DNA from: Halobellus rufus | GTDB taxonomy: Archaea; Halobacteriota; Halobacteria; Halobacteriales; Haloferacaceae | Reading direction: 5' to 3' | Length of the DNA stretch: 64,000 nt | NCBI RefSeq assembly: GCF_000739575.1 | Contig: NZ_BBJO01000003.1 | Coordinates: forward strand, 124,001-188,000 | Program-made: the position numbers and the translations under genes | Notes under the pieces: model-generated | What the model was told of the DNA's origin: nothing | The model's input: only the letters and a program-made list of their open reading frames with translations | The model's database searches: none | Shown here: positions 1-64,000 of the stretch, in pieces | How the letters are laid out: each line of letters starts with the position of its first letter | How positions within the stretch are numbered: the first letter of the stretch is position 1

Positions 1-450
1 GATGCCGCCGCCGACGAACGGTGTGAGCACCCACAGCGAGATGATCTGCTGGTACTTCGCGACCGCCGGCCCGCCGCCGTTCGCGAGGCCGACGCCGACG
101 ACCGCGCCGGTGACGGTGAAGGCCGTCGCGATCGGATAGCCCGCGAAGACGCCGATCGCGACGAGCGCGGCCGCGACGAGCAGCGCCACCGTCGACGCCG
201 TCGGCGTGAGGACGGAGCCCACGACGAGCTCGTTGCCGACGGCCTCGGTGACGTTCGCGCCCTGGAGGACGGCCCCGGAGAGACCGAGCACGCCGACGAC
301 GAACCCCGCGCGCATCACGGAGATAGCGTTCGCACCGACGGCGGGGGCGAACGGCGTCGACCCCGAGGAGCCCGCGCCGATCGACCACGCCATAAACATA
401 CTCGCGAGCGCGGCGACGACGAGGGTGAGAAGCGTCCCGGTTGCGACCAT
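1..450 (-). CDS. Inorganic phosphate transporter, PiT family (C-terminal part outside window)
   Basis: This is the N-terminal ~150 residues of a PiT-type permease that takes up inorganic phosphate with a cation. The start codon is at 448-450 and the gene runs off the window's left edge. The translation begins with a hydrophobic helix, then shows the PiT signature region with GANxxS-type residues (SFA/PAVGANAIS-like), followed by alternating membrane segments with a G-A-N-V-T-E-A-V-G-N stretch. A small membrane protein gene ends 4 bp upstream on the same strand, so the two are probably co-transcribed. Family assignment rests on the repeated GAN motif and helix pattern; counter-ion and affinity cannot be read from the fragment. 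Confidence 0.85.
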   Translation of the reverse strand, partial: MVATGTLLTLVVAALASMFMAWSIGAGSSGSTPFAPAVGANAISVMRAGFVVGVLGLSGAVLQGANVTEAVGNELVVGSVLTPTASTVALLVAAALVAIGVFAGYPIATAFTVTGAVVGVGLANGGGPAVAKYQQIISLWVLTPFVGGGI

Positions 451-454
451 TTCG

Positions 455-676
455 CTACTTCCCTCGGTATCCCTCGTCGAATCCGTCGCGGAGCCCGGTC
501 AGCGTGCGCCGGACGAACAGATACGCGAAGAAGACGAAGCCCAAGAGAAACACGAGGAGGACGACGAGCGCCGGATTACTCGCGACGAAGTCGACGACGG
601 CGTCGATCTGCGCGGGGGTGCCACCCGGATCCACGGCTCCCGATCGGCCGATCGCACCCGGTGGTGAGACGAACAT
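455..676 (-). CDS. Small single-span membrane protein upstream of PiT permease
   Basis: It encodes 73 residues: a short Gly/Pro-rich N-terminus, one strong transmembrane helix at about residues 35-56 (Leu/Val/Phe-rich) and a basic-then-acidic tail. It ends 4 bp before the PiT permease start on the same strand, so an operon is likely and a role as a permease accessory or assembly subunit is an inference. I do not recognise a characterised family. The ATG at 674-676 is preferred because the open frame upstream of it is low-complexity Arg/Gly sequence antisense to the neighbouring regulator. Confidence 0.7.
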   Translation of the reverse strand: MFVSPPGAIGRSGAVDPGGTPAQIDAVVDFVASNPALVVLLVFLLGFVFFAYLFVRRTLTGLRDGFDEGYRGK

Positions 677-787
677 AGCCGCCGCTTCCCCCGGCGTCAG
701 TAAAGGCGTTTCGCCGTCGGCTCCGGCGCGTGGGTCTCGGGAGCGAGAGCAAGACTCATCACAGGTGCGTCGAAAGGTATCTGAGAG

Positions 788-1747
788 ATGGCCGACATTC
801 TGCCCTCCCGGCCAGACGTCTCCGACGGCGAGGACAAGGACCCGCGCGTCGTCGGACTCGACAGCGACGAGGTCGACGAGCTGCTCGCGGCGATCGGATC
901 GGGGACGGCCCGAACGGTCCTCGCCGAACTCCACGAGGAGCCGGGGACGCCCTCGGAGGTCGCCGACCGCGTCGACACCTCGATCCAGAACGCCCAGTAC
1001 CACCTCGACCGACTCGAGACCGCCGGACTCATCGAGTCCGCCGGGACGGCGTACTCGGAGAAGGGTCGGGAGATGACCGTCTACGCGCCCGCGGACCGAG
1101 CGCTCGTCGTCGTCGCCGGCACGGAAGACGACACGAGCGGCCTCCAGTCGGTGTTGGGGCAGTTGCTCGGCGGACTGGGGGTCGTCGCGCTCGGCAGCGT
1201 GCTCGTCGACAGGCTCGTGCGCTCCGGAGCGGCCCCGACGGTGTCCCTCGGATCGAGCGGCGCTGGCGGGGACGGGGGAACCCCCGACGCGGACGGCGGG
1301 AGCGGCGGCGGCACCGGCGGGGAGGCGGCGAATACCAGCGGGACGGAGACAGCGGCGGGGGAAGCCACCGAGACGGCGACCCCGGCCGAGGCAGAGACGG
1401 CGACGCCGACTCCGGAGCCGACGACCGAAGCGTCGGACGACGGCGGGTTTCAGATCGCCGAGGCGACCGAGACGCCGACTCCGGAGCCGACCGCGGAACC
1501 GACTGCCGCGCCCACCGCCGAGCCGACAGCCGAGCCCACGGCGACCGAGGCCCCGACGGAAACGGTCGCGGAGGCGACCCAGACAGCCGCCGAGACAGTC
1601 CAAGCCGTCGGAAGGGGAGGAGAAGGCCCGATAGAGGCGGTGAGCGCGGCGCTGTCGACGCTCCCGCCGGGCGCGTTCTTCTTCGTCGGCGGGGTCGTCG
1701 CGCTGGCGTTCCTCGCGGTCGCGTGGCAGCGCGGGTGGCTCTCATGA
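788..1747 (+). CDS. ArsR-like winged-helix regulator with C-terminal membrane segments
   Basis: This 319-residue protein has an N-terminal winged helix-turn-helix (about residues 25-105; the helix pair contains TPSEVADRVDTS then NAQYHLDRLETAG, typical of ArsR-type recognition helices). A hydrophobic stretch follows at about 118-137, then a long low-complexity linker rich in Thr, Glu, Pro and Ala (about 150-270, repeats of TPEPT/TAEPT type), and a second transmembrane helix near 290-312. It is divergent from the phosphate permease pair, so regulation of phosphate uptake is plausible but inferred. A DNA-binding domain tethered to the membrane by a disordered linker is a recurring haloarchaeal design; the signal sensed is unknown. 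Confidence 0.8.
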   Translation: MADILPSRPDVSDGEDKDPRVVGLDSDEVDELLAAIGSGTARTVLAELHEEPGTPSEVADRVDTSIQNAQYHLDRLETAGLIESAGTAYSEKGREMTVYAPADRALVVVAGTEDDTSGLQSVLGQLLGGLGVVALGSVLVDRLVRSGAAPTVSLGSSGAGGDGGTPDADGGSGGGTGGEAANTSGTETAAGEATETATPAEAETATPTPEPTTEASDDGGFQIAEATETPTPEPTAEPTAAPTAEPTAEPTATEAPTETVAEATQTAAETVQAVGRGGEGPIEAVSAALSTLPPGAFFFVGGVVALAFLAVAWQRGWLS

Positions 1748-1783
1748 GCACCTACCGCTCGTCTGTCCGGCCGTCCGACGGCG

Positions 1784-2302
1784 CTACGGTTCGCCGTCGA
1801 CGACGAACGACTCGAACACGTCGCCGTCGACGGTGACGAGTCGCCCCTCGACGCCGCCGTCGGGCAGGGCTTCGAGTTCGGCGTGCGCCGCGCGGTTGCC
1901 GCGCGGCTGGGCGTGGCTGCCCGGGTTGAGCAGGGTGACCTCGCCCGTTTCGTCGTACGTCGGTCGGTGACTGTGCCCGAAGAGGACGACGTCGGCACCG
2001 CGCTGACGGCCGAACAGCGAGAGCGCCGTCGGGCCGCCGGGCCGGGTGTGCGTCATCGCGAACGTGAGCCCGCCGTACGTGAAGTTCCGGGCGTCGGGGA
2101 GCCGCGAGCGGATCCCCGCGTCGTCGTTGTTGCCGGTGACGCCCAGCAGTCGGGTCGACTCGCGCTCGAAGTCGTCGAGGACGGACTCCCGCATAAAGTC
2201 GCCCGCGTGCGCGACGACGTCGGCCTCGCGGACGGCCTCGAGCGTCCGTCCGGCGAGGCGGTGCGAATCGGTGCTGTGGGTGTCGGAGACGACGGTGAGC
2301 AT
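1784..2302 (-). CDS. YfcE/MJ0936-family metallophosphoesterase
   Basis: The 172-residue protein has all the calcineurin-like phosphoesterase motifs in order: VSDTH at residues ~4-8, HAGD near 35, GNND near 60 and GHSH near 110. These residues bind two divalent metals. Length matches the YfcE/MJ0936 group, which hydrolyses phosphodiesters; the physiological substrate is not known. The start at 2300-2302 directly precedes the first beta strand, and longer upstream frames are low complexity. It converges with the HTH regulator and diverges from the cation transporter. Confidence 0.88.
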   Translation of the reverse strand: MLTVVSDTHSTDSHRLAGRTLEAVREADVVAHAGDFMRESVLDDFERESTRLLGVTGNNDDAGIRSRLPDARNFTYGGLTFAMTHTRPGGPTALSLFGRQRGADVVLFGHSHRPTYDETGEVTLLNPGSHAQPRGNRAAHAELEALPDGGVEGRLVTVDGDVFESFVVDGEP

Positions 2303-2428
2303 AGCCGGCGTAGGCGGTCGACCCTCAAGAACCGTCCGACTGCCGAGACGGTGCGGTTCGGCCCGAGACGCACCACCGGTTCGTCCGCAGGTGCAAACCA
2401 CTTTATTCCCGTCCTCGGTGATGAGCGT

Positions 2429-3382
2429 ATGGCCGGAAGCAAAGGCGTCGTCCTCGCCGCGCTGTTCGCGAACGGGGCGATAGCCGTGATGAAGTTCGGC
2501 GGATTCCTCCTCACCGGCAGTCCATCGATGCTGTCGGAGACGTACCACTCGATCTCCGACACCGGCAACCAGGTGTTCCTCCTCGTCGGGATCCGGTTCA
2601 GCGAGAAGGAGTCGAGCCGCGAGCACCCGTTCGGATACGGGAAAGCGCAGTTCTTCTACTCGTTTCTGGTCGCCGTGCTCCTGTTCGGGATCGCGGGCTG
2701 GGAGTCGGCGAAGCACGGCTACAACGCGATTATGCACGGGGGCCACGCCGCGAGCGGAACGCTCACGGTCGCGGGGTCGACGTTCCCCTCGTGGTACGTG
2801 AACGTCGTCGTATTACTCGGCGCGATCGGGTTCGAGAGCTACGCGCTGTGGAAGGCGAACGCGGAGATGCAGCGGCAGATCGACCACTACGGCTGGAGCG
2901 GGATCAGGGAGGCGTTCGACAAGATGAGCGACGTGACGACGCTGACCGCGTTCACCGAGGACACCATCGCGCTGCTCGGCGCGGGACTGGCGCTCATCGG
3001 GATCCTGCTGTCGAAGGCGACCGGCAACGAGGTGTTCGACGCGATCGCCGCGCTACTCATCGGATTGATGCTGATGGGGTTCGCGCTCGCGCTGGCGTGG
3101 GAGAACAAGCGGCTGATTCTGGGCGAAAGCCTCCCGGCCGACGTCGAGGCCGACCTCCGCGACGCGGTTCGCGAGTCGACGAAAGTCGTCCACATCGACA
3201 CGTTTCGGACGGTCTACGTCGGTCCGCAGACGGTGCTCGTGACGATGGACGTCACCGTCGGTCCCGAAACGGAGGCCGGCGACCTCGATGGAATCATCGA
3301 GGACATCGAAGCGCGACTCCGCGGGGCCGACGACCGCGTGACGCACGTGTTCGTCGAACCGGAGGTCTCGACTCGGCTCTGA
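2429..3382 (+). CDS. Cation diffusion facilitator (CDF) family metal transporter
   Basis: This 317-residue protein has about six transmembrane helices and a C-terminal cytoplasmic domain (residues ~235-315) of the CDF dimerisation type. Metal-site motifs are visible: H-S-I-S-D in helix 2 (near 38-42) and E-D-T-I-A-L in helix 5 (near 172). The EDT form is that of the ZnT9-like branch rather than the usual HxxxD. CDF proteins export Zn2+, Fe2+ or Mn2+ in exchange for protons; the metal cannot be told here. Its TGA (3380-3382) abuts the stop of the convergent threonine aldolase with no spacer. A TATA-like CTTTATTC lies about 25 bp upstream of the ATG. Confidence 0.88.
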   Translation: MAGSKGVVLAALFANGAIAVMKFGGFLLTGSPSMLSETYHSISDTGNQVFLLVGIRFSEKESSREHPFGYGKAQFFYSFLVAVLLFGIAGWESAKHGYNAIMHGGHAASGTLTVAGSTFPSWYVNVVVLLGAIGFESYALWKANAEMQRQIDHYGWSGIREAFDKMSDVTTLTAFTEDTIALLGAGLALIGILLSKATGNEVFDAIAALLIGLMLMGFALALAWENKRLILGESLPADVEADLRDAVRESTKVVHIDTFRTVYVGPQTVLVTMDVTVGPETEAGDLDGIIEDIEARLRGADDRVTHVFVEPEVSTRL

Positions 3383-4414
3383 TCAGGCGCTCAATTCGGT
3401 GACGACGTCGGAAATCAGATCGACGGCGTCGTCGACGTCCTCGCGGGTCACGTCGAGGTGCGTACAGAAGCGCGTGAGGTAGGGGCCGTGGTGGCCGCCG
3501 AGGACGCCGCGTGCCTCGCAGGCTTCGGCGAACGTCTCGGCGCGGACGCCGAGGTCGTCGGTGAACACCTGCACGATGTTGGTGTCCGGGTCCGCGGCGC
3601 GGACGCCGTCGAGGGCGTCGAGACCGCTCGCGAGCGCGGCGGCGTTCTCGTGGTCGACGGCGAGTCGCTCGACGTTGTCCAGCGCGAGCAGCCCGGGCGC
3701 GGCGATCATCCCGGCCTGGCGCATCCCGCCGCCGAGCAGTTTGCGGACGCGGCGGGCCTCCTCGACGAAGTCCTCGTCGCCCGCGAGGATCGAGCCGACC
3801 GGGGCACCGAGGCCCTTCGAGAGGCAGAAGAGTACCGAGTCGACGTCGCGGACCATCCGCGCGGGGTCGACGTCGAGCGCGACGCAGGCGTTGAACAGCC
3901 GCGCGCCGTCGAGGTGCACCGGGACGCCGCGGTCGTGCGCCGCCTCGGCCGCCGCGGCGATACGGTCCGGTGGAACCGCGACGCCGCCGCGGCCGTTGTG
4001 GGTGTTCTCGAGCGCGAGGAGCCCCGTTCCGGCGCGGTGCAGATCCGCCTCGACGTACGCCTCGTCGATCTGTGCGGGCGTCGGGACGGCCTCGTCCGCG
4101 TCGACGGGACGCGGCTGGATGCCGGACAACTGGGCGAGTCCGCCGAGTTCCCAGCAGTAGATGTGCGATTTCCGGTCGAGGAGGACCTCCTCGCCCCGGT
4201 CGGCGTGGACGCGGGCGGCGATCTGGTTGCCCATCGTGCCGGTCGGCACGTAGAGGGCGTCCTCGGTGCCGACGCGTTCGGCCGCGGCGGCTTCGAGTTC
4301 GTTCACCGACGGGTCCTCGCCGTAGACGTCGTCGCCGACGGGCGCGTCCGCGGCCGCCTCGCGCATCGCCTCTGAGGGCCGCGTGACCGTGTCGCTTCGG
4401 AGGTCGATCGACAT
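3383..4414 (-). CDS. ltaE: Low-specificity L-threonine aldolase
   Basis: The 343-residue protein is a fold-type I PLP enzyme that cleaves threonine or allo-threonine to glycine and acetaldehyde. It opens with I-D-L-R-S-D-T-V-T-x-P, the N-terminal signature of the family, carries VGDDVYGEDP near residue 27, VPTGTMGNQ near 57, HLDGARLFNA near 167 and the PLP lysine in LSKGLGAPVGS near 200. Length is normal. Its stop codon is immediately adjacent to that of the convergent CDF transporter, so any 3' untranslated regions must overlap the opposite gene. Confidence 0.93.
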   Translation of the reverse strand: MSIDLRSDTVTRPSEAMREAAADAPVGDDVYGEDPSVNELEAAAAERVGTEDALYVPTGTMGNQIAARVHADRGEEVLLDRKSHIYCWELGGLAQLSGIQPRPVDADEAVPTPAQIDEAYVEADLHRAGTGLLALENTHNGRGGVAVPPDRIAAAAEAAHDRGVPVHLDGARLFNACVALDVDPARMVRDVDSVLFCLSKGLGAPVGSILAGDEDFVEEARRVRKLLGGGMRQAGMIAAPGLLALDNVERLAVDHENAAALASGLDALDGVRAADPDTNIVQVFTDDLGVRAETFAEACEARGVLGGHHGPYLTRFCTHLDVTREDVDDAVDLISDVVTELSA

Positions 4415-4517
4415 AGTGGACCAGTCGGCGTCGGAGGCAAAGTATCCGCGGGTATGCGTCGCTCTCAGCGGTTGAAAGCGAGAAAAGAGAGCGACAAACT
4501 ACGACGGGATGCGGGAG

Positions 4518-5063
4518 TTACCCGAGGAGGAACTTCGCGATCCGGTTGTCCGCGAAGTCGAGCTGTTCCAGGTAGGCGTCGAGGCCGAGGATCCGGCCCG
4601 CGCCGAGGGTCGCGACGGTGACGAAGAGCAGGAGCCCCATCAGGTCACCGTTGACCAGCCCGTGCGCCCAGTCGGCGTTCCCCAGGTAGAAGAACGTCAT
4701 CAGGACGACCCCGAAGAACGAGGCCAGCCGGACGAGCGCGCCCACGACCAGTCCGAGCCCGATGAGGAACTCGCCGAGCGGGATCATCAGGTTCGTGAAC
4801 TCCAGCATCCACGGGGTGCTCGCGACCCACGTGAACAGGCCCGCGATCGGACTGCCCGAGGCGTTGAGGAGGTAGCCGCTCGCGTCGAACGGCTCGCCGG
4901 CGACGAAGCTGAACTTCGTGAAGCCGGCGTGCAGGAACCAGTAGCCGGTGATCACGCGCAGCACGGCGATCCAGTAGCCGGCGAGGGTGCCCTGCAGGTC
5001 GAAGTCGAGGACGTTTCCGAAGGTCGTCTCAGCCGCGGTTCGGGTGGTGGGGGTTGTGCTCAT
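4518..5063 (-). CDS. DoxX family membrane protein
   Basis: It encodes 181 residues with four predicted membrane helices and the DoxX pattern: a first helix with RVITGYWFLHAGFTKF, a Gly/Pro-rich second helix with P-x-G-E-F-L-I-G-L-G-L, and two short C-terminal helices. DoxX proteins include the small subunit of thiosulfate:quinone oxidoreductase and many uncharacterised redox-linked membrane proteins; no partner gene lies next to it, so the electron donor is unknown. The start at 5061-5063 is followed by a Thr-rich cytoplasmic stretch. The promoter carries a palindrome (see the regulatory entry). Confidence 0.82.
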   Translation of the reverse strand: MSTTPTTRTAAETTFGNVLDFDLQGTLAGYWIAVLRVITGYWFLHAGFTKFSFVAGEPFDASGYLLNASGSPIAGLFTWVASTPWMLEFTNLMIPLGEFLIGLGLVVGALVRLASFFGVVLMTFFYLGNADWAHGLVNGDLMGLLLFVTVATLGAGRILGLDAYLEQLDFADNRIAKFLLG

Positions 5064-5102
5064 AATCGTTCACCTTACACCTGAACAGTTGCACGCTCGG
5101 AG

Positions 5103-5125
5103 CATATAACGGGAATACGGTTCCC
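5103..5125 (-). promoter_or_regulatory. DoxX gene promoter: TATA-like box with adjoining palindrome
   Basis: Read on the minus strand, a TATA-like GTTATATG (5103-5110) lies about 40 bp upstream of the DoxX start. Immediately upstream of it is GGGAA-CCGTA-TTCCC (5111-5125), a perfect 5-bp inverted repeat where a BRE would be. An operator at the BRE would let a dimeric repressor or activator control transcription; the protein that binds is unknown. Confidence 0.4.
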
Positions 5126-5246
5126 GATTTTGTAGAAATCGAGTGAACGACTACCGTACGATTGGTTCCCCGCGCCGCCGGCGGCGGCGTCTGACGGACT
5201 CGATCGGGTGCGTAAGAGCGTTATACCAAACGCGGGATCGTCTGCT

Positions 5247-5666
5247 ATGGAGTACCTTCCGTGGGTGATCGTCGCGCTCGTGTCGTACGGGACGCTCGCG
5301 CCGCTGACCAGCAAGGTGACACAGGAGGTTCCGCCGGCCGTCTCGCTGTTTCTGGCCACGGCCGTCTTTCTCGTGCTCACGCTCGGGGTGATGGTCGCGA
5401 CGGAGACGAACCCGCTGACGTACGCGCTCCTGCCCAGCGCGGGCTACATCTACGTCGGCGGCGCGTTTCTCGCGGTCGGGATCCTCTCGTACTACTTCGC
5501 CCTACAGCGCGGCCCCGTCAGCGTCGTCGTCCCGATCTACGGGATGTTCATCGTCGGGAGTTCGGTCATCGGGATCGCGTTCCTAGGCGAGGAACTGACG
5601 CTCACGCGCGTCGGCGGCATCGCCTCGGCGATCGTCGCGGTCTATCTCAGTTCGGGGGCCGAGTGA
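5247..5666 (+). CDS. Half-size EamA-type transporter, first of a pair
   Basis: This 139-residue protein has four predicted membrane helices and ends with the EamA signature block GPVSVVVPIYGMFIV (residues ~91-105) followed by the last helix. Full-length EamA (DMT superfamily) permeases contain two such units; here each unit is a separate gene. The next gene is a paralog of the same length whose ATG overlaps this TGA (TGATG), so translation is coupled and an antiparallel heterodimer, as in paired SMR proteins, is the likely form. The substrate is unknown. The ATG at 5247 is chosen because it begins directly before the first helix. Confidence 0.82.
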   Translation: MEYLPWVIVALVSYGTLAPLTSKVTQEVPPAVSLFLATAVFLVLTLGVMVATETNPLTYALLPSAGYIYVGGAFLAVGILSYYFALQRGPVSVVVPIYGMFIVGSSVIGIAFLGEELTLTRVGGIASAIVAVYLSSGAE

Positions 5667-6085
5667 TGGCGCGCTCGTACCTGCAGTTCTCGATCCTCGC
5701 GTTCGTGACCTACAGTCTCGTCGCGCCGCTTCTGAAGGTCGCGATGGAGACGATCCCGAGCACGCCGGCGGTCTTCTTCTCGAACTTCGTGCTGCTCCTC
5801 GTCGTCGGCGGCGTGCTGTACTACCGCGGCGAGTCGCCCGTCCCGTATCTGCGGCACCGATACACCCCGCACATCGTCGGTCTGGGCGTCCTGCTCACCG
5901 TCGGCCTGCTGACGTACTACCGCGCCCTCGAACTCGGTCCGGTGAGCGTCGTCGTGCCGATCTACGGCCTCTTCATCGTCGTGAGTTCGGTGATCGGCAT
6001 CGTCGCCTTCGAGGAGACGCTCACTCCCCGGAAGGTCGGCGGGATCTTCTTCAGTATCGTGGCGATCGTGTTGATCTCGGTCTGA
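5666..6085 (+). CDS. Half-size EamA-type transporter, second of a pair
   Basis: This 139-residue protein is a paralog of the preceding gene, with four helices and the block GPVSVVVPIYGLFIV at the same position (residues ~91-105). Its ATG overlaps the upstream stop by one base. The pair equals one classical ten- or eight-helix EamA permease split in two. Charged residues in the loops differ between the two copies, as expected if they insert with opposite topology, but this needs a formal count. Drug/metabolite export or amino-acid export are family possibilities only. Confidence 0.82.
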   Translation: MARSYLQFSILAFVTYSLVAPLLKVAMETIPSTPAVFFSNFVLLLVVGGVLYYRGESPVPYLRHRYTPHIVGLGVLLTVGLLTYYRALELGPVSVVVPIYGLFIVVSSVIGIVAFEETLTPRKVGGIFFSIVAIVLISV

Positions 6086-6163
6086 GAGCGGGCGGTCGTC
6101 GGAGCACGTGCGACAGGCACGTCGGGGTCGGACGTTCGTCTGCTCACGTCGTTCGCAGACAGA

Positions 6164-6188
6164 AAGGTCCGGGTGCGAGAATTGAACC
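6164..6188. repeat. Duplicate of tRNA-His 3' end (attachment-site-like repeat)
   Basis: Bases 6164-6188 are identical over 25 bp to 6273-6297, which covers the last 22 bases of the tRNA-His gene plus 3 bases beyond its 3' end. The extra copy lies 109 bp downstream of the tRNA (minus-strand sense). A displaced copy of a tRNA 3' end is what remains after an integrase-driven element has integrated and been lost, or has been lost down to its ends. The ~84 bp between the copies hold no gene. Confidence 0.6.
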
Positions 6189-6275
6189 TCACCCGAGAAC
6201 CTGCGCTCCGCGCAGAACCTCAGTCTAGTTAGATTCTCGCCTTCCGTCCTTCTTCGTCACTACGTTCCTCAGAAG

Positions 6276-6349
6276 GTCCGGGTGCGAGAATTGAACCCGC
6301 GTCTCAGCCTCCACAAGGCTGAAGGATAGTCCACTACCCTAACCCGGAC
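6276..6349 (-). tRNA. tRNA-His (anticodon GTG)
   Basis: The minus strand folds as a tRNA of 74 nt. The acceptor stem GTCCGGGT pairs with ACCCGGAC, so the extra 5' G of histidine tRNAs (G-1) is encoded and pairs with C73. The anticodon stem CAGCC/GGCTG encloses the loop TTGTGGA with anticodon GTG, and the T arm reads CGGGTTCAATTCTCG. CCA is not encoded. The last 22 bases are duplicated 109 bp downstream. Confidence 0.95.
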
Positions 6350-6466
6350 ACGCACCTTCAGGTACCCCCGTCGCAGTCAAATACGTTACGACTCCGCACC
6401 GGAGTGCGGCGAAGTCACACGGAATCGGGAGGCTTTTCGCCCGCAGCGACCTACGAACGCGTAACC

Positions 6467-6922
6467 GTGGCTATCACGGACAAGGTCTACCTCAAGAACC
6501 ACCGCCAGATCGTCTCCCAACTCGACGTCAACATCCCGAAGGGGGCGTTCAAGGGCGCGACGATGGACGTGCTCTACTCCGGCGAGGGCCTCTCGAAGGT
6601 CGACGACGCGACGCGGGACCGCCTGCTCGACTTCGCCGAGGACTTCCTCGACCCGGAGAACCCCGACGACCTCTACACCGGCTACCCCGAGCGGCAGTTC
6701 GTCCGCTACCTCCTCGAACTGCGCGCGCAGGGACTCGGCCCAGACGCGATCGTCGACGTGATGGGCGACGAGTACATGCTGTACGCGTATCCCGGCGACG
6801 TGCTCTCGTTTCTGGACAACGCGGTCCGAACGCTCGAAGCGGCCGAGACGCTCGCTGGCGTCGAGGGCAACGAGGAGATGGAACAGAAGCTACACCGCGC
6901 GCGAACGGCGCTGTCGGGGTAG
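6467..6922 (+). CDS. Conserved haloarchaeal hypothetical protein
   Basis: It encodes 151 residues from a GTG start at 6467; the frame is open further upstream but the extension is unlike the body of the protein. The sequence is soluble, acidic and mostly helical, with no membrane segment or signal peptide. I recognise no domain. Notable stretches are an N-terminal KNHRQIVSQLD, a central FLDPENPDDLYTGYPERQF and an acidic C-terminal helix. It lies alone between tRNA-His and a convergent broken gene. Confidence 0.72.
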   Translation: MAITDKVYLKNHRQIVSQLDVNIPKGAFKGATMDVLYSGEGLSKVDDATRDRLLDFAEDFLDPENPDDLYTGYPERQFVRYLLELRAQGLGPDAIVDVMGDEYMLYAYPGDVLSFLDNAVRTLEAAETLAGVEGNEEMEQKLHRARTALSG

Positions 6923-6927
6923 CGTCG

Positions 6928-7295
6928 CTAGTTGAGCAACTCTGATACGTCGACGGCGTCGATATCCAGTGACGGCTTCTCGAGGTGCTTCGCGATCGAG
7001 AGCAGTATCTCGACTTCCCGAGCGGCGTCGGTGATTTGACCCGCTCACGCTCGCGATCGAACTCGATGCTCGCGAACGATTCGATCTCCGGCAGGTGAGT
7101 GTGATGCAACGTCAGCAATACGTCCTCGAACCGCCTGTCGGGTTCCGTAACGTCAGCCGAAGCGGCTTCCCACTCGTGGACCGCCTCTGCGAGTTCTTCG
7201 ACCGTGACCGCGTGGTCTCGCTGATAGAGATAGTAGAGCGCGTACCGCCGCCGTTCCTTGCTGAGTAGCTTGAATACCTCGTCTAACGAAGTCAC
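6928..7295 (-). pseudogene. DUF7344-type winged-helix protein, frameshifted
   Basis: The N-terminal part (from a GTG at 7293-7295) reads SLDEVFKLLSKERRRYALYYL, then a winged-helix region ending IEFDRERERVK. At 7033-7040 the frame breaks. One extra base would restore ...VK-ITDAAREVEILLSIAKHLEKP... and a stop at 6928-6930, which is the normal ending of this haloarchaeal regulator-like family (~120 residues). The break is therefore a single-base deletion, either real or a sequencing error. A TATA-like CTATATAG at 7318-7325 (minus sense) lies 26 bp from the GTG, supporting this start over an in-frame GTG at 7379. Confidence 0.75.
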
Positions 7296-7425
7296 GGAGA
7301 AGTCAGGCGACGTACAGCTATATAGATGTCGGCATAAATACAGGCCACAAGGCCAAGTTTCCAGTTCCGCTGTCGACACGCCTCCTCAGGGTGGTTCCGA
7401 GCGATTCCACCGTGTGATCCCGCTG

Positions 7426-7836
7426 TCAGCCCAACCGGAACGACGGCTCTTCCGCCTCGGCGTCGAGGTCTTCTAAGTGGATGACCTCCTCGTCCTCGGC
7501 GTCGAGCTGCTCGCGGAGGTGGTTGACGTACTGCTTGTGCTCCTCGAGCTGTTCGCGGAGGTGTTCGGCCTCCAACTCTAGACGCTCGTGCTCGCGGACG
7601 AAGCTCTTCGGGACGGTCACCGTCGGCGGGAACTCCTGCTCGTCGCCGCCGGTGCGCAACTGTTCGAGTTCGTGCTCGGAGACGACCTGCACTTGTCCGT
7701 CGTGGGCAACGAGCGTGTCGACGTAGTCGCGGAAGACCGCCGAAAGCGAGATGTCCCGTTCCTCGGCGATCTCGCGCAGCGTCTCGAAGGCGTCCTCGTT
7801 GACGCGGAACGAGATCGTCTTGTTCTTGTTGCCCAT
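7426..7836 (-). CDS. Ribbon-helix-helix protein with coiled-coil tail
   Basis: The 136-residue protein starts with an RHH DNA-binding module (KTISFRVNEDAFETLREIAEERDISLSAVFRDYV, given here in two parts: strand ISFRV at ~8-12, helices at ~14-26 and 30-42). A hydrophilic linker and a heptad-rich Glu/Leu segment (~85-120) predicting a coiled coil follow, ending in an acidic tail. RHH proteins bind DNA as dimers; the target is unknown. The gene stands alone, followed by the frameshifted winged-helix gene. A TATA-like GGTTAAGTG is about 30 bp upstream. Confidence 0.75.
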   Translation of the reverse strand: MGNKNKTISFRVNEDAFETLREIAEERDISLSAVFRDYVDTLVAHDGQVQVVSEHELEQLRTGGDEQEFPPTVTVPKSFVREHERLELEAEHLREQLEEHKQYVNHLREQLDAEDEEVIHLEDLDAEAEEPSFRLG

Positions 7837-7943
7837 ATCTCGTCTCTAACTCGTCGGGCGATCCACTTAACCCTTCGTCAGACGCTCACACGACGCGTCG
7901 TGAAACCGCCGAGCGGCTCGCTTTCGAGCCTCCCTAATCCGGC

Positions 7944-8612
7944 CTACGGCTCGGTCTGGAGGCTCGACTGGTCGGCGTCGGACTCGGCGTCCGCGTCCTC
8001 GACGGCGCTGCCGCCGTCGAGACCGAACTCGTCGCTGTCGGACTCTTCGAGGCTTTCGAGCGCCGAGACGGCCGAGTCCTTGTAGCGGTCGATCGGGAGG
8101 TCGTACTCCTCGCGGGCCATCCGCGCGTACTCGTTGCCCTCCTCGTCGAACGCGGCGATGCGGTCGAGCGTCCGCTCGGCGGTCTCGACGACCCAGCGGT
8201 CGCGGGTCGCGGCGTCGACGACCTGGATCGACTCGGGACGGACGGAGACGTTGACGGAGCCGTCGTCGGTCTCGTAGGTCCGCGGCTTACCGACGACTGC
8301 GACGTACGCGGGCGGTTCCAGCTCTCGGAGCATACTCGCGGCCTCCGGCTGGTACTGCCCCGCGTAGACGAAGAACGTGCCCGTCGGGTCGACGATGCGA
8401 CCGCGCCAGTACTCGTTGTCCTCGCCGACGTCGTCCTTCTCGGTGAGGGTGCCGACGAAGAACACGCGGTTGGCTTTCTCGCCCGTCGGCAGCAGCAGGT
8501 AGACGGGCGCGCGGTCGTCGTCGGACTCCTTGAACGTGAAGGCGGAGTCGTTGAACTCGTCTGCGAACACGCGTCGGGCGACTTCTCGGGAGGGGATTTC
8601 GTTGGAACTCAT
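7944..8612 (-). CDS. RPA-associated protein (OB-fold)
   Basis: This 222-residue protein belongs to the COG3390-type RPA-associated family that haloarchaea encode next to single-stranded DNA-binding RPA. An OB-fold region spans about residues 40-140 (ANRVFFVGTLTEKD... WRGRIVDPTGTFFVYAG), followed by a helical part and an acidic Ser/Asp/Glu tail (180-222). The gene lies 1 bp downstream of rpa and is surely co-transcribed. In Haloferax such pairs are needed together for DNA repair; the same partnership is inferred here. Confidence 0.88.
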   Translation of the reverse strand: MSSNEIPSREVARRVFADEFNDSAFTFKESDDDRAPVYLLLPTGEKANRVFFVGTLTEKDDVGEDNEYWRGRIVDPTGTFFVYAGQYQPEAASMLRELEPPAYVAVVGKPRTYETDDGSVNVSVRPESIQVVDAATRDRWVVETAERTLDRIAAFDEEGNEYARMAREEYDLPIDRYKDSAVSALESLEESDSDEFGLDGGSAVEDADAESDADQSSLQTEP

Positions 8613-8613
8613 C

Positions 8614-9543
8614 TCAGATCGACCTCGCTTTGATCAGCACCGCTTCGGGATCCGCCGGTTCGGTGAGCCGTTCGACCTCGTCGGCGAGGACGTAGCGCCC
8701 CAGTTCGGGCCCGGAGACGCGGTAGTAGGTGCCGAGGAGGTCCTCGCGCATCTCGTCGACGACGACCGTCGTGTCGAGGGCGTCCATCGCCATCTGCTGG
8801 GCTTCGTCGAGCGTGACGCCGGTGAGGTCCTCCGTGACCTCGCGGCCGAAGATGATCTCGTGGACGCGCTCGCCGTCGTCGAGGACGCCCTTGATCCGGA
8901 GGTCGAACTCGCCGTCGACGTCACCGTGCTCCGAACAGCGGCCGTTCTGGAGGACGCGCGTGCAGCCCTCTTCCGGGCAGCGCTTGATGAGGCCGCTGCC
9001 CGACTGGATGTCGACGAGCGCGCCCTCGACGGTGGTCGAGTCGTCGCCGACCTCGATGTCCTCGTCGAGTTCTTCGATCGAGGTCGTCTTGTTCAGCTTC
9101 ACCGAGAAGTTGCCCTGGTACTCGTCGGTGACGACGTTGCCGAGGCGGTAGACCGCTCCTTCTTCGAGCTTCGGGAGGTCCGAGGTCTCGAAGGCGACGA
9201 ACTTGGTTCGCCCGGACTCGTCGCCGAGCAGGCCCACCTGCGCGATCGAGTCGCTCCGGGGCTCCCACAGTTCGACGACCTTGGCGGTCACGTCGATCCA
9301 TTGCTCGTCCTCGTCGATGTCGGCGAGGCGGACCTCGTCGTTACCGCCGCGACCGATCTCGTCGCGGTCGAGGCCGGCCTCCTCGAGGTAGCTGTTGATC
9401 ACCGATCGGCGCGCCTCCTCGACGGGGACGCGGTACTCCTCGACGAGGTTCTCCAGTCGCTCCTCGACCTCGTCTTCGCTGACGTCTAGGTGGTCCGAGA
9501 ACTGTTCGGCTATCTCCGCTGCGTGTGTTCGCAGGTCTGACAT
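8614..9543 (-). CDS. rpa: Replication factor A (single-stranded DNA-binding protein)
   Basis: This 309-residue RPA coats single-stranded DNA in replication and repair. The N-terminal helical region (1-60) precedes an OB fold (~75-155, WIDVTAKVVELW... GRTKFVAFE) and a second OB fold holding a zinc finger with C189, C194, C203 and H206. This is the single-subunit RPA of the haloarchaeal Rpa1/Rpa3 style. On the minus strand a GGCGGAGGCG run (complement at 9553-9562) about 12 bp before the ATG is a Shine-Dalgarno candidate, and a TATA-like CTTTATTAC is ~65 bp upstream, so this message probably has a leader. The associated-protein gene follows after 1 bp. Confidence 0.92.
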   Translation of the reverse strand: MSDLRTHAAEIAEQFSDHLDVSEDEVEERLENLVEEYRVPVEEARRSVINSYLEEAGLDRDEIGRGGNDEVRLADIDEDEQWIDVTAKVVELWEPRSDSIAQVGLLGDESGRTKFVAFETSDLPKLEEGAVYRLGNVVTDEYQGNFSVKLNKTTSIEELDEDIEVGDDSTTVEGALVDIQSGSGLIKRCPEEGCTRVLQNGRCSEHGDVDGEFDLRIKGVLDDGERVHEIIFGREVTEDLTGVTLDEAQQMAMDALDTTVVVDEMREDLLGTYYRVSGPELGRYVLADEVERLTEPADPEAVLIKARSI

Positions 9544-9749
9544 AGTTTCACTCGCCTCCGCCTTGTTTTCCGATGGGAGGCACAGGGCGTTTGGTGCGCG
9601 ATGAGTAATAAAGTATCGTAACCGGGGTGAAAGTGAAGTCCGTCGGACACCGCCGGGATACTAGCGGTGGAGGGGTCGAAAGAGCGGTCCGTCGGATTCG
9701 AGGAGACCCACCAACGGACCTATGTCGATCCGTGCCCCACGACGGAACG

Positions 9750-10052
9750 ATGGACGACCGTCTCGAACACATCCTGCGTCAGAAGCTCCGCGCCGCGGGG
9801 CGACAGTACGCCCGCGCCCGGGACGCCTACCGAGACGGGAGAGAATCGGGCGGTCGAAACGACAGCGACGCGGTAGCGAGTTCGCTCCCCCGCGACGACG
9901 AGGGGCGCGTCCGGCTCGTCTGCCGCCGCCACGCCGAGCGCCGGGCCGTCGCCGTCGACGACGAGGGGACCCCGGCCTGTTACGAGGCCGGACACCCGGA
10001 CTGCGAGGGCTGCGTCGACGACATCTGCGACGGCATCGTGGAGACGTGGTGA
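9750..10052 (+). CDS. Small cysteine-containing haloarchaeal protein (DUF7091-like)
   Basis: It encodes 100 residues: a basic helical N-terminus and a C-terminal half with cysteines at VCRRH, ACYEAGHPDCEGCVDDIC. The Cys/His pattern (C-x-x-x-x-x-H-x-x-C-x-x-C-x-x-x-x-C) suggests a small zinc-binding fold. Function unknown. It overlaps the next gene by one base (TGATG), so its translation is coupled to the sugar-nucleotide enzyme. ATG at 9750 is chosen because upstream sequence is non-coding in character. Confidence 0.75.
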   Translation: MDDRLEHILRQKLRAAGRQYARARDAYRDGRESGGRNDSDAVASSLPRDDEGRVRLVCRRHAERRAVAVDDEGTPACYEAGHPDCEGCVDDICDGIVETW

Positions 10053-11140
10053 TGACGGGGACCGACTCCGACGGCGACGACTCGCTCCCGGTTGTCGCCG
10101 TCGTGCTCGCCGGCGGCACCGGGTCGCGGCTCTACCCCGCGAGCCGGTCCGACCGACCGAAGCAGTTCCTCTCGCTGGCCGCGGACGGCGACGGCGAGAG
10201 CGAGGGGGGATCGCTCCTCGAACGCACCGTCGAACGCGCTCGCGACGTCGCCGACGAGGTGGTCGTCGTCACCCGCGAGTCGTACCGAGAGGGGGTCGCC
10301 GAGCGAGTGGGCGAAGCGACGGTGCTCGTCGAGCCCGCGGGCCGCGACACCGGACCGGCGCTGCTGTACGCGACGCACCGGGTTTCCACGGAGTACGACG
10401 ACTGCGTGGTTCTGGCGCTCCCGAGCGACCACCTCGTCGGCGAGGGGTTCGCGCCCGCAGTTCGGCGGGGGACCGCCGTCGCCGCGCGCGAGGATCGCCT
10501 CGTGACGTTCGGGGTGGAACCGACGCGGGCCGAGACCGGATACGGCTACATCGAGCCCGCGGACGGAGCCGTCGAGGGGGGCGAGCGAGAGGCGTGGGCT
10601 CCGGTCCGGTCGTTCCACGAGAAGCCCGACCCCGCGACCGCGGCGGCGTACGTCGAGGCCGGTCACTACTGGAACGCCGGGCTGTTCGCGTGGCGACCGA
10701 CGGTCTTCTTCGACGCCGTGGAGTCGTCGCCGCTGGCGTCGCTCGCCGCCGCGCTCCGCTCGGAGACGACGGCCGAAGAGGTAACCGAGGCGTTCGAATC
10801 GACTGATCCCGTCAGCGTCGACAACGCGGTCTTCGAGACCGCCGACGATGTCGCTGTCGTCCCGGTGTCCTTCCCGTGGGACGACGTCGGCTCGTGGGAC
10901 GCGTTCGAGCGCGTCCTCGACGCCGACGGGGACGGCAACGTCACCGACGGCGACGTGGCGCTCCGGACGATCGACGCCGCGGACAACGTCGTCGTCGCCG
11001 AGGACGCACACGTCTCGCTGGTCGGCGTGTCGGATCTCGCGGTCGTCGCGTGGGACGACCGCGTGCTGGTCGTCCCGAAATCGCGAGCACAGGACGTCAA
11101 ATCGCTCGTACGGTCGCTGGAAGAACGCGGCGAGTTCTGA
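10052..11140 (+). CDS. Mannose-1-phosphate guanylyltransferase-like nucleotidyltransferase
   Basis: The 362-residue protein matches mannose-1-phosphate guanylyltransferases, which make GDP-mannose from GTP and mannose 1-phosphate. The nucleotide-binding signature LAGGTGSRLYPASR..RPKQF is at residues ~19-41, PAGRDTGPAL near 96, ALPSDH near 123, ETGYGYIE near 163, FHEKPD near 191, WNAGLFAW near 209 and the late catalytic motif PWDDVGSWDA near 274. GDP-mannose would feed S-layer or archaellin glycosylation. Substrate specificity (mannose versus another hexose 1-phosphate) is inferred from family motifs. Confidence 0.88.
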   Translation: MTGTDSDGDDSLPVVAVVLAGGTGSRLYPASRSDRPKQFLSLAADGDGESEGGSLLERTVERARDVADEVVVVTRESYREGVAERVGEATVLVEPAGRDTGPALLYATHRVSTEYDDCVVLALPSDHLVGEGFAPAVRRGTAVAAREDRLVTFGVEPTRAETGYGYIEPADGAVEGGEREAWAPVRSFHEKPDPATAAAYVEAGHYWNAGLFAWRPTVFFDAVESSPLASLAAALRSETTAEEVTEAFESTDPVSVDNAVFETADDVAVVPVSFPWDDVGSWDAFERVLDADGDGNVTDGDVALRTIDAADNVVVAEDAHVSLVGVSDLAVVAWDDRVLVVPKSRAQDVKSLVRSLEERGEF

Positions 11141-11164
11141 GCGTCGACCCGACGCTTTCGGGGC

Positions 11165-11677
11165 CTACTCGGCGGTTCGGCGCACCTGAACTTTCCCGCC
11201 GGTCGTGACCCCGACGAGCAGCGGCTCGCGGACCTCCCGACCCTGGATGGCGTCGCCGGCGGCGTCGGAGACGGCCTTCATCAGCTCCGGTGCGGTCCGG
11301 TTCACCTTCACGCCGGCCTCGTCGCAGGCGTCGTACACCTGCTTCGGGACGTCGTAGAGGTCGGTTCCCTTCTCGACGGCGATCTGCACCGGCGCGGCCA
11401 GCGCCTCCGCGAACGCGACGGTCTCGCGGGCCTTCTCGACGTTTCGGCGGGCGCTCGATTCCACGCTCGAGACGTTCGCGCGCGAGGTACCGAGCATCTC
11501 GGCGATGCGCGACTGCTGGATGCCGCGCTCGCGGAGTACCAGCACCTCGGCCTGCCGACGGGTCAACACGCTCTCATCGGGGTCGAATCCGACCTCCGAC
11601 AGCGCGGCGTCGACGTCGAACGTCCCCGCGTCGTCCGACTCGGCCGACTCCACGCCGTCGCCTTCGCCATCAGCCAT
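11165..11677 (-). CDS. Tfx family DNA-binding protein
   Basis: This 170-residue protein has an acidic N-terminal extension (~35 residues), then the Tfx helix-turn-helix: SVLTRRQAEVLVLRERGIQQ followed by SRIAEMLGTSRANVSSVESSA (residues ~36-78), resembling sigma-70 region 4 and LuxR recognition helices. A C-terminal alpha/beta domain follows. The founding member from Methanothermobacter binds near the fmdECB promoter; the role in haloarchaea, which lack that operon, is unknown. The start at 11675-11677 gives the normal length; the upstream open frame is non-conserved. Confidence 0.88.
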   Translation of the reverse strand: MADGEGDGVESAESDDAGTFDVDAALSEVGFDPDESVLTRRQAEVLVLRERGIQQSRIAEMLGTSRANVSSVESSARRNVEKARETVAFAEALAAPVQIAVEKGTDLYDVPKQVYDACDEAGVKVNRTAPELMKAVSDAAGDAIQGREVREPLLVGVTTGGKVQVRRTAE

Positions 11678-11857
11678 ACCGTGTGTTTGCGCGGCGGCCG
11701 CAAAAAAGCTACAGAAGATGGACCGTCCGTCGCGTCGGTGAAAATGAGCGGTAGAAGTACCATCAGCAGGCGAGCGGCGCACGTCCGCGCGGCGGAGGTC
11801 GTCGGTCGAGACGGAGAGCAGACTGTCCGTTCGGTCTCGCCCGGTCGATGCGGCCGA

Positions 11858-12343
11858 CTACCCGCCCCAGAAGTTGTCGCGACTTCCGAGCGCGGTCGGT
11901 CGTCCGCGGCCGCCGGTGTCGTCGGTGTCGTCGGTCCCGTCGTCCGCGTCGCCGTCGCCCGACTCGGTCGGTTCCTCGTCCTCCTCGTCGTCGACCGCGT
12001 CGGGGTCGAGCGGGAGCCGCTCGACGACCTTCTTCGCCGTCGCGTGGTTCGACTTCACGCGGTCGATTCGGACGACGGCGCGGGCCTCCGGCAGGAGGCC
12101 GTCGATCAGGACGATGAAGCCGTCATCCGTGCGGCCGACGCCCGAGCCGCTCTCGTGGATGTCGTCGACCTCGACGACGACCTCCTCGCCCGGCTTTACG
12201 GGCTGGGCCTTCAGGTCGCGGATCGGCTGTTCGTAGTTGTTACACCACTCCGCGCCGCCGCGGTCGCCGTAGTACTGACACCCCATCCCGTCGATTCGCT
12301 CCGAGTACCGGGGGCAGTCGTCGGCTAACGGACAGTCTGACAT
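11858..12343 (-). CDS. TRAM domain RNA-binding protein
   Basis: The 161-residue protein begins with a cysteine-rich segment (CPLADDCPRY...GCQYYG...WCNNYEQ, residues 4-36). A TRAM domain follows at ~48-108 (VKPGEEVVVEVDDIHESGSG...DDGFIVLIDGLLPEARAVVRIDRV), and then an acidic Asp/Thr/Gly tail. TRAM domains bind RNA and act as RNA chaperones in archaea. The N-terminal cysteines could hold zinc. It stands alone between Tfx and a membrane protein. Confidence 0.88.
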   Translation of the reverse strand: MSDCPLADDCPRYSERIDGMGCQYYGDRGGAEWCNNYEQPIRDLKAQPVKPGEEVVVEVDDIHESGSGVGRTDDGFIVLIDGLLPEARAVVRIDRVKSNHATAKKVVERLPLDPDAVDDEEDEEPTESGDGDADDGTDDTDDTGGRGRPTALGSRDNFWGG

Positions 12344-12505
12344 AGCGGGAGATACTTGACGGGCCGTCTAAACGCTTGCGGGTCTGCGAACCGGCCGCGA
12401 CGCTGGTCGTTCGAGCGGCTGTGACGCCGTCCCGACGACCGGCTGTGACCCTGCCGTCAGGACCGCGACCGCAACGCTTTCTGCCGCCTCGCTCCGACTC
12501 GGTGT

Positions 12506-13192
12506 ATGAGCCGTCGCGTCCCCGAGTTCGCGGTCCTCATCGGCATCTTCCTCGGGCTCTCGGTCGTTGTGACAGGCATCACACTCGGCTGGGGGCTCTA
12601 CGCGACGGTCGTGCTCGGCGCGCTCGTCTCCTACCCGTTCGTCGGATTCGGGATCGTCCGCGACGACGACCCGGCGGCGACGCTCCGTCCGCGCTGGCTG
12701 CTCGCCGGTGGGGTCGTCGTCGCGGCCGCCGGTTCGCTCGGAGTCGTGCTCGAAGACCCCACGGCTGCCGGGCTGCTCCGAGCGGCGCTCGTCGGCCTCG
12801 TGCTCGTCGCGCCTCCGGCTGGGTACGCCGCGCACTTCGGGGCCGGCGTCAACCCCCTCTCGCCGCGGACGTCCGTCGCCGTCGGTGCGGCAACCGGAGT
12901 CGTGCTCGCAATTTCGGGCCCGCTCGTCGGCGAACCGCTCGTCGGCGTCGCCGCCGGCGTGCTCTGCGCGCTCGGCGCGGCGCTCTACGGGGCCGCGCGC
13001 GGCGTCGACTTCGAGCGCCGGACGAAGCGGCGCGCTGCGGCCGCCGGTGGGGTGGTCGGCCTCGGTATCGCGGCCGTCGGCGTCGTCACCGCCGGCCCGC
13101 TCGGCGAGTGGCTCCTCGTCGGGGTGGCCGTCGCGTTCGTCCCGAGCCTGTACGCGGCGCTGACGATGGATCGACGCGCGCGAGCTAAATAG
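12506..13192 (+). CDS. Multi-pass membrane protein of unknown function
   Basis: It encodes 228 residues with about seven hydrophobic Ala/Gly/Val-rich segments and few polar loops, ending in a short basic tail. I recognise no family or catalytic motif. A copy of the 45-bp 3' end of the convergent radical SAM gene and one member of the intergenic repeat family follow its stop codon within 70 bp. Confidence 0.72.
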   Translation: MSRRVPEFAVLIGIFLGLSVVVTGITLGWGLYATVVLGALVSYPFVGFGIVRDDDPAATLRPRWLLAGGVVVAAAGSLGVVLEDPTAAGLLRAALVGLVLVAPPAGYAAHFGAGVNPLSPRTSVAVGAATGVVLAISGPLVGEPLVGVAAGVLCALGAALYGAARGVDFERRTKRRAAAAGGVVGLGIAAVGVVTAGPLGEWLLVGVAVAFVPSLYAALTMDRRARAK

Positions 13193-13210
13193 CGGAGCGG
13201 CGAGACGAAT

Positions 13211-13397
13211 CGCACTCGCGACGTCCCTACGCCAGCGGCGTCCGCTCGACCACCGTCCCAGTCCCACCTTTTGCGCTGCGCTCGCTGCGCTCGCTCGGCA
13301 AAAGCTGGACCAAAAGCCTCGCCTATCGGCTCGGCCGCTCGCGCGTACCGCGCTCGCGACGTCCCTACGCCAGCGGCGTCCGCTCGACCACAGTCCC
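13211..13397. repeat. Duplicated 3' end of radical SAM gene flanking an intergenic repeat
   Basis: Bases 13211-13259 and 13349-13397 match at about 47 of 49 positions, at a period of 138 bp. The right copy is the true 3' end of the radical SAM gene (last ~11 codons and stop); the left copy is a detached duplicate that still encodes ...VVERTPLA and a stop on the minus strand. Between them lies a member of the CCACCTTTT repeat family. Confidence 0.85.
13263..13323 (+). repeat. Intergenic palindromic repeat, copy A
   Basis: Reads CCCACCTTTTGC, a GC-rich core with repeated CGCTCGCTGCG, then GGCAAAAGCTGGACCAAAAGCC. TTTTGC and GCAAAA can pair as the outer stem. It lies about 70 bp 3' of the plus-strand membrane protein gene, in the sense orientation, and between the two copies of the radical SAM gene end. 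Four further copies occur in the window. Confidence 0.8.
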
Positions 13398-14360
13398 GTC
13401 CGCGGTGGGGTACTGCTCGACGATCTCGCCCTCGGGAACGTCGCCCTCCTCGATCATCTCCTCTAAGAGCCACCACGCGACCTCGACGTGCTCGGACTTG
13501 ACGGTGTAGAACTCCTCGGGGACGCCGAGGGCGTCTAACTCCTCGCTCCCGATCCACGTCTTGCCGTAGACGAGCGTCCCGTCGTCGGTCACCTCGTCGA
13601 ACGGCCGGCGGATCGTCCGCGCCATCCGCTTGAGCCGGTTGCGGTGCTGGGCGGCGTCCTTGAACACGGAGGTGCAGAAGTACACGCGTTCGTGGTCGCC
13701 CATCGTTTCGAGGATCTCATCCTTGGAGCCGTCGACGGCGGACATGTGGCCCTCCTGCAGTTCGTAGCCCTCCTCCTGCATCCGTCGGTAGTTCCCGTCG
13801 CTCATCTCGAACTCGTTGACGTTGCAGAAGTCGGCCGCGCCCTCGTCGAGGAACTCCAGGAACTCCTCTTCGGCGCGGATGCCGGGGATCTCGAAGGCGG
13901 GCGTCAGGCCCTCCTCGCGGGCGACGTAGAGTATCTCCTCCCACTCGGTTCCGTGGAGGTCGCCCCACAGTTCGTACGGCGGGTGGAATCGGATCTCGTC
14001 GAGCCCCGCCTCCGAGAGGCGGCGCATATTCTCCCGACCGCCGGTGATCCCGGTGTAGAGGTGGGTGTGGTGGTCCTCGCCGAACTCGTCTTTCAAGAGC
14101 GAGAGGTAGTGACACGTCCGGTCGAGCGCCTCCTGCGGCTCGCCCCCGGTGATCGAGGTGCCGAGGGCGTCCATCCGGTGGGCCTCCTCGAGGACGTCGT
14201 CGTCGGACTCGACGAGGCGCTCGTTGGCGTAGACGTCGGTGACGTTCTTGCGGTTCTCGCCGAGCGGGCAGTAGAAGCAGTCGCGCTGGTCGCAGTACCC
14301 GTACACGAACAGGACCATCTTGCCGCCCTTCGCGCACTGCTCACAGCCCTTCGAGATCAT
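13365..14360 (-). CDS. Radical SAM protein
   Basis: The 331-residue enzyme carries an iron-sulfur signature near its N-terminus: G-Y-C-D-Q-R-D-C-F-Y-C-P (cysteines at ~23, 28, 31; C-x4-C-x2-C spacing differs from the usual C-x3-C-x2-C). A second pair, CEQC, lies at residues 6-9. The SAM-binding GGEP follows at ~72-75 (ITGGEPQEAL). Partial TIM-barrel strands continue to ~220. Archaeal members of this group are annotated only as radical SAM proteins; the substrate is unknown. The 3' end of the gene is duplicated downstream (see repeat). Confidence 0.85.
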   Translation of the reverse strand: MISKGCEQCAKGGKMVLFVYGYCDQRDCFYCPLGENRKNVTDVYANERLVESDDDVLEEAHRMDALGTSITGGEPQEALDRTCHYLSLLKDEFGEDHHTHLYTGITGGRENMRRLSEAGLDEIRFHPPYELWGDLHGTEWEEILYVAREEGLTPAFEIPGIRAEEEFLEFLDEGAADFCNVNEFEMSDGNYRRMQEEGYELQEGHMSAVDGSKDEILETMGDHERVYFCTSVFKDAAQHRNRLKRMARTIRRPFDEVTDDGTLVYGKTWIGSEELDALGVPEEFYTVKSEHVEVAWWLLEEMIEEGDVPEGEIVEQYPTADGTVVERTPLA

Positions 14361-14499
14361 TCTGTCGTACGGATTACCGGCCGGAGGCCCAAAAGTCGTG
14401 CTATCTAGACCGGCCGGAGATGCGACCTTCGCGAGTCACGCCGAGTCGATCGCGACGCTCCCGAAAACAGATATACCACGATGGCGTATCCCACGGCAG

Positions 14500-15627
14500 A
14501 TGCTGTTGGTCCTCTGCGTCGACCTCGACGACGATCTCGGCCGCAAAACCGGGCTGGAGACGCCGGTCGTCGGCCGCGACGCCGTCGAATCCGCAGCCGT
14601 GGCGCTAGCGACGGCCGACCCCGAGGACTCCGACGTCAACGTGCTGTTTCAGGGGATCCACGAGCACGACGCCCTCGCCAGCGACCCCGGCGTCGACGAG
14701 GAAGTGACCGTCGCGGCGGTCACCGGCACGCAGGGGGGCGACGTGAAGGCCAACCGCGCGATCGGCGAGGAGATCGACCGCGTGCTGGCGGGGCTCTCGA
14801 CCGGCGAGAACGTCAGCGCGATCGTCATCACCGACGGCGCGCAGGACGAATCGGTCCTGCCGATCATCCGATCGCGCGTCCCGATCGACAGCGTGCGCCG
14901 CGTCGTCGTCCGGCAGGCGCAGGACCTCGAATCGATCTACTACACGATGAAGCAGGTCCTCGCCGACCCGGAGACGCGCGGGACGATCCTCGTGCCGCTG
15001 GGGATCCTCCTCCTGATTTACCCGTTCGTCACGATCGCTAGCCTCTTCGACGTCCCCGGCGCGGTCGTGCTCGGATTCATCTCGGCGTTCCTCGGCCTGT
15101 ACACCCTCTTTCGCGGCCTCGGGCTGGAGGACGCCGTCGACGACACCGCAGAGCGCGTCCGCGACGTGCTCTACGAGGGCCGCGTCACGCTCATCACGTA
15201 CGTCGCCGCCGCGGCGCTCCTCGTCGTCGGCGGGTTCCGCGGATACGCCCTCGTCGAGACCCTCCGGGCCAGCGTCCCAAACGCGACGCCGCCGCTCGTC
15301 CTCGCGGCGCTCGTCCACGGCGCAGTCCAGTGGTTCGCCGCGGCCGGGGTCACCTCGAGCCTCGGGCAGGTGACCGACGAGTACCTCGCCGACCGGTTCA
15401 AGTGGCGCTACCTCAACGCGCCGTTCTACGTCGTCGCGATCGCGGTCGTGCTCTACGTCGTCTCGGGGTTCTTCCTCCCCCGTGGGATCGCCGGCGTCGA
15501 GTCGTTCTCGATGACGCAGCTGGCGATCGGCCTCACGGCCGGGACGCTGCTCGGCGTGTTCAGCACGCTCGCGTTCGCGATCGCGGAGTCGCGGTTTCCG
15601 ACGGCCGCGGAGGCGACACAGGGCTGA
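14500..15627 (+). CDS. DUF373 family membrane protein
   Basis: The 375-residue protein has a soluble N-terminal domain (1-165) starting MLLVLCVDLDDDLGRK with a motif GTQGGDVKANRAIGEE and ITDGAQDESVLPIIRSR, typical of the DUF373 family. About six transmembrane helices follow between ~165 and 365. The Asp-rich start (VDLDDDLG) could bind metal or nucleotide. The family is archaeal and uncharacterised. ATG at 14500 is chosen because it begins exactly at the first conserved strand; a TATA-like ATATACCA is ~27 bp upstream, suggesting a leaderless message. Confidence 0.82.
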   Translation: MLLVLCVDLDDDLGRKTGLETPVVGRDAVESAAVALATADPEDSDVNVLFQGIHEHDALASDPGVDEEVTVAAVTGTQGGDVKANRAIGEEIDRVLAGLSTGENVSAIVITDGAQDESVLPIIRSRVPIDSVRRVVVRQAQDLESIYYTMKQVLADPETRGTILVPLGILLLIYPFVTIASLFDVPGAVVLGFISAFLGLYTLFRGLGLEDAVDDTAERVRDVLYEGRVTLITYVAAAALLVVGGFRGYALVETLRASVPNATPPLVLAALVHGAVQWFAAAGVTSSLGQVTDEYLADRFKWRYLNAPFYVVAIAVVLYVVSGFFLPRGIAGVESFSMTQLAIGLTAGTLLGVFSTLAFAIAESRFPTAAEATQG

Positions 15628-15666
15628 AACGGGCGCGGGGTCGCCGACGCCGCGTCGTCGACGCCG

Positions 15667-16509
15667 TCAGCGCTCGCGGACGACGACGAACTCCGCGAGG
15701 TCTTCGAGGTATCCGAGCGGTTCGCTGTCGTCGACGCTCGAGGCCGCGAGCGCGTCGAGCGCCTGCTCGGACTGGTCGTGCGCGCGCTGGTTGGCCTCCT
15801 CGGCCGAGAGGCCGGTGACCTGCACCAGCGAGGGCCGGTCCATCTCCGCGTCCTGGCCGGTCGGCTTGCCGAGATCGTCCGGGTCCGCCGTCGCGTCGAG
15901 GACGTCGTCGCGGATCTGGAACGCGACGCCGACCCGCTCCGCGTACTCGCCGAACGCCTCGACGGTGAACGGGTCGGCGTCCGCCGCGACCGCGCCGAGT
16001 TCGGCTGCAGCGCGGAAGAGCGCGCCCGTCTTCCGGCGCGCGAGATCCATATACTCGCCCTCGTCGGTCGGCCGCGCGACGAGTTCGGTCGCCTCTCCCT
16101 CGCCGAGTTCGACCATCGACTCGGCGACGATCTGCGTCGCGTGGTCGTTCCGCGAGAGCAGCGCGAACGCCTCGCCCAAGAGGCCGTCGGAGGCGATGAT
16201 CGCGGGCCCGTAGCCGTATTCGGCCCACGCGCTGGCCGTGCCGCGGCGGACGTCGGAGCGGTCGATGATGTCGTCGATGACGAGCGACGCGTTGTGGACC
16301 AGTTCGATCGCGACGGCGAAGTCGACCGCGTCGGCGGGTTCGCCGCCGCAGGCCTCGCAGGCGAGAACCGTGACTGCGGGGCGGACGCGCTTTCCGCCCG
16401 CCAGTGCGACGTGTGCGACCTCGTCGGATAGCTCCGGGGGGTCGACCGCCTCGATGACCTCCTCGAGGCGCGCCTCGACCAGCGACACCCGACGCTCCAG
16501 ATACTCCAT
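15667..16509 (-). CDS. Polyprenyl (geranylgeranyl-type) diphosphate synthase
   Basis: The 280-residue trans-prenyltransferase condenses isopentenyl diphosphate with allylic diphosphates. Both aspartate motifs are present: DDIID near residue 78 and DDVLD near 198, with the GGKRVRP substrate site at ~38-44. Residues before the first DDxxD set chain length; H-N-A-S-L there is compatible with C20 or C15-C20 product, but the product is not certain. Geranylgeranyl diphosphate is the precursor of archaeol lipids and of carotenoids, so it supports both CarS and the retinal genes elsewhere in the window. It is slightly shorter than many relatives (~340). Confidence 0.85.
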   Translation of the reverse strand: MEYLERRVSLVEARLEEVIEAVDPPELSDEVAHVALAGGKRVRPAVTVLACEACGGEPADAVDFAVAIELVHNASLVIDDIIDRSDVRRGTASAWAEYGYGPAIIASDGLLGEAFALLSRNDHATQIVAESMVELGEGEATELVARPTDEGEYMDLARRKTGALFRAAAELGAVAADADPFTVEAFGEYAERVGVAFQIRDDVLDATADPDDLGKPTGQDAEMDRPSLVQVTGLSAEEANQRAHDQSEQALDALAASSVDDSEPLGYLEDLAEFVVVRER

Positions 16510-16686
16510 TACCCCTCGCTGAGGATGGGGCGGCAAAAGAGGTTCCGGAAAACGGTTCCCGAGAGGGGTCGGCTGGGTAGTCGATCGGTCGACGAGCGGT
16601 CGGCCCCGACGCCGACGAGGGGCCGTATCCGACGGGGTAGCGGCGTCCGACCGCCGTTCTCCGTCAGTCACGCACGGCGTCCTCGG

Positions 16687-17991
16687 TCACTCGTCGTCGG
16701 TCGACTCCTCGGCGTTCTCGGGGAGGGAGATGAGGTTCTCGCGTCCGAGCCGGAGCTTGTCAACTCTCCCGTTGTCGGCCATCGCCGACAGCAGCTGTGA
16801 GACCTTCGCGTCCGACCAGTCCGTCTCGTCGACGATGGTCGCCTGTTTCATCCGCCCGCCGTTCTGTTCGAGGAGATGTTCGACGCGCTCCTCGTCGGAG
16901 AGCAGCGACAGGTCCGGTTCGTCGCCGCCGTCCGACGCTCCGCCCGCTTCCGCGTGTTGGCCGGCCCCCTCGGTCGACTGCGTCGGCGCAGTGGGAGCGC
17001 CCGCGACTGTCTGCTCGTCGTCGGAGTGACCCGCCGGCGCGTCGGTGCCGCCGTTCAGTTCCGGGTTCTCGGTCGTCGAGGCCGGAGCCCGGTTCGCGGC
17101 TTCGGCCGTCGCGTCATCGGGCGGCGGCGACTCCCACGGGAGGGTGCGCGTCTCGCTGCGCTGGATGGCCCAGAAGCCGACCAGAAGCGTCACGACCACG
17201 AGGAACCCGCCGCCCGCGAGGAGTTCGATCGGGAGCTGTCCCGCGGGGCCGACGGCGGTGTACGTGACCTCGAGCGCCGCGTCCTCGCCCTCGAAGTCCG
17301 AGGGCTCTGCGAGGATGATCGCGCTCTCTCGCTGTTGGACGGCGATGCTCGTGCTTGTCACCGTGTAGCCGTCCGGCGGTCGGATGAGGATCTCCTGGTC
17401 GTCGTCGAAGATCGAGAGCCACGTCCGCTGCTCGTCGGCCTCGGCGGTCGGGAGCGTGAACACGTCGTCGAGGACGAGCGTCTCGTTCTGACCCTGTCGG
17501 AGGAAGTTCGTCCACCGGAACGTGAGCGCGAGCGTCCCGCGGTCGGCCTCCCCGTCGACCGAACTGTGGTACGTGACGTTCTCGATCGCCATCGGTCGCC
17601 CCGTGGACTCTCGCGCGCGCTGTTGCAGCGACTCGAACAGCCGCGCGTTCGGCCCGACGTCCGACTCGCCAGCCTCGTACTCCTCGGCGAGAGTCCGGAA
17701 GGCGCGCGTCTCGTTCTCGGAGTCGAGCGCGTAGTGCGTCTCGATGCGCCACTCGGCGCTGCGATCGGACTGGAGATCGATCTCGACCGTCGTCCGCGCA
17801 GGTTCGTCGTCGGTCACCTGTGAGACGCCGTCCGGGGAGCCGATCGCGTCGACGCGGTCCGAGAGTCGATCGGGCGCTGTCGTCCGCGACAGCGAGTCCG
17901 ACGGACCGGAATCGTCGACCGCGAGGGCGGTGGCTGGAGCGACGGCGGCGAGGACGAGGAGGAGGGCAACCAACGGCGCGGACGTCCGCAT
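16687..17991 (-). CDS. Membrane-anchored protein with extracellular domain and cytoplasmic HTH
   Basis: This 434-residue protein has an N-terminal signal peptide (hydrophobic ~8-26), an extracellular domain of ~210 residues (DUF7345-like, beta-rich), one transmembrane helix near 255-278 and a Pro/Thr/Gly/Asp-rich linker. It ends in a winged helix (~365-425, LSDEERVEHLLEQNGGRMKQ then SDAKVSQLLSAMADNGRVDK). This is a one-protein transmembrane transcription regulator: outside sensor, inside DNA-binding. The ATG at 17989-17991 is preferred to a GTG 15 bp earlier. It is divergent from a secreted protein gene that it could regulate. Confidence 0.8.
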   Translation of the reverse strand: MRTSAPLVALLLVLAAVAPATALAVDDSGPSDSLSRTTAPDRLSDRVDAIGSPDGVSQVTDDEPARTTVEIDLQSDRSAEWRIETHYALDSENETRAFRTLAEEYEAGESDVGPNARLFESLQQRARESTGRPMAIENVTYHSSVDGEADRGTLALTFRWTNFLRQGQNETLVLDDVFTLPTAEADEQRTWLSIFDDDQEILIRPPDGYTVTSTSIAVQQRESAIILAEPSDFEGEDAALEVTYTAVGPAGQLPIELLAGGGFLVVVTLLVGFWAIQRSETRTLPWESPPPDDATAEAANRAPASTTENPELNGGTDAPAGHSDDEQTVAGAPTAPTQSTEGAGQHAEAGGASDGGDEPDLSLLSDEERVEHLLEQNGGRMKQATIVDETDWSDAKVSQLLSAMADNGRVDKLRLGRENLISLPENAEESTDDE

Positions 17992-18140
17992 TTGCTGGGA
18001 GTGCACGTGGAACGCTCAAAACGCTTTCCATCGTGGGAGTCTCCCTCACCCGTCGGCCGGTAGGACGACGTTAGAAATCACTCGACGCGAGTCCCCGGCC
18101 AATCGAACGACGAGCGGGAGTCCACCCGAGAAATGGCGCG

Positions 18141-18149
18141 TTTTAATAA
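18141..18149 (+). promoter_or_regulatory. TATA box of the secreted-protein gene
   Basis: TTTTAATAA lies 24-32 bp upstream of the ATG at 18173, so transcription should start at or within a few bases of the start codon, giving a leaderless message. It lies in the divergent intergenic region shared with the membrane-anchored HTH protein. Confidence 0.6.
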
Positions 18150-18172
18150 CGACCCGAGAATACGCTTCCCGT

Positions 18173-19501
18173 ATGCGCGCTGCCGCCCTCTCACTCGCCC
18201 TCCTCCTGGTGCTCTCCGCCGTCGCCGGCGCGGTTCCGGCGCTTCCGGACGACGGCGCGGGACCGCCCGCCAGCGACGCGTCCGACCTCCGAACGTCTGC
18301 CCCGCTGCAGGTCTCGTCACCGAACGGAACCGACGGCGAACCGGCGCTGAACGTTCTCGGGGTCCCGCCGGGAGTGGCGGCCCGGAGCACGCTGGAAACC
18401 GAGTACGTCGAACTCGGAAGCGGCCTGGCGTTCGGGTCGAAGACCGCTGACTTCCGCCTGGAAACGGCGTCGATCGTCGAGCGGATCGAATCCGCCGAGA
18501 CGACCGACAGGCGACAGCAGTACCTGCTGCAGGAGGTCAGCGCGATCGAAGAGCGATCGGTCACCTTGCGGTCCCAGCAGCGACAGGTGATCGCGTCGTA
18601 CGGCGACGGGGAGATCACGCCCAGACGGCTGCTGTACGAGCTCGCGCTGATCGACGCCGAGGCGCGGGAGCTCCAGCAGCGCCGCGACCGACTCCAGTCG
18701 CTCGTCGATTCGACGCCGGGGTTCAGTATCTCCTCCTCGCGCTTCGGGAACATCGAACTGGAACTGAACACGCTCACCGGCCCCGTCCGCAGTCACGCGG
18801 GGGCGGTGCTGAGCGGTGAGGCGGCGTCGACGCGCTTCTTCGTCCAGTCCGGACCCGACAGCGTCGAACTGGCCGTCGTCCGCAACGACACGTACGTCCG
18901 CGAGACGTACCGCGGGGCGCTCCGCGTCGGGAACGGCAACTCGTTCTCGCTGGGCGACGCGGTCAACGCGACCGAGCAGGCGTACCCGACGATCACCGAC
19001 CTCCGAGTCCGCGACGACGTCGTCGGTAACCCCGAGAGCGACAGTACGCGCGTGAGCATCGAACACGAGCGCGGACGGCTGGTCGCGTTCGTCGACAGCG
19101 GGAGCGAGCGCGTGTTCAAGGAGTACCAGTACCGTCCGATCGATCAGGTGACGACGACGTCGTCGGTCTCGGCGGTCAAAGACGGACTAGAGTTGACCGC
19201 TCACCGGACGTATCCGGGCGGTCCGGTCCGGTTGCAGCTCAACAGCACATCGAGCGACGACCCGGTCGACGCGCAACTCACGGTCGGGCCCCCCGCCGGG
19301 CAGAGCTCCGTCGTGGGACGAACCGGGGGCGACGGGTCGCTGTGGACGCTCGCGCCGTCCGGGACCTATCAGGTGACGGCGATCGACGGGAGCTCCGTCG
19401 TCGTGCTCTCGGTCGAGCCGACGCGGACGCCGCTCGTCTACGGCGCGGTCAACGACAGCGCGATGGAAGGCGAGACCGAGACGATAACGCCGACCGACTG
19501 A
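18173..19501 (+). CDS. Secreted or lipid-attached surface protein, unknown function
   Basis: This 442-residue protein has a Sec-type signal peptide (hydrophobic 3-20, AGAVPA near the cleavage region). It continues with an Asp/Ser-rich linker, a long helical coiled-coil-like segment (~95-185, rich in Glu/Arg/Gln) and a beta-rich C-terminal half with several N-x-S/T sequons. No catalytic motif is seen. The neighbours are a transmembrane HTH regulator (divergent) and a pilin-like protein (downstream), so a surface or envelope role is likely. Its closest haloarchaeal relatives are, as far as I can tell, unnamed DUF proteins. Confidence 0.78.
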   Translation: MRAAALSLALLLVLSAVAGAVPALPDDGAGPPASDASDLRTSAPLQVSSPNGTDGEPALNVLGVPPGVAARSTLETEYVELGSGLAFGSKTADFRLETASIVERIESAETTDRRQQYLLQEVSAIEERSVTLRSQQRQVIASYGDGEITPRRLLYELALIDAEARELQQRRDRLQSLVDSTPGFSISSSRFGNIELELNTLTGPVRSHAGAVLSGEAASTRFFVQSGPDSVELAVVRNDTYVRETYRGALRVGNGNSFSLGDAVNATEQAYPTITDLRVRDDVVGNPESDSTRVSIEHERGRLVAFVDSGSERVFKEYQYRPIDQVTTTSSVSAVKDGLELTAHRTYPGGPVRLQLNSTSSDDPVDAQLTVGPPAGQSSVVGRTGGDGSLWTLAPSGTYQVTAIDGSSVVVLSVEPTRTPLVYGAVNDSAMEGETETITPTD

Positions 19502-19583
19502 ACCGTCGCCGCGGTTCGACCGGGCAGCGCCCGGCGGCGGCGCAGGCCGAACGTTCTTATCCCATCGGGCGGCCAGCGCCCCC

Positions 19584-20087
19584 GTGTCTTCCCGCGCATC
19601 GGCCTCGGTGATCGGTATCGTGCTGCTCCTCCTCGTCGGCGTCGTGCTCGGCAGCGTCGTCGCCGCGGGTGCGGAGGCGGTCGCGTCGGCGACGGGCGAA
19701 CCGGGGATCGCGGGCGGCGCGGCCTCGGCCTCGGACGCGGCGGTGGAGACGGTCGCCCTGTCGCTCCGACTCGACGGCGACGCGGTCGCCGTGACCCACG
19801 AGCGCGGGACGGCGCTTCCGCTCGACGACGTTCGGCTCGTCGTCGCGATCGACGGGGAGCGACTCCGGTACCAACCGCCCGTCCCGTTCTTCGCCGCGAC
19901 GGGGTTTCGCGGCGGCCCGACGGGCCCGTTCAACCTCGCGAGCGACGGGGTGTGGGCAGAGGGAGAGACGGGGTCGTTCCGCGTCGCCGGGACCAACGAT
20001 CCGCAAGTGCGGCCGGGGAGGACGGTCTCGGTGACGCTCTACGTCGAATCCGCGAGAGTTGGTGTGGTGCGGGGGACCGTCGATTGA
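19584..20087 (+). CDS. Type IV pilin-like protein (class III signal peptide)
   Basis: It encodes 167 residues from a GTG start. The N-terminus has a short basic stretch (SSRASAS) followed directly by a hydrophobic helix (VIGIVLLLLVGVVLGSVVAAG), the layout of archaeal DUF1628-type pilins cleaved by a prepilin peptidase. The mature part is beta-rich. It could be a minor pilin or adhesion subunit. It follows the secreted protein gene after 82 bp on the same strand. Confidence 0.78.
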   Translation: MSSRASASVIGIVLLLLVGVVLGSVVAAGAEAVASATGEPGIAGGAASASDAAVETVALSLRLDGDAVAVTHERGTALPLDDVRLVVAIDGERLRYQPPVPFFAATGFRGGPTGPFNLASDGVWAEGETGSFRVAGTNDPQVRPGRTVSVTLYVESARVGVVRGTVD

Positions 20088-20126
20088 GCGGTGTCCTGCG
20101 CCTGAGTCGGTCGGGGCTGTGAGGGG

Positions 20127-20750
20127 TTATTCCTCGGGCGCACGCGCGATGGTCGTGATCGCTCGGGGGCTCCCGGGGTAGGCCTGCTGGATGTGGTGTT
20201 CGATGTCGACGAAGCCCGCCTCCTCGAACATCCGCTGGGCCTCCGCCTCGTCGTAGAAGAGCATGATCGCGTCCGCGAGGTGCTGGAAGAGGCGGTTGTT
20301 CGGGTAGTCGGGGCCGACGACGAGGACCGTGTGACCCGGCTTCACGACGCGCCGGAACTCCTCGAGCGCGGCGACCGGGTTCGGCCAGTACTCGATGGAA
20401 CCGGAGGACCAGACGGCGTCGAAGGAGTCGTCGGCGAAGGGGAGCCGTTCGGCGTCGCCGCGATAAAAGCGCACGCGGTCGCGCGAACCGAACTTCTCGA
20501 ACGCCTTCTCCATCTGGTGGCGGCTCTGATCGAGGCCGTGTACGTCGTCGGTGTAGCGGAGCAGACCCTCGGTCGCGAAGCCGGTCCCGCAACCGACGTC
20601 GAGCACGCGGTCGCCCCGCTGGAGGTCGAACCACTCCAGCGCCTCGTCGCGCATCGCCTCGTTCCAGATGAACGGGTTGATGCGGTCGTAGACCTTCGAG
20701 AGGTACTTGTAGAACAGGCGCGCGTTGGCCTTGTCTTCGAGGACACCCAT
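20127..20750 (-). CDS. Class I SAM methyltransferase, plastoquinone/tocopherol (MPBQ)-type
   Basis: The 207-residue methyltransferase has motif I DVGCGTGFAT near residue 52 and other Rossmann motifs (GDAERLPF near 98, GSIEYWPNP near 118, GPDYP near 148). The YKYLSKVYDRINPF...MRDEALE start and the SIEYWPxP and GPxYP motifs strongly recall plant MPBQ/MSBQ methyltransferase (VTE3), which methylates a quinone ring precursor. In this archaeon, which should use menaquinone, a role in (methyl)menaquinone maturation is inferred. A TATA-like GTTATGAT lies ~27 bp upstream in the region shared with the ATP synthase genes. Confidence 0.85.
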   Translation of the reverse strand: MGVLEDKANARLFYKYLSKVYDRINPFIWNEAMRDEALEWFDLQRGDRVLDVGCGTGFATEGLLRYTDDVHGLDQSRHQMEKAFEKFGSRDRVRFYRGDAERLPFADDSFDAVWSSGSIEYWPNPVAALEEFRRVVKPGHTVLVVGPDYPNNRLFQHLADAIMLFYDEAEAQRMFEEAGFVDIEHHIQQAYPGSPRAITTIARAPEE

Positions 20751-20866
20751 CGGTCGGCGGTTAGCACGGGAGAATCATAACGGTGCGGATCCGTCGCCGA
20801 CGACACGCCGGAAACAGGACAGTCACGTCGGAGAACCGAACGGTTGGCGAGAGTGTTCCGCAAACA

Positions 20867-20875
20867 CCTTATACG
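20867..20875 (+). promoter_or_regulatory. Putative promoter of the ATP synthase operon
   Basis: CCTTATACG lies 31-39 bp upstream of the atpH ATG (20906). A TATA box here would start transcription about 10 bp before the ATG. It is the only good TATA-like match in the divergent region 20751-20905 on this strand. Confidence 0.5.
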
Positions 20876-20905
20876 CCGCTTGCGCAACGTTTCGGTGATA
20901 CGAGT

Positions 20906-21238
20906 ATGCCGAGACCAGAGGTTCTCGAACGGATCAAAACGGCGGAATCCGAGGCCGAAGACATCGTGAAACAGGCCGAGGAGGATCGCGACGAGCGAAT
21001 CGAGGAGGCTCGACGCGAAGCCGAGGAGATCCGCGCCGACGCAGAGACCGAGGCGGACGAGTACGAGTCCGAGCGACTCGCCGAGGCCCGCGAGGAGATC
21101 GAGGCCGAGCGGGAGGAACTCATCGAGGAGGGCAAAGAAGCGCGCGAGAAGCTGGTCGCGTCCGCCGAGGAGAACGCCGACGAGGCGGTCGAATACGCGA
21201 TCAGTCAGTTCGAGGAGGCGGTACATGCTCAGACCTGA
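20906..21238 (+). CDS. atpH: A-type ATP synthase subunit H (peripheral stalk)
   Basis: This 110-residue protein is almost entirely charged coiled coil (Glu, Ala, Arg heptads from ~5 to 105), the hallmark of the H subunit that pairs with E to form the peripheral stalk. It is the first gene of the ATP synthase cluster and overlaps atpI by 14 bp. The ATG at 20906 follows the TATA box closely; earlier in-frame sequence is non-coding. Confidence 0.88.
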   Translation: MPRPEVLERIKTAESEAEDIVKQAEEDRDERIEEARREAEEIRADAETEADEYESERLAEAREEIEAEREELIEEGKEAREKLVASAEENADEAVEYAISQFEEAVHAQT

Positions 21239-23489
21239 GCAGATGAGCAAGGTCTCGGTGACGGGATCGAAGGCCGTGATGGACGAGGTCATCGAGACCG
21301 CCCACGGCCTGAACCTCCTGCACGTCACCGAGTACGACGGATCCTGGGACGGCTTCGACCCCGGCGACCCCGTCGAGGGAGCCGAGGAGTCCTCCGACCG
21401 ACTCGTCACGGTTCGTTCCTTAGAGAGCATTCTCGACGTCGACGCCGACGACGCCGGCCCGACCCGGATCGTCACAGACGAGGCGCTCGACGAGGAACTC
21501 GAGGAGATCCGCACGCGGGTCAACGAACTCGACGACCGCCGACAGGGGCTCCGCCAGGAGATCAGAACGCTCGAAGAGCGCCTCGACGGCATCGAGCCGT
21601 TCGTCGACCTCGGCATCGACCTCGACCTGCTGTCGGGGTACGATTCGCTGCAGGTCGCCGTCGGCTCCGGCGACCGCGACGCCATCGAGCGCGCGGTCAT
21701 CGACGCCGACGATCTCCGTTCCCACGAGGTCTTCGACGGAGACGGCGTCCTCGGCATCTTCGCGCGACCGACCGACGACGCCGACGACTCGGCGCTCGTC
21801 GACGCGCTGGTGAGCGCCGATTTCAGCGCCTACGAGATCCCGGACGGCGAGGGCAGCCCCAGCGACTACAAGGCTGAGCTCGAACACGAGAAACAGCAGC
21901 TCGAGTCGAAGCTCGCGACCGTCGAGAACGAACTCGAGTCCGAGAAGATGGACGCCGCGGGCTTCCTCTTGGCCGCCGAGGAGAAGCTCTCGATCGACGT
22001 CCAGAAGACCGAAGCGCCGCTGTCGTTCGCGACGACGGAGAACGCGTTCGTCGCCGAGGGGTGGATCCCCTCCGAGCGCTACACCGAGTTCAAGAGCGCG
22101 ATCAAAGACGCCGTCGGCGAGCGCGTCGAGATCGAAGAGCTCGAACGAGCGAAGTTCTCGAAGGACGGGACCGACCACGTCCGCGAGGAGGTCGCCGCTG
22201 GCGGTGCCGGCGGCGCGGCCGCGGCCGCAGACGGGGGCTCGGAGGCGCGCGCCGACGGCGGCAGCGCAGTCGTGATGGAGAACGACGAGCCGCCGACGGT
22301 GCAGGACAACCCCGGCGCGGTCAAGCCGTTCGAGATCCTCGTGCAGGCGGTCAACCGCCCGAGCTACTACGAGTTCGACCCGACGATCATCCTCTTTCTG
22401 ACGTTCCCGGCGTTCTTCGGGTTCATGATCGGGGACCTCGGGTACGGGATCATCTACACCGCGATCGGCTACTACCTCTACACCAACTTCGCCGACCGCC
22501 CGGCGTTCCGGAGCATGGGCGGCGTGACGATCGCAGCGGGGATCTTCACGGTGATCTTCGGGATCCTCTACGGCGAACTGTTCGGCCTCCACGTCATCTC
22601 GACGTACTTCTGGGAGGGCGCGCTCGGAATGGCGCACCCGCCCATCGAGAAGGGCCTCTCGCCCGCGGGCGTCGACTGGGCCCGCGGCTGGCTCGTCGTG
22701 AGCGTCCTCATCGGCATCTTCCACCTCAACGTCGCGTGGATCTTCGGCTTCGTCGAGGACTACCAGCTGCACGACCTCGAGCACGCGGTCTACGAGAACG
22801 GCTCGTGGTTGCTGATGATGAACGGCCTGTGGGTGTGGGTCTTCAGCGACGCGCTCAGTAGCGTCGCCCCCGGCTTCCTCTACACGACGTTCTCCAGCGA
22901 GGGCGTCATCCCGCTCGGCTTCAGCGGCTTCCCGGCGATGGAGGTTTTCACCATCCCCGGCGTCGGGCCGATCACGGTCCCGCTCCTCGTGTTCATCGCC
23001 GGCCTCGTCCTGCTCGCGGTCGGTGAACCGATCGAGGTCGTCGAGTTCCTGAACGTCCTCGTGAACGTCCTCTCGTACACGCGTATCGCCGCGGTGCTGC
23101 TCGCGAAGGCGGGGATGGCCTTCACGGTCAACCTCCTGTTCTTCGGCGTGTACGTCGACGACCACGGCGGCTGGCACTTCGGGCTCACCGGGATGCCGGA
23201 CGCGGAGGCCGTCGCGGCGCTCGGACAGGGTGAGACCCTGAGCTACCACGGCTACGAGGTAACCGAGATCATGTTCGGCGGGCTCGTCCACGGCGACGCC
23301 GCGACGATCCTGGTCGGACTGCTCGTGCTCGTGCTCGGCCACCTGCTCGTGCTCGCGCTGGGCGTCACGAGCGCCGGCCTGCAGGCGGTGCGTCTCGAGT
23401 ACGTCGAGTTCTTCAACAAGTTCTTCGACGGCGGCGGCCGCGAGTACGAACCGTTCGGCTACGAGCGACGCTTTACCACCGAAGACTGA
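21225..23489 (+). CDS. atpI: A-type ATP synthase subunit I (membrane stator, subunit a)
   Basis: This 754-residue protein has a cytoplasmic half (1-370), including coiled-coil segments near 90-130 and 220-245, and a membrane half with about seven to eight helices (380-740). It forms the proton half-channels with the K-subunit ring; the essential arginine should be in a late helix, and the stretch LNVLVNVLSYTRIAAVLLAKA (residues ~608-628, broken here as LNVLVNVLSYTR and IAAVLLAKA) carries the expected Arg. A Gly/Ala-rich insertion at ~325-350 separates the halves. Confidence 0.93.
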   Translation: MLRPEQMSKVSVTGSKAVMDEVIETAHGLNLLHVTEYDGSWDGFDPGDPVEGAEESSDRLVTVRSLESILDVDADDAGPTRIVTDEALDEELEEIRTRVNELDDRRQGLRQEIRTLEERLDGIEPFVDLGIDLDLLSGYDSLQVAVGSGDRDAIERAVIDADDLRSHEVFDGDGVLGIFARPTDDADDSALVDALVSADFSAYEIPDGEGSPSDYKAELEHEKQQLESKLATVENELESEKMDAAGFLLAAEEKLSIDVQKTEAPLSFATTENAFVAEGWIPSERYTEFKSAIKDAVGERVEIEELERAKFSKDGTDHVREEVAAGGAGGAAAAADGGSEARADGGSAVVMENDEPPTVQDNPGAVKPFEILVQAVNRPSYYEFDPTIILFLTFPAFFGFMIGDLGYGIIYTAIGYYLYTNFADRPAFRSMGGVTIAAGIFTVIFGILYGELFGLHVISTYFWEGALGMAHPPIEKGLSPAGVDWARGWLVVSVLIGIFHLNVAWIFGFVEDYQLHDLEHAVYENGSWLLMMNGLWVWVFSDALSSVAPGFLYTTFSSEGVIPLGFSGFPAMEVFTIPGVGPITVPLLVFIAGLVLLAVGEPIEVVEFLNVLVNVLSYTRIAAVLLAKAGMAFTVNLLFFGVYVDDHGGWHFGLTGMPDAEAVAALGQGETLSYHGYEVTEIMFGGLVHGDAATILVGLLVLVLGHLLVLALGVTSAGLQAVRLEYVEFFNKFFDGGGREYEPFGYERRFTTED

Positions 23490-23640
23490 CGAGAGTGGCG
23501 CCGGGCGGCCACCGCGGCCGCCGGGTCCGTTCGAGAACCTCCGCGCCGGTGCGGACAGCCGTGCAACTCATTCTCAAATCGCACGAATATCGGCGATTCT
23601 GGGCGCTTCGCACCGGATCCGGCGAGTTAGTTTGGGAAGC

Positions 23641-23648
23641 TTTATGAG
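23641..23648 (+). promoter_or_regulatory. Possible internal promoter before atpK
   Basis: The 216-bp gap between atpI and atpK is the only long one among atpH to atpB. TTTATGAG at 23641-23648 is TATA-like, 58-65 bp before the atpK ATG. An extra promoter here would supply the K (c-ring) subunit, needed in many copies per enzyme. This is inference from position and sequence only. Confidence 0.35.
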
Positions 23649-23705
23649 ATACGTGGGTTCAATTACGCACGTTCGGAGACGACTATCCGGTCAACACTAC
23701 CAACA

Positions 23706-23942
23706 ATGTTCGAAGCACTCCTACAGCAGGCAGAAGCTGCCCCGGCTCTTGAACCAACCGCCGCCGCCGCACTCGCGGTCGGTCTCGCGGCATTCGGCGC
23801 AGGGTATGCAGAGCGCGGTATCGGCGCGGCCGCGATGGGAGCCATCGCGGAAGACGACAGTCTCTTCGTCAACGGTCTGATCCTGACCGTCCTGCCGGAG
23901 ACGCTCGTCATCCTCGCGCTCGTCGTCGTATTCCTGGTCTGA
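23706..23942 (+). CDS. atpK: A-type ATP synthase subunit K (c-ring proteolipid)
   Basis: This 78-residue protein has two hydrophobic helices in a hairpin. The first is Gly/Ala-rich (AAALAVGLAAFGAGYAERGIG) and the second carries the proton-binding glutamate in VLPETLVILALV (residue ~65). A single-hairpin proteolipid with one carboxylate per subunit gives the full ion-to-ATP ratio needed for ATP synthesis. There is no Na+-site signature that I can see, consistent with proton coupling. Confidence 0.93.
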   Translation: MFEALLQQAEAAPALEPTAAAALAVGLAAFGAGYAERGIGAAAMGAIAEDDSLFVNGLILTVLPETLVILALVVVFLV

Positions 23943-23964
23943 ACGCCCCCCGCTCTTTCCATCA

Positions 23965-24546
23965 ATGAGTTTGGACAACGTCGTCGAAGACATCCGAGAC
24001 GAAGCCCGCGCGCGTGCGGAGGAGATTCGCGAGCAGGGCGAGCGTCGCGCCGAGGACATCGTCGAGACGGCAGAGACTGACGCCGAGGAACTCCTCGAAG
24101 CGCGAAAGGAGTCCGTCGAGCGCCAGATCGAGCAGGAGCGCGAACAGGCGCTGTCGAGCGCGAAGCTCGAAGCGAAGCAAGAACGGCTCGAAGCCCGACG
24201 CGACGTCCTCGAAGACGTCCGCAGCCGAGTCGAAGACGAACTGGCCTCGCTCCCCGAGGAGAAGCGCGAGGAGCTGACTCGCGCGCTGCTCGAGGACGCG
24301 ACCGCCGAGTTCGACGAGGGCGAGTCCGTGTCGGTCTACGGACGAGCCGACGACGCTGACCTGCTCGAAACCCTCTGCGAGGAGTACGACGGATTCGAGT
24401 ACGCCGGGGAGTACGACTGCCTCGGCGGCGTCGTCGTCGAAGGCGCGGACTCCCGCGTTCGGGTGAACAACACCTTCGACTCCGTGCTCGGAAGCGTCTG
24501 GGAGAACAACCTCAAGAACGTCAGCGAGAGACTGTTCGACCAATGA
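23965..24546 (+). CDS. atpE: A-type ATP synthase subunit E (peripheral stalk)
   Basis: The 193-residue protein has a long charged N-terminal helix (~1-105) that pairs with subunit H, and a globular C-terminal head (YDCLGGVVVEGADSRVRVNNTFDS..., ending near the A/B hexamer). It overlaps atpC by four bases (ATGA), indicating coupled translation. Confidence 0.92.
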   Translation: MSLDNVVEDIRDEARARAEEIREQGERRAEDIVETAETDAEELLEARKESVERQIEQEREQALSSAKLEAKQERLEARRDVLEDVRSRVEDELASLPEEKREELTRALLEDATAEFDEGESVSVYGRADDADLLETLCEEYDGFEYAGEYDCLGGVVVEGADSRVRVNNTFDSVLGSVWENNLKNVSERLFDQ

Positions 24547-25589
24547 GCACCGCCGGCGGTTCCAACCCCGAGTACGTGACGGCCCGCGTCAGAGCGCGCC
24601 GAAGCGCGCTCTACGGGGACGAAGAGTACCGCAAACTGATTCGGATGGGGCCGGCCGAGATCGCTCGGTTCATGGAGGAGTCCGACTACGAGGACGAGAT
24701 CAACGCCCTCGGCTCGCGGCACTCCGGCGTCGACCTCATCGAGTACGCCCTCAACCGCAACCTCGCGAAGCAGTTCGACGACCTGCTGCGCTGGGCCGAC
24801 GGTCGACTGTACGACCTGATCGCGCGGTACCTGCGGAAGTTCGACGCGTGGAACGTCAAGACGGTCATCCGGGGCATCTACTCCGAGGCCGACCGCGACG
24901 CCATCGCGGACGACCTGATCCGGGCCGGCGAGTTCGACGAGGACCTGCTCGATCAGCTGCTCGACGCGCCGACCATCGAGGACGTCGTCGACCGCCTGTC
25001 GGGGACGATCTTCGGGAACGACCTCGAAGACGCCTACGAGGATTACGAGGACACCGGCGTCCTCGTTCCCCTCGAAAACGCGATCGACAGGACGTACTAC
25101 GAACACCTGCTGGAGGGGCTCGTCGTCGACGAGGCCACCCAGCAGTACCGCGAGTTCCTCGAGGCCGAGATCGACTTCCGGAACGCGCGGAACGCGCTGC
25201 GGCTCGCACAGAGCGGCGCGGACATCGACCCCGCCGACTACTACATCGACGGGGGCTCGCTGTTCACCGCGAGCGAGCTCGCGACGCTGTCGCAGAACCG
25301 CGACGAACTCGTCACGAAGATCCGCGAGTCCAAGTACGGTGACGACCTCTCGGCCGCGCTCGACGAACTCGAGTCCGCGGAGAGCCTCATCAACTTCGAG
25401 CGGGCCCTCGACATCGCCCTGCTCGAGTACACGGACGCGCTCGGGCACGTCTTCCCCCTGTCGATCACGCCGATCGCGTCGTACATCCTCGCGAAGGAGC
25501 GCGAAGTCGACAACATCCGCGCGATCGCGCGCGGACGCGAGGCGGGCCTCCCCGAGGAGCAGATCGAACAGGAGCTGGTGATCCTATGA
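24543..25589 (+). CDS. atpC: A-type ATP synthase subunit C (central stalk funnel)
   Basis: The 348-residue, mostly helical protein joins the central rotor to the c ring (equivalent to V-ATPase subunit d). It shows the [22 protein letters not shown] start and three similar helical repeats. It overlaps atpE and atpF by four bases each (ATGA), typical of a tight operon. Confidence 0.9.
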   Translation: MSTAGGSNPEYVTARVRARRSALYGDEEYRKLIRMGPAEIARFMEESDYEDEINALGSRHSGVDLIEYALNRNLAKQFDDLLRWADGRLYDLIARYLRKFDAWNVKTVIRGIYSEADRDAIADDLIRAGEFDEDLLDQLLDAPTIEDVVDRLSGTIFGNDLEDAYEDYEDTGVLVPLENAIDRTYYEHLLEGLVVDEATQQYREFLEAEIDFRNARNALRLAQSGADIDPADYYIDGGSLFTASELATLSQNRDELVTKIRESKYGDDLSAALDELESAESLINFERALDIALLEYTDALGHVFPLSITPIASYILAKEREVDNIRAIARGREAGLPEEQIEQELVIL

Positions 25590-25912
25590 GCCAGGAGATC
25601 GCCGTCGTCGGCAGTCCGGACTTCACCACCGGGTTCCGCCTCGCGGGCGTCCGGAAGTTCGAGACCGTCGCCGACGACGAGAAGGACGAACAGCTCGACG
25701 AGGCCGTCAGCGGAGTGCTCGAAGACGACGACGTCGGCATCGTGGTGATGCACGACGACGATCTCGAGTACCTCTCGCGGAACGTCCGCAACGACGTCGA
25801 GACCAGCATCGAACCGACGCTGGTCACCCTCGGCGGCGGCGCGGGCGCGGGCGGCCTCCGAGACCAGATCAAGCGAGCCATCGGAATCGATCTGATGGAG
25901 GAGGACAACTAA
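25586..25912 (+). CDS. atpF: A-type ATP synthase subunit F (central stalk)
   Basis: The 108-residue protein has the Rossmann-like fold of subunit F: EIAVVGSPDFTTGFRLAGV at the N-terminus, DDVGIVVMHDDDL in the middle and a C-terminal helix. It binds subunit D in the rotor shaft. It ends three bases before atpA, and its 3' end contains GGAGGAGGA, which can serve as the atpA ribosome site. Confidence 0.92.
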   Translation: MSQEIAVVGSPDFTTGFRLAGVRKFETVADDEKDEQLDEAVSGVLEDDDVGIVVMHDDDLEYLSRNVRNDVETSIEPTLVTLGGGAGAGGLRDQIKRAIGIDLMEEDN

Positions 25913-25915
25913 TTT

Positions 25916-27685
25916 ATGAGTCAGACAGAGCAAGCCGTCCGCGAAGACGGCATCATCGCGAGCGTGAGTGGTCCCGTCGTGACCGCCCGCGATCTCGACG
26001 CCCGAATGAACGACGTCGTCTACGTGGGCGACGAGGGTCTGATGGGCGAAGTCATCGAGATCGAAGGCGACATCACGACGATCCAAGTGTACGAAGAGAC
26101 CTCCGGGATCGGCCCCGGCGAGCCCGTCGAGAACACCGGCGAGCCGCTGAGCGTCGATCTCGGCCCCGGGCTTCTCGACACCATCTACGACGGCGTCCAG
26201 CGTCCGCTGGACGTCCTCGAGGACAAGATGGGGAGCCCCTACCTCGACCGCGGCGTCGACGCGCCGGGGATCGAACTCGACAAGCAGTGGGAGTTCGAGC
26301 CCACCGTCGAGGAGGGCGACGAGGTCGGCCGCGGCGACATCGTCGGCGTCGTCGAGGAGACGATCACCATCGACCACAAGGTGATGGTCCCGCCGGACGC
26401 CCTCGAGGAGGACGAGATGGCGGAAGTCGTCGCCGTCGAGTCGGGGTCGTTCACCGTCGAGGAGACGGTCGTCGAACTCGACAACGGCGAGGACGTCACG
26501 ATGCTGCAGGAGTGGCCGGTCCGCGAGGCCCGACCCACCGTCGAGAAGAAGACCCCGCGGACGCCGCTCGTCTCCGGGCAGCGGATCCTCGACGGCCTGT
26601 TCCCGATCGCGAAGGGCGGGACGGCCGCGATTCCGGGGCCGTTCGGCTCCGGGAAGACGGTCACCCAGCACCAGCTCGCGAAGTACGCCGACGCCGACAT
26701 CATCATCTACGTCGGCTGCGGCGAGCGCGGCAACGAGATGACCGAGGTCATCGACGACTTCCCGGAGCTCGAGGACCCCTCGACCGGGAACCCGCTGATG
26801 GCCCGGACGTCGCTCATCGCGAACACGTCGAACATGCCCGTCGCCGCGCGCGAGTCGTGCGTCTACACGGGAATCACCATCGCGGAGTTCTACCGCGACA
26901 TGGGATACGACGTCGCGCTGATGGCCGACTCCACCTCGCGGTGGGCCGAGGCGATGCGCGAGATCTCCTCCCGACTCGAGGAGATGCCCGGCGAGGAGGG
27001 GTACCCCGCGTACCTCGCCGCCCGGCTCTCGCAGTTCTACGAGCGCGCCGGCTACTTCGAGAACGTCAACGGGACCGAGGGGTCGGTCTCGGCGATCGGC
27101 GCGGTGTCGCCACCGGGCGGCGACTTCTCCGAGCCGGTCACGCAGAACACGCTGCGCATCGTGAAGACGTTCTGGGCGCTCGACGCCGACCTCGCAGAGC
27201 GCCGGCACTTCCCCTCGATCAACTGGAACGAGTCCTACTCGCTGTACAAGGACCAGCTCGACCCCTGGTTCCAGGAGGAAGTCTCCGACGACTGGCCCGA
27301 GAAGCGCCAGTGGGCGGTCGACGTCCTCGACGAGGAGGCCGAACTGCAGGAGATCGTTCAGCTCGTCGGCAAGGACGCGCTGCCGGAGGACCAGCAGCTG
27401 ACGCTGGAAATCGCGCGCTACCTGCGTGAGGCGTACCTCCAGCAGAACGCGTTCCACCCGGTCGACACCTACTGTCCGCCGGAGAAGACGTACCTGATGT
27501 TGACCACGATCGAGACGTTCCACGACGAGGCGTTCGACGCCCTCGAAGCGGGCGTTCCGGTCGAGGAGATCATCGACATCGACTCCGCGCCGCAGATCAA
27601 CCGGATCGGCGTCCAGGAGGACTACGAGGAGTACGTCGAGGAACTCAAATCGGACATCACGGACGAACTCCGGAGTCTCTACTAA
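25916..27685 (+). CDS. atpA: A-type ATP synthase catalytic subunit A
   Basis: This 589-residue catalytic subunit carries the Walker [10 protein letters not shown] at residues ~241-249, the A-type non-homologous insert between ~120 and 190, the [10 protein letters not shown] segment near 340 and the [10 protein letters not shown] glutamate near 268. It forms three catalytic sites with subunit B. No intein is present, unlike in some other haloarchaea and Thermococcales where this gene is a known intein site. Confidence 0.96.
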
Positions 27686-27687
27686 CA

Positions 27688-29115
27688 ATGAAAGAGTACC
27701 AAACTATCACCGAGATCAGCGGCCCGCTGGTGTTCGCCGAGGTCGACGAGGCGATCGGGTACGACGAGATCGTCGAGATCGAGACGGCCCAAGGCGAGAC
27801 GCTGCGCGGTCAGGTGCTCGAATCCTCGGAGGGCGTCGTCGCCATCCAGGTGTTCGAGGGCACCAGCGGTATCGACCAGCACGCATCGGTTCGCTTCCTT
27901 GGCGAGACGATGAAGATGCCCGTCACCGAGGACCTCCTCGGTCGGGTCCTCGACGGTTCCGGCCGACCGATCGACGGCGGCCCGGACATCGTCCCCGAGG
28001 AGCGACAAGACATCGTCGGCGCGGCGATCAACCCCTACTCCCGGGAGTACCCCGAGGAGTTCATCGAGACCGGGGTCTCGGCCATCGACGGGATGAACAC
28101 GCTCGTCCGCGGCCAGAAGCTCCCGATCTTCTCGAGTTCGGGCCAGCCGCACAGCGAACTGGCGATGCAGATCGCCCGGCAGGCCAGCGTGCCCGAGGAG
28201 GAAGAGGGTGAAGGCGAAGGTTCGGAGTTCGCCGTCATCTTCGGCGCGATGGGGATCACGGCCGAGGAGGCCAACGAGTTCATGCAGGACTTCGAGCGCA
28301 CCGGCGCACTGGAGCGCTCCGTGGTCTTCATGAACCTCGCGGACGACCCCGCCGTCGAGCGGACGGTCACCCCGCGGATGGTCCTGACGACGGCGGAGTA
28401 CCTCGCCTTCGAGAAGGACTACCACGTGCTCGTCATCCTGACGGACATGACCAACTACTGCGAGGCGCTCCGCGAGATCGGTGCGGCTCGCGAGGAGGTC
28501 CCGGGCCGACGTGGCTACCCCGGGTACATGTACACCGACCTGGCGCAACTGTACGAGCGCGCCGGCCGGATCGAAGGGCGCGAAGGGTCGGTCACGCAGA
28601 TTCCGATTCTCACGATGCCCGGCGACGACGACACCCACCCGATCCCGGACCTGACGGGGTACATCACGGAGGGGCAGATCTACGTCGACCCCGACCTCAA
28701 CAGTCAGGGACTGCAGCCCCCGGTGAACGTCCTTCCGAGCCTGTCGCGACTGATGGACGACGGCATCGGCGAGGGGCTCACCCGTGCGGATCACGCCGAC
28801 GTCTCCGACCAGATGTACGCGGCGTACGCGGAGGGCGAGGACCTGCGCGACCTCGTGAACATCGTCGGCCGCGAGGCGCTGTCGGAGCGTGACAACAAGT
28901 ACCTCGACTTCGCCGAGCGCTTCGAGGAGGAGTTCATCGACCAGGGCTTCGACACGAACCGCGAACTCGAAGAGACGCTCGAGATCGGCTGGGAACTCCT
29001 CTCGATGCTGCCGAAGGAGGAACTCAACCGCGTCGACGAGGACTTCATCGAGGAGTACTACCACGAGGACGCGACCGACGCCGACAACACCGAAACCGAA
29101 GCGACGGCCGACTGA
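27688..29115 (+). CDS. atpB: A-type ATP synthase regulatory subunit B
   Basis: The 475-residue non-catalytic nucleotide-binding subunit shows the expected degenerate P-loop ([14 protein letters not shown] near 145-158), [19 protein letters not shown] and [14 protein letters not shown], and an acidic Thr/Glu C-terminal tail. It follows atpA by 2 bp. In typical haloarchaeal operons atpD comes next; here four bacteriorhodopsin-related genes intervene. Confidence 0.95.
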
Positions 29116-29156
29116 TCGGTCGACCGCTCGTCGGCGGATCGATCGAGCCGGATTCG

Positions 29157-29162
29157 TTTTTT
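29157..29162 (+). terminator. T-run possible terminator after atpB
   Basis: Six T residues (29157-29162) in a GC-rich context 42 bp past the atpB stop fit archaeal oligo-T termination. If used, transcription from the atpH promoter would stop here, before bat. Confidence 0.35.
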
Positions 29163-29237
29163 GCGTCGTTCGTGTGCTCTCCCGTCTCGACAGCGTCCGC
29201 CAAAAGCCGTACGCTTGGGTCGGAAACGGCCACACGC

Positions 29238-29245
29238 GTTTTATT
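29238..29245 (+). promoter_or_regulatory. TATA box of bat
   Basis: GTTTTATT (29238-29245) lies 22-29 bp upstream of the bat ATG (29267), implying a leaderless transcript that starts independently of the ATP synthase genes. Confidence 0.5.
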
Positions 29246-29266
29246 CCTGTGATCCCGTGTCATCGT

Positions 29267-30958
29267 ATGGCGCGAGGGGCGGAACCGAGCGAGCGGACGC
29301 CTACGACGGGGTCTCAGCCCGTCGACGAAGCGGACACGAAACTCCAGTCTGCGAGCACCGACGCCGTCGACGAGGCGCTGAAGACGCGCGCGATGGACGA
29401 AGCGCCGGTCGGAATCACCATCGCGGACGCGACGAAGCCCGATCAGCCGCTCGTGTACGCCAACGCCGCCTTCGAGCGGATCACCGGCTACCCGCCGACG
29501 TACGCGGTGGGTCGAAACTGTCGGTTTCTGCAGGGGGAAGCCACTCGCGAGAAGCCGGTCAGGCGGATGCGCGCAGCGATCGAAGAGGAGCGCGCGACGA
29601 CCGTCGTCCTCAGAAACTACCGGCGGAACGGCGAGCAGTTCTGGAACGAGGTGACGATCGCGCCGCTCCGCGATGAGTCGGGGGCAGTCGCCTACTACGT
29701 GGGATTCCAACAGGACGTCACGCGCCGCAAGCGGGCCGAGCAGGCGGCGGCGAACAGGGCCGAGCGGATCGAGCGCGAGCGGACCGCCCAGGAACGGCTC
29801 CTCGATCGGCTCGACGGGGTCGTCGCGGACGTCACCGAGTCCGTGACGCGGGCGACCTCAAGAGCCGAGTTGGAACGCGGGGTCACTCAGAGCATCGCGG
29901 ACACGTACGCGGGGGCGTGGCTCGGGACGTACGACCCGGCGAGCGAGACGGTCGTCCCGGAAGTCTGTGCCGGCGTGGTCGATCCCGACGTCGTGGGGCG
30001 TCAGTTCTCCGTGGCCGAGTCGACCGCCACCCCGGCGGCGGAAATCGAAGCCGTCGAAACCGCCGTCGCCGGCGCGCTCGACGCGCAGTACGTCCACATC
30101 GAACCGATCGAAAGGGCGGGTGTCGAGGCGTCTGCGGTCGCCGGCGTGCCGTTACACTTCGGGACGGCGACCTACGGCGCTGTCGCGGTGTACGTGGCGA
30201 CCGAGGACTTCCACACCCACGAGCGGGCCGTCTTGACCGCACTCGGTCGGACGGTCGCAACCGGCATCAACGCGATCGAGAGCCGTCGAACGCGCCACGG
30301 CGAGGAGGTTATCGAAGTCCAACTCGGAGTCGAGGCCCATCCCGTGGTAGCGCTCGCGTCCGCGTTGGACTGCCGACTGCGGTACGTCGGGACCGTCGGC
30401 GATCGCGAGGTCACGTCGCTGCTGTTCGAGGTCGGCGACGGGGACGGCCTCGACGCGGAGGCGGTGCGCGCTGCGGCCGCTCGCCGAGGGGTGACGATCC
30501 ACGCCGTACTCGCCACGGAGACGGACGTGCCGGTGGTCGAACTGTCGGTCGACGACGGCTCGTTCCGCGCGCTGCTGGCCGATCACAGCGGGGAGGTAAC
30601 CGAGTGGACTGCGGAGGCGGGCCTCGCGCGGGTGACCGTCGAGGTCGGCAGAGAGCCCCTCGCCCAGTCGTTCGCCGACACCGCGCTGGAACAGTTCGAG
30701 GCCGCGGAACTGATCGGGTACCGCCGCCGAGAGCGCCGGGCGGAGACCCAACGCGAGTTCGTCGCCGACCTCCGGTCGCGACTGACCGACCGCCAGCACG
30801 CCGCGTTAGTCCGCGCCTACACGACGGGCTACTTCGAGTGGCCCCACGAGACCAGCGGGGACGAGATCGCCGAGTCGATGGGCGTCTGTCGGTCGACGTT
30901 CCACCAGCACCTCCGCGCGGCACAGCGAAAACTCGCGGCTGCGGTGCTGGAAGGATAG
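29267..30958 (+). CDS. bat: Bat-like bacterioopsin activator with LOV-type PAS, GAF and HTH-10 domains
   Basis: This 563-residue regulator has a PAS domain (~42-160) carrying the LOV flavin signature GRNCRFLQG with C85, the cysteine that forms the light-induced adduct in LOV photoreceptors. A GAF domain follows (~170-330), then the Bat-family middle region (~340-490) and a C-terminal HTH-10 (~495-560, [20 protein letters not shown] ... [18 protein letters not shown]). It sits directly upstream of bop, as in other haloarchaea. Bat in Halobacterium activates bop and related genes under low oxygen and light; blue-light sensing by the LOV domain is inferred from the residue pattern. Confidence 0.9.
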
Positions 30959-30987
30959 CACGCCGACCGCCGCGGATCCGCGCCGTC

Positions 30988-31002
30988 CCCAACTGGTTGT
31001 GT
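30988..31002 (+). promoter_or_regulatory. Possible bop upstream activator site (reverse orientation)
   Basis: CCCAACTGGTTGTGT, centred about 49 bp upstream of the bop ATG, resembles the reverse complement of the bop UAS known from Halobacterium (ACC-n-n-actag-TT-n-GG). The spacing fits binding of a Bat-type activator just upstream of the TATA region. The TATA box itself is weak here, consistent with an activator-dependent promoter. Confidence 0.4.
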
Positions 31003-31043
31003 ACGTCGCTTACCACGTCTCCCCTCCTACGCTAAGGCGTACT

Positions 31044-31790
31044 ATGCCACAACCCGGAAGCGAAGGAATCTGGCTCTGGATCGGCACGCTCGGAATGTTC
31101 CTGGGGATGCTGTACTTCATCGCCAGGGGCTGGGGCGAAACTGACAGGCGGCGACAGGAGTTCTACATCGTCACGATATTCATCACCGCCATCGCGTTCG
31201 TGAACTACCTCGCGATGGCGCTCGGCTTCGGGCTGACGACGGTGACGGTCGCCGGCGAGGAGTTACCGATCTACTGGGCGCGATACACGGACTGGTTCTT
31301 CACCACGCCGCTGCTGCTGATCGACCTCGGCCTGCTCGCCGGGGCGAACCGGAACCAACTCGCCTCGCTGGTCGGACTGGATATGCTGATGATCGGGACC
31401 GGGGCCGTCGCGACGCTGTCTGCCGGCCCCGGGATGTTCTCCGAGGGCGCGCGCCGGCTGATCTGGTGGGGCGTCTCGACGGGGTTCCTGCTGGTGCTCC
31501 TGTATATGCTGTACGGATCCTTAGACGAGAAGGCCAGCCAGCTCTCCGGAGCCGCCGCGAGCACGTTCAGTCGGCTCCGGACGCTGATCGTCGTGGTCTG
31601 GCTGATCTATCCCGTCTGGTGGATCGTCGGCACCGAGGGACTCCGTCTCCTCCCGCTGACGATCGAGACGGCCGGATTTATGGTGTTAGACCTCGTCGCC
31701 AAGGTCGGATTCGGCATCATCCTGTTGTCGAGCCGCGAGGTGCTGGACGCCGCGGGTGCGACCGCGACCAGCGCCGAACCGGCGGACTGA
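31044..31790 (+). CDS. bop: Bacteriorhodopsin (cruxrhodopsin-like light-driven proton pump)
   Basis: The 248-residue retinal protein has seven helices. All proton-pump residues are present: R80, D83 and D94 (equivalents of R82, D85 and D96), T87-T88 next to them, E198 and E208 of the proton-release group, D216 and the Schiff-base lysine K220. The ARYTDW and [16 protein letters not shown] segments closely resemble cruxrhodopsins. The D94 proton donor and the D83 acceptor identify an outward proton pump rather than a chloride pump or sensor. It feeds proton-motive force to the ATP synthase encoded on both sides. Confidence 0.97.
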
Positions 31791-31847
31791 CGCCGTCGAG
31801 TCGTCCCGCCCGCTCGCTCCCCGTTCGGCGTTCGGAGACCCAACCCG

Positions 31848-32726
31848 ATGAGCACGCTCACGTACCTACAGTTTCACTTCGCGTTCGTCGTCCCCGCAGT
31901 GTTGCTGTTGGCCGCGACTGGGTTCGTGAGTCGGTCGCACATCCCCGAGCGGCTTCGGGCGCGGCTCACCGGATGGCGTGAGTACTGGGGCGGCGTCGCC
32001 ATCGTCACCGTCGTCGCGCTGGCGTACACGACGCCGTGGGACAACTTCCTGATCGGCCGCGGCGTCTGGTGGTACGGCGAAGCGGCGACGGTCGCGACGA
32101 TCTGGCGCGCCCCCGTCGAGGAGTACCTGTTCATCCTGGTCCAACCGCTGTTTACCGCGCTGTGGCTTGCGCACCTCTCGGTGCGCCCGTCGTGGCCGGC
32201 GGCCTCGCACCCGCGTCGGGACCGGGCGCTGGCCGTCGCGGCCGCCGTCGCGGTCGGGGCCGTCGGGTGGCGGTTGCTTGCGACCGACGCGACCTTTTAT
32301 CTCGGCGCGATCCTCGCGTGGGCCGCGCCGGTGCTGGCCCTGCAGTGGGCCGTCGGAGCCCCGCAGCTGTGGGCTCGTCGGCGAACGGTCGCGCTGGGGA
32401 CGCTCGTTCCGGCGACGTACCTGTGTCTGGCCGACCGGATCGCCATCGAGTACGGCATCTGGATCATCGCCGAGCAGTACACGACGGGCCTGACGGTTCT
32501 CGGACTCCCCGTCGAGGAGGCGACGTTCTTCCTCGTGACGAACCTCTTCGTCGTGCAGGGGCTGCTCCTGTACCGGCTGGTGATCGCGCGGTGGGACGGG
32601 GAGTCCGCATCAGACCGAGATGTCACCGATTCGACGGCGGGTCGCACAGTCGAGCGAAGCCACCGGGCGGACGTCGACACCGCCCCCGCGGATCGCCTGG
32701 CGGGGGAAGCGAACGGCGATGAGTGA
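31848..32726 (+). CDS. crtY: Lycopene beta-cyclase (fused CrtYc-CrtYd type)
   Basis: This 292-residue membrane enzyme has two lycopene-cyclase half-domains, each with the P-x-E-E motif: APVEEYLFI near residue 87 and GLPVEEATFF near 222. It converts lycopene to beta-carotene, the precursor of retinal. It lies 57 bp after bop and overlaps brp by 8 bp, so lycopene cyclisation and cleavage are translationally coupled. The tail beyond ~250 is charged and probably cytoplasmic. Confidence 0.92.
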   Translation: MSTLTYLQFHFAFVVPAVLLLAATGFVSRSHIPERLRARLTGWREYWGGVAIVTVVALAYTTPWDNFLIGRGVWWYGEAATVATIWRAPVEEYLFILVQPLFTALWLAHLSVRPSWPAASHPRRDRALAVAAAVAVGAVGWRLLATDATFYLGAILAWAAPVLALQWAVGAPQLWARRRTVALGTLVPATYLCLADRIAIEYGIWIIAEQYTTGLTVLGLPVEEATFFLVTNLFVVQGLLLYRLVIARWDGESASDRDVTDSTAGRTVERSHRADVDTAPADRLAGEANGDE

Positions 32727-33843
32727 ATCGGCAGCGGAGAGCCGATCAACTAGGGGTAGCGACGACCGGGTCCACGGCCGTCCCCCGCTGCTCCGACCGA
32801 TCGTGCTCGCCGTCGGCGGCTATCCCGCCTGGGTCGGCATCGCCTCCGTACTGGCCGTCGTCGCAATCGTCGAGGTCGGTGGCACCGGAATCGGAGCGAC
32901 GCTGCCGACGTGGGCTCGCTACCTCCCGCTCGCGGCCAGCCTCGTGCTGTTCGGGCTTCCGCACGGCGCGGTCGACCACCTCGCTCCCGCGCGGGCCGCC
33001 GGTCAGCGTCCGAGCGTCCGATGGCTGCTGAGTGTTGGGGTTGTCTACCTCGTTCTCGGCGTCGCCTACGCCGCGGTGTGGTTTCTCTCTCCGGTCGCCG
33101 CGGCCGCGGCGTTCATCGCGATGACGTGGTTCCACTGGGGGCAGGGCGACCTCTACGCGCTCGACGGCCTCGGCGCCGATCACCTCGACGACCGGCGCCT
33201 CCGATTCGGCTCGCTCGTGGTTCGCGGCGGGCTCCCGATGTTGGTTCCGCTGGTCGGTCACCCCGAAGCGTACCGGGCCGTCGTCGACTCGTGGGTGGCC
33301 CTGTTCGGCTCCTCGCTCGACGCGGCGTGGCTCGTGTCGCCGACGGTCCGCACGGGGCTCGGCGTCGGGTTCGCGCTCGTGACGGTCGGGACGCTGCTCG
33401 CGGGTCGGCGGCGCGCCGGTAGCGGGGACACGGCGTGGCGACTCGACGCCGCGGAGACGGCGCTGCTGTGGGCGTTCTTCCTCGTCGTGCCGCCGATCTT
33501 CGCGGTCGGCGTGTACTTCTGTGTGTGGCACTCGCTGCGACACATCGCTCGGCTGGTCGCCGTCGATCCGGCGTCGCGGCGGGCGTTCGACGAGCGGGGA
33601 ACCGCGGCGGCGCTGGGGCGGACCGGACTGGACGCGCTGCCGCTGACGGTCGTCGCGCTCGCCACGTTGCTCGCGGTCGGCGTGATCAGCGGAGTCGAAC
33701 CGAACACGCAGGCGGGGCAGGAGGCGGCCGCCGCGCTGTATCTGGTGTTCATCTCGGTGCTGACGCTGCCGCACGTCGCGATCGTCACCTGGATGGACTG
33801 GGTTGAGAACGCCGGTGTGGCCCGAATCCGGGGCGAACAGTAA
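32719..33843 (+). CDS. brp: Brp/Blh family beta-carotene 15,15'-dioxygenase
   Basis: The 374-residue multi-pass enzyme cleaves beta-carotene to two retinals. Conserved histidine motifs for the iron site are seen: PHGAVDH near residue 78, TWFHWGQGD near 135, CVWHSLRHIA near 272 and LPHVAIVTWMD near 353. Its ATG lies inside the end of crtY. Thus the cluster makes chromophore for the bop product. The gene ends 36 bp before atpD. Confidence 0.92.
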   Translation: MSESAAESRSTRGSDDRVHGRPPLLRPIVLAVGGYPAWVGIASVLAVVAIVEVGGTGIGATLPTWARYLPLAASLVLFGLPHGAVDHLAPARAAGQRPSVRWLLSVGVVYLVLGVAYAAVWFLSPVAAAAAFIAMTWFHWGQGDLYALDGLGADHLDDRRLRFGSLVVRGGLPMLVPLVGHPEAYRAVVDSWVALFGSSLDAAWLVSPTVRTGLGVGFALVTVGTLLAGRRRAGSGDTAWRLDAAETALLWAFFLVVPPIFAVGVYFCVWHSLRHIARLVAVDPASRRAFDERGTAAALGRTGLDALPLTVVALATLLAVGVISGVEPNTQAGQEAAAALYLVFISVLTLPHVAIVTWMDWVENAGVARIRGEQ

Positions 33844-33879
33844 AAGGTTAACAGCCTCGGTCCACTAGCCTCCTACAAG

Positions 33880-34563
33880 ATGGCCGAAGACGTCAAACCG
33901 ACTCGGAAAAATCTGATGGCGATCGAGGATCGGATCCAACTGTCCGAACGGGGCCACGACACGCTCGAACAGAAGCGTGACGGCCTCATTATGGAGTTTA
34001 TGGACATTCTGGATCAGGCCCAGGACGTCCGTTCGGAGCTCGACGAGAACTACCAGACCGCCCAGGAGAAGATCAACATGGCGCGGGCGATGGAGGGCGA
34101 CGTCGCCGTCCGCGGTGCCGCGGCGGCGCTGAAAGAGCACCCCGAGATCACCACCCAGTCGAAGAACATCATGGGCGTCGTCGTCCCGCAGATCGAGTCC
34201 TCGCGGGTGAAGAAGAGCCTCGATCAGCGCGGCTACGGCCTGCTCGGCTCCTCGGCGCGGATCGACGAGGCCGCCGACGCCTACGAGGAACTCTTGGAGA
34301 CGATCATCCTCGCCGCGGAGGTCGAGACCGCGATGAAGAAGATGCTCACGGAGATCGAGACGACCAAGCGACGCGTCAACGCCTTGGAGTTCAAGCTCCT
34401 GCCGGAACTGTACGAGAACAAGGAGTACATCGAGCAGAAGCTCGAAGAGCAGGAGCGCGAGGAGATCTTCCGACTGAAGAAGATCAAGAACAAGAAGGAA
34501 GAAGAAGAGAAGGCGGAGAAGGAAGCCGAGGAAGCGGCCGCCGCGGCCCCCGCGGACGACTGA
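33880..34563 (+). CDS. atpD: A-type ATP synthase subunit D (central stalk)
   Basis: The 227-residue protein forms the rotor shaft: two long coiled-coil helices (start ~10-75 and ~150-205) with [35 protein letters not shown] near 165 and a Lys/Glu then Ala-rich tail. It is the last ATP synthase gene, separated from atpB by 4.8 kb containing bat-bop-crtY-brp. TAAAAGGTTA at 33841-33850, overlapping the brp stop, could be a TATA box for it. Balanced expression with the rest of the operon requires either read-through or this promoter. Confidence 0.93.
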
Positions 34564-34700
34564 CGCCGCGAGTTCCAGCCCGCGTGCTGTACCGTCCGAG
34601 TCGAACGCCTTCGGCCACGCTTTTCGCGACGTTCACGGGAACCAAGAGCCACCGCCGTACGCCGCGGGGGTCGCTCCCACGCCGTCACCAGATGATAAGT

Positions 34701-34708
34701 CTTAATTA
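34701..34708 (+). promoter_or_regulatory. TATA-like box for the tRNA-Asp pair
   Basis: CTTAATTA lies about 31-38 bp upstream of the first tRNA-Asp. It is the most AT-rich stretch of the region and well placed as the promoter of the tandem tRNAs. Confidence 0.5.
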
Positions 34709-34738
34709 GACTACCGGGCTACCAGGAGATGGAGCAAG

Positions 34739-34811
34739 GCCCGGGTGGTGTAGTGGCCCATCATACGACCCTGTCACGGTCGTGACGCGGGTTCAAATCC
34801 CGCCTCGGGCG
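34739..34811 (+). tRNA. tRNA-Asp (anticodon GTC), first copy
   Basis: The acceptor stem GCCCGGG pairs with CTCGGGC, the anticodon stem CGACC/GGTCG encloses CTGTCAC with anticodon GTC, and the T arm is GCGGGTTCAAATCCCGC. The length is 73 nt with discriminator G. No CCA is encoded. Confidence 0.95.
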
Positions 34812-34834
34812 CTTCGTGTTTTGCTCCGATGGAT

Positions 34835-34907
34835 GCCCGGATGGTGTAGTGGCCCATCATACGACCCTGTCACGGTCGTGACGCGGGTTCAAATCCCGCT
34901 CCGGGCG
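34835..34907 (+). tRNA. tRNA-Asp (anticodon GTC), second copy
   Basis: It is nearly identical to the copy 96 bp before; the differences lie in the acceptor stem (GCCCGGA/TCCGGGC) and are compensated. A 23-bp spacer separates the two, so they are probably one transcript. Confidence 0.95.
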
Positions 34908-35212
34908 CTTTGATTTTACAACGTCCAGCGAGGCGTCTCGTCGCCGAACGACGCCGTTGAAAATCGAACGGACGAGACGCGGGATTTGAACACCGGCAGT
35001 CGCACGCCCGCGCAGCGAACGCAGTGAGCGAGCAAGGACATCTGTGCAGGGTTCAAATCCCGCCGATCCAGTCCGAGAGGCGGATTTTTTCTGGCGCAGA
35101 GTAGGCCGAGGACACTCCGGAAGCGCGCCCCCTTCCATTCCCCCCAGTGATATGCTATCAGCTATCGCCTATCCAACTTCGGCCCATCCGAGTCGTCTCT
35201 CAAACAGAGCAC
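34908..35212. other. Gene-free stretch with tRNA T-arm-like inverted repeat
   Basis: This 305-bp stretch contains no convincing gene. It holds GCGGGATTTGAAC (34979-34991) and its exact reverse complement GTTCAAATCCCGC (35051-35063), which are T-arm halves like those of the tRNA-Asp genes above. A T-run (35084-35089) follows. A minus-strand open frame across the tRNAs is an artefact of tRNA sequence. The stretch looks like tRNA debris from a past integration or duplication. Confidence 0.55.
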
Positions 35213-35596
35213 CTACCCAAGCGCGGCAAGCCAAGAGCCGATCCCGACGCCGACGAGCGCAGACGCGAGCGTACCGAGCGCGTCGACGGCGGCGAGTCGG
35301 TAGTCTCCGGTATCGAACGCGCGAGTGACGTTGACCGCGAACGACGAGAACGTCGTGAACGCGCCGCAAAAGCCCGTCCCGGCGAGCGCGAGCGTCGCGT
35401 CCGCGGGCGCGACGGCGACGAGCGCGCCGAGAGCGAGGCTCCCGAGGACGTTGACCGCGAACGTGCTCCGTCGACCGCCGTCGAGCGCCACGTCGACCGC
35501 GTAGCGAGCGAGTGCGCCGAGTGAGCCGCCGAGTCCGACGAGCAGGGCTGTCGGGAGCGCGTCGAGAACCCCCACGACGTCGGCGATCACGCCCAT
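35213..35596 (-). CDS. crcB: CrcB-family fluoride ion channel subunit
   Basis: The 127-residue protein has four helices with the Fluc motifs G-x-x-G-A-x-x-R-Y (residues 24-32: GGSLGALARY), NVLGS near 48 and GFCGAFTTFSSF near 73, the phenylalanine-lined fluoride path. It is the downstream partner of a second crcB gene that overlaps it by 10 bp, so a heterodimeric fluoride exporter is expected. Confidence 0.9.
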   Translation of the reverse strand: MGVIADVVGVLDALPTALLVGLGGSLGALARYAVDVALDGGRRSTFAVNVLGSLALGALVAVAPADATLALAGTGFCGAFTTFSSFAVNVTRAFDTGDYRLAAVDALGTLASALVGVGIGSWLAALG

Positions 35597-35928
35597 CGCC
35601 TCCCGGCAAACAGCCCGAGCGACGCGGCGGCGAATCCGAGCGCGTAGGTGGCGGCGACGTTGGCGAGGCCGAGTGGCAGTCCGAGGGAGGCCGTCTCCAT
35701 CGCGAAGGTGCTGTAGGTGGTGAACGACGAGAGCAGCCCGGTCATCAGGAAGGTCCGAGCGCGCGTCGACCGCACGTTTCCGACGGCGGCGGCCAGCGCG
35801 AAACTCCCGGCGACGTTGACGAGGAGCGTGCCGCTTGGACCGACTGCGAGCGTTCCCACGAGATACCGCGCGGTCGCTCCGAGGAAGCCGCCGAGCGCGA
35901 CGAGCGCCGGGAGGAGCCGATCGGCCAT
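35587..35928 (-). CDS. crcB: CrcB-family fluoride ion channel subunit (upstream partner)
   Basis: The 113-residue protein has four helices with the CrcB motifs GGFLGATARY near 12-21, NVAGSFALAA near 38 and GLLSSFTTYSTF near 63. It is distinct from the next gene and paired with it by a 10-bp overlap. Two different subunits are the usual situation in heterodimeric Fluc channels. Confidence 0.9.
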   Translation of the reverse strand: MADRLLPALVALGGFLGATARYLVGTLAVGPSGTLLVNVAGSFALAAAVGNVRSTRARTFLMTGLLSSFTTYSTFAMETASLGLPLGLANVAATYALGFAAASLGLFAGRRWA

Positions 35929-35949
35929 CGACTGCGGTTTTCCGCGGGG

Positions 35950-37089
35950 CTACTCGTCAGTTTCGGTGGCGGCCGCTCCGGAGTGAGCGGACCGCACCGC
36001 CGTCGACGCGCGGGGGCTGGAACCGTCGTGCGGGGTGTCTCGCGAGCGGATCGCGACCGTGCGAGTCGCCTCCGCGGTGTCGTCGACGACGAGCGCCTCT
36101 CCCGGTTCAGTCGGCATCGACGCCGCGAGGTCGCCGTCGACGTAGGCGGGGTCGGCCGCCGCGAGCGCCCGGACGTCAGAGCCGGCCGTCAGCCGGTGGA
36201 CGATCCGGAGATCCGACTGCGAGACGGCGACCGCTGGAAGCGCGCTCGGCCGCTGGGTGGCGGCGACGAGCGAGACGCCGGGCGCGCGACCGCGCGTGAG
36301 GAGCGTCCGGAGCGGCCCGCCGGCGACGCCCTCGAAGAAGACGTGCGCCTCGTCGACGAAGAGCCACGGCAGGCGGTCTATCGACGCGGCGGAATCGGCC
36401 GCTCCCGACGACGACCGGCCGAGGCGAGCGTCGTACAGGGCGGCCGCGACGCCCGCGGCGACGGCGTTCGACGGCGCGTCGTCGAGCCCGGAGCAGTCCA
36501 GGACCGTCGCCGACCCGTCCGCGAGCGACCCCGCGTCCAGTCCGTCGGGGTCGAAAACGCCCCACGCGGCGGCGCGACGGAGCCGATTGGCGGCCGCGCG
36601 GCGGACCTCGGATCCCGCGTCGGAATCGGCGACGGCCTCGCGCATCCCGTCGAGCGTCGCCGTCGCGTCCGCCGCGTGCCAGATCAGCGCGCCGACGGGG
36701 TGGTCCGGCCCGGTGCCGACGAGGGTGGGCCAGTCCGCTGGCGGTATCGCGTCCGCGCGGATTCGCGGCGCGTCGACGGCTCGCGCCGGGACGGCCTCGC
36801 CAACGGCGTCGTCCGCGAGACCGCGAAAGATGCCCATCGGATCGATCACGACGGGTGCGACCCCGGGCGTTCGCGCCGCCTCTTCGGCGAGGACGCCCAG
36901 CGTGTAGGATTTGCCGTAGCCGCGCTTGCCGACCACGAGCGCGGCGTGCGGGCGGTCGAAGTCGACTGCGACGGGCGCGCCGCGGCTCCCATCGCGGGCG
37001 CGGTGGTGGCCGAACCGCCCGGCGAACGTCGGCGTGGAGTCGGCGGCGGCGTCGGTACCGTCGCCACGACCGAGAACCTCGGTGTGCAT
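35950..37089 (-). CDS. HerA/VirB4-like P-loop ATPase
   Basis: The 379-residue ATPase has a Walker A GKRGYGKSY near residue 53, a Walker B-type LPWLFVDEAHVFF near 244 and an arginine-finger-like SLVAATQRPS near 271, as in HerA/FtsK-type (DUF87) ATPases. These hexamers move DNA or other substrates. No NurA partner or secretion genes are next to it. A divergent pilin-like gene lies 75 bp away. The start at 37087-37089 gives a ~45-residue leader before Walker A. The acidic Ala/Asp/Thr-rich tail is typical for haloarchaea. Confidence 0.8.
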   Translation of the reverse strand: MHTEVLGRGDGTDAAADSTPTFAGRFGHHRARDGSRGAPVAVDFDRPHAALVVGKRGYGKSYTLGVLAEEAARTPGVAPVVIDPMGIFRGLADDAVGEAVPARAVDAPRIRADAIPPADWPTLVGTGPDHPVGALIWHAADATATLDGMREAVADSDAGSEVRRAAANRLRRAAAWGVFDPDGLDAGSLADGSATVLDCSGLDDAPSNAVAAGVAAALYDARLGRSSSGAADSAASIDRLPWLFVDEAHVFFEGVAGGPLRTLLTRGRAPGVSLVAATQRPSALPAVAVSQSDLRIVHRLTAGSDVRALAAADPAYVDGDLAASMPTEPGEALVVDDTAEATRTVAIRSRDTPHDGSSPRASTAVRSAHSGAAATETDE

Positions 37090-37134
37090 CGGCGAGAGTG
37101 GCCGCGCGATCCGACTTGAACCCCCGGACGAGCG

Positions 37135-37142
37135 TTTATATA
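37135..37142 (+). promoter_or_regulatory. TATA box of the pilin-like gene
   Basis: TTTATATA is 23-30 bp upstream of the ATG at 37165, which predicts a leaderless message. It lies in the 75-bp intergenic region shared with the divergent ATPase gene. Confidence 0.65.
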
Positions 37143-37164
37143 CGGAGACGGGACCACGGGCGGT

Positions 37165-37617
37165 ATGTTCGACGACCTCGGACGGTTTGTCAGAGACGAC
37201 CGCGCGATCGAAGGACTGCCGATCAGACTCGTCATCGCCCTCGTGGTGGGCGTCGCCACGATGAGCGTGATGTTGAATATGCTCTCCGGGGTGCAGGGGC
37301 TCGCCGTCTCCGAACTCGACGTGCGGCCCACGCCGGACGTCGTCGAGCCCGGCGAACAGGAACTCGAACTCGTCGTCGTCGACGACGACGGCGACGGCGT
37401 GGAGGGCGCGACGGTGATCGTGAAGGACGGCAGCGCCGAGACGGAGGGCGTGGTGACCGCGAAGTCGGACGCGAACGGAGTCGCGAGCGTGACCGTCGAC
37501 GTCGACACGCGGGCGAACCAAGAGACCGGGACGCTCGTCGTCGACGTCAAGCCGCCGTCGGGAAGTCAGTACGTCGACCGCCGCGAGAACACCGAGATCC
37601 TCGTCGTCGAGGAGTGA
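37165..37617 (+). CDS. Single-span surface protein with Ig-like domain
   Basis: The 150-residue protein has an N-terminal segment with one hydrophobic helix (LPIRLVIALVVGVATMSVMLN, residues 18-38), pilin-like in position but without a sure prepilin cleavage site. It is followed by a beta-sandwich region (~55-145, ELVVVDDDGDGVEGATVIVK...) of the carboxypeptidase-regulatory/Ig-like type. It is probably displayed on the cell surface. The function is unknown. Confidence 0.7.
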   Translation: MFDDLGRFVRDDRAIEGLPIRLVIALVVGVATMSVMLNMLSGVQGLAVSELDVRPTPDVVEPGEQELELVVVDDDGDGVEGATVIVKDGSAETEGVVTAKSDANGVASVTVDVDTRANQETGTLVVDVKPPSGSQYVDRRENTEILVVEE

Positions 37618-37642
37618 GAGATTCGGGAAATCCCCGGTCCGC

Positions 37643-38920
37643 TCACCGTTCGGGGTGAACTGGCGCGTCGAAGCCGCCGCGGACCAGCGGTTTCGCGATG
37701 TGCCGACGGGCGCAGGGCGGCACCTCGTACCAGCCGCGTTCGAGGTCGCGGTCGAGCGGGACGGTCGCGGGTTCCGCCGCCGACGTCCCGCAGTCGCGAC
37801 AGCGATAGCCCTGATCGCGCCCGGCGCTGGCCATCGAACGGCCGCACGAGGGGCACGTCGGGTTCGTCTCCGCGGTGCGCCGAAGCGCGCGGACGGCGAA
37901 CTTCTCCAGTTTGAGCGTCCCGTCGGTCACCTCTCCGCAGACGGTGAGGTCGTCGCCGACGCGGAGCGCGCGGACGCGGTCGCGGAACCGCTTCGTCGGC
38001 TCGAAGGCGACGCAGTCGACGCGGGCGTCGGATCCGGCCGGACCCTCGAACTCGAAGAAGACGTGGCCGCCGCGCCGCGTTTCGGGGTCGGAGGCGACGG
38101 TGCCGTCGACCCGGTAGGCGCGACCGTCGCGCAGGTCGCCGATCCGGCCGTCGGCGAGGTGCGCGTCGGTCCCCTGGTTCGTCAGGAACGTCGCAGAGCG
38201 CTCGGTCGGCTCGCTCTCGATCCGGTCCGCGAGATCGGATACGGCGTCGGCCTCGTCGCCGCGGATCCCATAGAGGATCGGCCCGGGGGCGTTGGGGACG
38301 CAGACCGCCTGCCGCTCGACGCGGTCGACGGTGTCCCACGCGTCGGGGTAGAACCGCTCTGCCTCCTCGAAGACAGACGCCTCGTCGACGTCACGGGGCG
38401 TCCCACAGCGCTCGAACGCCCGATAGGAGATGCGTTCGTACGTCCACTCCTCGAGGGCGGCCCACGCGCCGACGGCGGCGAGCGCGCCGATCCGCCCTCG
38501 ACCGCCCTCCCAGCCGCGGTGACGGTACCCGGCGGCGTCGAGGACGGCGAGCGCCTCGGCGGGGTCGAGCAGTTCGCGGATCGCGCGGCGCGTGAAGTCC
38601 GCGACGGCGTCCGGCACCGCCTCCGGCGCGTCGCCGGCGACGACGACACCGGGGCTCGTCCGGGGATCGTCGGTCTCGGCGAGCGGTTCCAACTCCGCGG
38701 CGGCGAGCTCCAGCGCCCGGTCGGGATCGAGGTCGGTGTGCAGCGCGAGGGCGGCGTTGCCGCGGGTCTTGTACTCGACAGCCGGGTTGAGCCGGACGAG
38801 GAGGCGTCGATCGATCGTCCCGCCTTCGGCGACGACACGCTCGGCGAGCCGCGCCGCGAGGTACGTCGTGCACATCCCGCGCTCGCGGGAGTCGGTGTCG
38901 TCGAGGCCGATGACGGTCAT
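37643..38920 (-). CDS. tiaS: tRNA(Ile2) 2-agmatinylcytidine synthetase
   Basis: The 425-residue protein starts TVIGLDDTDSRERGMCTTYL, the family signature that binds ATP and metal. A central OB fold (~290-360) and a C-terminal zinc ribbon follow, with CPSCGRSMASAGRDQGYRCRDC (given in parts: CPSCG at ~368 and CRDCG at ~386). TiaS attaches agmatine to C34 of tRNA-Ile(CAU) so that it reads AUA. A link exists with the arginine decarboxylase at 60.3-60.8 kb, which makes agmatine. The start at 38918-38920 is followed directly by the conserved DDTD; the longer upstream frame is not conserved. Confidence 0.92.
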   Translation of the reverse strand: MTVIGLDDTDSRERGMCTTYLAARLAERVVAEGGTIDRRLLVRLNPAVEYKTRGNAALALHTDLDPDRALELAAAELEPLAETDDPRTSPGVVVAGDAPEAVPDAVADFTRRAIRELLDPAEALAVLDAAGYRHRGWEGGRGRIGALAAVGAWAALEEWTYERISYRAFERCGTPRDVDEASVFEEAERFYPDAWDTVDRVERQAVCVPNAPGPILYGIRGDEADAVSDLADRIESEPTERSATFLTNQGTDAHLADGRIGDLRDGRAYRVDGTVASDPETRRGGHVFFEFEGPAGSDARVDCVAFEPTKRFRDRVRALRVGDDLTVCGEVTDGTLKLEKFAVRALRRTAETNPTCPSCGRSMASAGRDQGYRCRDCGTSAAEPATVPLDRDLERGWYEVPPCARRHIAKPLVRGGFDAPVHPER

Positions 38921-39021
38921 CGCCCGCGAGTTGGCGACGCGTCGGCTAACGGCTTTCGGGACGCGGCGACGACCCGGAGCTTGCACAGAGTATTTGTCGG
39001 TACAGAGACACCAACCGGTCG

Positions 39022-39327
39022 ATGATCGTACTCCACGCGAGTTTTCCGATCGATCCGGAGCACCGAGACGAAGCGCTCGACCTCGCGTCGACGCTCGTCG
39101 AGGAGTCCAACGAGGAGGCGGGAACGATCGAGTACCGGGCGGCGATAGACGTCGAAGACGACACCGTGCTCCGCTTCTTCGAGCAGTACGAGGACGAAGC
39201 GGCCTTCGAGGCACACGCGGCCTCGGCGCACTTTCAGGCGTTCGAGGACCGCCTGCCTGAACTCCTGGCGGGCGAACCCACAGTGACGCAGTTCGAGGTC
39301 GAGTCTGCGACCGAACTCGACCTGTAA
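39022..39327 (+). CDS. Putative quinol monooxygenase (ABM domain)
   Basis: This 101-residue alpha+beta barrel protein shows the antibiotic-biosynthesis-monooxygenase pattern: [20 protein letters not shown], then [38 protein letters not shown]. Members act on quinols, or degrade haem in other branches. The gene is monocistronic and divergent from tiaS. Confidence 0.85.
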
Positions 39328-39400
39328 CCGGCAAAATCACCGGACGCGGGCGGTTCTCGCGGCACAACGCATATATGGCCTGAATCCCCTATGTCCGCCT

Positions 39401-40377
39401 ATGTCTCGGTCGGCGTTAGTCGGAAACATCACGGCGATGCTGGAGGACGCCGGGTTCCTCGTCAGCGAGCGCTGTGCGATCCGACCGAAGAGTTTCGACG
39501 TCGCCGCGCGGCGGGGCGAGGACCTCGTGCTGCTGAAGGTCTTGGGTAACATCGACGCGTTCGACGGAACGACCGGCGAGGAGATGCGACGGTTGGGGAC
39601 GTACCTCGACGCGACGCCGATGGTCGTCGGCCTACGGACCCGCGACGAGGACCTGAAACCGGGCGTCGTCTACTTCCGCCACGGCGTGCCGGTTCTCAAC
39701 CCCGACACCGCGATGGACCTGTTCGTCGAGGGCGTGCCACCGCTGATCTACGCCGCGCCGGGCGGACTCTACGTCAACATCGACGGCGACCTCCTTCCGA
39801 CGAACGCCGCGAACGCGGCTGGAGCCTCGGCCAACTGGCGACGGAGCTCGGCGTCTCCCGGCGCACCGTCTCGAAGTACGAGGACGGGATGAACGCGAGC
39901 ATCGACGTCGCGATCCAACTCGAAGAGATGTTCGATCAGCCGTTCTCCAGCCCCGTCGAGGTGATGGAGGGGGCCGAGGAGGTCCGCGACGCGGAGCCGA
40001 CGCCGGACGATCCGGATCCCGAATCCGGGGACGAACACGTCGTCCACGTGCTCACCCGAGCCGGCTTCACCGTCCACCCGACCGCCCGCGCGCCGTTCAA
40101 AGCGGTCAGCGAGGACGACGAACGCCGTCGCGACTTCATGCCGATGCTCACCGGCCACTCGCAGTTCACCCGCAGCGCCGAAAAGCGCGCGCGGATCATG
40201 TCCTCGCTCGGCGAAGTCACGCAGACCCGATCGGTGTACTTCACCGAGGGACAGTCGAAGCGCGAGGCCGTCGAGGGGACCGCGCTCGTGAGCTGTGAGG
40301 AGCTCGCCGGCATCGACGACCCCGACGAGATCCGCGATCTCATCCGCGACCGCTCGCAGGAGCCGACGGAAGCGTAG
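39401..40377 (+). pseudogene. COG1395-type HTH transcriptional regulator, frameshifted
   Basis: The N-terminal part (39401 to ~39796) encodes an intact alpha/beta domain of this conserved archaeal regulator (VNIDGDLL end). A single-base deletion at ~39796-39798 moves the reading frame: restoring one base gives [20 protein letters not shown] then [20 protein letters not shown], the expected XRE-like helix-turn-helix, and the frame continues to the stop at 40377 for ~325 residues. The ATG at 39889 inside the HTH is not a true start. As the family is nearly universal in haloarchaea, a sequencing error or very recent mutation are both possible. A TATA-like CATATATGG is ~28 bp upstream. Confidence 0.82.
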
Positions 40378-40479
40378 CTCAGCGGTCCTTAATTTAGCCT
40401 AGCTCGAATCGCCGTTAGAGTGAATACGCGACTGGACGGCGGCTTCCTCGCGTCGAAAAAAGCGTCCGCCGTCGCCCGT

Positions 40480-40737
40480 TCAGTTCGCCGCGTTGCCGTA
40501 CGTCTCTTCGAGGTACGCGACGATGTCGTCGCTCTCGGACATCCCCTCGACTCCGTTGTCCTCGTCGACGAGGACCGGAACGCCGGTCTGTCCGCTGACC
40601 TCCTCGACTTCCGTCCGCTCGCTGTGTGCGGAGGGGACCTTCACCGACTCGTACTCCAGGCCGAGTTCCTCCAGTTTGCTCGTGACTTTCGCACAGTACG
40701 GACAGCCGTCGAGTTCGTAAAGCACCAGATTAGACAT
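40480..40737 (-). CDS. Glutaredoxin-like thioredoxin-fold protein
   Basis: The 85-residue protein has CPYC (residues 11-14) at the start of helix 1, the cis-proline region TGVPVLVDED near 50-58 and the C-terminal SESDDIVAYLEETYG helix, as in glutaredoxins and GST N-terminal domains. Haloarchaea use gamma-glutamylcysteine rather than glutathione, so its reductant is likely different from bacterial glutaredoxin. The start at 40735-40737 gives the normal length. Confidence 0.85.
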   Translation of the reverse strand: MSNLVLYELDGCPYCAKVTSKLEELGLEYESVKVPSAHSERTEVEEVSGQTGVPVLVDEDNGVEGMSESDDIVAYLEETYGNAAN

Positions 40738-40832
40738 CACGTCCGGATAGGAACGCCGACGTAAAGAGACACGTGGTCGAGTGCGCGCAGAACGCACAGA
40801 GGTGATCCAGAGGCCGCTCAGCGCGACGGCCG

Positions 40833-42236
40833 TCACCGATCGGCGAGACGGCGAACTCCGGCGGCGATCTTACGGCGGCCGGCGACCAGTTCGCCGATCG
40901 CCCAGCCGAATCCGACGAGGACGGCACCGATCGCCCAGACGAAGTCCCACCCCGACATCCAGACGGGTCGGAGCCACGGCGTCACGTGCGCCCAGCGCGT
41001 CGCGAACTCGTTCATCGGGCCCTCGAGGGGCGTGTCGGCGAACGTCGCGCGGATCCGGCCGTCGAAGCCGACGCCGCCTTCGCCACCGGCGGTGAGGTTC
41101 GCGCTGCCGGTGATCGCGTAACTCCCGCTGGCGTTCATATCTCGGATCGTCGGTCCCGACGACTCCGGCCCGGTTCCCATCCGCTCTGCGTCGTAGGGCC
41201 CCCACGTCGCGTAGTACTCCCAGACGACTTCGCCGGTCGGCGTGATCTCCATCACGCGGTGGTTCAGCGTGTCGGTGACGAGGGTGTTGCCGTTGGGGAG
41301 GCGGTCGGCGTCCCGCGGCCAGTTGAGCGACTCCGAGCCGACCTCCCACGTGCGGACCCACTCGCCGTCCTCCTTGGCGTACTCGACGACCCGGTTGTTC
41401 TCGCTGTCGGCGACGAGGATCGTCGGCGTGCCGTTCTCGCTGCGCAACCAGTCGGGGTTGTGCTGCTCGCGCATCACCGAGTAGTCGTCGTCGCTGCCGA
41501 GACGCTCGACGATCTCCTTCGTCTCCATATCGACGACGATCGCCTGATCGAAGTTCCGCGGCGACAGCAGCAGTCGGTCCTCGCCGATGTGGTCGACGTC
41601 GTTGACGTGGGTCCAGTCCTCGCTGTAGCCGCCGTCGGTGCTCGGTGGGTAGTGGTTCCGGAAGTACCACTCCCAGGTGAACTCCTCGGTCGAGCGGTTG
41701 TAGACGACGACACGGTCGTCGCTTCTGTCGGCCGATTCGTTCCACTGTCGCATGTTCGCGATCGCGATGCGGTCGTCGCCCAGATACGCGACGTCGTGGG
41801 TGTCGGTCATATCGAATCGCTGCTCCCAGACGCGCTCCTGGGTGTCCGGGTCGAGCTCGAAGACGAGCGTGTCACCCGCCCGCGGCGAGGAGACGAGCAG
41901 GTTCCCGTTCGGCATCGGGTCGACGTCGAAGAACCACGCGTCGCCGCCGACTCTGTCGTCGTGCGTCCACTCGAGGTTACCGCGCTCGTCGACCGAGACC
42001 AAGCGCGCGGGCTTTTTCGGGTTCGTGTTCCCCTGGAAGGTGTACCCCTGCGCGCTGATGACGGTCGAGTTGTTCGCGGGGCTCGTGATGGTTCCGCGTT
42101 CGAGGTCCGTCTGCTCGGCGGGGTCGTAGGTCAGCGCCGAGACCGCAGCGGGCGCGAGCAGCGAGACGATCACCAAGAAGACGAGGAGCCGAACGGCGGA
42201 GGTCCGCGAGAGCGAGGGGACGTTCACGTACTGCAC
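40833..42236 (-). CDS. Arylsulfotransferase (ASST)-like beta-propeller, membrane-anchored
   Basis: This 467-residue protein has an N-terminal signal or anchor (hydrophobic ~17-35), a six-blade-like beta-propeller with repeated D/N-x-D motifs (HNPDWL, DSENNRVVEY, VTDTLNHRVMEI, TWGPYDAERM) and a C-terminal transmembrane helix near 435-455. The sequence resembles the ASST family (arylsulfate sulfotransferase) annotated in many haloarchaea. Whether it transfers sulfate is unproven; the catalytic His of true ASST was not identified with confidence. It may act on the cell surface. Confidence 0.7.
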   Translation of the reverse strand: MQYVNVPSLSRTSAVRLLVFLVIVSLLAPAAVSALTYDPAEQTDLERGTITSPANNSTVISAQGYTFQGNTNPKKPARLVSVDERGNLEWTHDDRVGGDAWFFDVDPMPNGNLLVSSPRAGDTLVFELDPDTQERVWEQRFDMTDTHDVAYLGDDRIAIANMRQWNESADRSDDRVVVYNRSTEEFTWEWYFRNHYPPSTDGGYSEDWTHVNDVDHIGEDRLLLSPRNFDQAIVVDMETKEIVERLGSDDDYSVMREQHNPDWLRSENGTPTILVADSENNRVVEYAKEDGEWVRTWEVGSESLNWPRDADRLPNGNTLVTDTLNHRVMEITPTGEVVWEYYATWGPYDAERMGTGPESSGPTIRDMNASGSYAITGSANLTAGGEGGVGFDGRIRATFADTPLEGPMNEFATRWAHVTPWLRPVWMSGWDFVWAIGAVLVGFGWAIGELVAGRRKIAAGVRRLADR

Positions 42237-42330
42237 TCGCGGGGTAGTCGGTGAATCTCTTTCGGTCTCTCGAATAAACCGAACCGAGTGGGACGCTCGG
42301 AAGCCGAATCGAATGGGACGCCGGGCGGCG

Positions 42331-43719
42331 CTACACCTGCGCGGCGAGCACGCCGCCGGTCCGGACGACGAAGTAGACGACGAACGCCCCGGCGAGCATC
42401 CAGTGGCCGATGCGGACGTCCTCGCGCTCGCCCGCGGCGAGTTTGATGACGGGGTAGGAGACGATGCCCGCGGCGATGCCGTACGCGATCGAGTACGTGA
42501 AGGGCATCACGAGGATCGTCAATCCGGCGGGGATCACGTTCGTCAGGTCGCTCCAGTCGATGTCGACGACGTTCTGAATCATCACGACGCCGATGACGAC
42601 GAGCGCGATGTGGGAGGCGTACTGCGGAATCGCCGTCGCGAGCGGGACGATCGCGAGCGACGCGACGAACAGCGCGGCGACGGTGAGCGCGGTCAGACCG
42701 GTCCGACCGCCCTCCTCGACGCCCGTCGCGGACTCGATGTAGGTCGTCACCGTCGAGGTCCCGAGCATCCCGCCGACGGTCGTGCCGACGGCGTCGGCCA
42801 TCAGCGGCTTGTCGATGTCGGGGAGGTCGCCGTTCTCGTCGAGGAAGTTGCCCGCCTGTCCGACGCCGACGAGCGTCCCCGCCGTGTCGAAGAAGTCCAC
42901 GAAGAAGAACGTGAAGACGATGAGCGCGAAGGAGAACGCCTCGACGTTGCCGAAGCCCGAGAGGAACGCCCCGGCTAACGGCGTGATGTCGTAGGTGGCC
43001 GACATTCCGCCGGCGACGAGACCGGCGTCGGCCGCGACCGGACCGAAGGCCGTCGCGAGCCACCCGATCACCGTCGTCGCGACGATCCCGATGATGATCG
43101 AACCGGGGACGCCGCGGGCGTAGAGCGCGAGCGTCAGGAAGAGTCCGAATACGGAGACGATCGCGACCGGATCGGCGGCGACTGCACCGAGACCGACGAG
43201 CGTCGCGGGGTCGTCGACGACGATCCCCATCGCTTGCAGCCCGATGATCGCGAGAAACAGTCCGATACCCGTCCCGACCGCGAACTTCACGGGTTCGGGG
43301 AAGAGGTTGATCACGTACTCGCGCGCGCCGATCGCCGTGAGCAGGATGAACACGATCCCCTCGACGACGACGGCAGCGAGTGCGGTCTGCCACGGTACGC
43401 CGAGGACGCCGACGACCGTGATCGCGAAGAACGCGTTGAGCCCGAGTCCCGGAGCCTGCGCGAACGGTCTGTTCGCGTAGACGGCCATGATGAACGTCGC
43501 CACGGCCGCGGCGATGATCGTAACGATGGCGAGCATCGACATGATCTGCCCCTCCGAGTAGCCCTCGATGGATATCGCGCCCATCAGGATGGCCGGATTG
43601 ACGACGACGATGTAGGACATCGTCAGGAAGGTTGTCAGTCCGGCGAGGAGTTCGGTCCGGACTGATGATCCGTGTTCTTGCACATCGAAGTAGTCTGAGA
43701 CGGATTCACTGATCCCCAT
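42331..43719 (-). CDS. NCS2-family purine permease (AzgA-like)
   Basis: The 462-residue protein has about 12-14 helices and the AzgA-type motifs: ELLAGLTTFLTMSYIVVVNPAIL near residue 25, PFAQAPGLGLNAFFA near 85, and FFFVDFFDTAGTLVGVG near 240. AzgA-like permeases import adenine, guanine or hypoxanthine by proton symport. It precedes (in transcription, follows) gfcR by 108 bp on the same strand, so import and phosphoribosyl transfer of bases may be linked. The start at 43717-43719 is followed by the expected cytoplasmic leader. Confidence 0.88.
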   Translation of the reverse strand: MGISESVSDYFDVQEHGSSVRTELLAGLTTFLTMSYIVVVNPAILMGAISIEGYSEGQIMSMLAIVTIIAAAVATFIMAVYANRPFAQAPGLGLNAFFAITVVGVLGVPWQTALAAVVVEGIVFILLTAIGAREYVINLFPEPVKFAVGTGIGLFLAIIGLQAMGIVVDDPATLVGLGAVAADPVAIVSVFGLFLTLALYARGVPGSIIIGIVATTVIGWLATAFGPVAADAGLVAGGMSATYDITPLAGAFLSGFGNVEAFSFALIVFTFFFVDFFDTAGTLVGVGQAGNFLDENGDLPDIDKPLMADAVGTTVGGMLGTSTVTTYIESATGVEEGGRTGLTALTVAALFVASLAIVPLATAIPQYASHIALVVIGVVMIQNVVDIDWSDLTNVIPAGLTILVMPFTYSIAYGIAAGIVSYPVIKLAAGEREDVRIGHWMLAGAFVVYFVVRTGGVLAAQV

Positions 43720-43827
43720 AATGCACGTCTGAGCATAGCACGGATTCACCGGATAAGTATTTCTATCGTCAGTTGAAACGAGGTCGGCCACCGAGGCGTC
43801 GCCGAGGGCGTCAGCCGCGTGAGAATT

Positions 43828-44547
43828 TCAGTCGTCGTCGAAGGTCGTGAGCGCACCGACCGGCGCGTCCGTGAGTTCGCGGGCCCGATCGATCCCCTCG
43901 TCGCCGACCGCGATCAGCGCGAAGACGCCCGACACGTTCGCCTCCGCCTGCATCGCGATGTCGAGGAGCAGCTCTTGGGTCTCGCCCGAGCGGATGAGGT
44001 CGTCGACGATGAGGACGTTCTCGCCGCCGGAGAGCGCCCGCCGCGGGAGGTAGTAGGTCAGTTCGATGCCGGAGGCGAGGCGCTGGCGCGATTCGATGAA
44101 CTCCTCGACGGCCGTCTCCTTCGACTTCTTCGCGTACGCGACGCGGGCGTCGAAGTAGCTCGCCATCGCCGCGCCGAGGGTGATGCCGTCGGTCGCCGCC
44201 GTCAGCACGACGTCCGGGCGCTCGAAGCCGAGCGCGTTGGCGGCGGCGGGCGCGACGAGGTCCAAGAAGGACTGATCGAAGACGATCGCAGAGTTGTCGA
44301 CGTAGCCCTCGTCGTCGAACTCGACGCGGGCGCGGAGTTCCGCGGCCAGCGCCTCGCGGCCGACGCCCTCTACGACCTCGCGGGCGCGCTCGGTGCCGGG
44401 GAGGACGTGACCGTTGACGTACCGGTTGAGGTCGCCCGCCGGGAGCCCGGTGAGCTCCGCGAGTTCGTCGTACGTCCGCGTCTCTTTGAGCATCCGCAGA
44501 ACCGCGACAGACTGTAGCTGGAGGGCAGCTTTCTCCGCTCTGTTCAT
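43828..44547 (-). CDS. gfcR: GfcR: HTH-phosphoribosyltransferase regulator (PyrE2-like)
   Basis: This 239-residue protein has an N-terminal HTH (~15-60: MLKETRTYDELAELTGLPAGDLNRYVNG) fused to a type I phosphoribosyltransferase domain with the PRPP loop VLIVDDLIRSGET near 178-190. This is the haloarchaeal GfcR protein, reported in Haloferax as a transcription regulator of sugar and central metabolism, in which the PRT fold acts as sensor. The permease gene follows. It is not the enzyme PyrE, which is encoded 170 bp upstream on the same strand. Confidence 0.88.
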   Translation of the reverse strand: MNRAEKAALQLQSVAVLRMLKETRTYDELAELTGLPAGDLNRYVNGHVLPGTERAREVVEGVGREALAAELRARVEFDDEGYVDNSAIVFDQSFLDLVAPAAANALGFERPDVVLTAATDGITLGAAMASYFDARVAYAKKSKETAVEEFIESRQRLASGIELTYYLPRRALSGGENVLIVDDLIRSGETQELLLDIAMQAEANVSGVFALIAVGDEGIDRARELTDAPVGALTTFDDD

Positions 44548-44715
44548 ATGAGGGTATGCGAGGTTGCGTAAGTATGAATATATCGATCTGCATTCACGAG
44601 AGAACCACCACGAACGTGGATTGTCGCCCCGAGCGACGGCGACAGAACGAGATGTGAGGAGACGTCGATCGCGCGTGCCAGATCCGAACGGGCCCGGCCG
44701 TCCTGTAGACTGTCG

Positions 44716-45240
44716 CTAGGCGTCGTCTTCGAGGAGGTCCTCCGCCGTGACGAGCGCGTCGAGTTCGACGTCCGCCTCGGCGAGTCGCTCTCGTGCGCCC
44801 TCCTGCCTGTCGACGACGACGAGCACGCGGTCGACGACCGCACCGGCCTCGCGCAGCGCCTCGACGGCGTCGAGCGCGCTTTTCCCGGTGGTGGCGATGT
44901 CTTCGAGGACGACGACTTCCTCGCCCTCCGAGAGTCGGCCTTCGATCCGGTTGCCCGTGCCGTACTCCTTCGCCTGCTTTCGCGCGATGACGTAGGGCGT
45001 GTCGGTCTCGACGCTCGTGACGGCGACCAGCGGCACCGCACCGAGGGCGACTCCCGCGAGCTTTTCGCCGTCCAAGCGACCGGCGAACGCCTCCGCGATC
45101 AGCCGGAGGCAGTGCGGATCGGTCTCGAAGAGGTACTTGTCGACGTAGTACTCGGAGGTCCCGCCGTGGGAGAGCTCGAACTCGCCGAAGCGGACGGCGT
45201 CGGCGGCGCGCAGCGCCGCGATCAGTTCGTCGTTGGCCAT
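44716..45240 (-). CDS. pyrE: Orotate phosphoribosyltransferase
   Basis: The 174-residue enzyme forms orotidine 5'-phosphate from orotate and PRPP. It shows the [19 protein letters not shown] segment near 30-48, [17 protein letters not shown] (OPRT lysine loop) near 85-101 and the PRPP motif [13 protein letters not shown] near 108-120. It is a single-domain enzyme of normal archaeal length. It is in the same orientation as gfcR with 168 bp between. Confidence 0.93.
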
Positions 45241-45356
45241 TGGGTGTGAACGCGCGGGCGGGGCGCTTAAACGGGACGATTCGGGGCGAGAGTAGAGGCG
45301 GAGGCGCGAGCGGAGGCAGGGGCGAGGCGGAAGCGGGAGCGGTCCACCAGCAGTTC

Positions 45357-45454
45357 TACCGCGAGGCTCGCGTTCGCGAGCCGAGCGGCATTTTTGGTCC
45401 AGATTTTTGCGCCGAGCGGTTCGCGTAGCGAACCCGAGGCGGAAAAAGGTGGGT
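45357..45454 (-). repeat. Intergenic palindromic repeat, copy B
   Basis: On the minus strand it runs from the base after the carS stop: ACCCACCTTTTTCCGCCTC, hairpin GGTTCGC-TAC-GCGAACC, then GCGCAAAAATCTGGACCAAA..., hairpin GGCTCGCG-AA-CGCGAGCC. It is identical over all 98 bp to copy C, 1.6 kb away. Confidence 0.9.
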
Positions 45455-45997
45455 CTAATACGGCTCGTCTTTCAGCCCGAGCAGGTACGCGACGGCGTTG
45501 GTGAGGACGTGCAGCACCGGCGTGAGCACGACGACGACCGCAATCACCGGGAGCGTGAACGTCTCCGCGAACCACCCGTAATCGAGGATCGCGGTACAGA
45601 CGAGCGCGCCCGCGACGAAGTCCAGTTGATCGACGACCGGGAAGGCCGCGCCGCGCTCGCGACCCGTCCGGCGCTTGAGGAACGACGCCGCAACGTCGCC
45701 GAGCATCGCGCCGAATGCCAAGCCGAACGCCGCGGCCAGCGGGAACGTCGGCAGATCGACGCCTGCGGCGCTGCCGACCTCTGCAGCGACGGCGTTGAGC
45801 GCGAGCGCGAGGACGACGCCGACGGCTGTTCCAACGGCGGTTCCGCGCCAGGTCTTGCCGTCGCCGAGGAGCCGCCGACCGCCCATCGTTCGGCCGCCGT
45901 CGATCGGCGCGCCGCCGCCGGCGAGGACGGCGGCGTTGTTCGGAACGTACGCGGGCAGCATCGTCCAGAACGCGACGGCGACGAGGTCAACGAGCAT
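45455..45997 (-). CDS. carS: CDP-archaeol synthase
   Basis: The 180-residue membrane enzyme joins CTP to 2,3-bis-geranylgeranyl-glyceryl phosphate to make CDP-archaeol, the polar-lipid branch point. It has five or so helices and the CarS motifs GDGKTWRGT near 46-54 and [19 protein letters not shown] near 100-118 with PVVDQLDF. The start at 45995-45997 begins directly at the first helix. Its stop is followed directly by repeat copy B. Confidence 0.92.
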
Positions 45998-46117
45998 CGG
46001 TGTCGGCTGCGGTGGCGAGTGCAAAAGGTCCCCCGGTTCTGACGTGCAGCGTGGGCGCGTGATGGGCACACTCGACACCAGTCACTTTAACCCCCCAGTG
46101 AGACGTATCTACTGAGA

Positions 46118-46705
46118 ATGTCCTCCTGGAGGCGCGATTTCGCGAGCGGATTGGTCGTCCTGACGCCGATTCTCGTCATTCTGTTGGTCCTCAACTACCT
46201 GTACTCACGGATCGTCGACCTGCCGGTGATCCGACGGCTGGACGAGCCGCTGGGGTTCGTCGTCGCGGTCGTCGTCTTCATCATGCTCGTGCTCTCGATC
46301 GGCTATCTGATGCGGACGACCGTCGGACGGCTGTTCGAGACGTACCTCGACGCGGCGATGAACCGGGTTCCGCTGATCCGCGTGCTCTACAACGCCTCGA
46401 AACTCGCCGTCGAGACGGCGGTGTCCGGCACCGACGACCTCCAGAAGCCGGTGAAGATCGAACCGTGGAACGGGATGCGGATGACGGCGTTCAAGACCGG
46501 CAAGACGACCGACGACGGCCGCGTGGTCCTGTTTATGCCCACCGCGCCGAACATCACCACGGGGTTCGTGATGGAAGTCGATCCCGAGGACATCACCGAG
46601 ACGGACGAGAGCGTCGAAGAGGCGCTCACCCGGGTTTTGTCGGCCGGATTCGGCGAGAACGAACAGACGGCCCCCATCGACATCGACGCCCGCGCAGACG
46701 AGTGA
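46118..46705 (+). CDS. DUF502 family membrane protein
   Basis: The 195-residue protein has two N-terminal transmembrane helices (~10-30 and 48-68) and a soluble domain with VPLIRVLYNASKLAVETAV and VLFMPTAPNITTGFVMEVDP. The family is widespread and uncharacterised, probably involved in membrane or cell-envelope transport. The next gene begins one base after its stop. Confidence 0.82.
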   Translation: MSSWRRDFASGLVVLTPILVILLVLNYLYSRIVDLPVIRRLDEPLGFVVAVVVFIMLVLSIGYLMRTTVGRLFETYLDAAMNRVPLIRVLYNASKLAVETAVSGTDDLQKPVKIEPWNGMRMTAFKTGKTTDDGRVVLFMPTAPNITTGFVMEVDPEDITETDESVEEALTRVLSAGFGENEQTAPIDIDARADE

Positions 46706-46706
46706 G

Positions 46707-46928
46707 ATGCGCTACGTCTACCACGCATCGAAAGTCGCGTTCGGCCTCGCAGTCGCCCTCCTCGGATACGGACAGGCGGTAGAGGTGTTCGTCGTCGGCC
46801 TGCAACTCGCGTACAGCGCGCTCTTTCTCGCCGGAGCGTTCCTCGCGGCCCACGGGCTGTTCACCGGCGTCGAAGCCGCGGTAGTGGCCGGAAACGGTGG
46901 GAGCGAACCCGTCTCAGAATCAGAATAG
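46707..46928 (+). CDS. Small two-helix membrane protein
   Basis: It encodes 73 residues: two hydrophobic helices (~8-26 and ~31-52) and a short acidic tail. No family is recognised. It begins one base after the DUF502 stop, so the two are co-translated and may form a complex. Confidence 0.65.
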   Translation: MRYVYHASKVAFGLAVALLGYGQAVEVFVVGLQLAYSALFLAGAFLAAHGLFTGVEAAVVAGNGGSEPVSESE

Positions 46929-46959
46929 CCAGCGGTGCCGTGCAGGTTTCCGAAGGTTG

Positions 46960-47057
46960 TACCGCGAGGCTCGCGTTCGCGAGCCGAGCGGCATTTTTGG
47001 TCCAGATTTTTGCGCCGAGCGGTTCGCGTAGCGAACCCGAGGCGGAAAAAGGTGGGT
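46960..47057 (-). repeat. Intergenic palindromic repeat, copy C
   Basis: It is identical to copy B over 98 bp and again lies immediately after a gene end: only 2 bases separate it from the ilvE stop (47060-47062). It forms the same two hairpins. Confidence 0.9.
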
Positions 47058-47059
47058 TC

Positions 47060-47989
47060 CTAGAGATACGTGAACCACTCGTCGTGGTCGTCGGTCCGCC
47101 GCTCGACGAGGTCGAAGAACGCCTGCTGGAGTTCCTCCGTCACGGGGCCGCGGGAGCCGTCGCCGATGACGACGTTGTCGACCTTCCGGATCGGCGTGAC
47201 CTCCGCGGCCGTCCCGGAGAAGAACAGTTCGTCGGCGGTGTTGAGTTCGCCGCGGGAGATGCTGGCCTGATCGTGGACGGTGTAGCCGCGCTCGCGGGCG
47301 AGTTCGATCACGGTGTTGCGCGTGATGCCGTCGAGGATGCTCTCGGAGAGACCGGGCGTGTAGATCTCGCCGTCGCGGACGAGGAAGATGTTCTCGCCGG
47401 GCCCCTCGGCGACGTTGCCCTCCTTGTTCAGGACGATCGCCTCGGTGTAGCCGTTGCGGCGGGCCTCCTCGCCGGCGAGCAGCGAGTTGACGTACAGGCC
47501 GGTCGTCTTCGCGTTCGTCGGAATCTGACTGGAGGCGTGCTTGCGCCACGAGGAGATCATCACCTCGACGCCGCGTTCGAGCGCCTCCTCGCCGAGGTAC
47601 GCGCCCCACGGCCACGCCGCGATCGCGACGTTGACCGGGTTGTCCTTCGGGCTGACGCCGAGGGAGCCGTAACCGTAGAACGCGACCGGGCGGATGTAAC
47701 AGGACTCCAGTTCCTCGCGTCGGAGCAGTTCGAGCGTCGCCTCGGTGAGTTCCTCGCGGGAGTACGGAATCTCCATATCATAGGGGTCGCCCGACTGGTA
47801 GAACCGTTCGAGGTGCTCCTCCCAGCGGAAGATCGCCGGGCCGTTCTCGGTGTCGTAACAGCGAACGCCCTCGAAGATGCCCGAGCCGTAGTGAAGACCG
47901 TGCGTGAGAACGTGAACCGTCGCGTCGTCCCAGTCGACGAACGAACCGTCCTGCCAGATCGTGTCGACGTCCATCTCGTCGAATCCCAT
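47060..47989 (-). CDS. ilvE: Branched-chain amino acid aminotransferase
   Basis: The 309-residue fold-type IV PLP enzyme interconverts leucine, isoleucine and valine with their keto acids. It shows LTHGLHYGSGIFEGVR near 29-44, the PLP lysine in TNAKTTGLYVNS near 158, and EGPGENIFLVRDG near 193. Length is normal. It is transcribed alone; the repeat copy C follows its stop. Confidence 0.94.
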   Translation of the reverse strand: MGFDEMDVDTIWQDGSFVDWDDATVHVLTHGLHYGSGIFEGVRCYDTENGPAIFRWEEHLERFYQSGDPYDMEIPYSREELTEATLELLRREELESCYIRPVAFYGYGSLGVSPKDNPVNVAIAAWPWGAYLGEEALERGVEVMISSWRKHASSQIPTNAKTTGLYVNSLLAGEEARRNGYTEAIVLNKEGNVAEGPGENIFLVRDGEIYTPGLSESILDGITRNTVIELARERGYTVHDQASISRGELNTADELFFSGTAAEVTPIRKVDNVVIGDGSRGPVTEELQQAFFDLVERRTDDHDEWFTYL

Positions 47990-48097
47990 ATCCCGTGGTT
48001 TACTCCCCGGGATATAAAACCATACAGGACCGCCGAGGCGGGATAGAGGGCGAGTACCGTAGACGAGTGCTGTCTCAGTGGTCGATCGGCTCAGTCG

Positions 48098-48874
48098 TTA
48101 CCCGAGTCGGTCGATGAGGTCCGCACCCTCGACGTAGACGAGATCGTGCTCGCGGGCGTACGCCGCCGCGTCGGTCGGCGTCCGAGCGCCGCCGGTGTCG
48201 GCGTCGAGCATCTCGCAGACGACGACCGCGGGCGGGAGGTCGGCGGCGTCCGCGAGCGCCAGCCCCAGTTCGGTGTGACCGCGGCGGTCGTCCAACAGGT
48301 CGGGTGCGCCGCGGAGCACGTGGACGTGTCCGGGCGTCCGGAACTCGTCGGCGAACGTCTCGGCGTCGTAGCTCTCGTGGGAAGTCGCAGCGCGGGAAGC
48401 GGCCTCGCCGAGTCGGCGGATCGTCAGCGCGCGGTCGTCGTCGGTGATGCCCGTGAACGTCTCGCGGTGGTTCACCGGCAGCGAGAACGACGAGCGGTCG
48501 TCGTAGGCGAGGTCGTGATCGGCCGCCGCGGGGTGATCGAGTTCGTCTTCGAGGAACGGGAGTCCGACGGCGTCGGCGACGGCGTCGGAGACCGCCGTAC
48601 AGACGAGTCCGCCGGCGTCGCGGCGCAGTCGCGCGACGGCTGCAGCGTCGACCGCGTTCGCGGGGTAGACGATGTCCGTCTCGCCCTCGCGGTCGGCGGC
48701 GTCGTGGATCAGGACCGGTTCGCCGCGTCGGAACGCAGCGAGCGCGCGGTCGACGGCCCGGTCGGCGGCTCGCCCGCCAGCGTCCCCGGCATCGCGGTGT
48801 TCGGCGGTCCGGTCCCCCTCCTGCTCCGTCTCGCGAGCGCTCTCGGGCGCGACGTCGGTGGTCGTTCGCGTCAT
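48098..48874 (-). CDS. ribB: 3,4-dihydroxy-2-butanone 4-phosphate synthase
   Basis: This 258-residue enzyme makes the four-carbon riboflavin precursor from ribulose 5-phosphate. Motifs: [12 protein letters not shown] near residue 60 (metal and substrate Asp/Glu), [23 protein letters not shown] near 182-204 and [21 protein letters not shown] near 217. An N-terminal charged extension of ~35 residues is haloarchaeal. It overlaps the upstream ribK by four bases (ATGA), so the two riboflavin genes are one transcription and translation unit. Confidence 0.93.
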
Positions 48875-49581
48875 CGCGTCGCCTCCACCTCGACGGTCAC
48901 CGTGTCGCCGTCTTCGAGACCCAAGGCGTCCCGGAGCTTGACCGGGGCGATGATCTCCAACTGCGTCTCGTCGTGGTGCGTGCGCTCGGGGACGATGATG
49001 TGGGCGGTCTCGGCGGTCTCGCCGTCGTATTCGACCGTCGCGGCGTAGCACGTCGCTGGACCGAACGTCCGCTCGTCGTCCTCCCAGCCGTCGATCGGCA
49101 CGCCCGAGAGCGACGAGACGGCGGATCGGGACCGGACGCTCTCCTCGTCGAGGTCGACGTTGAGCGTGCCGGGGAAGGGCTCGTAGCCGAGTCGTTCGGC
49201 GAACTGTTCCATATATCCCGACAGCGAGATGTAGTGTCGGCCCTCGCCCATCCCGCTCGTGACGGTGCCGTCGAGTTCGACCGTCGATGGATCGCTGCCG
49301 TCGAAGATGCGTCGGTAGTGCGCGTACTCGCGGTGCAGCGCGGCCTCGCCCGACTCGGTCAGCGAGACCCACTGTCCGTCCGCGACGACGTCGCGCTCGA
49401 CGTGGCCGGCCTCTTCGAGCCGCTGGAGCCGACGCGAGGCCGTCTGGTTCGACGCGTCGAGGCGGTCGGCGAGCGCCGAACAGGAGATCTTGACGGGAGC
49501 CGAGATCGCGCCCTCGAGCGCGACGAACTTCAGCGCCGCCAACTCGTCGTGGCCGACGGCGGAGACTGCCGATTCTGACAT
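48871..49581 (-). CDS. ribK: CTP-dependent riboflavin kinase fused to HTH regulator (RbkR-type)
   Basis: The 236-residue protein has an N-terminal winged helix (~15-95, with [19 protein letters not shown] as recognition helix) and a C-terminal CTP-dependent riboflavin kinase (~100-230: [52 protein letters not shown]). Archaeal proteins of this architecture (RbkR) both make FMN and control riboflavin genes. A palindrome at its own promoter (see regulatory entry) fits autoregulation of ribK-ribB. Confidence 0.92.
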
Positions 49582-49605
49582 TGTCCGACGTTTGGTTCCG
49601 TGCGT

Positions 49606-49636
49606 GTTAAGTATAACGGCTTTGGAATGTATTCCA
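49606..49636 (-). promoter_or_regulatory. ribK-ribB promoter with candidate RbkR operator
   Basis: On the minus strand, TGGAAT-AC-ATTCCA (49623-49636, a perfect 6-bp inverted repeat) lies just upstream of the TATA-like GTTATACTTAAC (49606-49617), which is ~25-36 bp from the ATG. A dimeric winged-helix regulator bound there would overlap the BRE. The obvious candidate is RbkR, the product of the gene itself. Confidence 0.5.
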
Positions 49637-49849
49637 GAAATGAGATAGTGGAGTGGGAAAAAGAAGCGCCGTTCATTTCCGCTCGTCGGTTCCCGGACCG
49701 ACTTCTCGATTTTGGGTCGTGTCACGATGTTGTGCTCGATCGCTCCTAAAGGCGTCGATACCGGCGGCGGGGCATCCCGAGAACGGTCCCCGACAGAGCG
49801 GCCAACGCCGTTCGGAAAGGCCTTTAGCCGCGGTGGCTGAACGGCGAGT

Positions 49850-51604
49850 ATGTTCAGATCCTTCCGATCGGAGGTCGAGGACGCGGTCGAAGCGGCGCTC
49901 GACGCCCTCGACCTGCCGACCGACGACCTCGGAGTCGAGGAACCGCCGGAGGACGTTCCGGCGACGCTGGCGTCGAGCGTCGCGTTCCGCCTCGCCGGGG
50001 AGGTCGGTGCCGCGCCCCCGGCGGTCGCACAGGACGTCGCCGACGCGATCGAGATCGACGGTTGCGAGTACGTCGGCCGCGTCGACACGCAGGGGCCGTA
50101 CGTGAACTTCTACGTCTCCGAGGCCTACTACGCCGACACGCTCGATGCGGGGCAGCGAGCGGACTACGGCACGCTCCCGCCGACGGGGAAGTCCGTCGTC
50201 GTCGAGCACACGAGCGCGAACCCGACCGGGCCGGTCCACGTCGGCCGCGCGCGCAACCCGATCTTCGGCGACGCGGTCGCCCGAGTGCTCGATTACGCCG
50301 GCAACGACGTCGAAAGACACTACTACGTCAACGACGCCGGGCGGCAGGTGGCCGTCTTCACGTGGGCCTACGAGACGTTCGACGAGTCGGACCTGCCGGA
50401 GCCGGAGCGCGACCGCGCGGACTACGACCTCGTGCGGTACTACCGGAAGGGCAACGACTTCTTGGAGAACGCCGAGGGCGACGCCGTCGAGGCGGCGGAA
50501 GCGGAGATCGCCGAAATTATGCAGGGCCTCGAAGCCGGAAACGAGGAGACGTTCGAGCGCGTCGCCGTCGTCGTCGATCAGGTCCTCGGCGGGATGAGAG
50601 CCTCGCTGGAACGGCTGCCGGCGGAGTTCGACCGCTTCGTGAAGGAGACGCAGTTCATCCGCGACGGCTCCGCCGACGACGTCGTCGAGCGGCTGAAGGA
50701 GTCCGACCACGCCGTCTACGAGGAGGACGCCTGGCAGCTCGATCTCTCCGAATTCGGATTGGAGAAGAACCTCGTGTTCCTCCGCTCTGACGACACCACG
50801 CTGTACACGACGCGCGACCTCGCCCACCACGAGTGGAAGTTCGAGAACTACGACGAGGCGGTGACCGTCCTCGGAGAGGACCACAAACTGCAGGCCGAAC
50901 AGCTCGAAGCCGCGCTGGAAGTCCTCGGCAACGACACCGAAAAACTCCGGCAGACGTTCTACTCGTGGGTCAACCTCCCCGAGGGCGGGATGTCGACCCG
51001 GGAGGGCACCGGCGTCGACCTCGACGACCTGCTCGACGAGTCGATCCGCCGCGCCCGCGAGGAGGTCGAAGACCGACTCGACTCGCGCATCAGAAACGAC
51101 GAACTGAGCGACGAGGACATCGAGCGGATCGCCCACCAGGTCGGCATCGGCGCGGTCCGCTACGACATCGTCTCGAAACAGCCCACGAAGGGGATCACCT
51201 TCGAGTGGGAGCGCGCGCTCGACTTCGAGGCGCAGTCCGCGCCCTACGTCCAGTACGTCCACGCGCGCTGTTGCGGCATCGAGGGCGAGGCCGCCGCCGC
51301 GGGCATCGAACCCCAGATGGACGTCTCGCTTCTGGACACCGACGCCGAGCGCGAACTGCTCGCCGACGTCGCGCGGTTCCCCGCGGTGATCGAGGAGGCC
51401 GCCGAGGACCTCGAACCCCACGTCGTCGCGACGTTCGCCCGCGAGTTCGCCGAGACGTTCAACACCTTCTACCGGGAGTGCTCGGTGCTCAACGCGGAGG
51501 ACGACGAGGTCGCCGCGGCGCGCCTCGCACTGGTCGAGGCGTCGCGACACACCGTCGCGAACGCGCTGGACGCGGTCGGCATCGAGGCACCCGAATCGAT
51601 GTGA
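49850..51604 (+). CDS. argS: Arginyl-tRNA synthetase
   Basis: The 584-residue class I synthetase charges tRNA-Arg. The N-terminal tRNA-recognition domain is followed by the HIGH motif as PVHVGRARN (residues ~128-136), a Rossmann core, the KMSKS-region variant GMSTREG near 380-386 and the C-terminal all-helical anticodon-binding domain (DALR type, ~480-584). Length is normal. A TATA-like CCTTTAGCC lies ~25 bp upstream of the ATG at 49850. Confidence 0.95.
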
Positions 51605-51640
51605 GAGCCGGTCTCGACGGCGTCGAGCCCGTTGGGCCGA

Positions 51641-51781
51641 TTACAGCGCGACGCTCAGCGGCGCGAGCATCCCCGTCAGATCCCCGCCGACCGCGAACAC
51701 GGTTGCGACGCCGGCACCGAGCGCCAGCGCGAGGAACAGGACGAGCCACCAGAACGGAACGCGCGAATCAGTTTCTGCCAT
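51641..51781 (-). CDS. 46-residue single-span membrane microprotein
   Basis: The reading frame M-A-E-T-D-S-R-V-P-F-W-W begins at 51779-51781 and ends in TAA at 51641-51643. It encodes a short polar N-terminus, one hydrophobic helix (~10-33) and a Gly-rich end with a second hydrophobic patch. It fits the archaeal pattern of small membrane proteins; no family is recognised. It lies between argS and the MinD-like gene; co-transcription with the latter is possible, as the MinD gene runs in the same direction from upstream. Confidence 0.6.
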   Translation of the reverse strand: MAETDSRVPFWWLVLFLALALGAGVATVFAVGGDLTGMLAPLSVAL

Positions 51782-51835
51782 ATCGACGACTCACCGCACC
51801 CGCATAAAAGAAGTTCCCGCTTCAGCGCGCCGAGG

Positions 51836-53308
51836 CTATCCGAAGAACCGACCGAAGAGACCCTTCTTCTTTCCGCCGTCGTCATCGTCGCCACCCTCGC
51901 TGTCGTCGTCAGCAGAACTGTTCGTCTCCTCGTCGTCGCCACCGCCAGACTCGCTGTCAGCGTCCTCGGCGTCTTCGATCGTCTCGTCGTCGGCAGTCCC
52001 GGACGCGTCGTCGACCACCGACTCCTCCGCTGAGCCGCCTTCGGCGTCCTCGACTCCATCGACGTCATCGGACAGCGACGTCGTGTAGACGCCGCTGTCG
52101 GGATCCGCATCCGAGCCGTCACTGCCGCCCGTGAGTTCCTCCGGACTCGCCGGTTCGATCAGCGGGTCCGACTCCTCCTCCGTGGGTTCGCCCTCGTCGG
52201 CCTCGCTCTCTGCGTCGAGGTCGTCCGGAGAACTGCCGTCGTCTGCCGCATCAGCGTCAGCCGTCTCGTCGGTGACGGGATCCGCTCCGACGTCGTATTC
52301 GGCCAGTGGATCGCTGCTGTCCTCCGAACCGTCCTCCTCGTGGGCACCGGCGACGAGGATCTCGTCATCGTTCGCCTCCGAGTCGCTCGCGGCGTCGTCA
52401 TCGTCGTCTGCGCGGTCCTCGCCGTCGCTGTCTTCACTGTCTTCGTCGGCGACGTCGCGATCATCGTCGTCGCTGTCTTCCCCGCCCTCGTCGTCGGCGT
52501 CGCGGGAATCGGGTTCTTCGACGCTCTCGGCGTCGTCTCCATCAGACTCCGCCTCCTCGTCCGCTCCCTCGACGCTCCCGGTTTCGTCGCGTTCGTCGGC
52601 GAGCGCCTCGTCCCCGGTCAGCGCCGCCGCGAGCGATCGATACGCCGAGGCCGCGTCGCTACCGGGTGCGAAGGTCGTCAGCGGTTCACCGGCGTCACCG
52701 GCCTCCGAGATCGCGGTCGCCTCCGGGATGATCTGGAGGATCTCCGCGTCGAGGTGGTCGCTGACGACGTCGGGATCGAGCGTCTCGCGGTCGGCGCGGT
52801 TCAGCGCCACGCCCGCGACGCTGACGCCGAGGCGGCCGGCGACCTGCCGCGTCTTGTCGGTGTCGCCGAGGGAGTCGCGCGTCGGCGTCGAGACGAGCAG
52901 CACCTCGTCGACGAAGGTCATCGGGACCACGGTGTCGTTGCTGAGCCCCGCGCCGGTGTCGAGGACGACGTACTCGTACTCCTCGCCGAGGGAGTCGAGC
53001 ACCGACTCCAGTTCGTCCGGCTCGGCCCGCGAGAACGCGTCGAGGTCGGGCGATCCGGGGACGACGGCCATCGCGTGCGGCCCCTCGTGAATCGATTCCT
53101 CGACGTCGGCCTCGCCGGCGAGGACGTCGTGGAGCGTGGCGTCCCCCAGCGAGACGCCGAGGGCGCTCGCGAGGTTCGCCATCCCCAGATCGCCGTCGAC
53201 GACGGCGACGCTCGATCCCCCGGCGGCCAACGCGGCGGCGAGGTTCGCCGCCGTCGTCGTCTTGCCGACACCCCCCTTCGCACTGACGACTGCGTAGACA
53301 CGACCCAT
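51836..53308 (-). CDS. MinD/ParA-family ATPase with long acidic C-terminal tail and terminal membrane-targeting-like sequence
   Basis: The 490-residue protein has an N-terminal MinD domain (~1-235): deviant Walker A KGGVGKTT at 11-18, DGDLGMANL near 38, VVLDTGAGLS near 114 and NRADRETLDP near 168. A ~240-residue disordered tail, overwhelmingly Asp, Glu and Ser, follows and ends in K-K-K-G-L-F-G-R-F-F-G, a short basic-hydrophobic patch resembling a membrane-targeting amphipathic helix. Haloarchaeal MinD paralogs with extended tails (MinD4-like) position surface machinery such as archaella. The tail length is unusual for the family. A TATA-like TTTATAAG lies ~35 bp upstream. Confidence 0.9.
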   Translation of the reverse strand: MGRVYAVVSAKGGVGKTTTAANLAAALAAGGSSVAVVDGDLGMANLASALGVSLGDATLHDVLAGEADVEESIHEGPHAMAVVPGSPDLDAFSRAEPDELESVLDSLGEEYEYVVLDTGAGLSNDTVVPMTFVDEVLLVSTPTRDSLGDTDKTRQVAGRLGVSVAGVALNRADRETLDPDVVSDHLDAEILQIIPEATAISEAGDAGEPLTTFAPGSDAASAYRSLAAALTGDEALADERDETGSVEGADEEAESDGDDAESVEEPDSRDADDEGGEDSDDDDRDVADEDSEDSDGEDRADDDDDAASDSEANDDEILVAGAHEEDGSEDSSDPLAEYDVGADPVTDETADADAADDGSSPDDLDAESEADEGEPTEEESDPLIEPASPEELTGGSDGSDADPDSGVYTTSLSDDVDGVEDAEGGSAEESVVDDASGTADDETIEDAEDADSESGGGDDEETNSSADDDSEGGDDDDGGKKKGLFGRFFG

Positions 53309-53470
53309 AGGTTCATTCCGTGACTCCCGCGTTGAGCTTATAAATCTGTCCGGCGAATCGCCCGTTTTGATAACTGGCGCGTGCGGCGACGACCGCTCGG
53401 AGTGGCCGCCAGCGAAGCGTGCCGCCCGTAGTCGCAGGTTACTTACCGGCTGGAGCGGCTAGTACGGGTA

Positions 53471-54721
53471 ATGAGTACCGACGCCGACGAGGTGAACGAG
53501 GACCGTCGGAAGTACGAGTTCCGGAAGGTCATCGAGGAGCTCAAGGAGTACGAGGGTTCCGGCACGCAGCTCGTCACGATCTACATCCCCCCGGACAAGC
53601 AGATCTCCGACGTCGTGGCCCACGTCACCCAGGAGCACTCGGAGGCGTCCAACATCAAGTCCAAGCAGACCCGGACGAACGTGCAGGACGCGCTGACGTC
53701 GATCAAGGACCGGCTCCGCTACTACGACACGTTCCCGCCGGACAACGGCATCGTGCTCTTCTCGGGCGCGGTCAACTCCGGCGGCGGCCAGACCGAGATG
53801 GTCACGCGCGCACTGGAGAGCCCGCCGGAGCCGATCCAGTCGTTCCGCTACCACTGCGACTCGGACTTCCTCACCGAGCCCTTGGAGGACATGCTGACGG
53901 ACAAGGGGCTGTTCGGCCTCATCGTCCTCGACCGCCGCGAGGCGAACGTCGGCTGGCTGAAGGGCAAGCGCGTCGAGCCCGTCAAGTCCGCCTCGTCGCT
54001 GGTCCCCGGCAAGCAGCGGAAGGGTGGCCAGTCCGCCCAGCGGTTCGCCCGCCTCCGACTCGAAGCGATCGACAACTTCTATCAGGAGGTCGCCGGGATG
54101 GCCGACGACCTGTTCGTCCCGAAGCGCCACGAGATGGACGGCATCCTCGTGGGCGGCCCCTCGCCGACGAAAGACGAGTTCCTCGACGGCGACTACCTCC
54201 ACCACGAGCTTCAGGACCTCGTCGTCGGGAAGTTCGACGTCTCCTACACCGACGAGTCCGGCTTGCACGACCTCGTCGACGCCGCGCAGGAGGTCCTCGC
54301 CGACCAGGAGGTGATGAAGGACAAATCCGAGATGGAGGAGTTCTTCAAGAAACTGCACACCGGCGAGGAGGCGACCTACGGGTTCGGCCCGACGCGGCAG
54401 AACCTGATGATGGGGTCGGTCGACCGACTGCTGCTCTCGGAGGACCTCCGCTCGGACGTCGTGATCTACGAGTGTCCGAACGGCCACGAGGAGTACGAGG
54501 TCGTCGACCGCCGGCACGGCGATCCCGGACACACCTGCACCGAGTGCGGCGAGGAGGCCGAGAAGGTCGACCGCGAGGACGTGATCGAGTACCTGATGGG
54601 AATCGCCGAACAGCGCGGCACGGAGACGAAGTTCATCTCGACGGACTTCGAGAAGGGCGAACAGCTCTACGACGCCTTCGGCGGGATCGCCGGGATCCTG
54701 CGGTACTCGACGGGCGTCTAG
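53471..54721 (+). CDS. prf1: Peptide chain release factor 1 (aRF1)
   Basis: The 416-residue factor terminates translation at all three stop codons. The N-domain has NIKSKQTR (residues ~60-67; NIKS contacts the stop codon), the M-domain has the GGQ tripeptide in KGGQSAQRF near 185, and the C-domain carries a zinc-ribbon insertion (CPNGHEEYEVVDRRHGDPGH then CTECG). Length is normal. A repeat family member begins directly after its stop. Confidence 0.95.
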   Translation: MSTDADEVNEDRRKYEFRKVIEELKEYEGSGTQLVTIYIPPDKQISDVVAHVTQEHSEASNIKSKQTRTNVQDALTSIKDRLRYYDTFPPDNGIVLFSGAVNSGGGQTEMVTRALESPPEPIQSFRYHCDSDFLTEPLEDMLTDKGLFGLIVLDRREANVGWLKGKRVEPVKSASSLVPGKQRKGGQSAQRFARLRLEAIDNFYQEVAGMADDLFVPKRHEMDGILVGGPSPTKDEFLDGDYLHHELQDLVVGKFDVSYTDESGLHDLVDAAQEVLADQEVMKDKSEMEEFFKKLHTGEEATYGFGPTRQNLMMGSVDRLLLSEDLRSDVVIYECPNGHEEYEVVDRRHGDPGHTCTECGEEAEKVDREDVIEYLMGIAEQRGTETKFISTDFEKGEQLYDAFGGIAGILRYSTGV

Positions 54722-54787
54722 AACGCACCGTTTACTGCGCTCGCCTTCGGCTCGCTGGTAAAATCTGCACCAAAAGCCTGCGAGCCC
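54722..54787 (+). repeat. Intergenic palindromic repeat, copy D (diverged)
   Basis: Directly follows the prf1 stop: AACGCACCGTTTACTGCGCTCG, hairpin around CCTTCGG, then GGTAAAATCTGCACCAAAAGCC. It matches the family consensus (CACC, TTT, GC-rich loop, AAAATCTG-ACCAAAA) with changes in the CTGGACC box. Confidence 0.65.
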
Positions 54788-55229
54788 CCCCTTCGGTCGG
54801 CTCTGGGCCTCGCCTTCGGCGAGTGAACCGGCGTCTTTGCGAGCGGTAGCGAGCAAAGGCTCGGGGGACGACTGAGGGGAGTCACCCGGCGACCTTCCGG
54901 GCTCTTCGAGCCACTCGGTCGCCGGAGAACAGCTCCGACGATTGCCCGATAGCTCTCGCCGTCCTGAGTGGTTCCTCAAACGTAATTCCAAGGTCATTCG
55001 GGACGGAATAGCTGCATAACTGGGCGTGCGGATTGAGCATCCGCGAGCGGAGCGAGCGGTTCACCGACGGAGCCGCCGGAGGCGGCGGAGTCGGACGCTT
55101 TTTGGTCCAGCTTTTTGCAACGAGCGGTGCGCCGGAAGCGCACCCGAGTCAGCAAAAAGGTGGCTGTCTTGATCGATTCGGGTTAACTATCACTAAAACA
55201 CACTGTTCGCTTTACACACTTCCAGCTGA
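54788..55229. other. Gene-free stretch with hairpins between prf1 and the next gene
   Basis: No convincing gene is visible. GC-rich hairpins (for example GCCTCGCC-TTC-GGCGAG near 54808-54823 and CTTTGC...GCAAAG at 54835-54858), a stretch of lower GC at 54940-55030 and repeat copy E (55094-55164) lie here. A 60-codon open frame on the minus strand (54882-55064) has no recognisable similarity and is doubtful. The lower-GC part may be a decayed insertion. Confidence 0.5.
55094..55164 (-). repeat. Intergenic palindromic repeat, copy E
   Basis: Minus-strand reading: GCCACCTTTTTGCTGACTC, hairpin GGTGCGC-TTCC-GGCGCACC, GTTGCAAAAAGCTGGACCAA... The outer TTTTTGC/GCAAAAA stem is perfect. It lies 66 bp 3' of the minus-strand gene at 55230-55634, in sense orientation. 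Confidence 0.85.
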
Positions 55230-55634
55230 TCAGTAGTCGAGCAGCGATTCGAGCTGTCGCTTTCGACGCGCGAGGTCGACGTGGGCGTCGACCGCGTCGT
55301 CGGCCGCGAGCCGATCGATCGCGAGGAAGACGTCCGTCCCGGCCGACTCCGCGGATTCGAGCAGCGACTGGATCGCCGCGCGGTTCAGCGCGAGCGAATC
55401 GAGCTTTCCGAGCAGCAGGAGGAGCGCGACGCCGCCATCGCCGTCGGGAACCGCCGGCGGGAGCGACGCCGTCGACGGTTCCGCCGGAGCGGCAGCCGAA
55501 TCGAGCGCGAGGACCCGCAGACAGCGCGGGCAACTCCCGACGGCGGCAGCGTTCTCGGGGGCGTGCGCTCGGAGTTTCTCGGGGACGGAGACGGCGACCA
55601 GCGGCACTTCGCAGTGCGGGCAGTGCGTCTGCAT
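55230..55634 (-). CDS. Zinc-ribbon haloarchaeal hypothetical protein
   Basis: The 134-residue protein starts with a Cys-rich ribbon (CPHCEVP at 5-11 and CPRCLRV at ~35-41), C-x2-C...C-x2-C. It continues with an Ala/Pro linker and a helical segment ending in R-R-K-R-Q-L-E-S-L-L-D-Y. It looks like a small nucleic-acid or protein-binding zinc protein (DUF6276-like). It is divergent from the protease gene 106 bp away. Confidence 0.7.
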   Translation of the reverse strand: MQTHCPHCEVPLVAVSVPEKLRAHAPENAAAVGSCPRCLRVLALDSAAAPAEPSTASLPPAVPDGDGGVALLLLLGKLDSLALNRAAIQSLLESAESAGTDVFLAIDRLAADDAVDAHVDLARRKRQLESLLDY

Positions 55635-55740
55635 ACGCGGCGATACGCCGACGGCCCCCAAAGGCGTCCCGGGACGGGAGATCCCCTCGCTGCTCGTATC
55701 GGTACCCCTATTCGCGCCGAAACCGTAGCGCCGCCCAGCA

Positions 55741-56487
55741 ATGGCATCCGACGCCCGTTCCTCGTCGATCGCCGACCCGCGGACGCACCTCCGCGCGCTC
55801 GGCGGCACGTTCGTCGTCGTCGCGCTCGTCGTCCTCCTCGCGTCGATCGCCGTCTCGCTCGGCTACCCGCTGTTGGACGCCGCGGGGATCGCCCGCGAGA
55901 GCGCGCTCGGCCTCGCGCTCCGGAGCGCCTTCCAGTTCGTCGGCTTCGGTGTCGCCGGCGTCGGTTACCTCGCCGTCACCGACCAGTTGGACCTCGTCCC
56001 GGTTCGCCGCCCGACCCGCGGCGATCTGAAGTGGCTGGCGATCGGATTCGCTGCACTGCTCGCGCTGTACGTCGGTTCGTCGGCGATCCTCAGCGCGCTG
56101 GGTCGGGAAGGAGCGGACAGCGTGATCGCCCAGCAGGGCAGCGGCCAGCCGGTCTACTTCCTGTATCTGATCCCGGTGACGATCCTCCTCGTCGGGCCGG
56201 CAGAAGAGCTGATCTTCCGCGGGATCGTCCAAGGGCTGTTCCGCCGCGCCTACGGCACCCGGATCGCCGTCGTCGCCGCGAGCGCGATATTCGCGGCCGT
56301 ACACCTCTCCTCGTACAGCGGCGACGGTCTGTTCGTCACGCTCGGGATGATCCTCGTCCTCGGGGGGACGCTCGGCGTCGTCTACGAGAAGAGCGAGAAC
56401 ATCGTCGTCCCGGCGGTCGTCCACGGCCTGTTCAACACCGCGCAGTTCGTCGTGCTCTACGCCACGACGACCGGGCTGGTCGGCTGA
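55741..56487 (+). CDS. CPBP-family intramembrane metalloprotease
   Basis: The 248-residue protein has about eight helices and the CPBP (Abi/Rce1-like) motifs in order: PAEELIFRGIVQG near 155 (EExxxR), FAAVHLSS near 183 (HxxxS region), and HGLFNTAQF near 227. It is a glutamate/histidine metal protease that cleaves within or next to membranes; the target is unknown, with prenylated or bacteriocin-like peptides in other organisms. Confidence 0.88.
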   Translation: MASDARSSSIADPRTHLRALGGTFVVVALVVLLASIAVSLGYPLLDAAGIARESALGLALRSAFQFVGFGVAGVGYLAVTDQLDLVPVRRPTRGDLKWLAIGFAALLALYVGSSAILSALGREGADSVIAQQGSGQPVYFLYLIPVTILLVGPAEELIFRGIVQGLFRRAYGTRIAVVAASAIFAAVHLSSYSGDGLFVTLGMILVLGGTLGVVYEKSENIVVPAVVHGLFNTAQFVVLYATTTGLVG

Positions 56488-56601
56488 GTCGACGCGTCGT
56501 ACGCCGGGTCGAACGGCTACCGCGCTGTAACAAAACGCTCGGCCGACCGCACGCCTCGTACGGTCGCTGTGTGTCTGTGTGAACTTCCGAACGGCGCGAA
56601 T

Positions 56602-57060
56602 TCAGGCGGGGTTCTTCCGCGCCAGCTCCGTGCCGCAGATCGGGCAGCGATCGCGGTGGTCGTCGAACTCGCGACCGCAGCCCTGACACTGGAACGTCCA
56701 CTCGCGCTTCTCGGAGATGCCCTCCCGGGCGATGATCTTCACGTCGATGTCGACGTGGTCGGCGACGTTCTGCATCGCGTAGTCGTCGGTGACGAGCACC
56801 GCGTCGAGTTCGAAGGCGGCGGCTAGCAGCCGCACGTCGGTCTCCGAGAGCGTCTCCGCGTCGCCGGTCTCGCGTGCGGCGCGCTGGATCTTCTCGACGG
56901 TGCCCGCCGCCGGGATGTGAATGTGCATCCCGGAGCCCTCGTCGGCGTCGTAGCGGTACGACGCCTCGCCCTCCAGTTCCTCGCGGACCATCGGGATCGA
57001 CGCGATGTCGTCTGTAGTGTGGTACTCGTGGATGAACGCCGAAGAATCGAGAATCTGCAT
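56602..57060 (-). CDS. nob1: NOB1 family endoribonuclease
   Basis: The 152-residue protein has a PIN domain (aspartates at ILDSSAFI, residue 5; SETDVRLLAAA near 78; VTDDYAMQN near 95) and a C-terminal zinc ribbon (C-Q-G-C ... C-P-I-C-G). NOB1 trims the 3' end of 16S rRNA. Archaeal proteins of this size are normal. The downstream-facing neighbour is the PRC-barrel gene 15 bp away on the same strand. Confidence 0.92.
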   Translation of the reverse strand: MQILDSSAFIHEYHTTDDIASIPMVREELEGEASYRYDADEGSGMHIHIPAAGTVEKIQRAARETGDAETLSETDVRLLAAAFELDAVLVTDDYAMQNVADHVDIDVKIIAREGISEKREWTFQCQGCGREFDDHRDRCPICGTELARKNPA

Positions 57061-57075
57061 CGGACAGTGCTTAGG

Positions 57076-57330
57076 TTACGGTTGGACGACGATGTAGTCT
57101 CTGACGTCTTGTACGTGCGAGACGGGGATGCGGATGATCTGCTCGTGCTCGTCGGTGTCCGTCTCGAAGCCGTGTTGGTTCGGGTTGGTGTCCTCGTAGG
57201 GAGAGACCAGCAGGTCGCTTATCGCCCCCGTTTTGAGGTTCATTTCGACGTTGTACAGTTCCCCGAGTTGGGCGCCGTTCGATCCCATCACGCCCTTCCC
57301 GGAGAGGTCCTCCGCGAGTTCGTCCGGCAT
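57076..57330 (-). CDS. PRC-barrel domain protein
   Basis: This 84-residue beta-barrel protein shows GKGVMGSNGAQLGELYNVEM near 11-30 and a late IRIPVSHVQDVRDYIVV, as in haloarchaeal PRC-barrel proteins related to RimM and CdpB. Small haloarchaeal PRC proteins include CdpB1/B2, partners of the division ring; this may or may not be one. It is upstream of nob1 by 15 bp, so they share a transcript. Confidence 0.82.
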   Translation of the reverse strand: MPDELAEDLSGKGVMGSNGAQLGELYNVEMNLKTGAISDLLVSPYEDTNPNQHGFETDTDEHEQIIRIPVSHVQDVRDYIVVQP

Positions 57331-57566
57331 ACCCCACGCTACTGCGTCTTGTTACATAAACGCCACGGGCCGACGCATCGAACGTTCGGTTCGGACGAGC
57401 GGCCGGCGACGGCGCGACCGACGCGCTGGAAGCGCTCCGCCCCGGACAGCACTCCCCGAATGGGGTCCGTTCGCGGGGCGACAGCGACCCACGTGATCGG
57501 CGTCGTCCGTGGATGACGATGGACTTAACTACAGTCCAGCAGTGGGTTACGGTAAGGAATTTCTCC

Positions 57567-57574
57567 GGGGTGAT
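57567..57574 (+). promoter_or_regulatory. Strong Shine-Dalgarno site of infB
   Basis: GGGGTGAT, one mismatch from the GGAGGTGAT complement of the haloarchaeal 16S 3' end, lies five bases before the ATG at 57580. Most genes in this window lack such a site, so infB initiates in the classical, leadered way; its TATA-like ACTTAACTA is ~50 bp upstream. Confidence 0.7.
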
Positions 57575-57579
57575 TCTCT

Positions 57580-59394
57580 ATGTCTGACACCGACGCCGAC
57601 GCCGCCTCGACAGCCGAACCGGACGCACTGCGGACGCCGATCGTCGCCGTCCTCGGCCACGTCGACCACGGCAAGACGACGCTGCTCGACACGATCCGCG
57701 GCTCCGCCGTCAGCGAGGGCGAGGCGGGGGCGATCACCCAGCACATCGGCGCGACCGCGGTGCCGCTAGAAACGGTCTCGGAGATGGCCGGCGACCTCGT
57801 CGACCCGACGGACTTCGACCTGCCCGGCCTGCTGTTCATCGACACGCCCGGGCACCACTCCTTCACCACGCTTCGGTCCAGGGGCGGCGCGCTCGCCGAC
57901 ATCGCGGTCGTCGTCGTCGACGTCAACGACGGCTTCCAGCCGCAGACGATCGAGGCGCTCGAAATCCTCCAGCGGACGGGGACCCCGTTCGTCGTCGCCG
58001 CCAACAAGATCGACACGACGCCGGGGTGGAACCCCAACGAGGGGATGCCCATCCAGGCGACCTACGAGGAGCAATCGCAGAGCGCCCGTAACCGGCTGGA
58101 CGAGAACCTCTATCGGATCATCGGCGACCTCTCCGACGAGGGCTTTTCCGCCGATCTGTACTGGCGCGTCCAGAACTTCACGAAGAACGTCGGCGTCGTC
58201 CCGCTGTCTGCGATCACGAGCGAGGGCGTTCCCGACCTGCTGGCCGTGCTGATGGGCCTCTCCCAGCGGTACATGAAAGAGCAGATGGCCGTCAACGTCA
58301 CCGGCCCCGGCGCGGGAACGGTGCTGGAGGTCAAAGACGAGCGCGGCTTCGGCGCGACCGTCGACGTCGTCCTCTACGACGGCAGCGTCCGCGCGGACGA
58401 CAAAATCGTCGTCGGCGGGATCGACGGCCCCATCGTGACGGAGGTGCGGGCGCTCTTGCAACCGCGCCCGAACGCCGAAATCAGGGTCGAGAAACGCTTC
58501 GACAAGGTCGAGGAGGTCCGCGCCGCGGCGGGGATCAAGATCGCCGCCCCCGAACTCGACGACGCGATGGCGGGCGCGCCGATCCGCGTCGTCCGCGACC
58601 GCGATCTGGAAGACGTGATCGAGGAGGTCGAGTCCGAACTCGCCGAGATCCAGGTCACCACCGAGGAGGAGGGCGTCGTCGTCAAGGCCGACACGCTCGG
58701 GAGCCTCGAAGCGATGGCGAACGCGCTGCGGGAGGCCGAGGTCCCGATCCTCCGCGCGGAGGTCGGCGACGTCGCCCCGCGGGACGTCGCCGTCGCCTCG
58801 ACCGCCAACGAGGACAAACACCGCGTGATCTTGGGCTTCAACGTCGACGTGCTGCCGAACGCCGAGCGCGAACTCGACGAGAGCGACGTGAAACTGTTCG
58901 ACGACGACGTCATCTACCAACTGATCGAGGAGTACGAGGGCCACGTCGAGGCGATCGAGCGCGCCCAGCAGGAGACCGTCCTCGACAAGATCGTCCGGCC
59001 GTGTCGCTTCCGCATTCTGGAGGATCACGTCTTCCGGCAGTCGGACCCGGCGGTCGTCGGCGTCGAGGTGCTCTCTGGGACTCTCAAGAACAACCAGAAC
59101 GTCGTGAAGTGGGAGGGCAACGAGACGACGCGCGTGGGACAGCTCTCGGGCATCCAAGAGCAGGGCGAGGACGTCTCGGAGGCCCGCGCCGGAACGCGCG
59201 TCTCCGTCGCCATCGACGGCCCGACCGTGGGTCGCCAGATCGACGAGGGCGACGAACTGTGGATCGATCTGCCCGAGAAACACGCGAAGATCCTCGAACA
59301 GGAGCTGTCGGACGACATCCCCGCCGACGAACTGGAGGCGCTGACGAGCTATCTCGACAAGCACCGCAAGCGCGATCCCTTCTGGGGCAAGTAG
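57580..59394 (+). CDS. infB: Translation initiation factor aIF5B (IF-2)
   Basis: The 604-residue GTPase joins ribosomal subunits. G-domain motifs are GHVDHGKTT at 26-34, DTPGHHSF near 82, NKIDT near 145; then domains II, III and IV with [13 protein letters not shown] near the end. Archaeal aIF5B lacks the long N-terminus of bacterial IF-2, as here. No intein is present, though this gene can host one in other archaea. Confidence 0.95.
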
Positions 59395-59570
59395 CTGGCG
59401 CGTTCTCACGGCCCACCGTTTCGCTAACTGGCCACCAGCGTATGTCGTATTCCGATATTATTTGCGTATTTTCTTCGCATATTCTCCCGCGCTTCGAGCG
59501 AACGCGTACTGGTGTCCGGAGTAAGTTTTACAATCGAAGATAGAGTAGATTACAACGGGGATGAGGACCT

Positions 59571-59810
59571 ATGAGTCGCATAGAACCGATAACTACGGTT
59601 GGATCACAGAGCGTATCGCGCTACGATCTCCTCTTGGCGGCGTTGCCGATCCCGCTGCTTTTGGGAATCGGTAGCGGCGTCCTCACCGACCTACCGCTCG
59701 CGGCGGCCGCGGGTCTCGGCAGCGTCCCGTCCGCGCTGCTGCTCGCATACGGGTTGTTCGTCCACGCGCCGCGTCCCGAACGGATGCGGGAACGCGGGCG
59801 GTCGACCTGA
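59571..59810 (+). CDS. Small two-helix membrane protein
   Basis: It encodes 79 residues with two Leu/Ala-rich hydrophobic helices (~20-40 and 42-65) and a basic tail with R-P-E-R-M-R-E-R-G-R. No family is recognised. A TATA-like TTTTACAA (~40 bp upstream) and a GGGGATGAGG run before the ATG support expression. Confidence 0.6.
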   Translation: MSRIEPITTVGSQSVSRYDLLLAALPIPLLLGIGSGVLTDLPLAAAAGLGSVPSALLLAYGLFVHAPRPERMRERGRST

Positions 59811-59852
59811 TCGGACTTCGAGAACCGGAGACCGAAACTGCTCCTGCAGCGA

Positions 59853-60233
59853 CTATCTCGCAGTCGGCGTGAGTCCGTCGCCGACGGTGTTCATCACCTG
59901 GAGCGCCGCGCTCGCGGCGAGACCGCGGGCGACTTCGTCGCGGTCCTCGTCCGAGAGCCCGGATTCGAGGTCCTCCTCGTCCGGGGTGAAGCCCGCGCTG
60001 ACCGGATGTCCGGCTGGGGGACGGACCGCGACGGTGGCCTGCGGACCGTTCGCGCCGAAGGAGAGTTCCGAGCCGACGGCGTACCCCTCGGGCAGGTACG
60101 TCTCCGTGCGAGAGACGATTCCCGCGACGGCAGTACGGAGTCTACGTACCTGTGCGTCCGAGAGTTCTGCGTCCTCGGGACGGCCCGCGTCTACGACGCC
60201 TGGAGCGCCCGCGTACGGGTTGTTTCCATTCAT
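59853..60233 (-). CDS. Conserved haloarchaeal protein (DUF5811-like)
   Basis: The 126-residue protein has no membrane segment. It starts M-N-G-N-N-P-Y-A-G, contains an acidic helix PEDAELSDAQVRRLRTAVAGI and a beta-rich middle with GANGPQATVAVRPPAGH, and ends in a helix with DRDEVARGLAASAALQVM. It is a haloarchaeal family of unknown role. The start at 60231-60233 fits a TATA-like GTTTTATAC ~35 bp upstream (minus sense). Confidence 0.78.
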   Translation of the reverse strand: MNGNNPYAGAPGVVDAGRPEDAELSDAQVRRLRTAVAGIVSRTETYLPEGYAVGSELSFGANGPQATVAVRPPAGHPVSAGFTPDEEDLESGLSDEDRDEVARGLAASAALQVMNTVGDGLTPTAR

Positions 60234-60339
60234 TTCGTGATGTCCCCGAACGTAGGGGGAGACGGCGTATAAAACCGTCGGCGGCAACGGAAGCGTCACT
60301 GAACCACGAGATCGGCTCGAACGGGCGATTTCGCGACGC

Positions 60340-60810
60340 TCAGAGTATCGGTTCGCTGTCGCCGTAGACGGCCAGCGTCACCGCCGTCGTGTACCCCTCG
60401 CCGTCGGCCTCGGCGGTGGTGACGGTGACCTCCTGCTCGTCGAACGTCCACTCGCGGAGGTCGCGCCCGGCGGCGAGGCCGACTTCGACGCTCCGGCGGA
60501 CGGCCGCGGGGTCTTCACCGGCCGCCTCGTAGAACAGTCCCGGTCCCGGGCCGGTGGTCCACCCGAGGCCCGCGGAGACGGTCCCGACGCCGCCGGTCGT
60601 CGCCCGCGCCTCGACGACCGTCAGGCGGTTGCCGGCCGGGCCGAGGTCGGGCGCGGCGTCGACGGCCTCGACGGTCGCGTCGGCCGGGATCACCGAGGAG
60701 ACGGGGACGAGGTTGTAGTTGTGCACGTTCGCGTCCGCGAGGGCGGCGTCGTAGGAGGCCATCTTGGTCGGCGCGTCGCCCACGCCGCGAACGACTCGAA
60801 TCGTGTTCAT
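60340..60810 (-). CDS. pdaD: Pyruvoyl-dependent arginine decarboxylase
   Basis: The 156-residue pro-enzyme cleaves itself in VPVSSVIP (S38-S39) to give the pyruvoyl cofactor on the alpha chain. It converts arginine to agmatine, which is both a polyamine precursor and the substrate of TiaS encoded at 37.6-38.9 kb. The GPGPGLFYEAAGEDP segment near 87-101 carries the catalytic Glu region. Length is normal. Confidence 0.9.
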   Translation of the reverse strand: MNTIRVVRGVGDAPTKMASYDAALADANVHNYNLVPVSSVIPADATVEAVDAAPDLGPAGNRLTVVEARATTGGVGTVSAGLGWTTGPGPGLFYEAAGEDPAAVRRSVEVGLAAGRDLREWTFDEQEVTVTTAEADGEGYTTAVTLAVYGDSEPIL

Positions 60811-60872
60811 ACCGGAGAACGACCGCCCGGAGAATAAGCGGTTACGGATCGGAGTCGCGGCTCCCGCGAAGT

Positions 60873-62102
60873 TCAGTACTGGTAGGTCGTCGGCCCGGGG
60901 ATCGTCGGCTGCTCGTCCGCGTCTTCGATCTTGTCGTAGGCGTCGTCGAAGTCGCGCCGGTGAATCTCCGTGCGGCCGTCGCGGATGGCGAACATCCCCG
61001 CCTCGGTCGCCAGCGCGGCGATCTCGGCCCCCGAGTAGTCTTCGAGCGCCGCCGCCAACTCCGCGAAGTCGACGTCGTCGTCGACGTTCATCTCGCGCGT
61101 GTGGATCCGGAGGATCTGCTCGCGGCCCTCGCGGCCGGGTTTCGGCACCTCGATGAGGCGGTCGAAGCGGCCGGGGCGGAGGATCGCCTCGTCGAGCATG
61201 TCGAAGCGGTTGGTGGCGGCGATGATGCGGACGTCGCCGCGGTCGTCGAAGCCGTCCATTTCGGACAGCAGCTGCATCATCGTCCGCTGGACCTCCGCGT
61301 CGCCGGAGGTCTTCGAGTCCGTCCGCTTGGAGGCGACAGCGTCGATTTCGTCGATGAAGATGACCGCTGGCTCGCGCTCGGCGGCCAGATCGAAGAGGTC
61401 GCGGACGAGTCGGGAGCCCTCGCCGATGAACTTCCGGACGAGTTCGGAGCCGGCCATCTTGATGAACGTCGCGTCGGTCTCGTTGGCGACGGCCTTCGCG
61501 AGCATCGTCTTCCCCGTGCCGGGCGGGCCGTACAGCAGCACGCCCGAGGGCGGCTGGATCCCCACCTTCTCGAACATCTCGGGGCTGGTGAGCGGGTCTT
61601 CGACGGCCTCGCGAACCTCCCGGACCTGCTCGTCGATGCCGCCGATGTCGTCGTAGGTGATCGACGGCGAGGCGTCGATCTCCATCGCCTGCGCGCGCGA
61701 GTCGGTCTCGTCGTCGAGCAGTTGCTGGATGGCGAAGGAGTCGTTGATCGCGACGCGGTCGCCGGCCTGCAGTTCGCTGTCGAGGTGCGGGGAGGCCTCG
61801 GTGAGCACCTCCTGGTTGTTGCCGTGCTGCTTGATGACGACGCCGTCGTCAGTCAACTCCTCGACAGTCGCGAGGTACAGCGAGGACGTCTTCAGCGTCT
61901 CGTTGCGACGCTTGAGCTGCTCGACTTCCTCGCGCAGTTCCTCCTGGCGGTCGGTCGCGGCGTCGAGTCGCTCGTCGAGTTCGTCATTGACGTTCACGAG
62001 GCGCTCGTAGTGCTGGCGGATCGCCGATAACCGCTCGGCGTCCGACATCTCTGGATCCAAGTCCAGACGCGGACGATCTGGGAGAGAGGGGCTCCGGGAC
62101 AT
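60873..62102 (-). CDS. pan: Proteasome-activating nucleotidase (PAN)
   Basis: The 409-residue AAA+ ATPase unfolds proteins for the 20S proteasome. It has an N-terminal coiled coil (~30-75), an OB domain (~80-135), the AAA core with GPPGTGKT (~190-198), FIDEIDAVASKR near 250, ATNRFDMLDEAILRPGRFDR near 302, and a C-terminal helical lid. The very end reads T-Y-Q-Y rather than a plain hydrophobic-Tyr-X triplet. A TATA-like ATTTACGCC lies ~28 bp upstream. Confidence 0.94.
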   Translation of the reverse strand: MSRSPSLPDRPRLDLDPEMSDAERLSAIRQHYERLVNVNDELDERLDAATDRQEELREEVEQLKRRNETLKTSSLYLATVEELTDDGVVIKQHGNNQEVLTEASPHLDSELQAGDRVAINDSFAIQQLLDDETDSRAQAMEIDASPSITYDDIGGIDEQVREVREAVEDPLTSPEMFEKVGIQPPSGVLLYGPPGTGKTMLAKAVANETDATFIKMAGSELVRKFIGEGSRLVRDLFDLAAEREPAVIFIDEIDAVASKRTDSKTSGDAEVQRTMMQLLSEMDGFDDRGDVRIIAATNRFDMLDEAILRPGRFDRLIEVPKPGREGREQILRIHTREMNVDDDVDFAELAAALEDYSGAEIAALATEAGMFAIRDGRTEIHRRDFDDAYDKIEDADEQPTIPGPTTYQY

Positions 62103-62175
62103 CAGATATCCGGCTTTGGAGTCGGGCGTAAATGTGCCTTTGGGTAGCCCCGTTCGATTGTGGGTGTCGCTGCCG

Positions 62176-62652
62176 CTACTCTTCGGCCCGTTCGACCCGT
62201 TCGCCCTGATAGGAACCGTCGTAGACGTCGTTGTGCTCGGCTTCAGCGAGGACGAGCTGTGCGACGCGGGCGCCGCGTTCGAGGTGAATCGGGTGGTGCA
62301 CCTGCAGCAGCCCCTCGCCTTTCCCCTCGTAGCCGGCGTCCCAGACCGCGGTGTTGAGCATACAGGAGTTTCGCATCAGCGTCGAGCGGGGGTAGAGGAA
62401 GCCGACGTGGCCCTCGGGGATCGCGATCGTCTCGGCGTACTGGAGGACGTATCCCCCGGGAGAGAGCCGATAGTCGTCGTCCTCGGCCGCGAGGGAGTCG
62501 CGTTCGCCGACGGACTTGTCGTCGACGCCGACGTGGCCCGCCTCGACCTGTTCGAGCACGTCCCCGAGCGTGAGATCCACGCCGTTCGGTTGGACCTGTT
62601 CGTCGTCGATCGCATCGACGTGCCGCGCCACGAATGAACCGGGTCGGTACAT
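62176..62652 (-). CDS. dcd: dCTP deaminase
   Basis: The 158-residue enzyme converts dCTP to dUTP. It shows VQPNGVDLTLGD near 21-32, the YPRSTLMRNS active-site region near 85-95 and WDAGYEGKGEGLLQVHHP near 104-121. It is a little shorter than typical archaeal dcd or dcd-dut (173-200), with a compact C-terminus. The start at 62650-62652 directly precedes the conserved first helix. Confidence 0.9.
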   Translation of the reverse strand: MYRPGSFVARHVDAIDDEQVQPNGVDLTLGDVLEQVEAGHVGVDDKSVGERDSLAAEDDDYRLSPGGYVLQYAETIAIPEGHVGFLYPRSTLMRNSCMLNTAVWDAGYEGKGEGLLQVHHPIHLERGARVAQLVLAEAEHNDVYDGSYQGERVERAEE

Positions 62653-62820
62653 ACCGTGATGGCTCGCGTGCGTGCGCAAAGGGGTGTCGCTCTCGGCGGA
62701 AATCAGCAGCCCTCTCAGGGTGAGAATCCCACAAACCGGTCGACTGCGGCGTGGTTGTTCGTATCGAATTAGGACAAAGTATGTGTATAATGAACATATC
62801 TTTGACCTCAAACACGCGGG

Positions 62821-62830
62821 ATTTATAATC
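62821..62830 (+). promoter_or_regulatory. TATA box of the aconitase gene
   Basis: ATTTATAATC lies 25-34 bp upstream of the ATG at 62855, the best TATA match of the window, predicting a short-leader or leaderless message for this highly expressed TCA-cycle gene. Confidence 0.65.
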
Positions 62831-62854
62831 GTAGACGGCCGATCCTCGGACGTT

Positions 62855-64000
62855 ATGGGACAGACGCTCACAGAAAAGATTCTCGACGATCACCTCGTCG
62901 AGGGTGACCTCGAACCCGGAGAGGAGATCGGGATCGAGATCGACCAGGTACTCGCACAGGACACGACCGGAACGATGGTCTGGCTCCAGTTCGAGGCGCT
63001 GGAGCTCGACGAAGTCCAGACTGAGCTGGCGGCGCAGTACTGCGACCACCAGACGTACCAGTTCGACTTCAAGAACACCGACGACCACCGCTTCCTGCGC
63101 TCCGCTGCAGGAACGTACGGCGCGTACTTCTCCCGCCCGGGCAACGGCATCTGCCACAACGTCCACAAGGAGAACTTCGCCGCGCCCGGCAAGACGCTGC
63201 TCGGCTCGGACTCCCACACGCCGACGCCCGGCGGGCTCGGACAGCTCGCGATCGGTGCCGGTGGGCTGGACATCTCCGTCGCGATGGGCGGCGGCGCGTA
63301 CTACGTCGAGATGCCGGAAGTCGTCAACGTCCGGCTCGAAGGCGAACTCCCCGAGTGGTCCAGCGCGAAGGACGTCATCCTCGAGATGCTGCGACGCCTC
63401 TCCGTGAAGGGCGGCGTCGGCAAGGTCTTCGAGTACACCGGCCCCGGCGTCGAGACGCTCTCGGTGCCCGAGCGGACGACGATCACCAACATGGGCACGG
63501 AGCTCGGCGCGACCTCCTCGATCTTCCCGACCGACGAGAAGACGGAAGACTACCTCGCCCGTCAGGGCCGCGAGGACGAGTACGTCGAACTCTCGCCCGA
63601 CGAGGACGCCGAGTACGCCGACGAGATCGTCATCGACCTCTCGGAGATCGAGCCGCTCGTGGCGATGCCGTCGATGCCCGACAAGGTTGTCCCCGTCCGC
63701 GAGGTCGCGGGCGAGTCCGTCGAGCAGGTCATCGTCGGTTCCTGTACGAACGGCGGCTACGAGGACATCCTCCCGGCCGCGAAGATGCTCGAAGGCCGCG
63801 AGGTCGACATGAAGACCGAGATGATCGTCGCGCCCGGTTCCAAGCAGGCGTCGGAGATTCTCGCCCGCGAAGGCTGGACCGCCGAGATGATGGCGGCCGG
63901 CGTCAACTTCTCGGAGGCGACGTGTGGTGCCTGTATCGGCATCGGCCACGTCCCCGCCTCGGACTCCGTCTCCGTGCGGACGTTCAACCGCAACTTCGAG
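62855..64000 (+). CDS. Aconitate hydratase (N-terminal part; continues beyond window)
   Basis: The first 382 residues of an aconitase are in the window. It binds a 4Fe-4S cluster: the first ligand cysteine is in GSCTNGG (~residue 291), the other two in TCGACIGIGHV (~355). Substrate residues GSDSHTPTPGG occur near 114. The enzyme isomerises citrate and isocitrate in the TCA cycle. The homology continues to the right edge without a stop. Confidence 0.93.
   Translation, partial: MGQTLTEKILDDHLVEGDLEPGEEIGIEIDQVLAQDTTGTMVWLQFEALELDEVQTELAAQYCDHQTYQFDFKNTDDHRFLRSAAGTYGAYFSRPGNGICHNVHKENFAAPGKTLLGSDSHTPTPGGLGQLAIGAGGLDISVAMGGGAYYVEMPEVVNVRLEGELPEWSSAKDVILEMLRRLSVKGGVGKVFEYTGPGVETLSVPERTTITNMGTELGATSSIFPTDEKTEDYLARQGREDEYVELSPDEDAEYADEIVIDLSEIEPLVAMPSMPDKVVPVREVAGESVEQVIVGSCTNGGYEDILPAAKMLEGREVDMKTEMIVAPGSKQASEILAREGWTAEMMAAGVNFSEATCGACIGIGHVPASDSVSVRTFNRNFE

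Follow-up and report, generated by a model that had tools for sequence, protein, structure and literature searches.

Linkage of a bacteriorhodopsin gene (bop) to H+-ATPase genes has been reported for Haloarcula, with Yatsunami et al. 2000 cited for Haloarcula japonica; there, five genomes were compared and the pattern was confined to a single bop copy of Haloarcula marismortui (Sharma et al. 2007, PMC1885257). In Halobellus rufus, bop likewise lies beside ATP synthase subunit genes, whereas the gap here holds the full bat-bop-crtY-brp set. The bop regulon of Halobacterium salinarum (bat, brp, bop and crtB1) shares with the Halobellus rufus locus Bat, Brp and a bop gene with an upstream activator site (PMC1885257, PMC3184054). 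The two differ in that crtY lies inside the cassette in Halobellus rufus and that its bat–bop spacing is only 85 bp, so that no brz fits between, unlike in Halobacterium salinarum. To our knowledge, the Halobacterium salinarum regulon does not lie within atp genes. In Haloquadratum walsbyi, atpD is described as a monocistronic unit, with units more than 200 nt apart (PMC5496347); its atpB–atpD site is without bop, and the gaps are 204 and 323 bp (loci L005 and L048).

The Halobellus rufus locus was analysed in a 64,000-nucleotide stretch of contig NZ_BBJO01000003.1 (hereafter, the window), in which the space separating atpB from atpD is taken up by bat, bop, crtY and brp. The features of this region are as follows.

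27688..29115, + strand: atpB, A-type ATP synthase subunit B, upstream flank (TIGR01041 843.1 bits against a cut-off of 844.65; PRK04196 796 bits, above the cut-off of 349)
29157..29162, + strand: T6 run downstream of atpB, where the atp transcript may end, read from the sequence
29239..29245, + strand: putative TATA-like element TTTTATT, 22-28 bp ahead of the bat ATG
29267..30958, + strand: bat, activator (Pfam PF13426, PF15915 and PF04967, i.e., LOV/PAS, BAT and HTH_10)
30988..31005, + strand: candidate Bat-like upstream activator site ahead of bop, CCCAACTGGTTGTGTACG, with 0 mismatches to the motif from relatives
31044..31790, + strand: bop, predicted bacteriorhodopsin-type proton pump (Bac_rhodopsin PF01036, 225 bits)
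31848..32726, + strand: crtY, lycopene cyclase (TIGR03462, 128.6 bits in two stretches; PF18916, 34.2 bits)
32719..33843, + strand: brp, Brp/Blh family beta-carotene 15,15'-dioxygenase (PF15461, 260 bits; TIGR03753; reading frame)
33838..33856, + strand: atpD promoter element conserved class-wide, CAGTAAAAGGTTAACAGCC ([AG]TTA[AT]C motif)
33880..34563, + strand: atpD, A-type ATP synthase subunit D, downstream flank (PRK00373.1-1, 372 bits, cut-off 261)

Pfam and NCBIfam gene identities upheld the originally predicted one-strand order atpB–bat–bop–crtY–brp–atpD. They also upheld AtpI, AtpK, AtpE, AtpC, AtpF, AtpA and AtpB of the predicted atpHIKECFAB set; AtpH (20906-21238) had no Pfam match and owes its label to position alone. 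All these genes, atpH included, are on the plus strand. The window Bat combines LOV/PAS, GAF, BAT and HTH_10 domains with the LOV cysteine motif GRNCRFLQ, its GAF match (21 bits) falling under the cut-off of 22.4. The top PDB matches of the window bop were 4pxk (bacteriorhodopsin) and 4jr8 (cruxrhodopsin-3), and alignment by eye with cruxrhodopsin-3 recovered the Schiff-base lysine and the D85/T89/D96/E194/E204/D212 pattern. By family membership and residue pattern, the product is predicted to be a light-driven proton pump. For one bop queried from the genus coded f3g29, the nearest structures were again 4pxk and cruxrhodopsin-3, both of Haloarcula origin, and in those f3g29 loci that were mapped (5 of 22) bop lies in the atpB–atpD gap. 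The crtY stop is overlapped by the brp start. The genome also carries two genes of the phytoene synthase family, both away from this locus.

The signals around these genes, all transcription statements being read from sequence, suggested that the cassette has promoters of its own, as had been predicted: the T-run is present at its predicted place after atpB, and upstream elements precede both bop and atpD. A run of five or more T within 120 bp past atpB occurred at 18 of 41 loci with a cassette, 9 of 34 that are empty and 10 of 48 with other genes, and inside the atpB 3' end at none of these 123. The spacing of TTTTATT to bat fits a leaderless transcript. The Bat-like motif, which is conserved upstream of many bop genes, resembles the Bat activator site. 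With up to three mismatches, its sole place in the window was 30988..31005 (two overlapping matches, 0.13 expected), and across the genome one place matched exactly and 11 with two mismatches, versus 3 in a control reading. A Bat-like site of the bop type was found at 52 of 93 distinct bop upstreams, although at the score used it was missing from 11 of 39 linked bops. The atpD promoter motif [AG]TTA[AT]C was found at -48 to -22 in 124 of 149 distinct atpD upstreams, compared with 0 of 161 in the control stretch -160 to -134, and was kept with or without a cassette. On these signals, the cassette seems to sit between two transcription units, with atpD behind a promoter element of its own.

The site might nevertheless have been selected for co-regulating the light pump and ATP synthase, through shared Bat control or required read-through. 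Only 36 bp separate the brp stop from the atpD ATG, and this gap has no T-run, leaving little room for a terminator; therefore, read-through from brp into atpD is structurally plausible. The intact Bat kept at the Haloferax site (see below) also favours this reading. The same-strand arrangement is no evidence for it because the linkage rule used below demanded the same strand. The other observations argue against co-regulation: the atpD element is conserved regardless of the cassette, T-runs follow atpB, and a Bat-like site stood in the -70 to -45 slot that it takes at bop at 0 of 149 distinct atpD upstreams (anywhere in 200 bp, 1 of 149) and in the window only at bop. Since the site is common at bop and was not seen in the atpD slot, the shared regulation raised as a possibility by the original prediction is unsupported as far as Bat is concerned, and we regard selection for co-regulation as quite unlikely.

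A survey across haloarchaea revealed that this arrangement is common. Matches to bop were found in 192 of 391 genomes, and the 140 genomes with listed places were used; families f5 and f11 had bop matches, but neither is among the 140. On the same strand and within 8 kb, bop lay upstream of atpD in 67 of these 140 genomes, representing 18 genus codes and six of seven family codes; the other 73, among them 26 of the 28 from family f4, did not satisfy this rule. The whole or partial arrangement was found in Haloplanus, Salinigranum, Halomicrobium, Halorubellus, Halorubrum and others. Among the best 80 of 348 AtpD matches, a choice that over-represents Haloferacaceae, 69 fetched loci with species names were measurable. 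The expectation that atpD normally directly follows atpB held for 29 of them and failed for the others, which contained bop (17), remnants (bat, or crtY-brp, without bop; 12) or other genes (11). Together with the G-coded loci, 136 loci were measured (38 direct, including L027 and L049; 66 with bop or cassette remnants; 32 with other genes), counts that are not independent because 12 species occur in both sets.

The original prediction had taken the block as an inserted photo-energetic cassette, and a recent, lineage-specific insertion into the Halobellus atp operon would fit the frequency of direct junctions (38/136) and the GC content of the block (0.694, versus 0.661 for atpA-B and 0.674 for the window). 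This difference is too small to show that the block is foreign. Nor were the marks of a mobile island found: the gap holds the four cassette genes and no integrase or transposase, and at the settings used no direct repeat pair flanks the block. Linkage across family codes and genera, together with a brp stop codon that already falls within the atpD promoter region, stands against a recent event. A recent insertion in Halobellus only is rejected on synteny, being already largely refuted and very improbable; recency could apply only to the window's own copy. Insertion therefore survives only in a deep sense, not as an unusual one-off, given the six family codes and the published Haloarcula case. 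By the standard that the prediction had set for itself, a comparison of atpB–atpD synteny, its surprise falls, since the order is common in the survey and described in print.

Phylogenetic analyses indicated that the site has had more than one occupant. In a bop tree of 89 rows, from part of the 140 listed genomes, three bacteriorhodopsin lineages share the one atpB–atpD site, with linked bops in all three large groups. A single clade of all linked bops was rejected (p-AU 4.9e-5), as was one of the linked bops from the window's family (p-AU 6.7e-5). On the AtpA/B/D tree, the 40 occupied sites required at least six lineage changes (mean of shuffles 19.5, lowest 15), two of them within the window's family. 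In genome G203, the AtpB/D fragments cluster with their own genus and the 3' part of atpB is 93-94% identical to two same-genus genomes versus 89-90% to f7g34; contrary to this grouping, the bop at its atp site nests among f7g34 bops. Purely vertical descent of the cassette from an ancestor, in which the lineages are mixed because bop paralogues are ancient and were lost differentially, would account for the wide spread, for the remnants and for the fact that bop and atp trees agree locally within genera. However, in none of the 67 linked genomes does more than one listed bop stand within 8 kb ahead of atpD, families f1, f3 and f4 each have two lineages at the site, and a grouping of the G203 bop with other f4 bops (G239 left out) was rejected (p-AU 2.3e-46). 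We consider vertical inheritance rather unlikely. The congruence of Bat and bop trees was incomplete.

Remnants of the cassette occupied 15 of the 136 measured loci. All eight Haloferax genomes examined lack bop at the site and keep between atpB and atpD an intact bat, whose product retains the LOV cysteine and nests inside clade III Bats (100*), i.e., in one cassette lineage. A crtY-brp remnant was found in Haloplanus ruber and Halobellus rarus, and a brp remnant at two f3g44 loci. Other cargo (32/136) included Eut, 2-oxoacid dehydrogenase, TrkA and DUF7096 proteins; of 20 cargo proteins scanned, nine were without a Pfam match at 1e-5. Such contents would suit a neutral hotspot for any cargo, with bacteriorhodopsin as one insert among many, although the content met most often is bop or a cassette remnant (66/136), in a sampling that favours bop genomes; this explanation seems doubtful.

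Taken together, we consider it probable (approximately 0.6) that the atpB–atpD junction is a permissive gap and a long-used preferred address for bacteriorhodopsin cassettes, whose occupant has been exchanged, lost or left as remnants. The gap would lie between two haloarchaeal transcription units, and bat-bop-crtY-brp would bring a light-driven proton pump plus the last two steps to retinal. The bop gene is probably driven by its own Bat-type promoter, with atpD keeping its own conserved promoter just behind the cassette. Coupling to ATP synthase would operate through the proton gradient, and at the DNA level at most through read-through into atpD. The occupant may have been replaced, lost or reduced to remnants many times; replacement would most simply proceed by homologous recombination in the conserved atp flanks, which, like the age of site use, we infer, there being no repeat pair at the block borders. 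Against this reading count the 73 listed bop genomes without linkage, the linked bops without a Bat-like site, the incompletely congruent Bat and bop trees, and the Halorubrum data below, in which no exchange tract was caught. The bop–atp linkage itself is already in print for Haloarcula (PMC1885257). Three lineages at one site, the Haloferax Bat relic and the Halorubrum promoter link described below form a wider pattern that we did not find in the literature. The patchy spread of bacteriorhodopsin thereby gains a physical address, and presence, loss, replacement and relics become readable at one syntenic site, so that the old debate over loss or lateral transfer can be put to a direct test.

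The atpD promoter of Halorubrum comes in two types, one of which accompanies the cassette: type C was found in all eight cassette or remnant loci and type E in 20 of 22 others. Only three independent contrasts on starred branches were available, all in the same direction (p 0.25). An apparent brp scar in the last codons ahead of the Halorubrum atpD promoter was dropped and is not claimed, because only about three residues agree and a similar promoter occurs in Haloferax. More tentatively, the atpB–atpD interval might be an exchange locus with alternative alleles, one for phototrophy, comprising all or some of bat-bop-crtY-brp and a particular version of the atpD promoter, and one that is empty or has other cargo, with another atpD promoter. 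Phototrophy would then be gained or lost by whole-interval swaps via homologous recombination, with the dose of subunit D shifting with the pump. No exchange tract was caught in Halorubrum, where atpB and atpD coding variation was unassociated with promoter type (maximum r2 0.26). The Haloferax LOV-Bat could then be a relic with a possible new role, now serving atpD or another target. A terminator pattern from a sigma-70 scan, which is inapplicable to archaea, gave five matches versus 1.5 expected, all within crtY or brp, and is disregarded.

The window was found to carry bat, bop, crtY and brp between atpB and atpD, in the order and with the identities of the original prediction, as confirmed by Pfam/NCBIfam. 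The atpH, I, K, E, C, F, A and B genes precede them in this order on the plus strand; AtpI, E, C, F and B, as well as AtpA and AtpK, were recognised by family models, and AtpH, without a Pfam match, by position only.

27688–29115, + strand: atpB (family model)
29267–30958, + strand: bat (Pfam/NCBIfam)
31044–31790, + strand: bop (Pfam/NCBIfam)
31848–32726, + strand: crtY (Pfam/NCBIfam)
32719–33843, + strand: brp (Pfam/NCBIfam)
33880–34563, + strand: atpD (family model)

The window comes from a Halobellus-like genome, since its AtpD shares 97% identity with that of Halobellus inordinatus. The solved structures nearest to its bop product were 4pxk (bacteriorhodopsin) and 4jr8 (cruxrhodopsin-3), and the proton-pump residues were seen in the alignment with cruxrhodopsin-3; Bat has the LOV cysteine motif. 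Elsewhere in the genome (assembly of 81 contigs), a rhodopsin nearest to the halorhodopsin structures 5ahy and 1e12 lies ca. 100 kb upstream of bop (G000:C79:55649-56317), and two phytoene-synthase-family genes are also present. A second lycopene-cyclase-like domain (G000:C76:18615-18869) scored 26.4 bits, just under the Pfam cut-off of 27.

The arrangement is real and known in kind, here as a full cassette, and it belongs to a much wider pattern. Among the best 80 of 348 matches in an AtpD search of named loci, atpB and atpD were both measurable in 69. The expectation that atpD normally adjoins atpB was only partly borne out: the two were direct neighbours in 29 of these, and elsewhere the interval contained bop (17), a remnant, i.e., bat or crtY–brp without bop (12), or other genes (11). 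In the class sample, 192 of 391 genomes had Bop matches at E ≤ 1e-40; all 140 genomes among the matches listed were searched for AtpD, and in 67 of these 140 bop was linked (upstream of atpD, same strand, within 8 kb), so the arrangement is hardly unusual. By family, among the 140 listed, linkage was found in 31/47 genomes of f1 (the window's family), 1/1 of f2, 30/59 of f3, 2/28 of f4, 1/1 of f6, 2/3 of f7 and 0/1 of f8. The 67 include genome G203, with 7.9 kb between bop and atpD; four more genomes (G069, G258, G165 and G323) have bop directly behind atpB and atpD elsewhere or distant.

In its accessible text, Sharma et al. (2007; PMC1885257) described a third linkage pattern, of bR with H+-ATPase subunit genes, for Haloarcula marismortui only, with Haloarcula japonica cited as a further case. 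In genus f3g29, bop lay between atpB and atpD in the five loci mapped, of 22, and the sole bop queried (L101) was nearest to 4pxk and cruxrhodopsin-3, thus fitting the published Haloarcula pattern. The main text of Becker et al. (2016; PMC4915679), as far as accessible, does not mention ATP synthase, nor do the accessible parts of PMC3990103 and PMC3184054 mention bop–ATPase linkage. No description of the wider pattern was found in titles and abstract openings, a coverage mostly outside subscription journals.

The linked bops fell into three large groups in a phylogeny built from 89 bop proteins and displayed with midpoint rooting: I (window, Halorubrum, g13, f6, f3g66 and f3g70), II (f3g29, f3g39, f3g50, G180, G127 and G239) and III (g10, g11, g16, g19, g23, f7g34 and G203). 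Monophyly was rejected both for the linked bops as a whole (p-AU 4.9e-5) and for those from the window's family (p-AU 6.7e-5). The linked label required nine changes on this tree (29.5 in shuffles), seven of the changes being forced by supported branches. On an AtpA/B/D tree of 81 genomes, the window's family formed one supported group (98), and its atpB–atpD sites held lineage I in 10 genomes, III in nine and none in 10, requiring at least two lineage switches at occupied sites; all 40 occupied sites required at least six (shuffles: mean 19.5, lowest 15). The clearest transfer is G203, whose atp genes side with genus g27 and whose atp-site bop sides with f7g34: the AtpB/AtpD fragments group with g27, the 3′ part of atpB shares 93–94% identity with two g27 genomes versus 89–90% with f7g34, and the bop nests within f7g34 bops. 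Inside genera, the bop and atp trees agree locally, suggesting vertical descent between transfer events. An "ancestral" cassette would be a simple reading rather than a result.

The cassette appears to sit between transcription units, given a motif of its own at bop, a separate atpD element and T-runs behind atpB. In groups I–III, many bop genes are preceded at ca. 50–65 bp by a motif of the form CCNAACTAGTTNGGTA, which resembles the consensus of the Halobacterium Bat activator site. With ≤ 4 mismatches and a slot of −70 to −45, 52 of the 93 distinct bop upstreams carried this motif, and it was absent from the same slot in 149 atpD, 63 crtY and 13 bat upstreams (anywhere within 200 bp: 1/149, 7/63 and 0/13). 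Within the bop tree set it preceded 28/39 linked and 16/45 unlinked bops, and none of the 15 from family f4; in the window, copies at ≤ 3 mismatches were confined to bop. A Bat-like site copy with two mismatches lies elsewhere in the genome (G000:C36:893-908). The element [AG]TTA[AT]C at −48 to −22 was found in 124 of 149 distinct atpD upstreams, whether atpB, bop or other genes precede, and in 0/161 control stretches. These two elements support the predicted independent promoters. T-runs of ≥ 5 within 120 bp behind atpB occurred in 18/41 cassette loci, 9/34 empty loci and 10/48 others (controls inside atpB: 0/123). Read-through from brp into atpD, perhaps now and then, is plausible, since the brp stop lies 36 bp upstream of the atpD ATG, within the promoter region, with no T-run in between. 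According to the accessible text of a Haloquadratum transcriptome study (PMC5496347), atpD was treated as a separate unit.

Thirty Halorubrum loci were compared for the atpD promoter, of which L022 and L024 exemplify two alternative types in the last 50 bp before atpD. Type C (CA[AG]TAAA..GTTAACAGGCTC) was found in all eight loci with a cassette or bat remnant; the 22 loci without either comprised 20 of type E, one of type C (L040) and one of neither (L058). A Fisher test without correction for kinship gave 2.1e-6 (L058 left out), and independent contrasts agreed in 3/3 cases (p 0.25). Cassette state was scattered over the Halorubrum atpC–A–B tree, where full cassette versus the rest changed six times (7.9 in shuffles, 36/500 as low). 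Inner sites of atpB and atpD had no strong association with promoter type (maximum r2 0.26). This pattern would fit exchange of the interval together with its promoter; no exchange tract was found.

The content and order of the cassette, its conserved site, the promoter elements, several lineages at one address and the remnants are all read directly from sequence. Bat would activate bop, and the protons pumped by Bop would be used by ATP synthase. The cassette may have been changed by recombination between the conserved atp flanks; neither an integrase among its genes nor a flanking repeat around it was found. Bat alone remained between atpB and atpD in eight Haloferax loci, G076, L033 and L060; the Haloferax and G076 Bats retain the LOV cysteine and nest among the Bats of lineage III (100, supported). 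For Haloferax, rhodopsin loss was inferred by Sharma et al. (2007; PMC1885257) in the text accessible. The loci of these eight Haloferax genomes and a related one, with a LOV-Bat that has its cysteine and no bop at the site, are L043, L047, L050, L052, L053, L054, L063, L067 and L122. Haloplanus ruber and Halobellus rarus retained crtY–brp at the site, and two f3g44 loci retained brp (one Pfam-checked); the tblastn match to bop in Halobellus rarus was a short fragment of 38 residues only. The interval of the latter (L013) also encodes a protein of 1,028 aa that gave a weak Fn3-like match. Some Halorubrum (L028 and L038) have a large DUF7096 protein in the interval, with or without the bop cassette, that of L038 with a weak Fn3-like match. 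In L042 and L020, from other genera, ethanolamine-utilisation and 2-oxoacid dehydrogenase genes lie between atpB and atpD.
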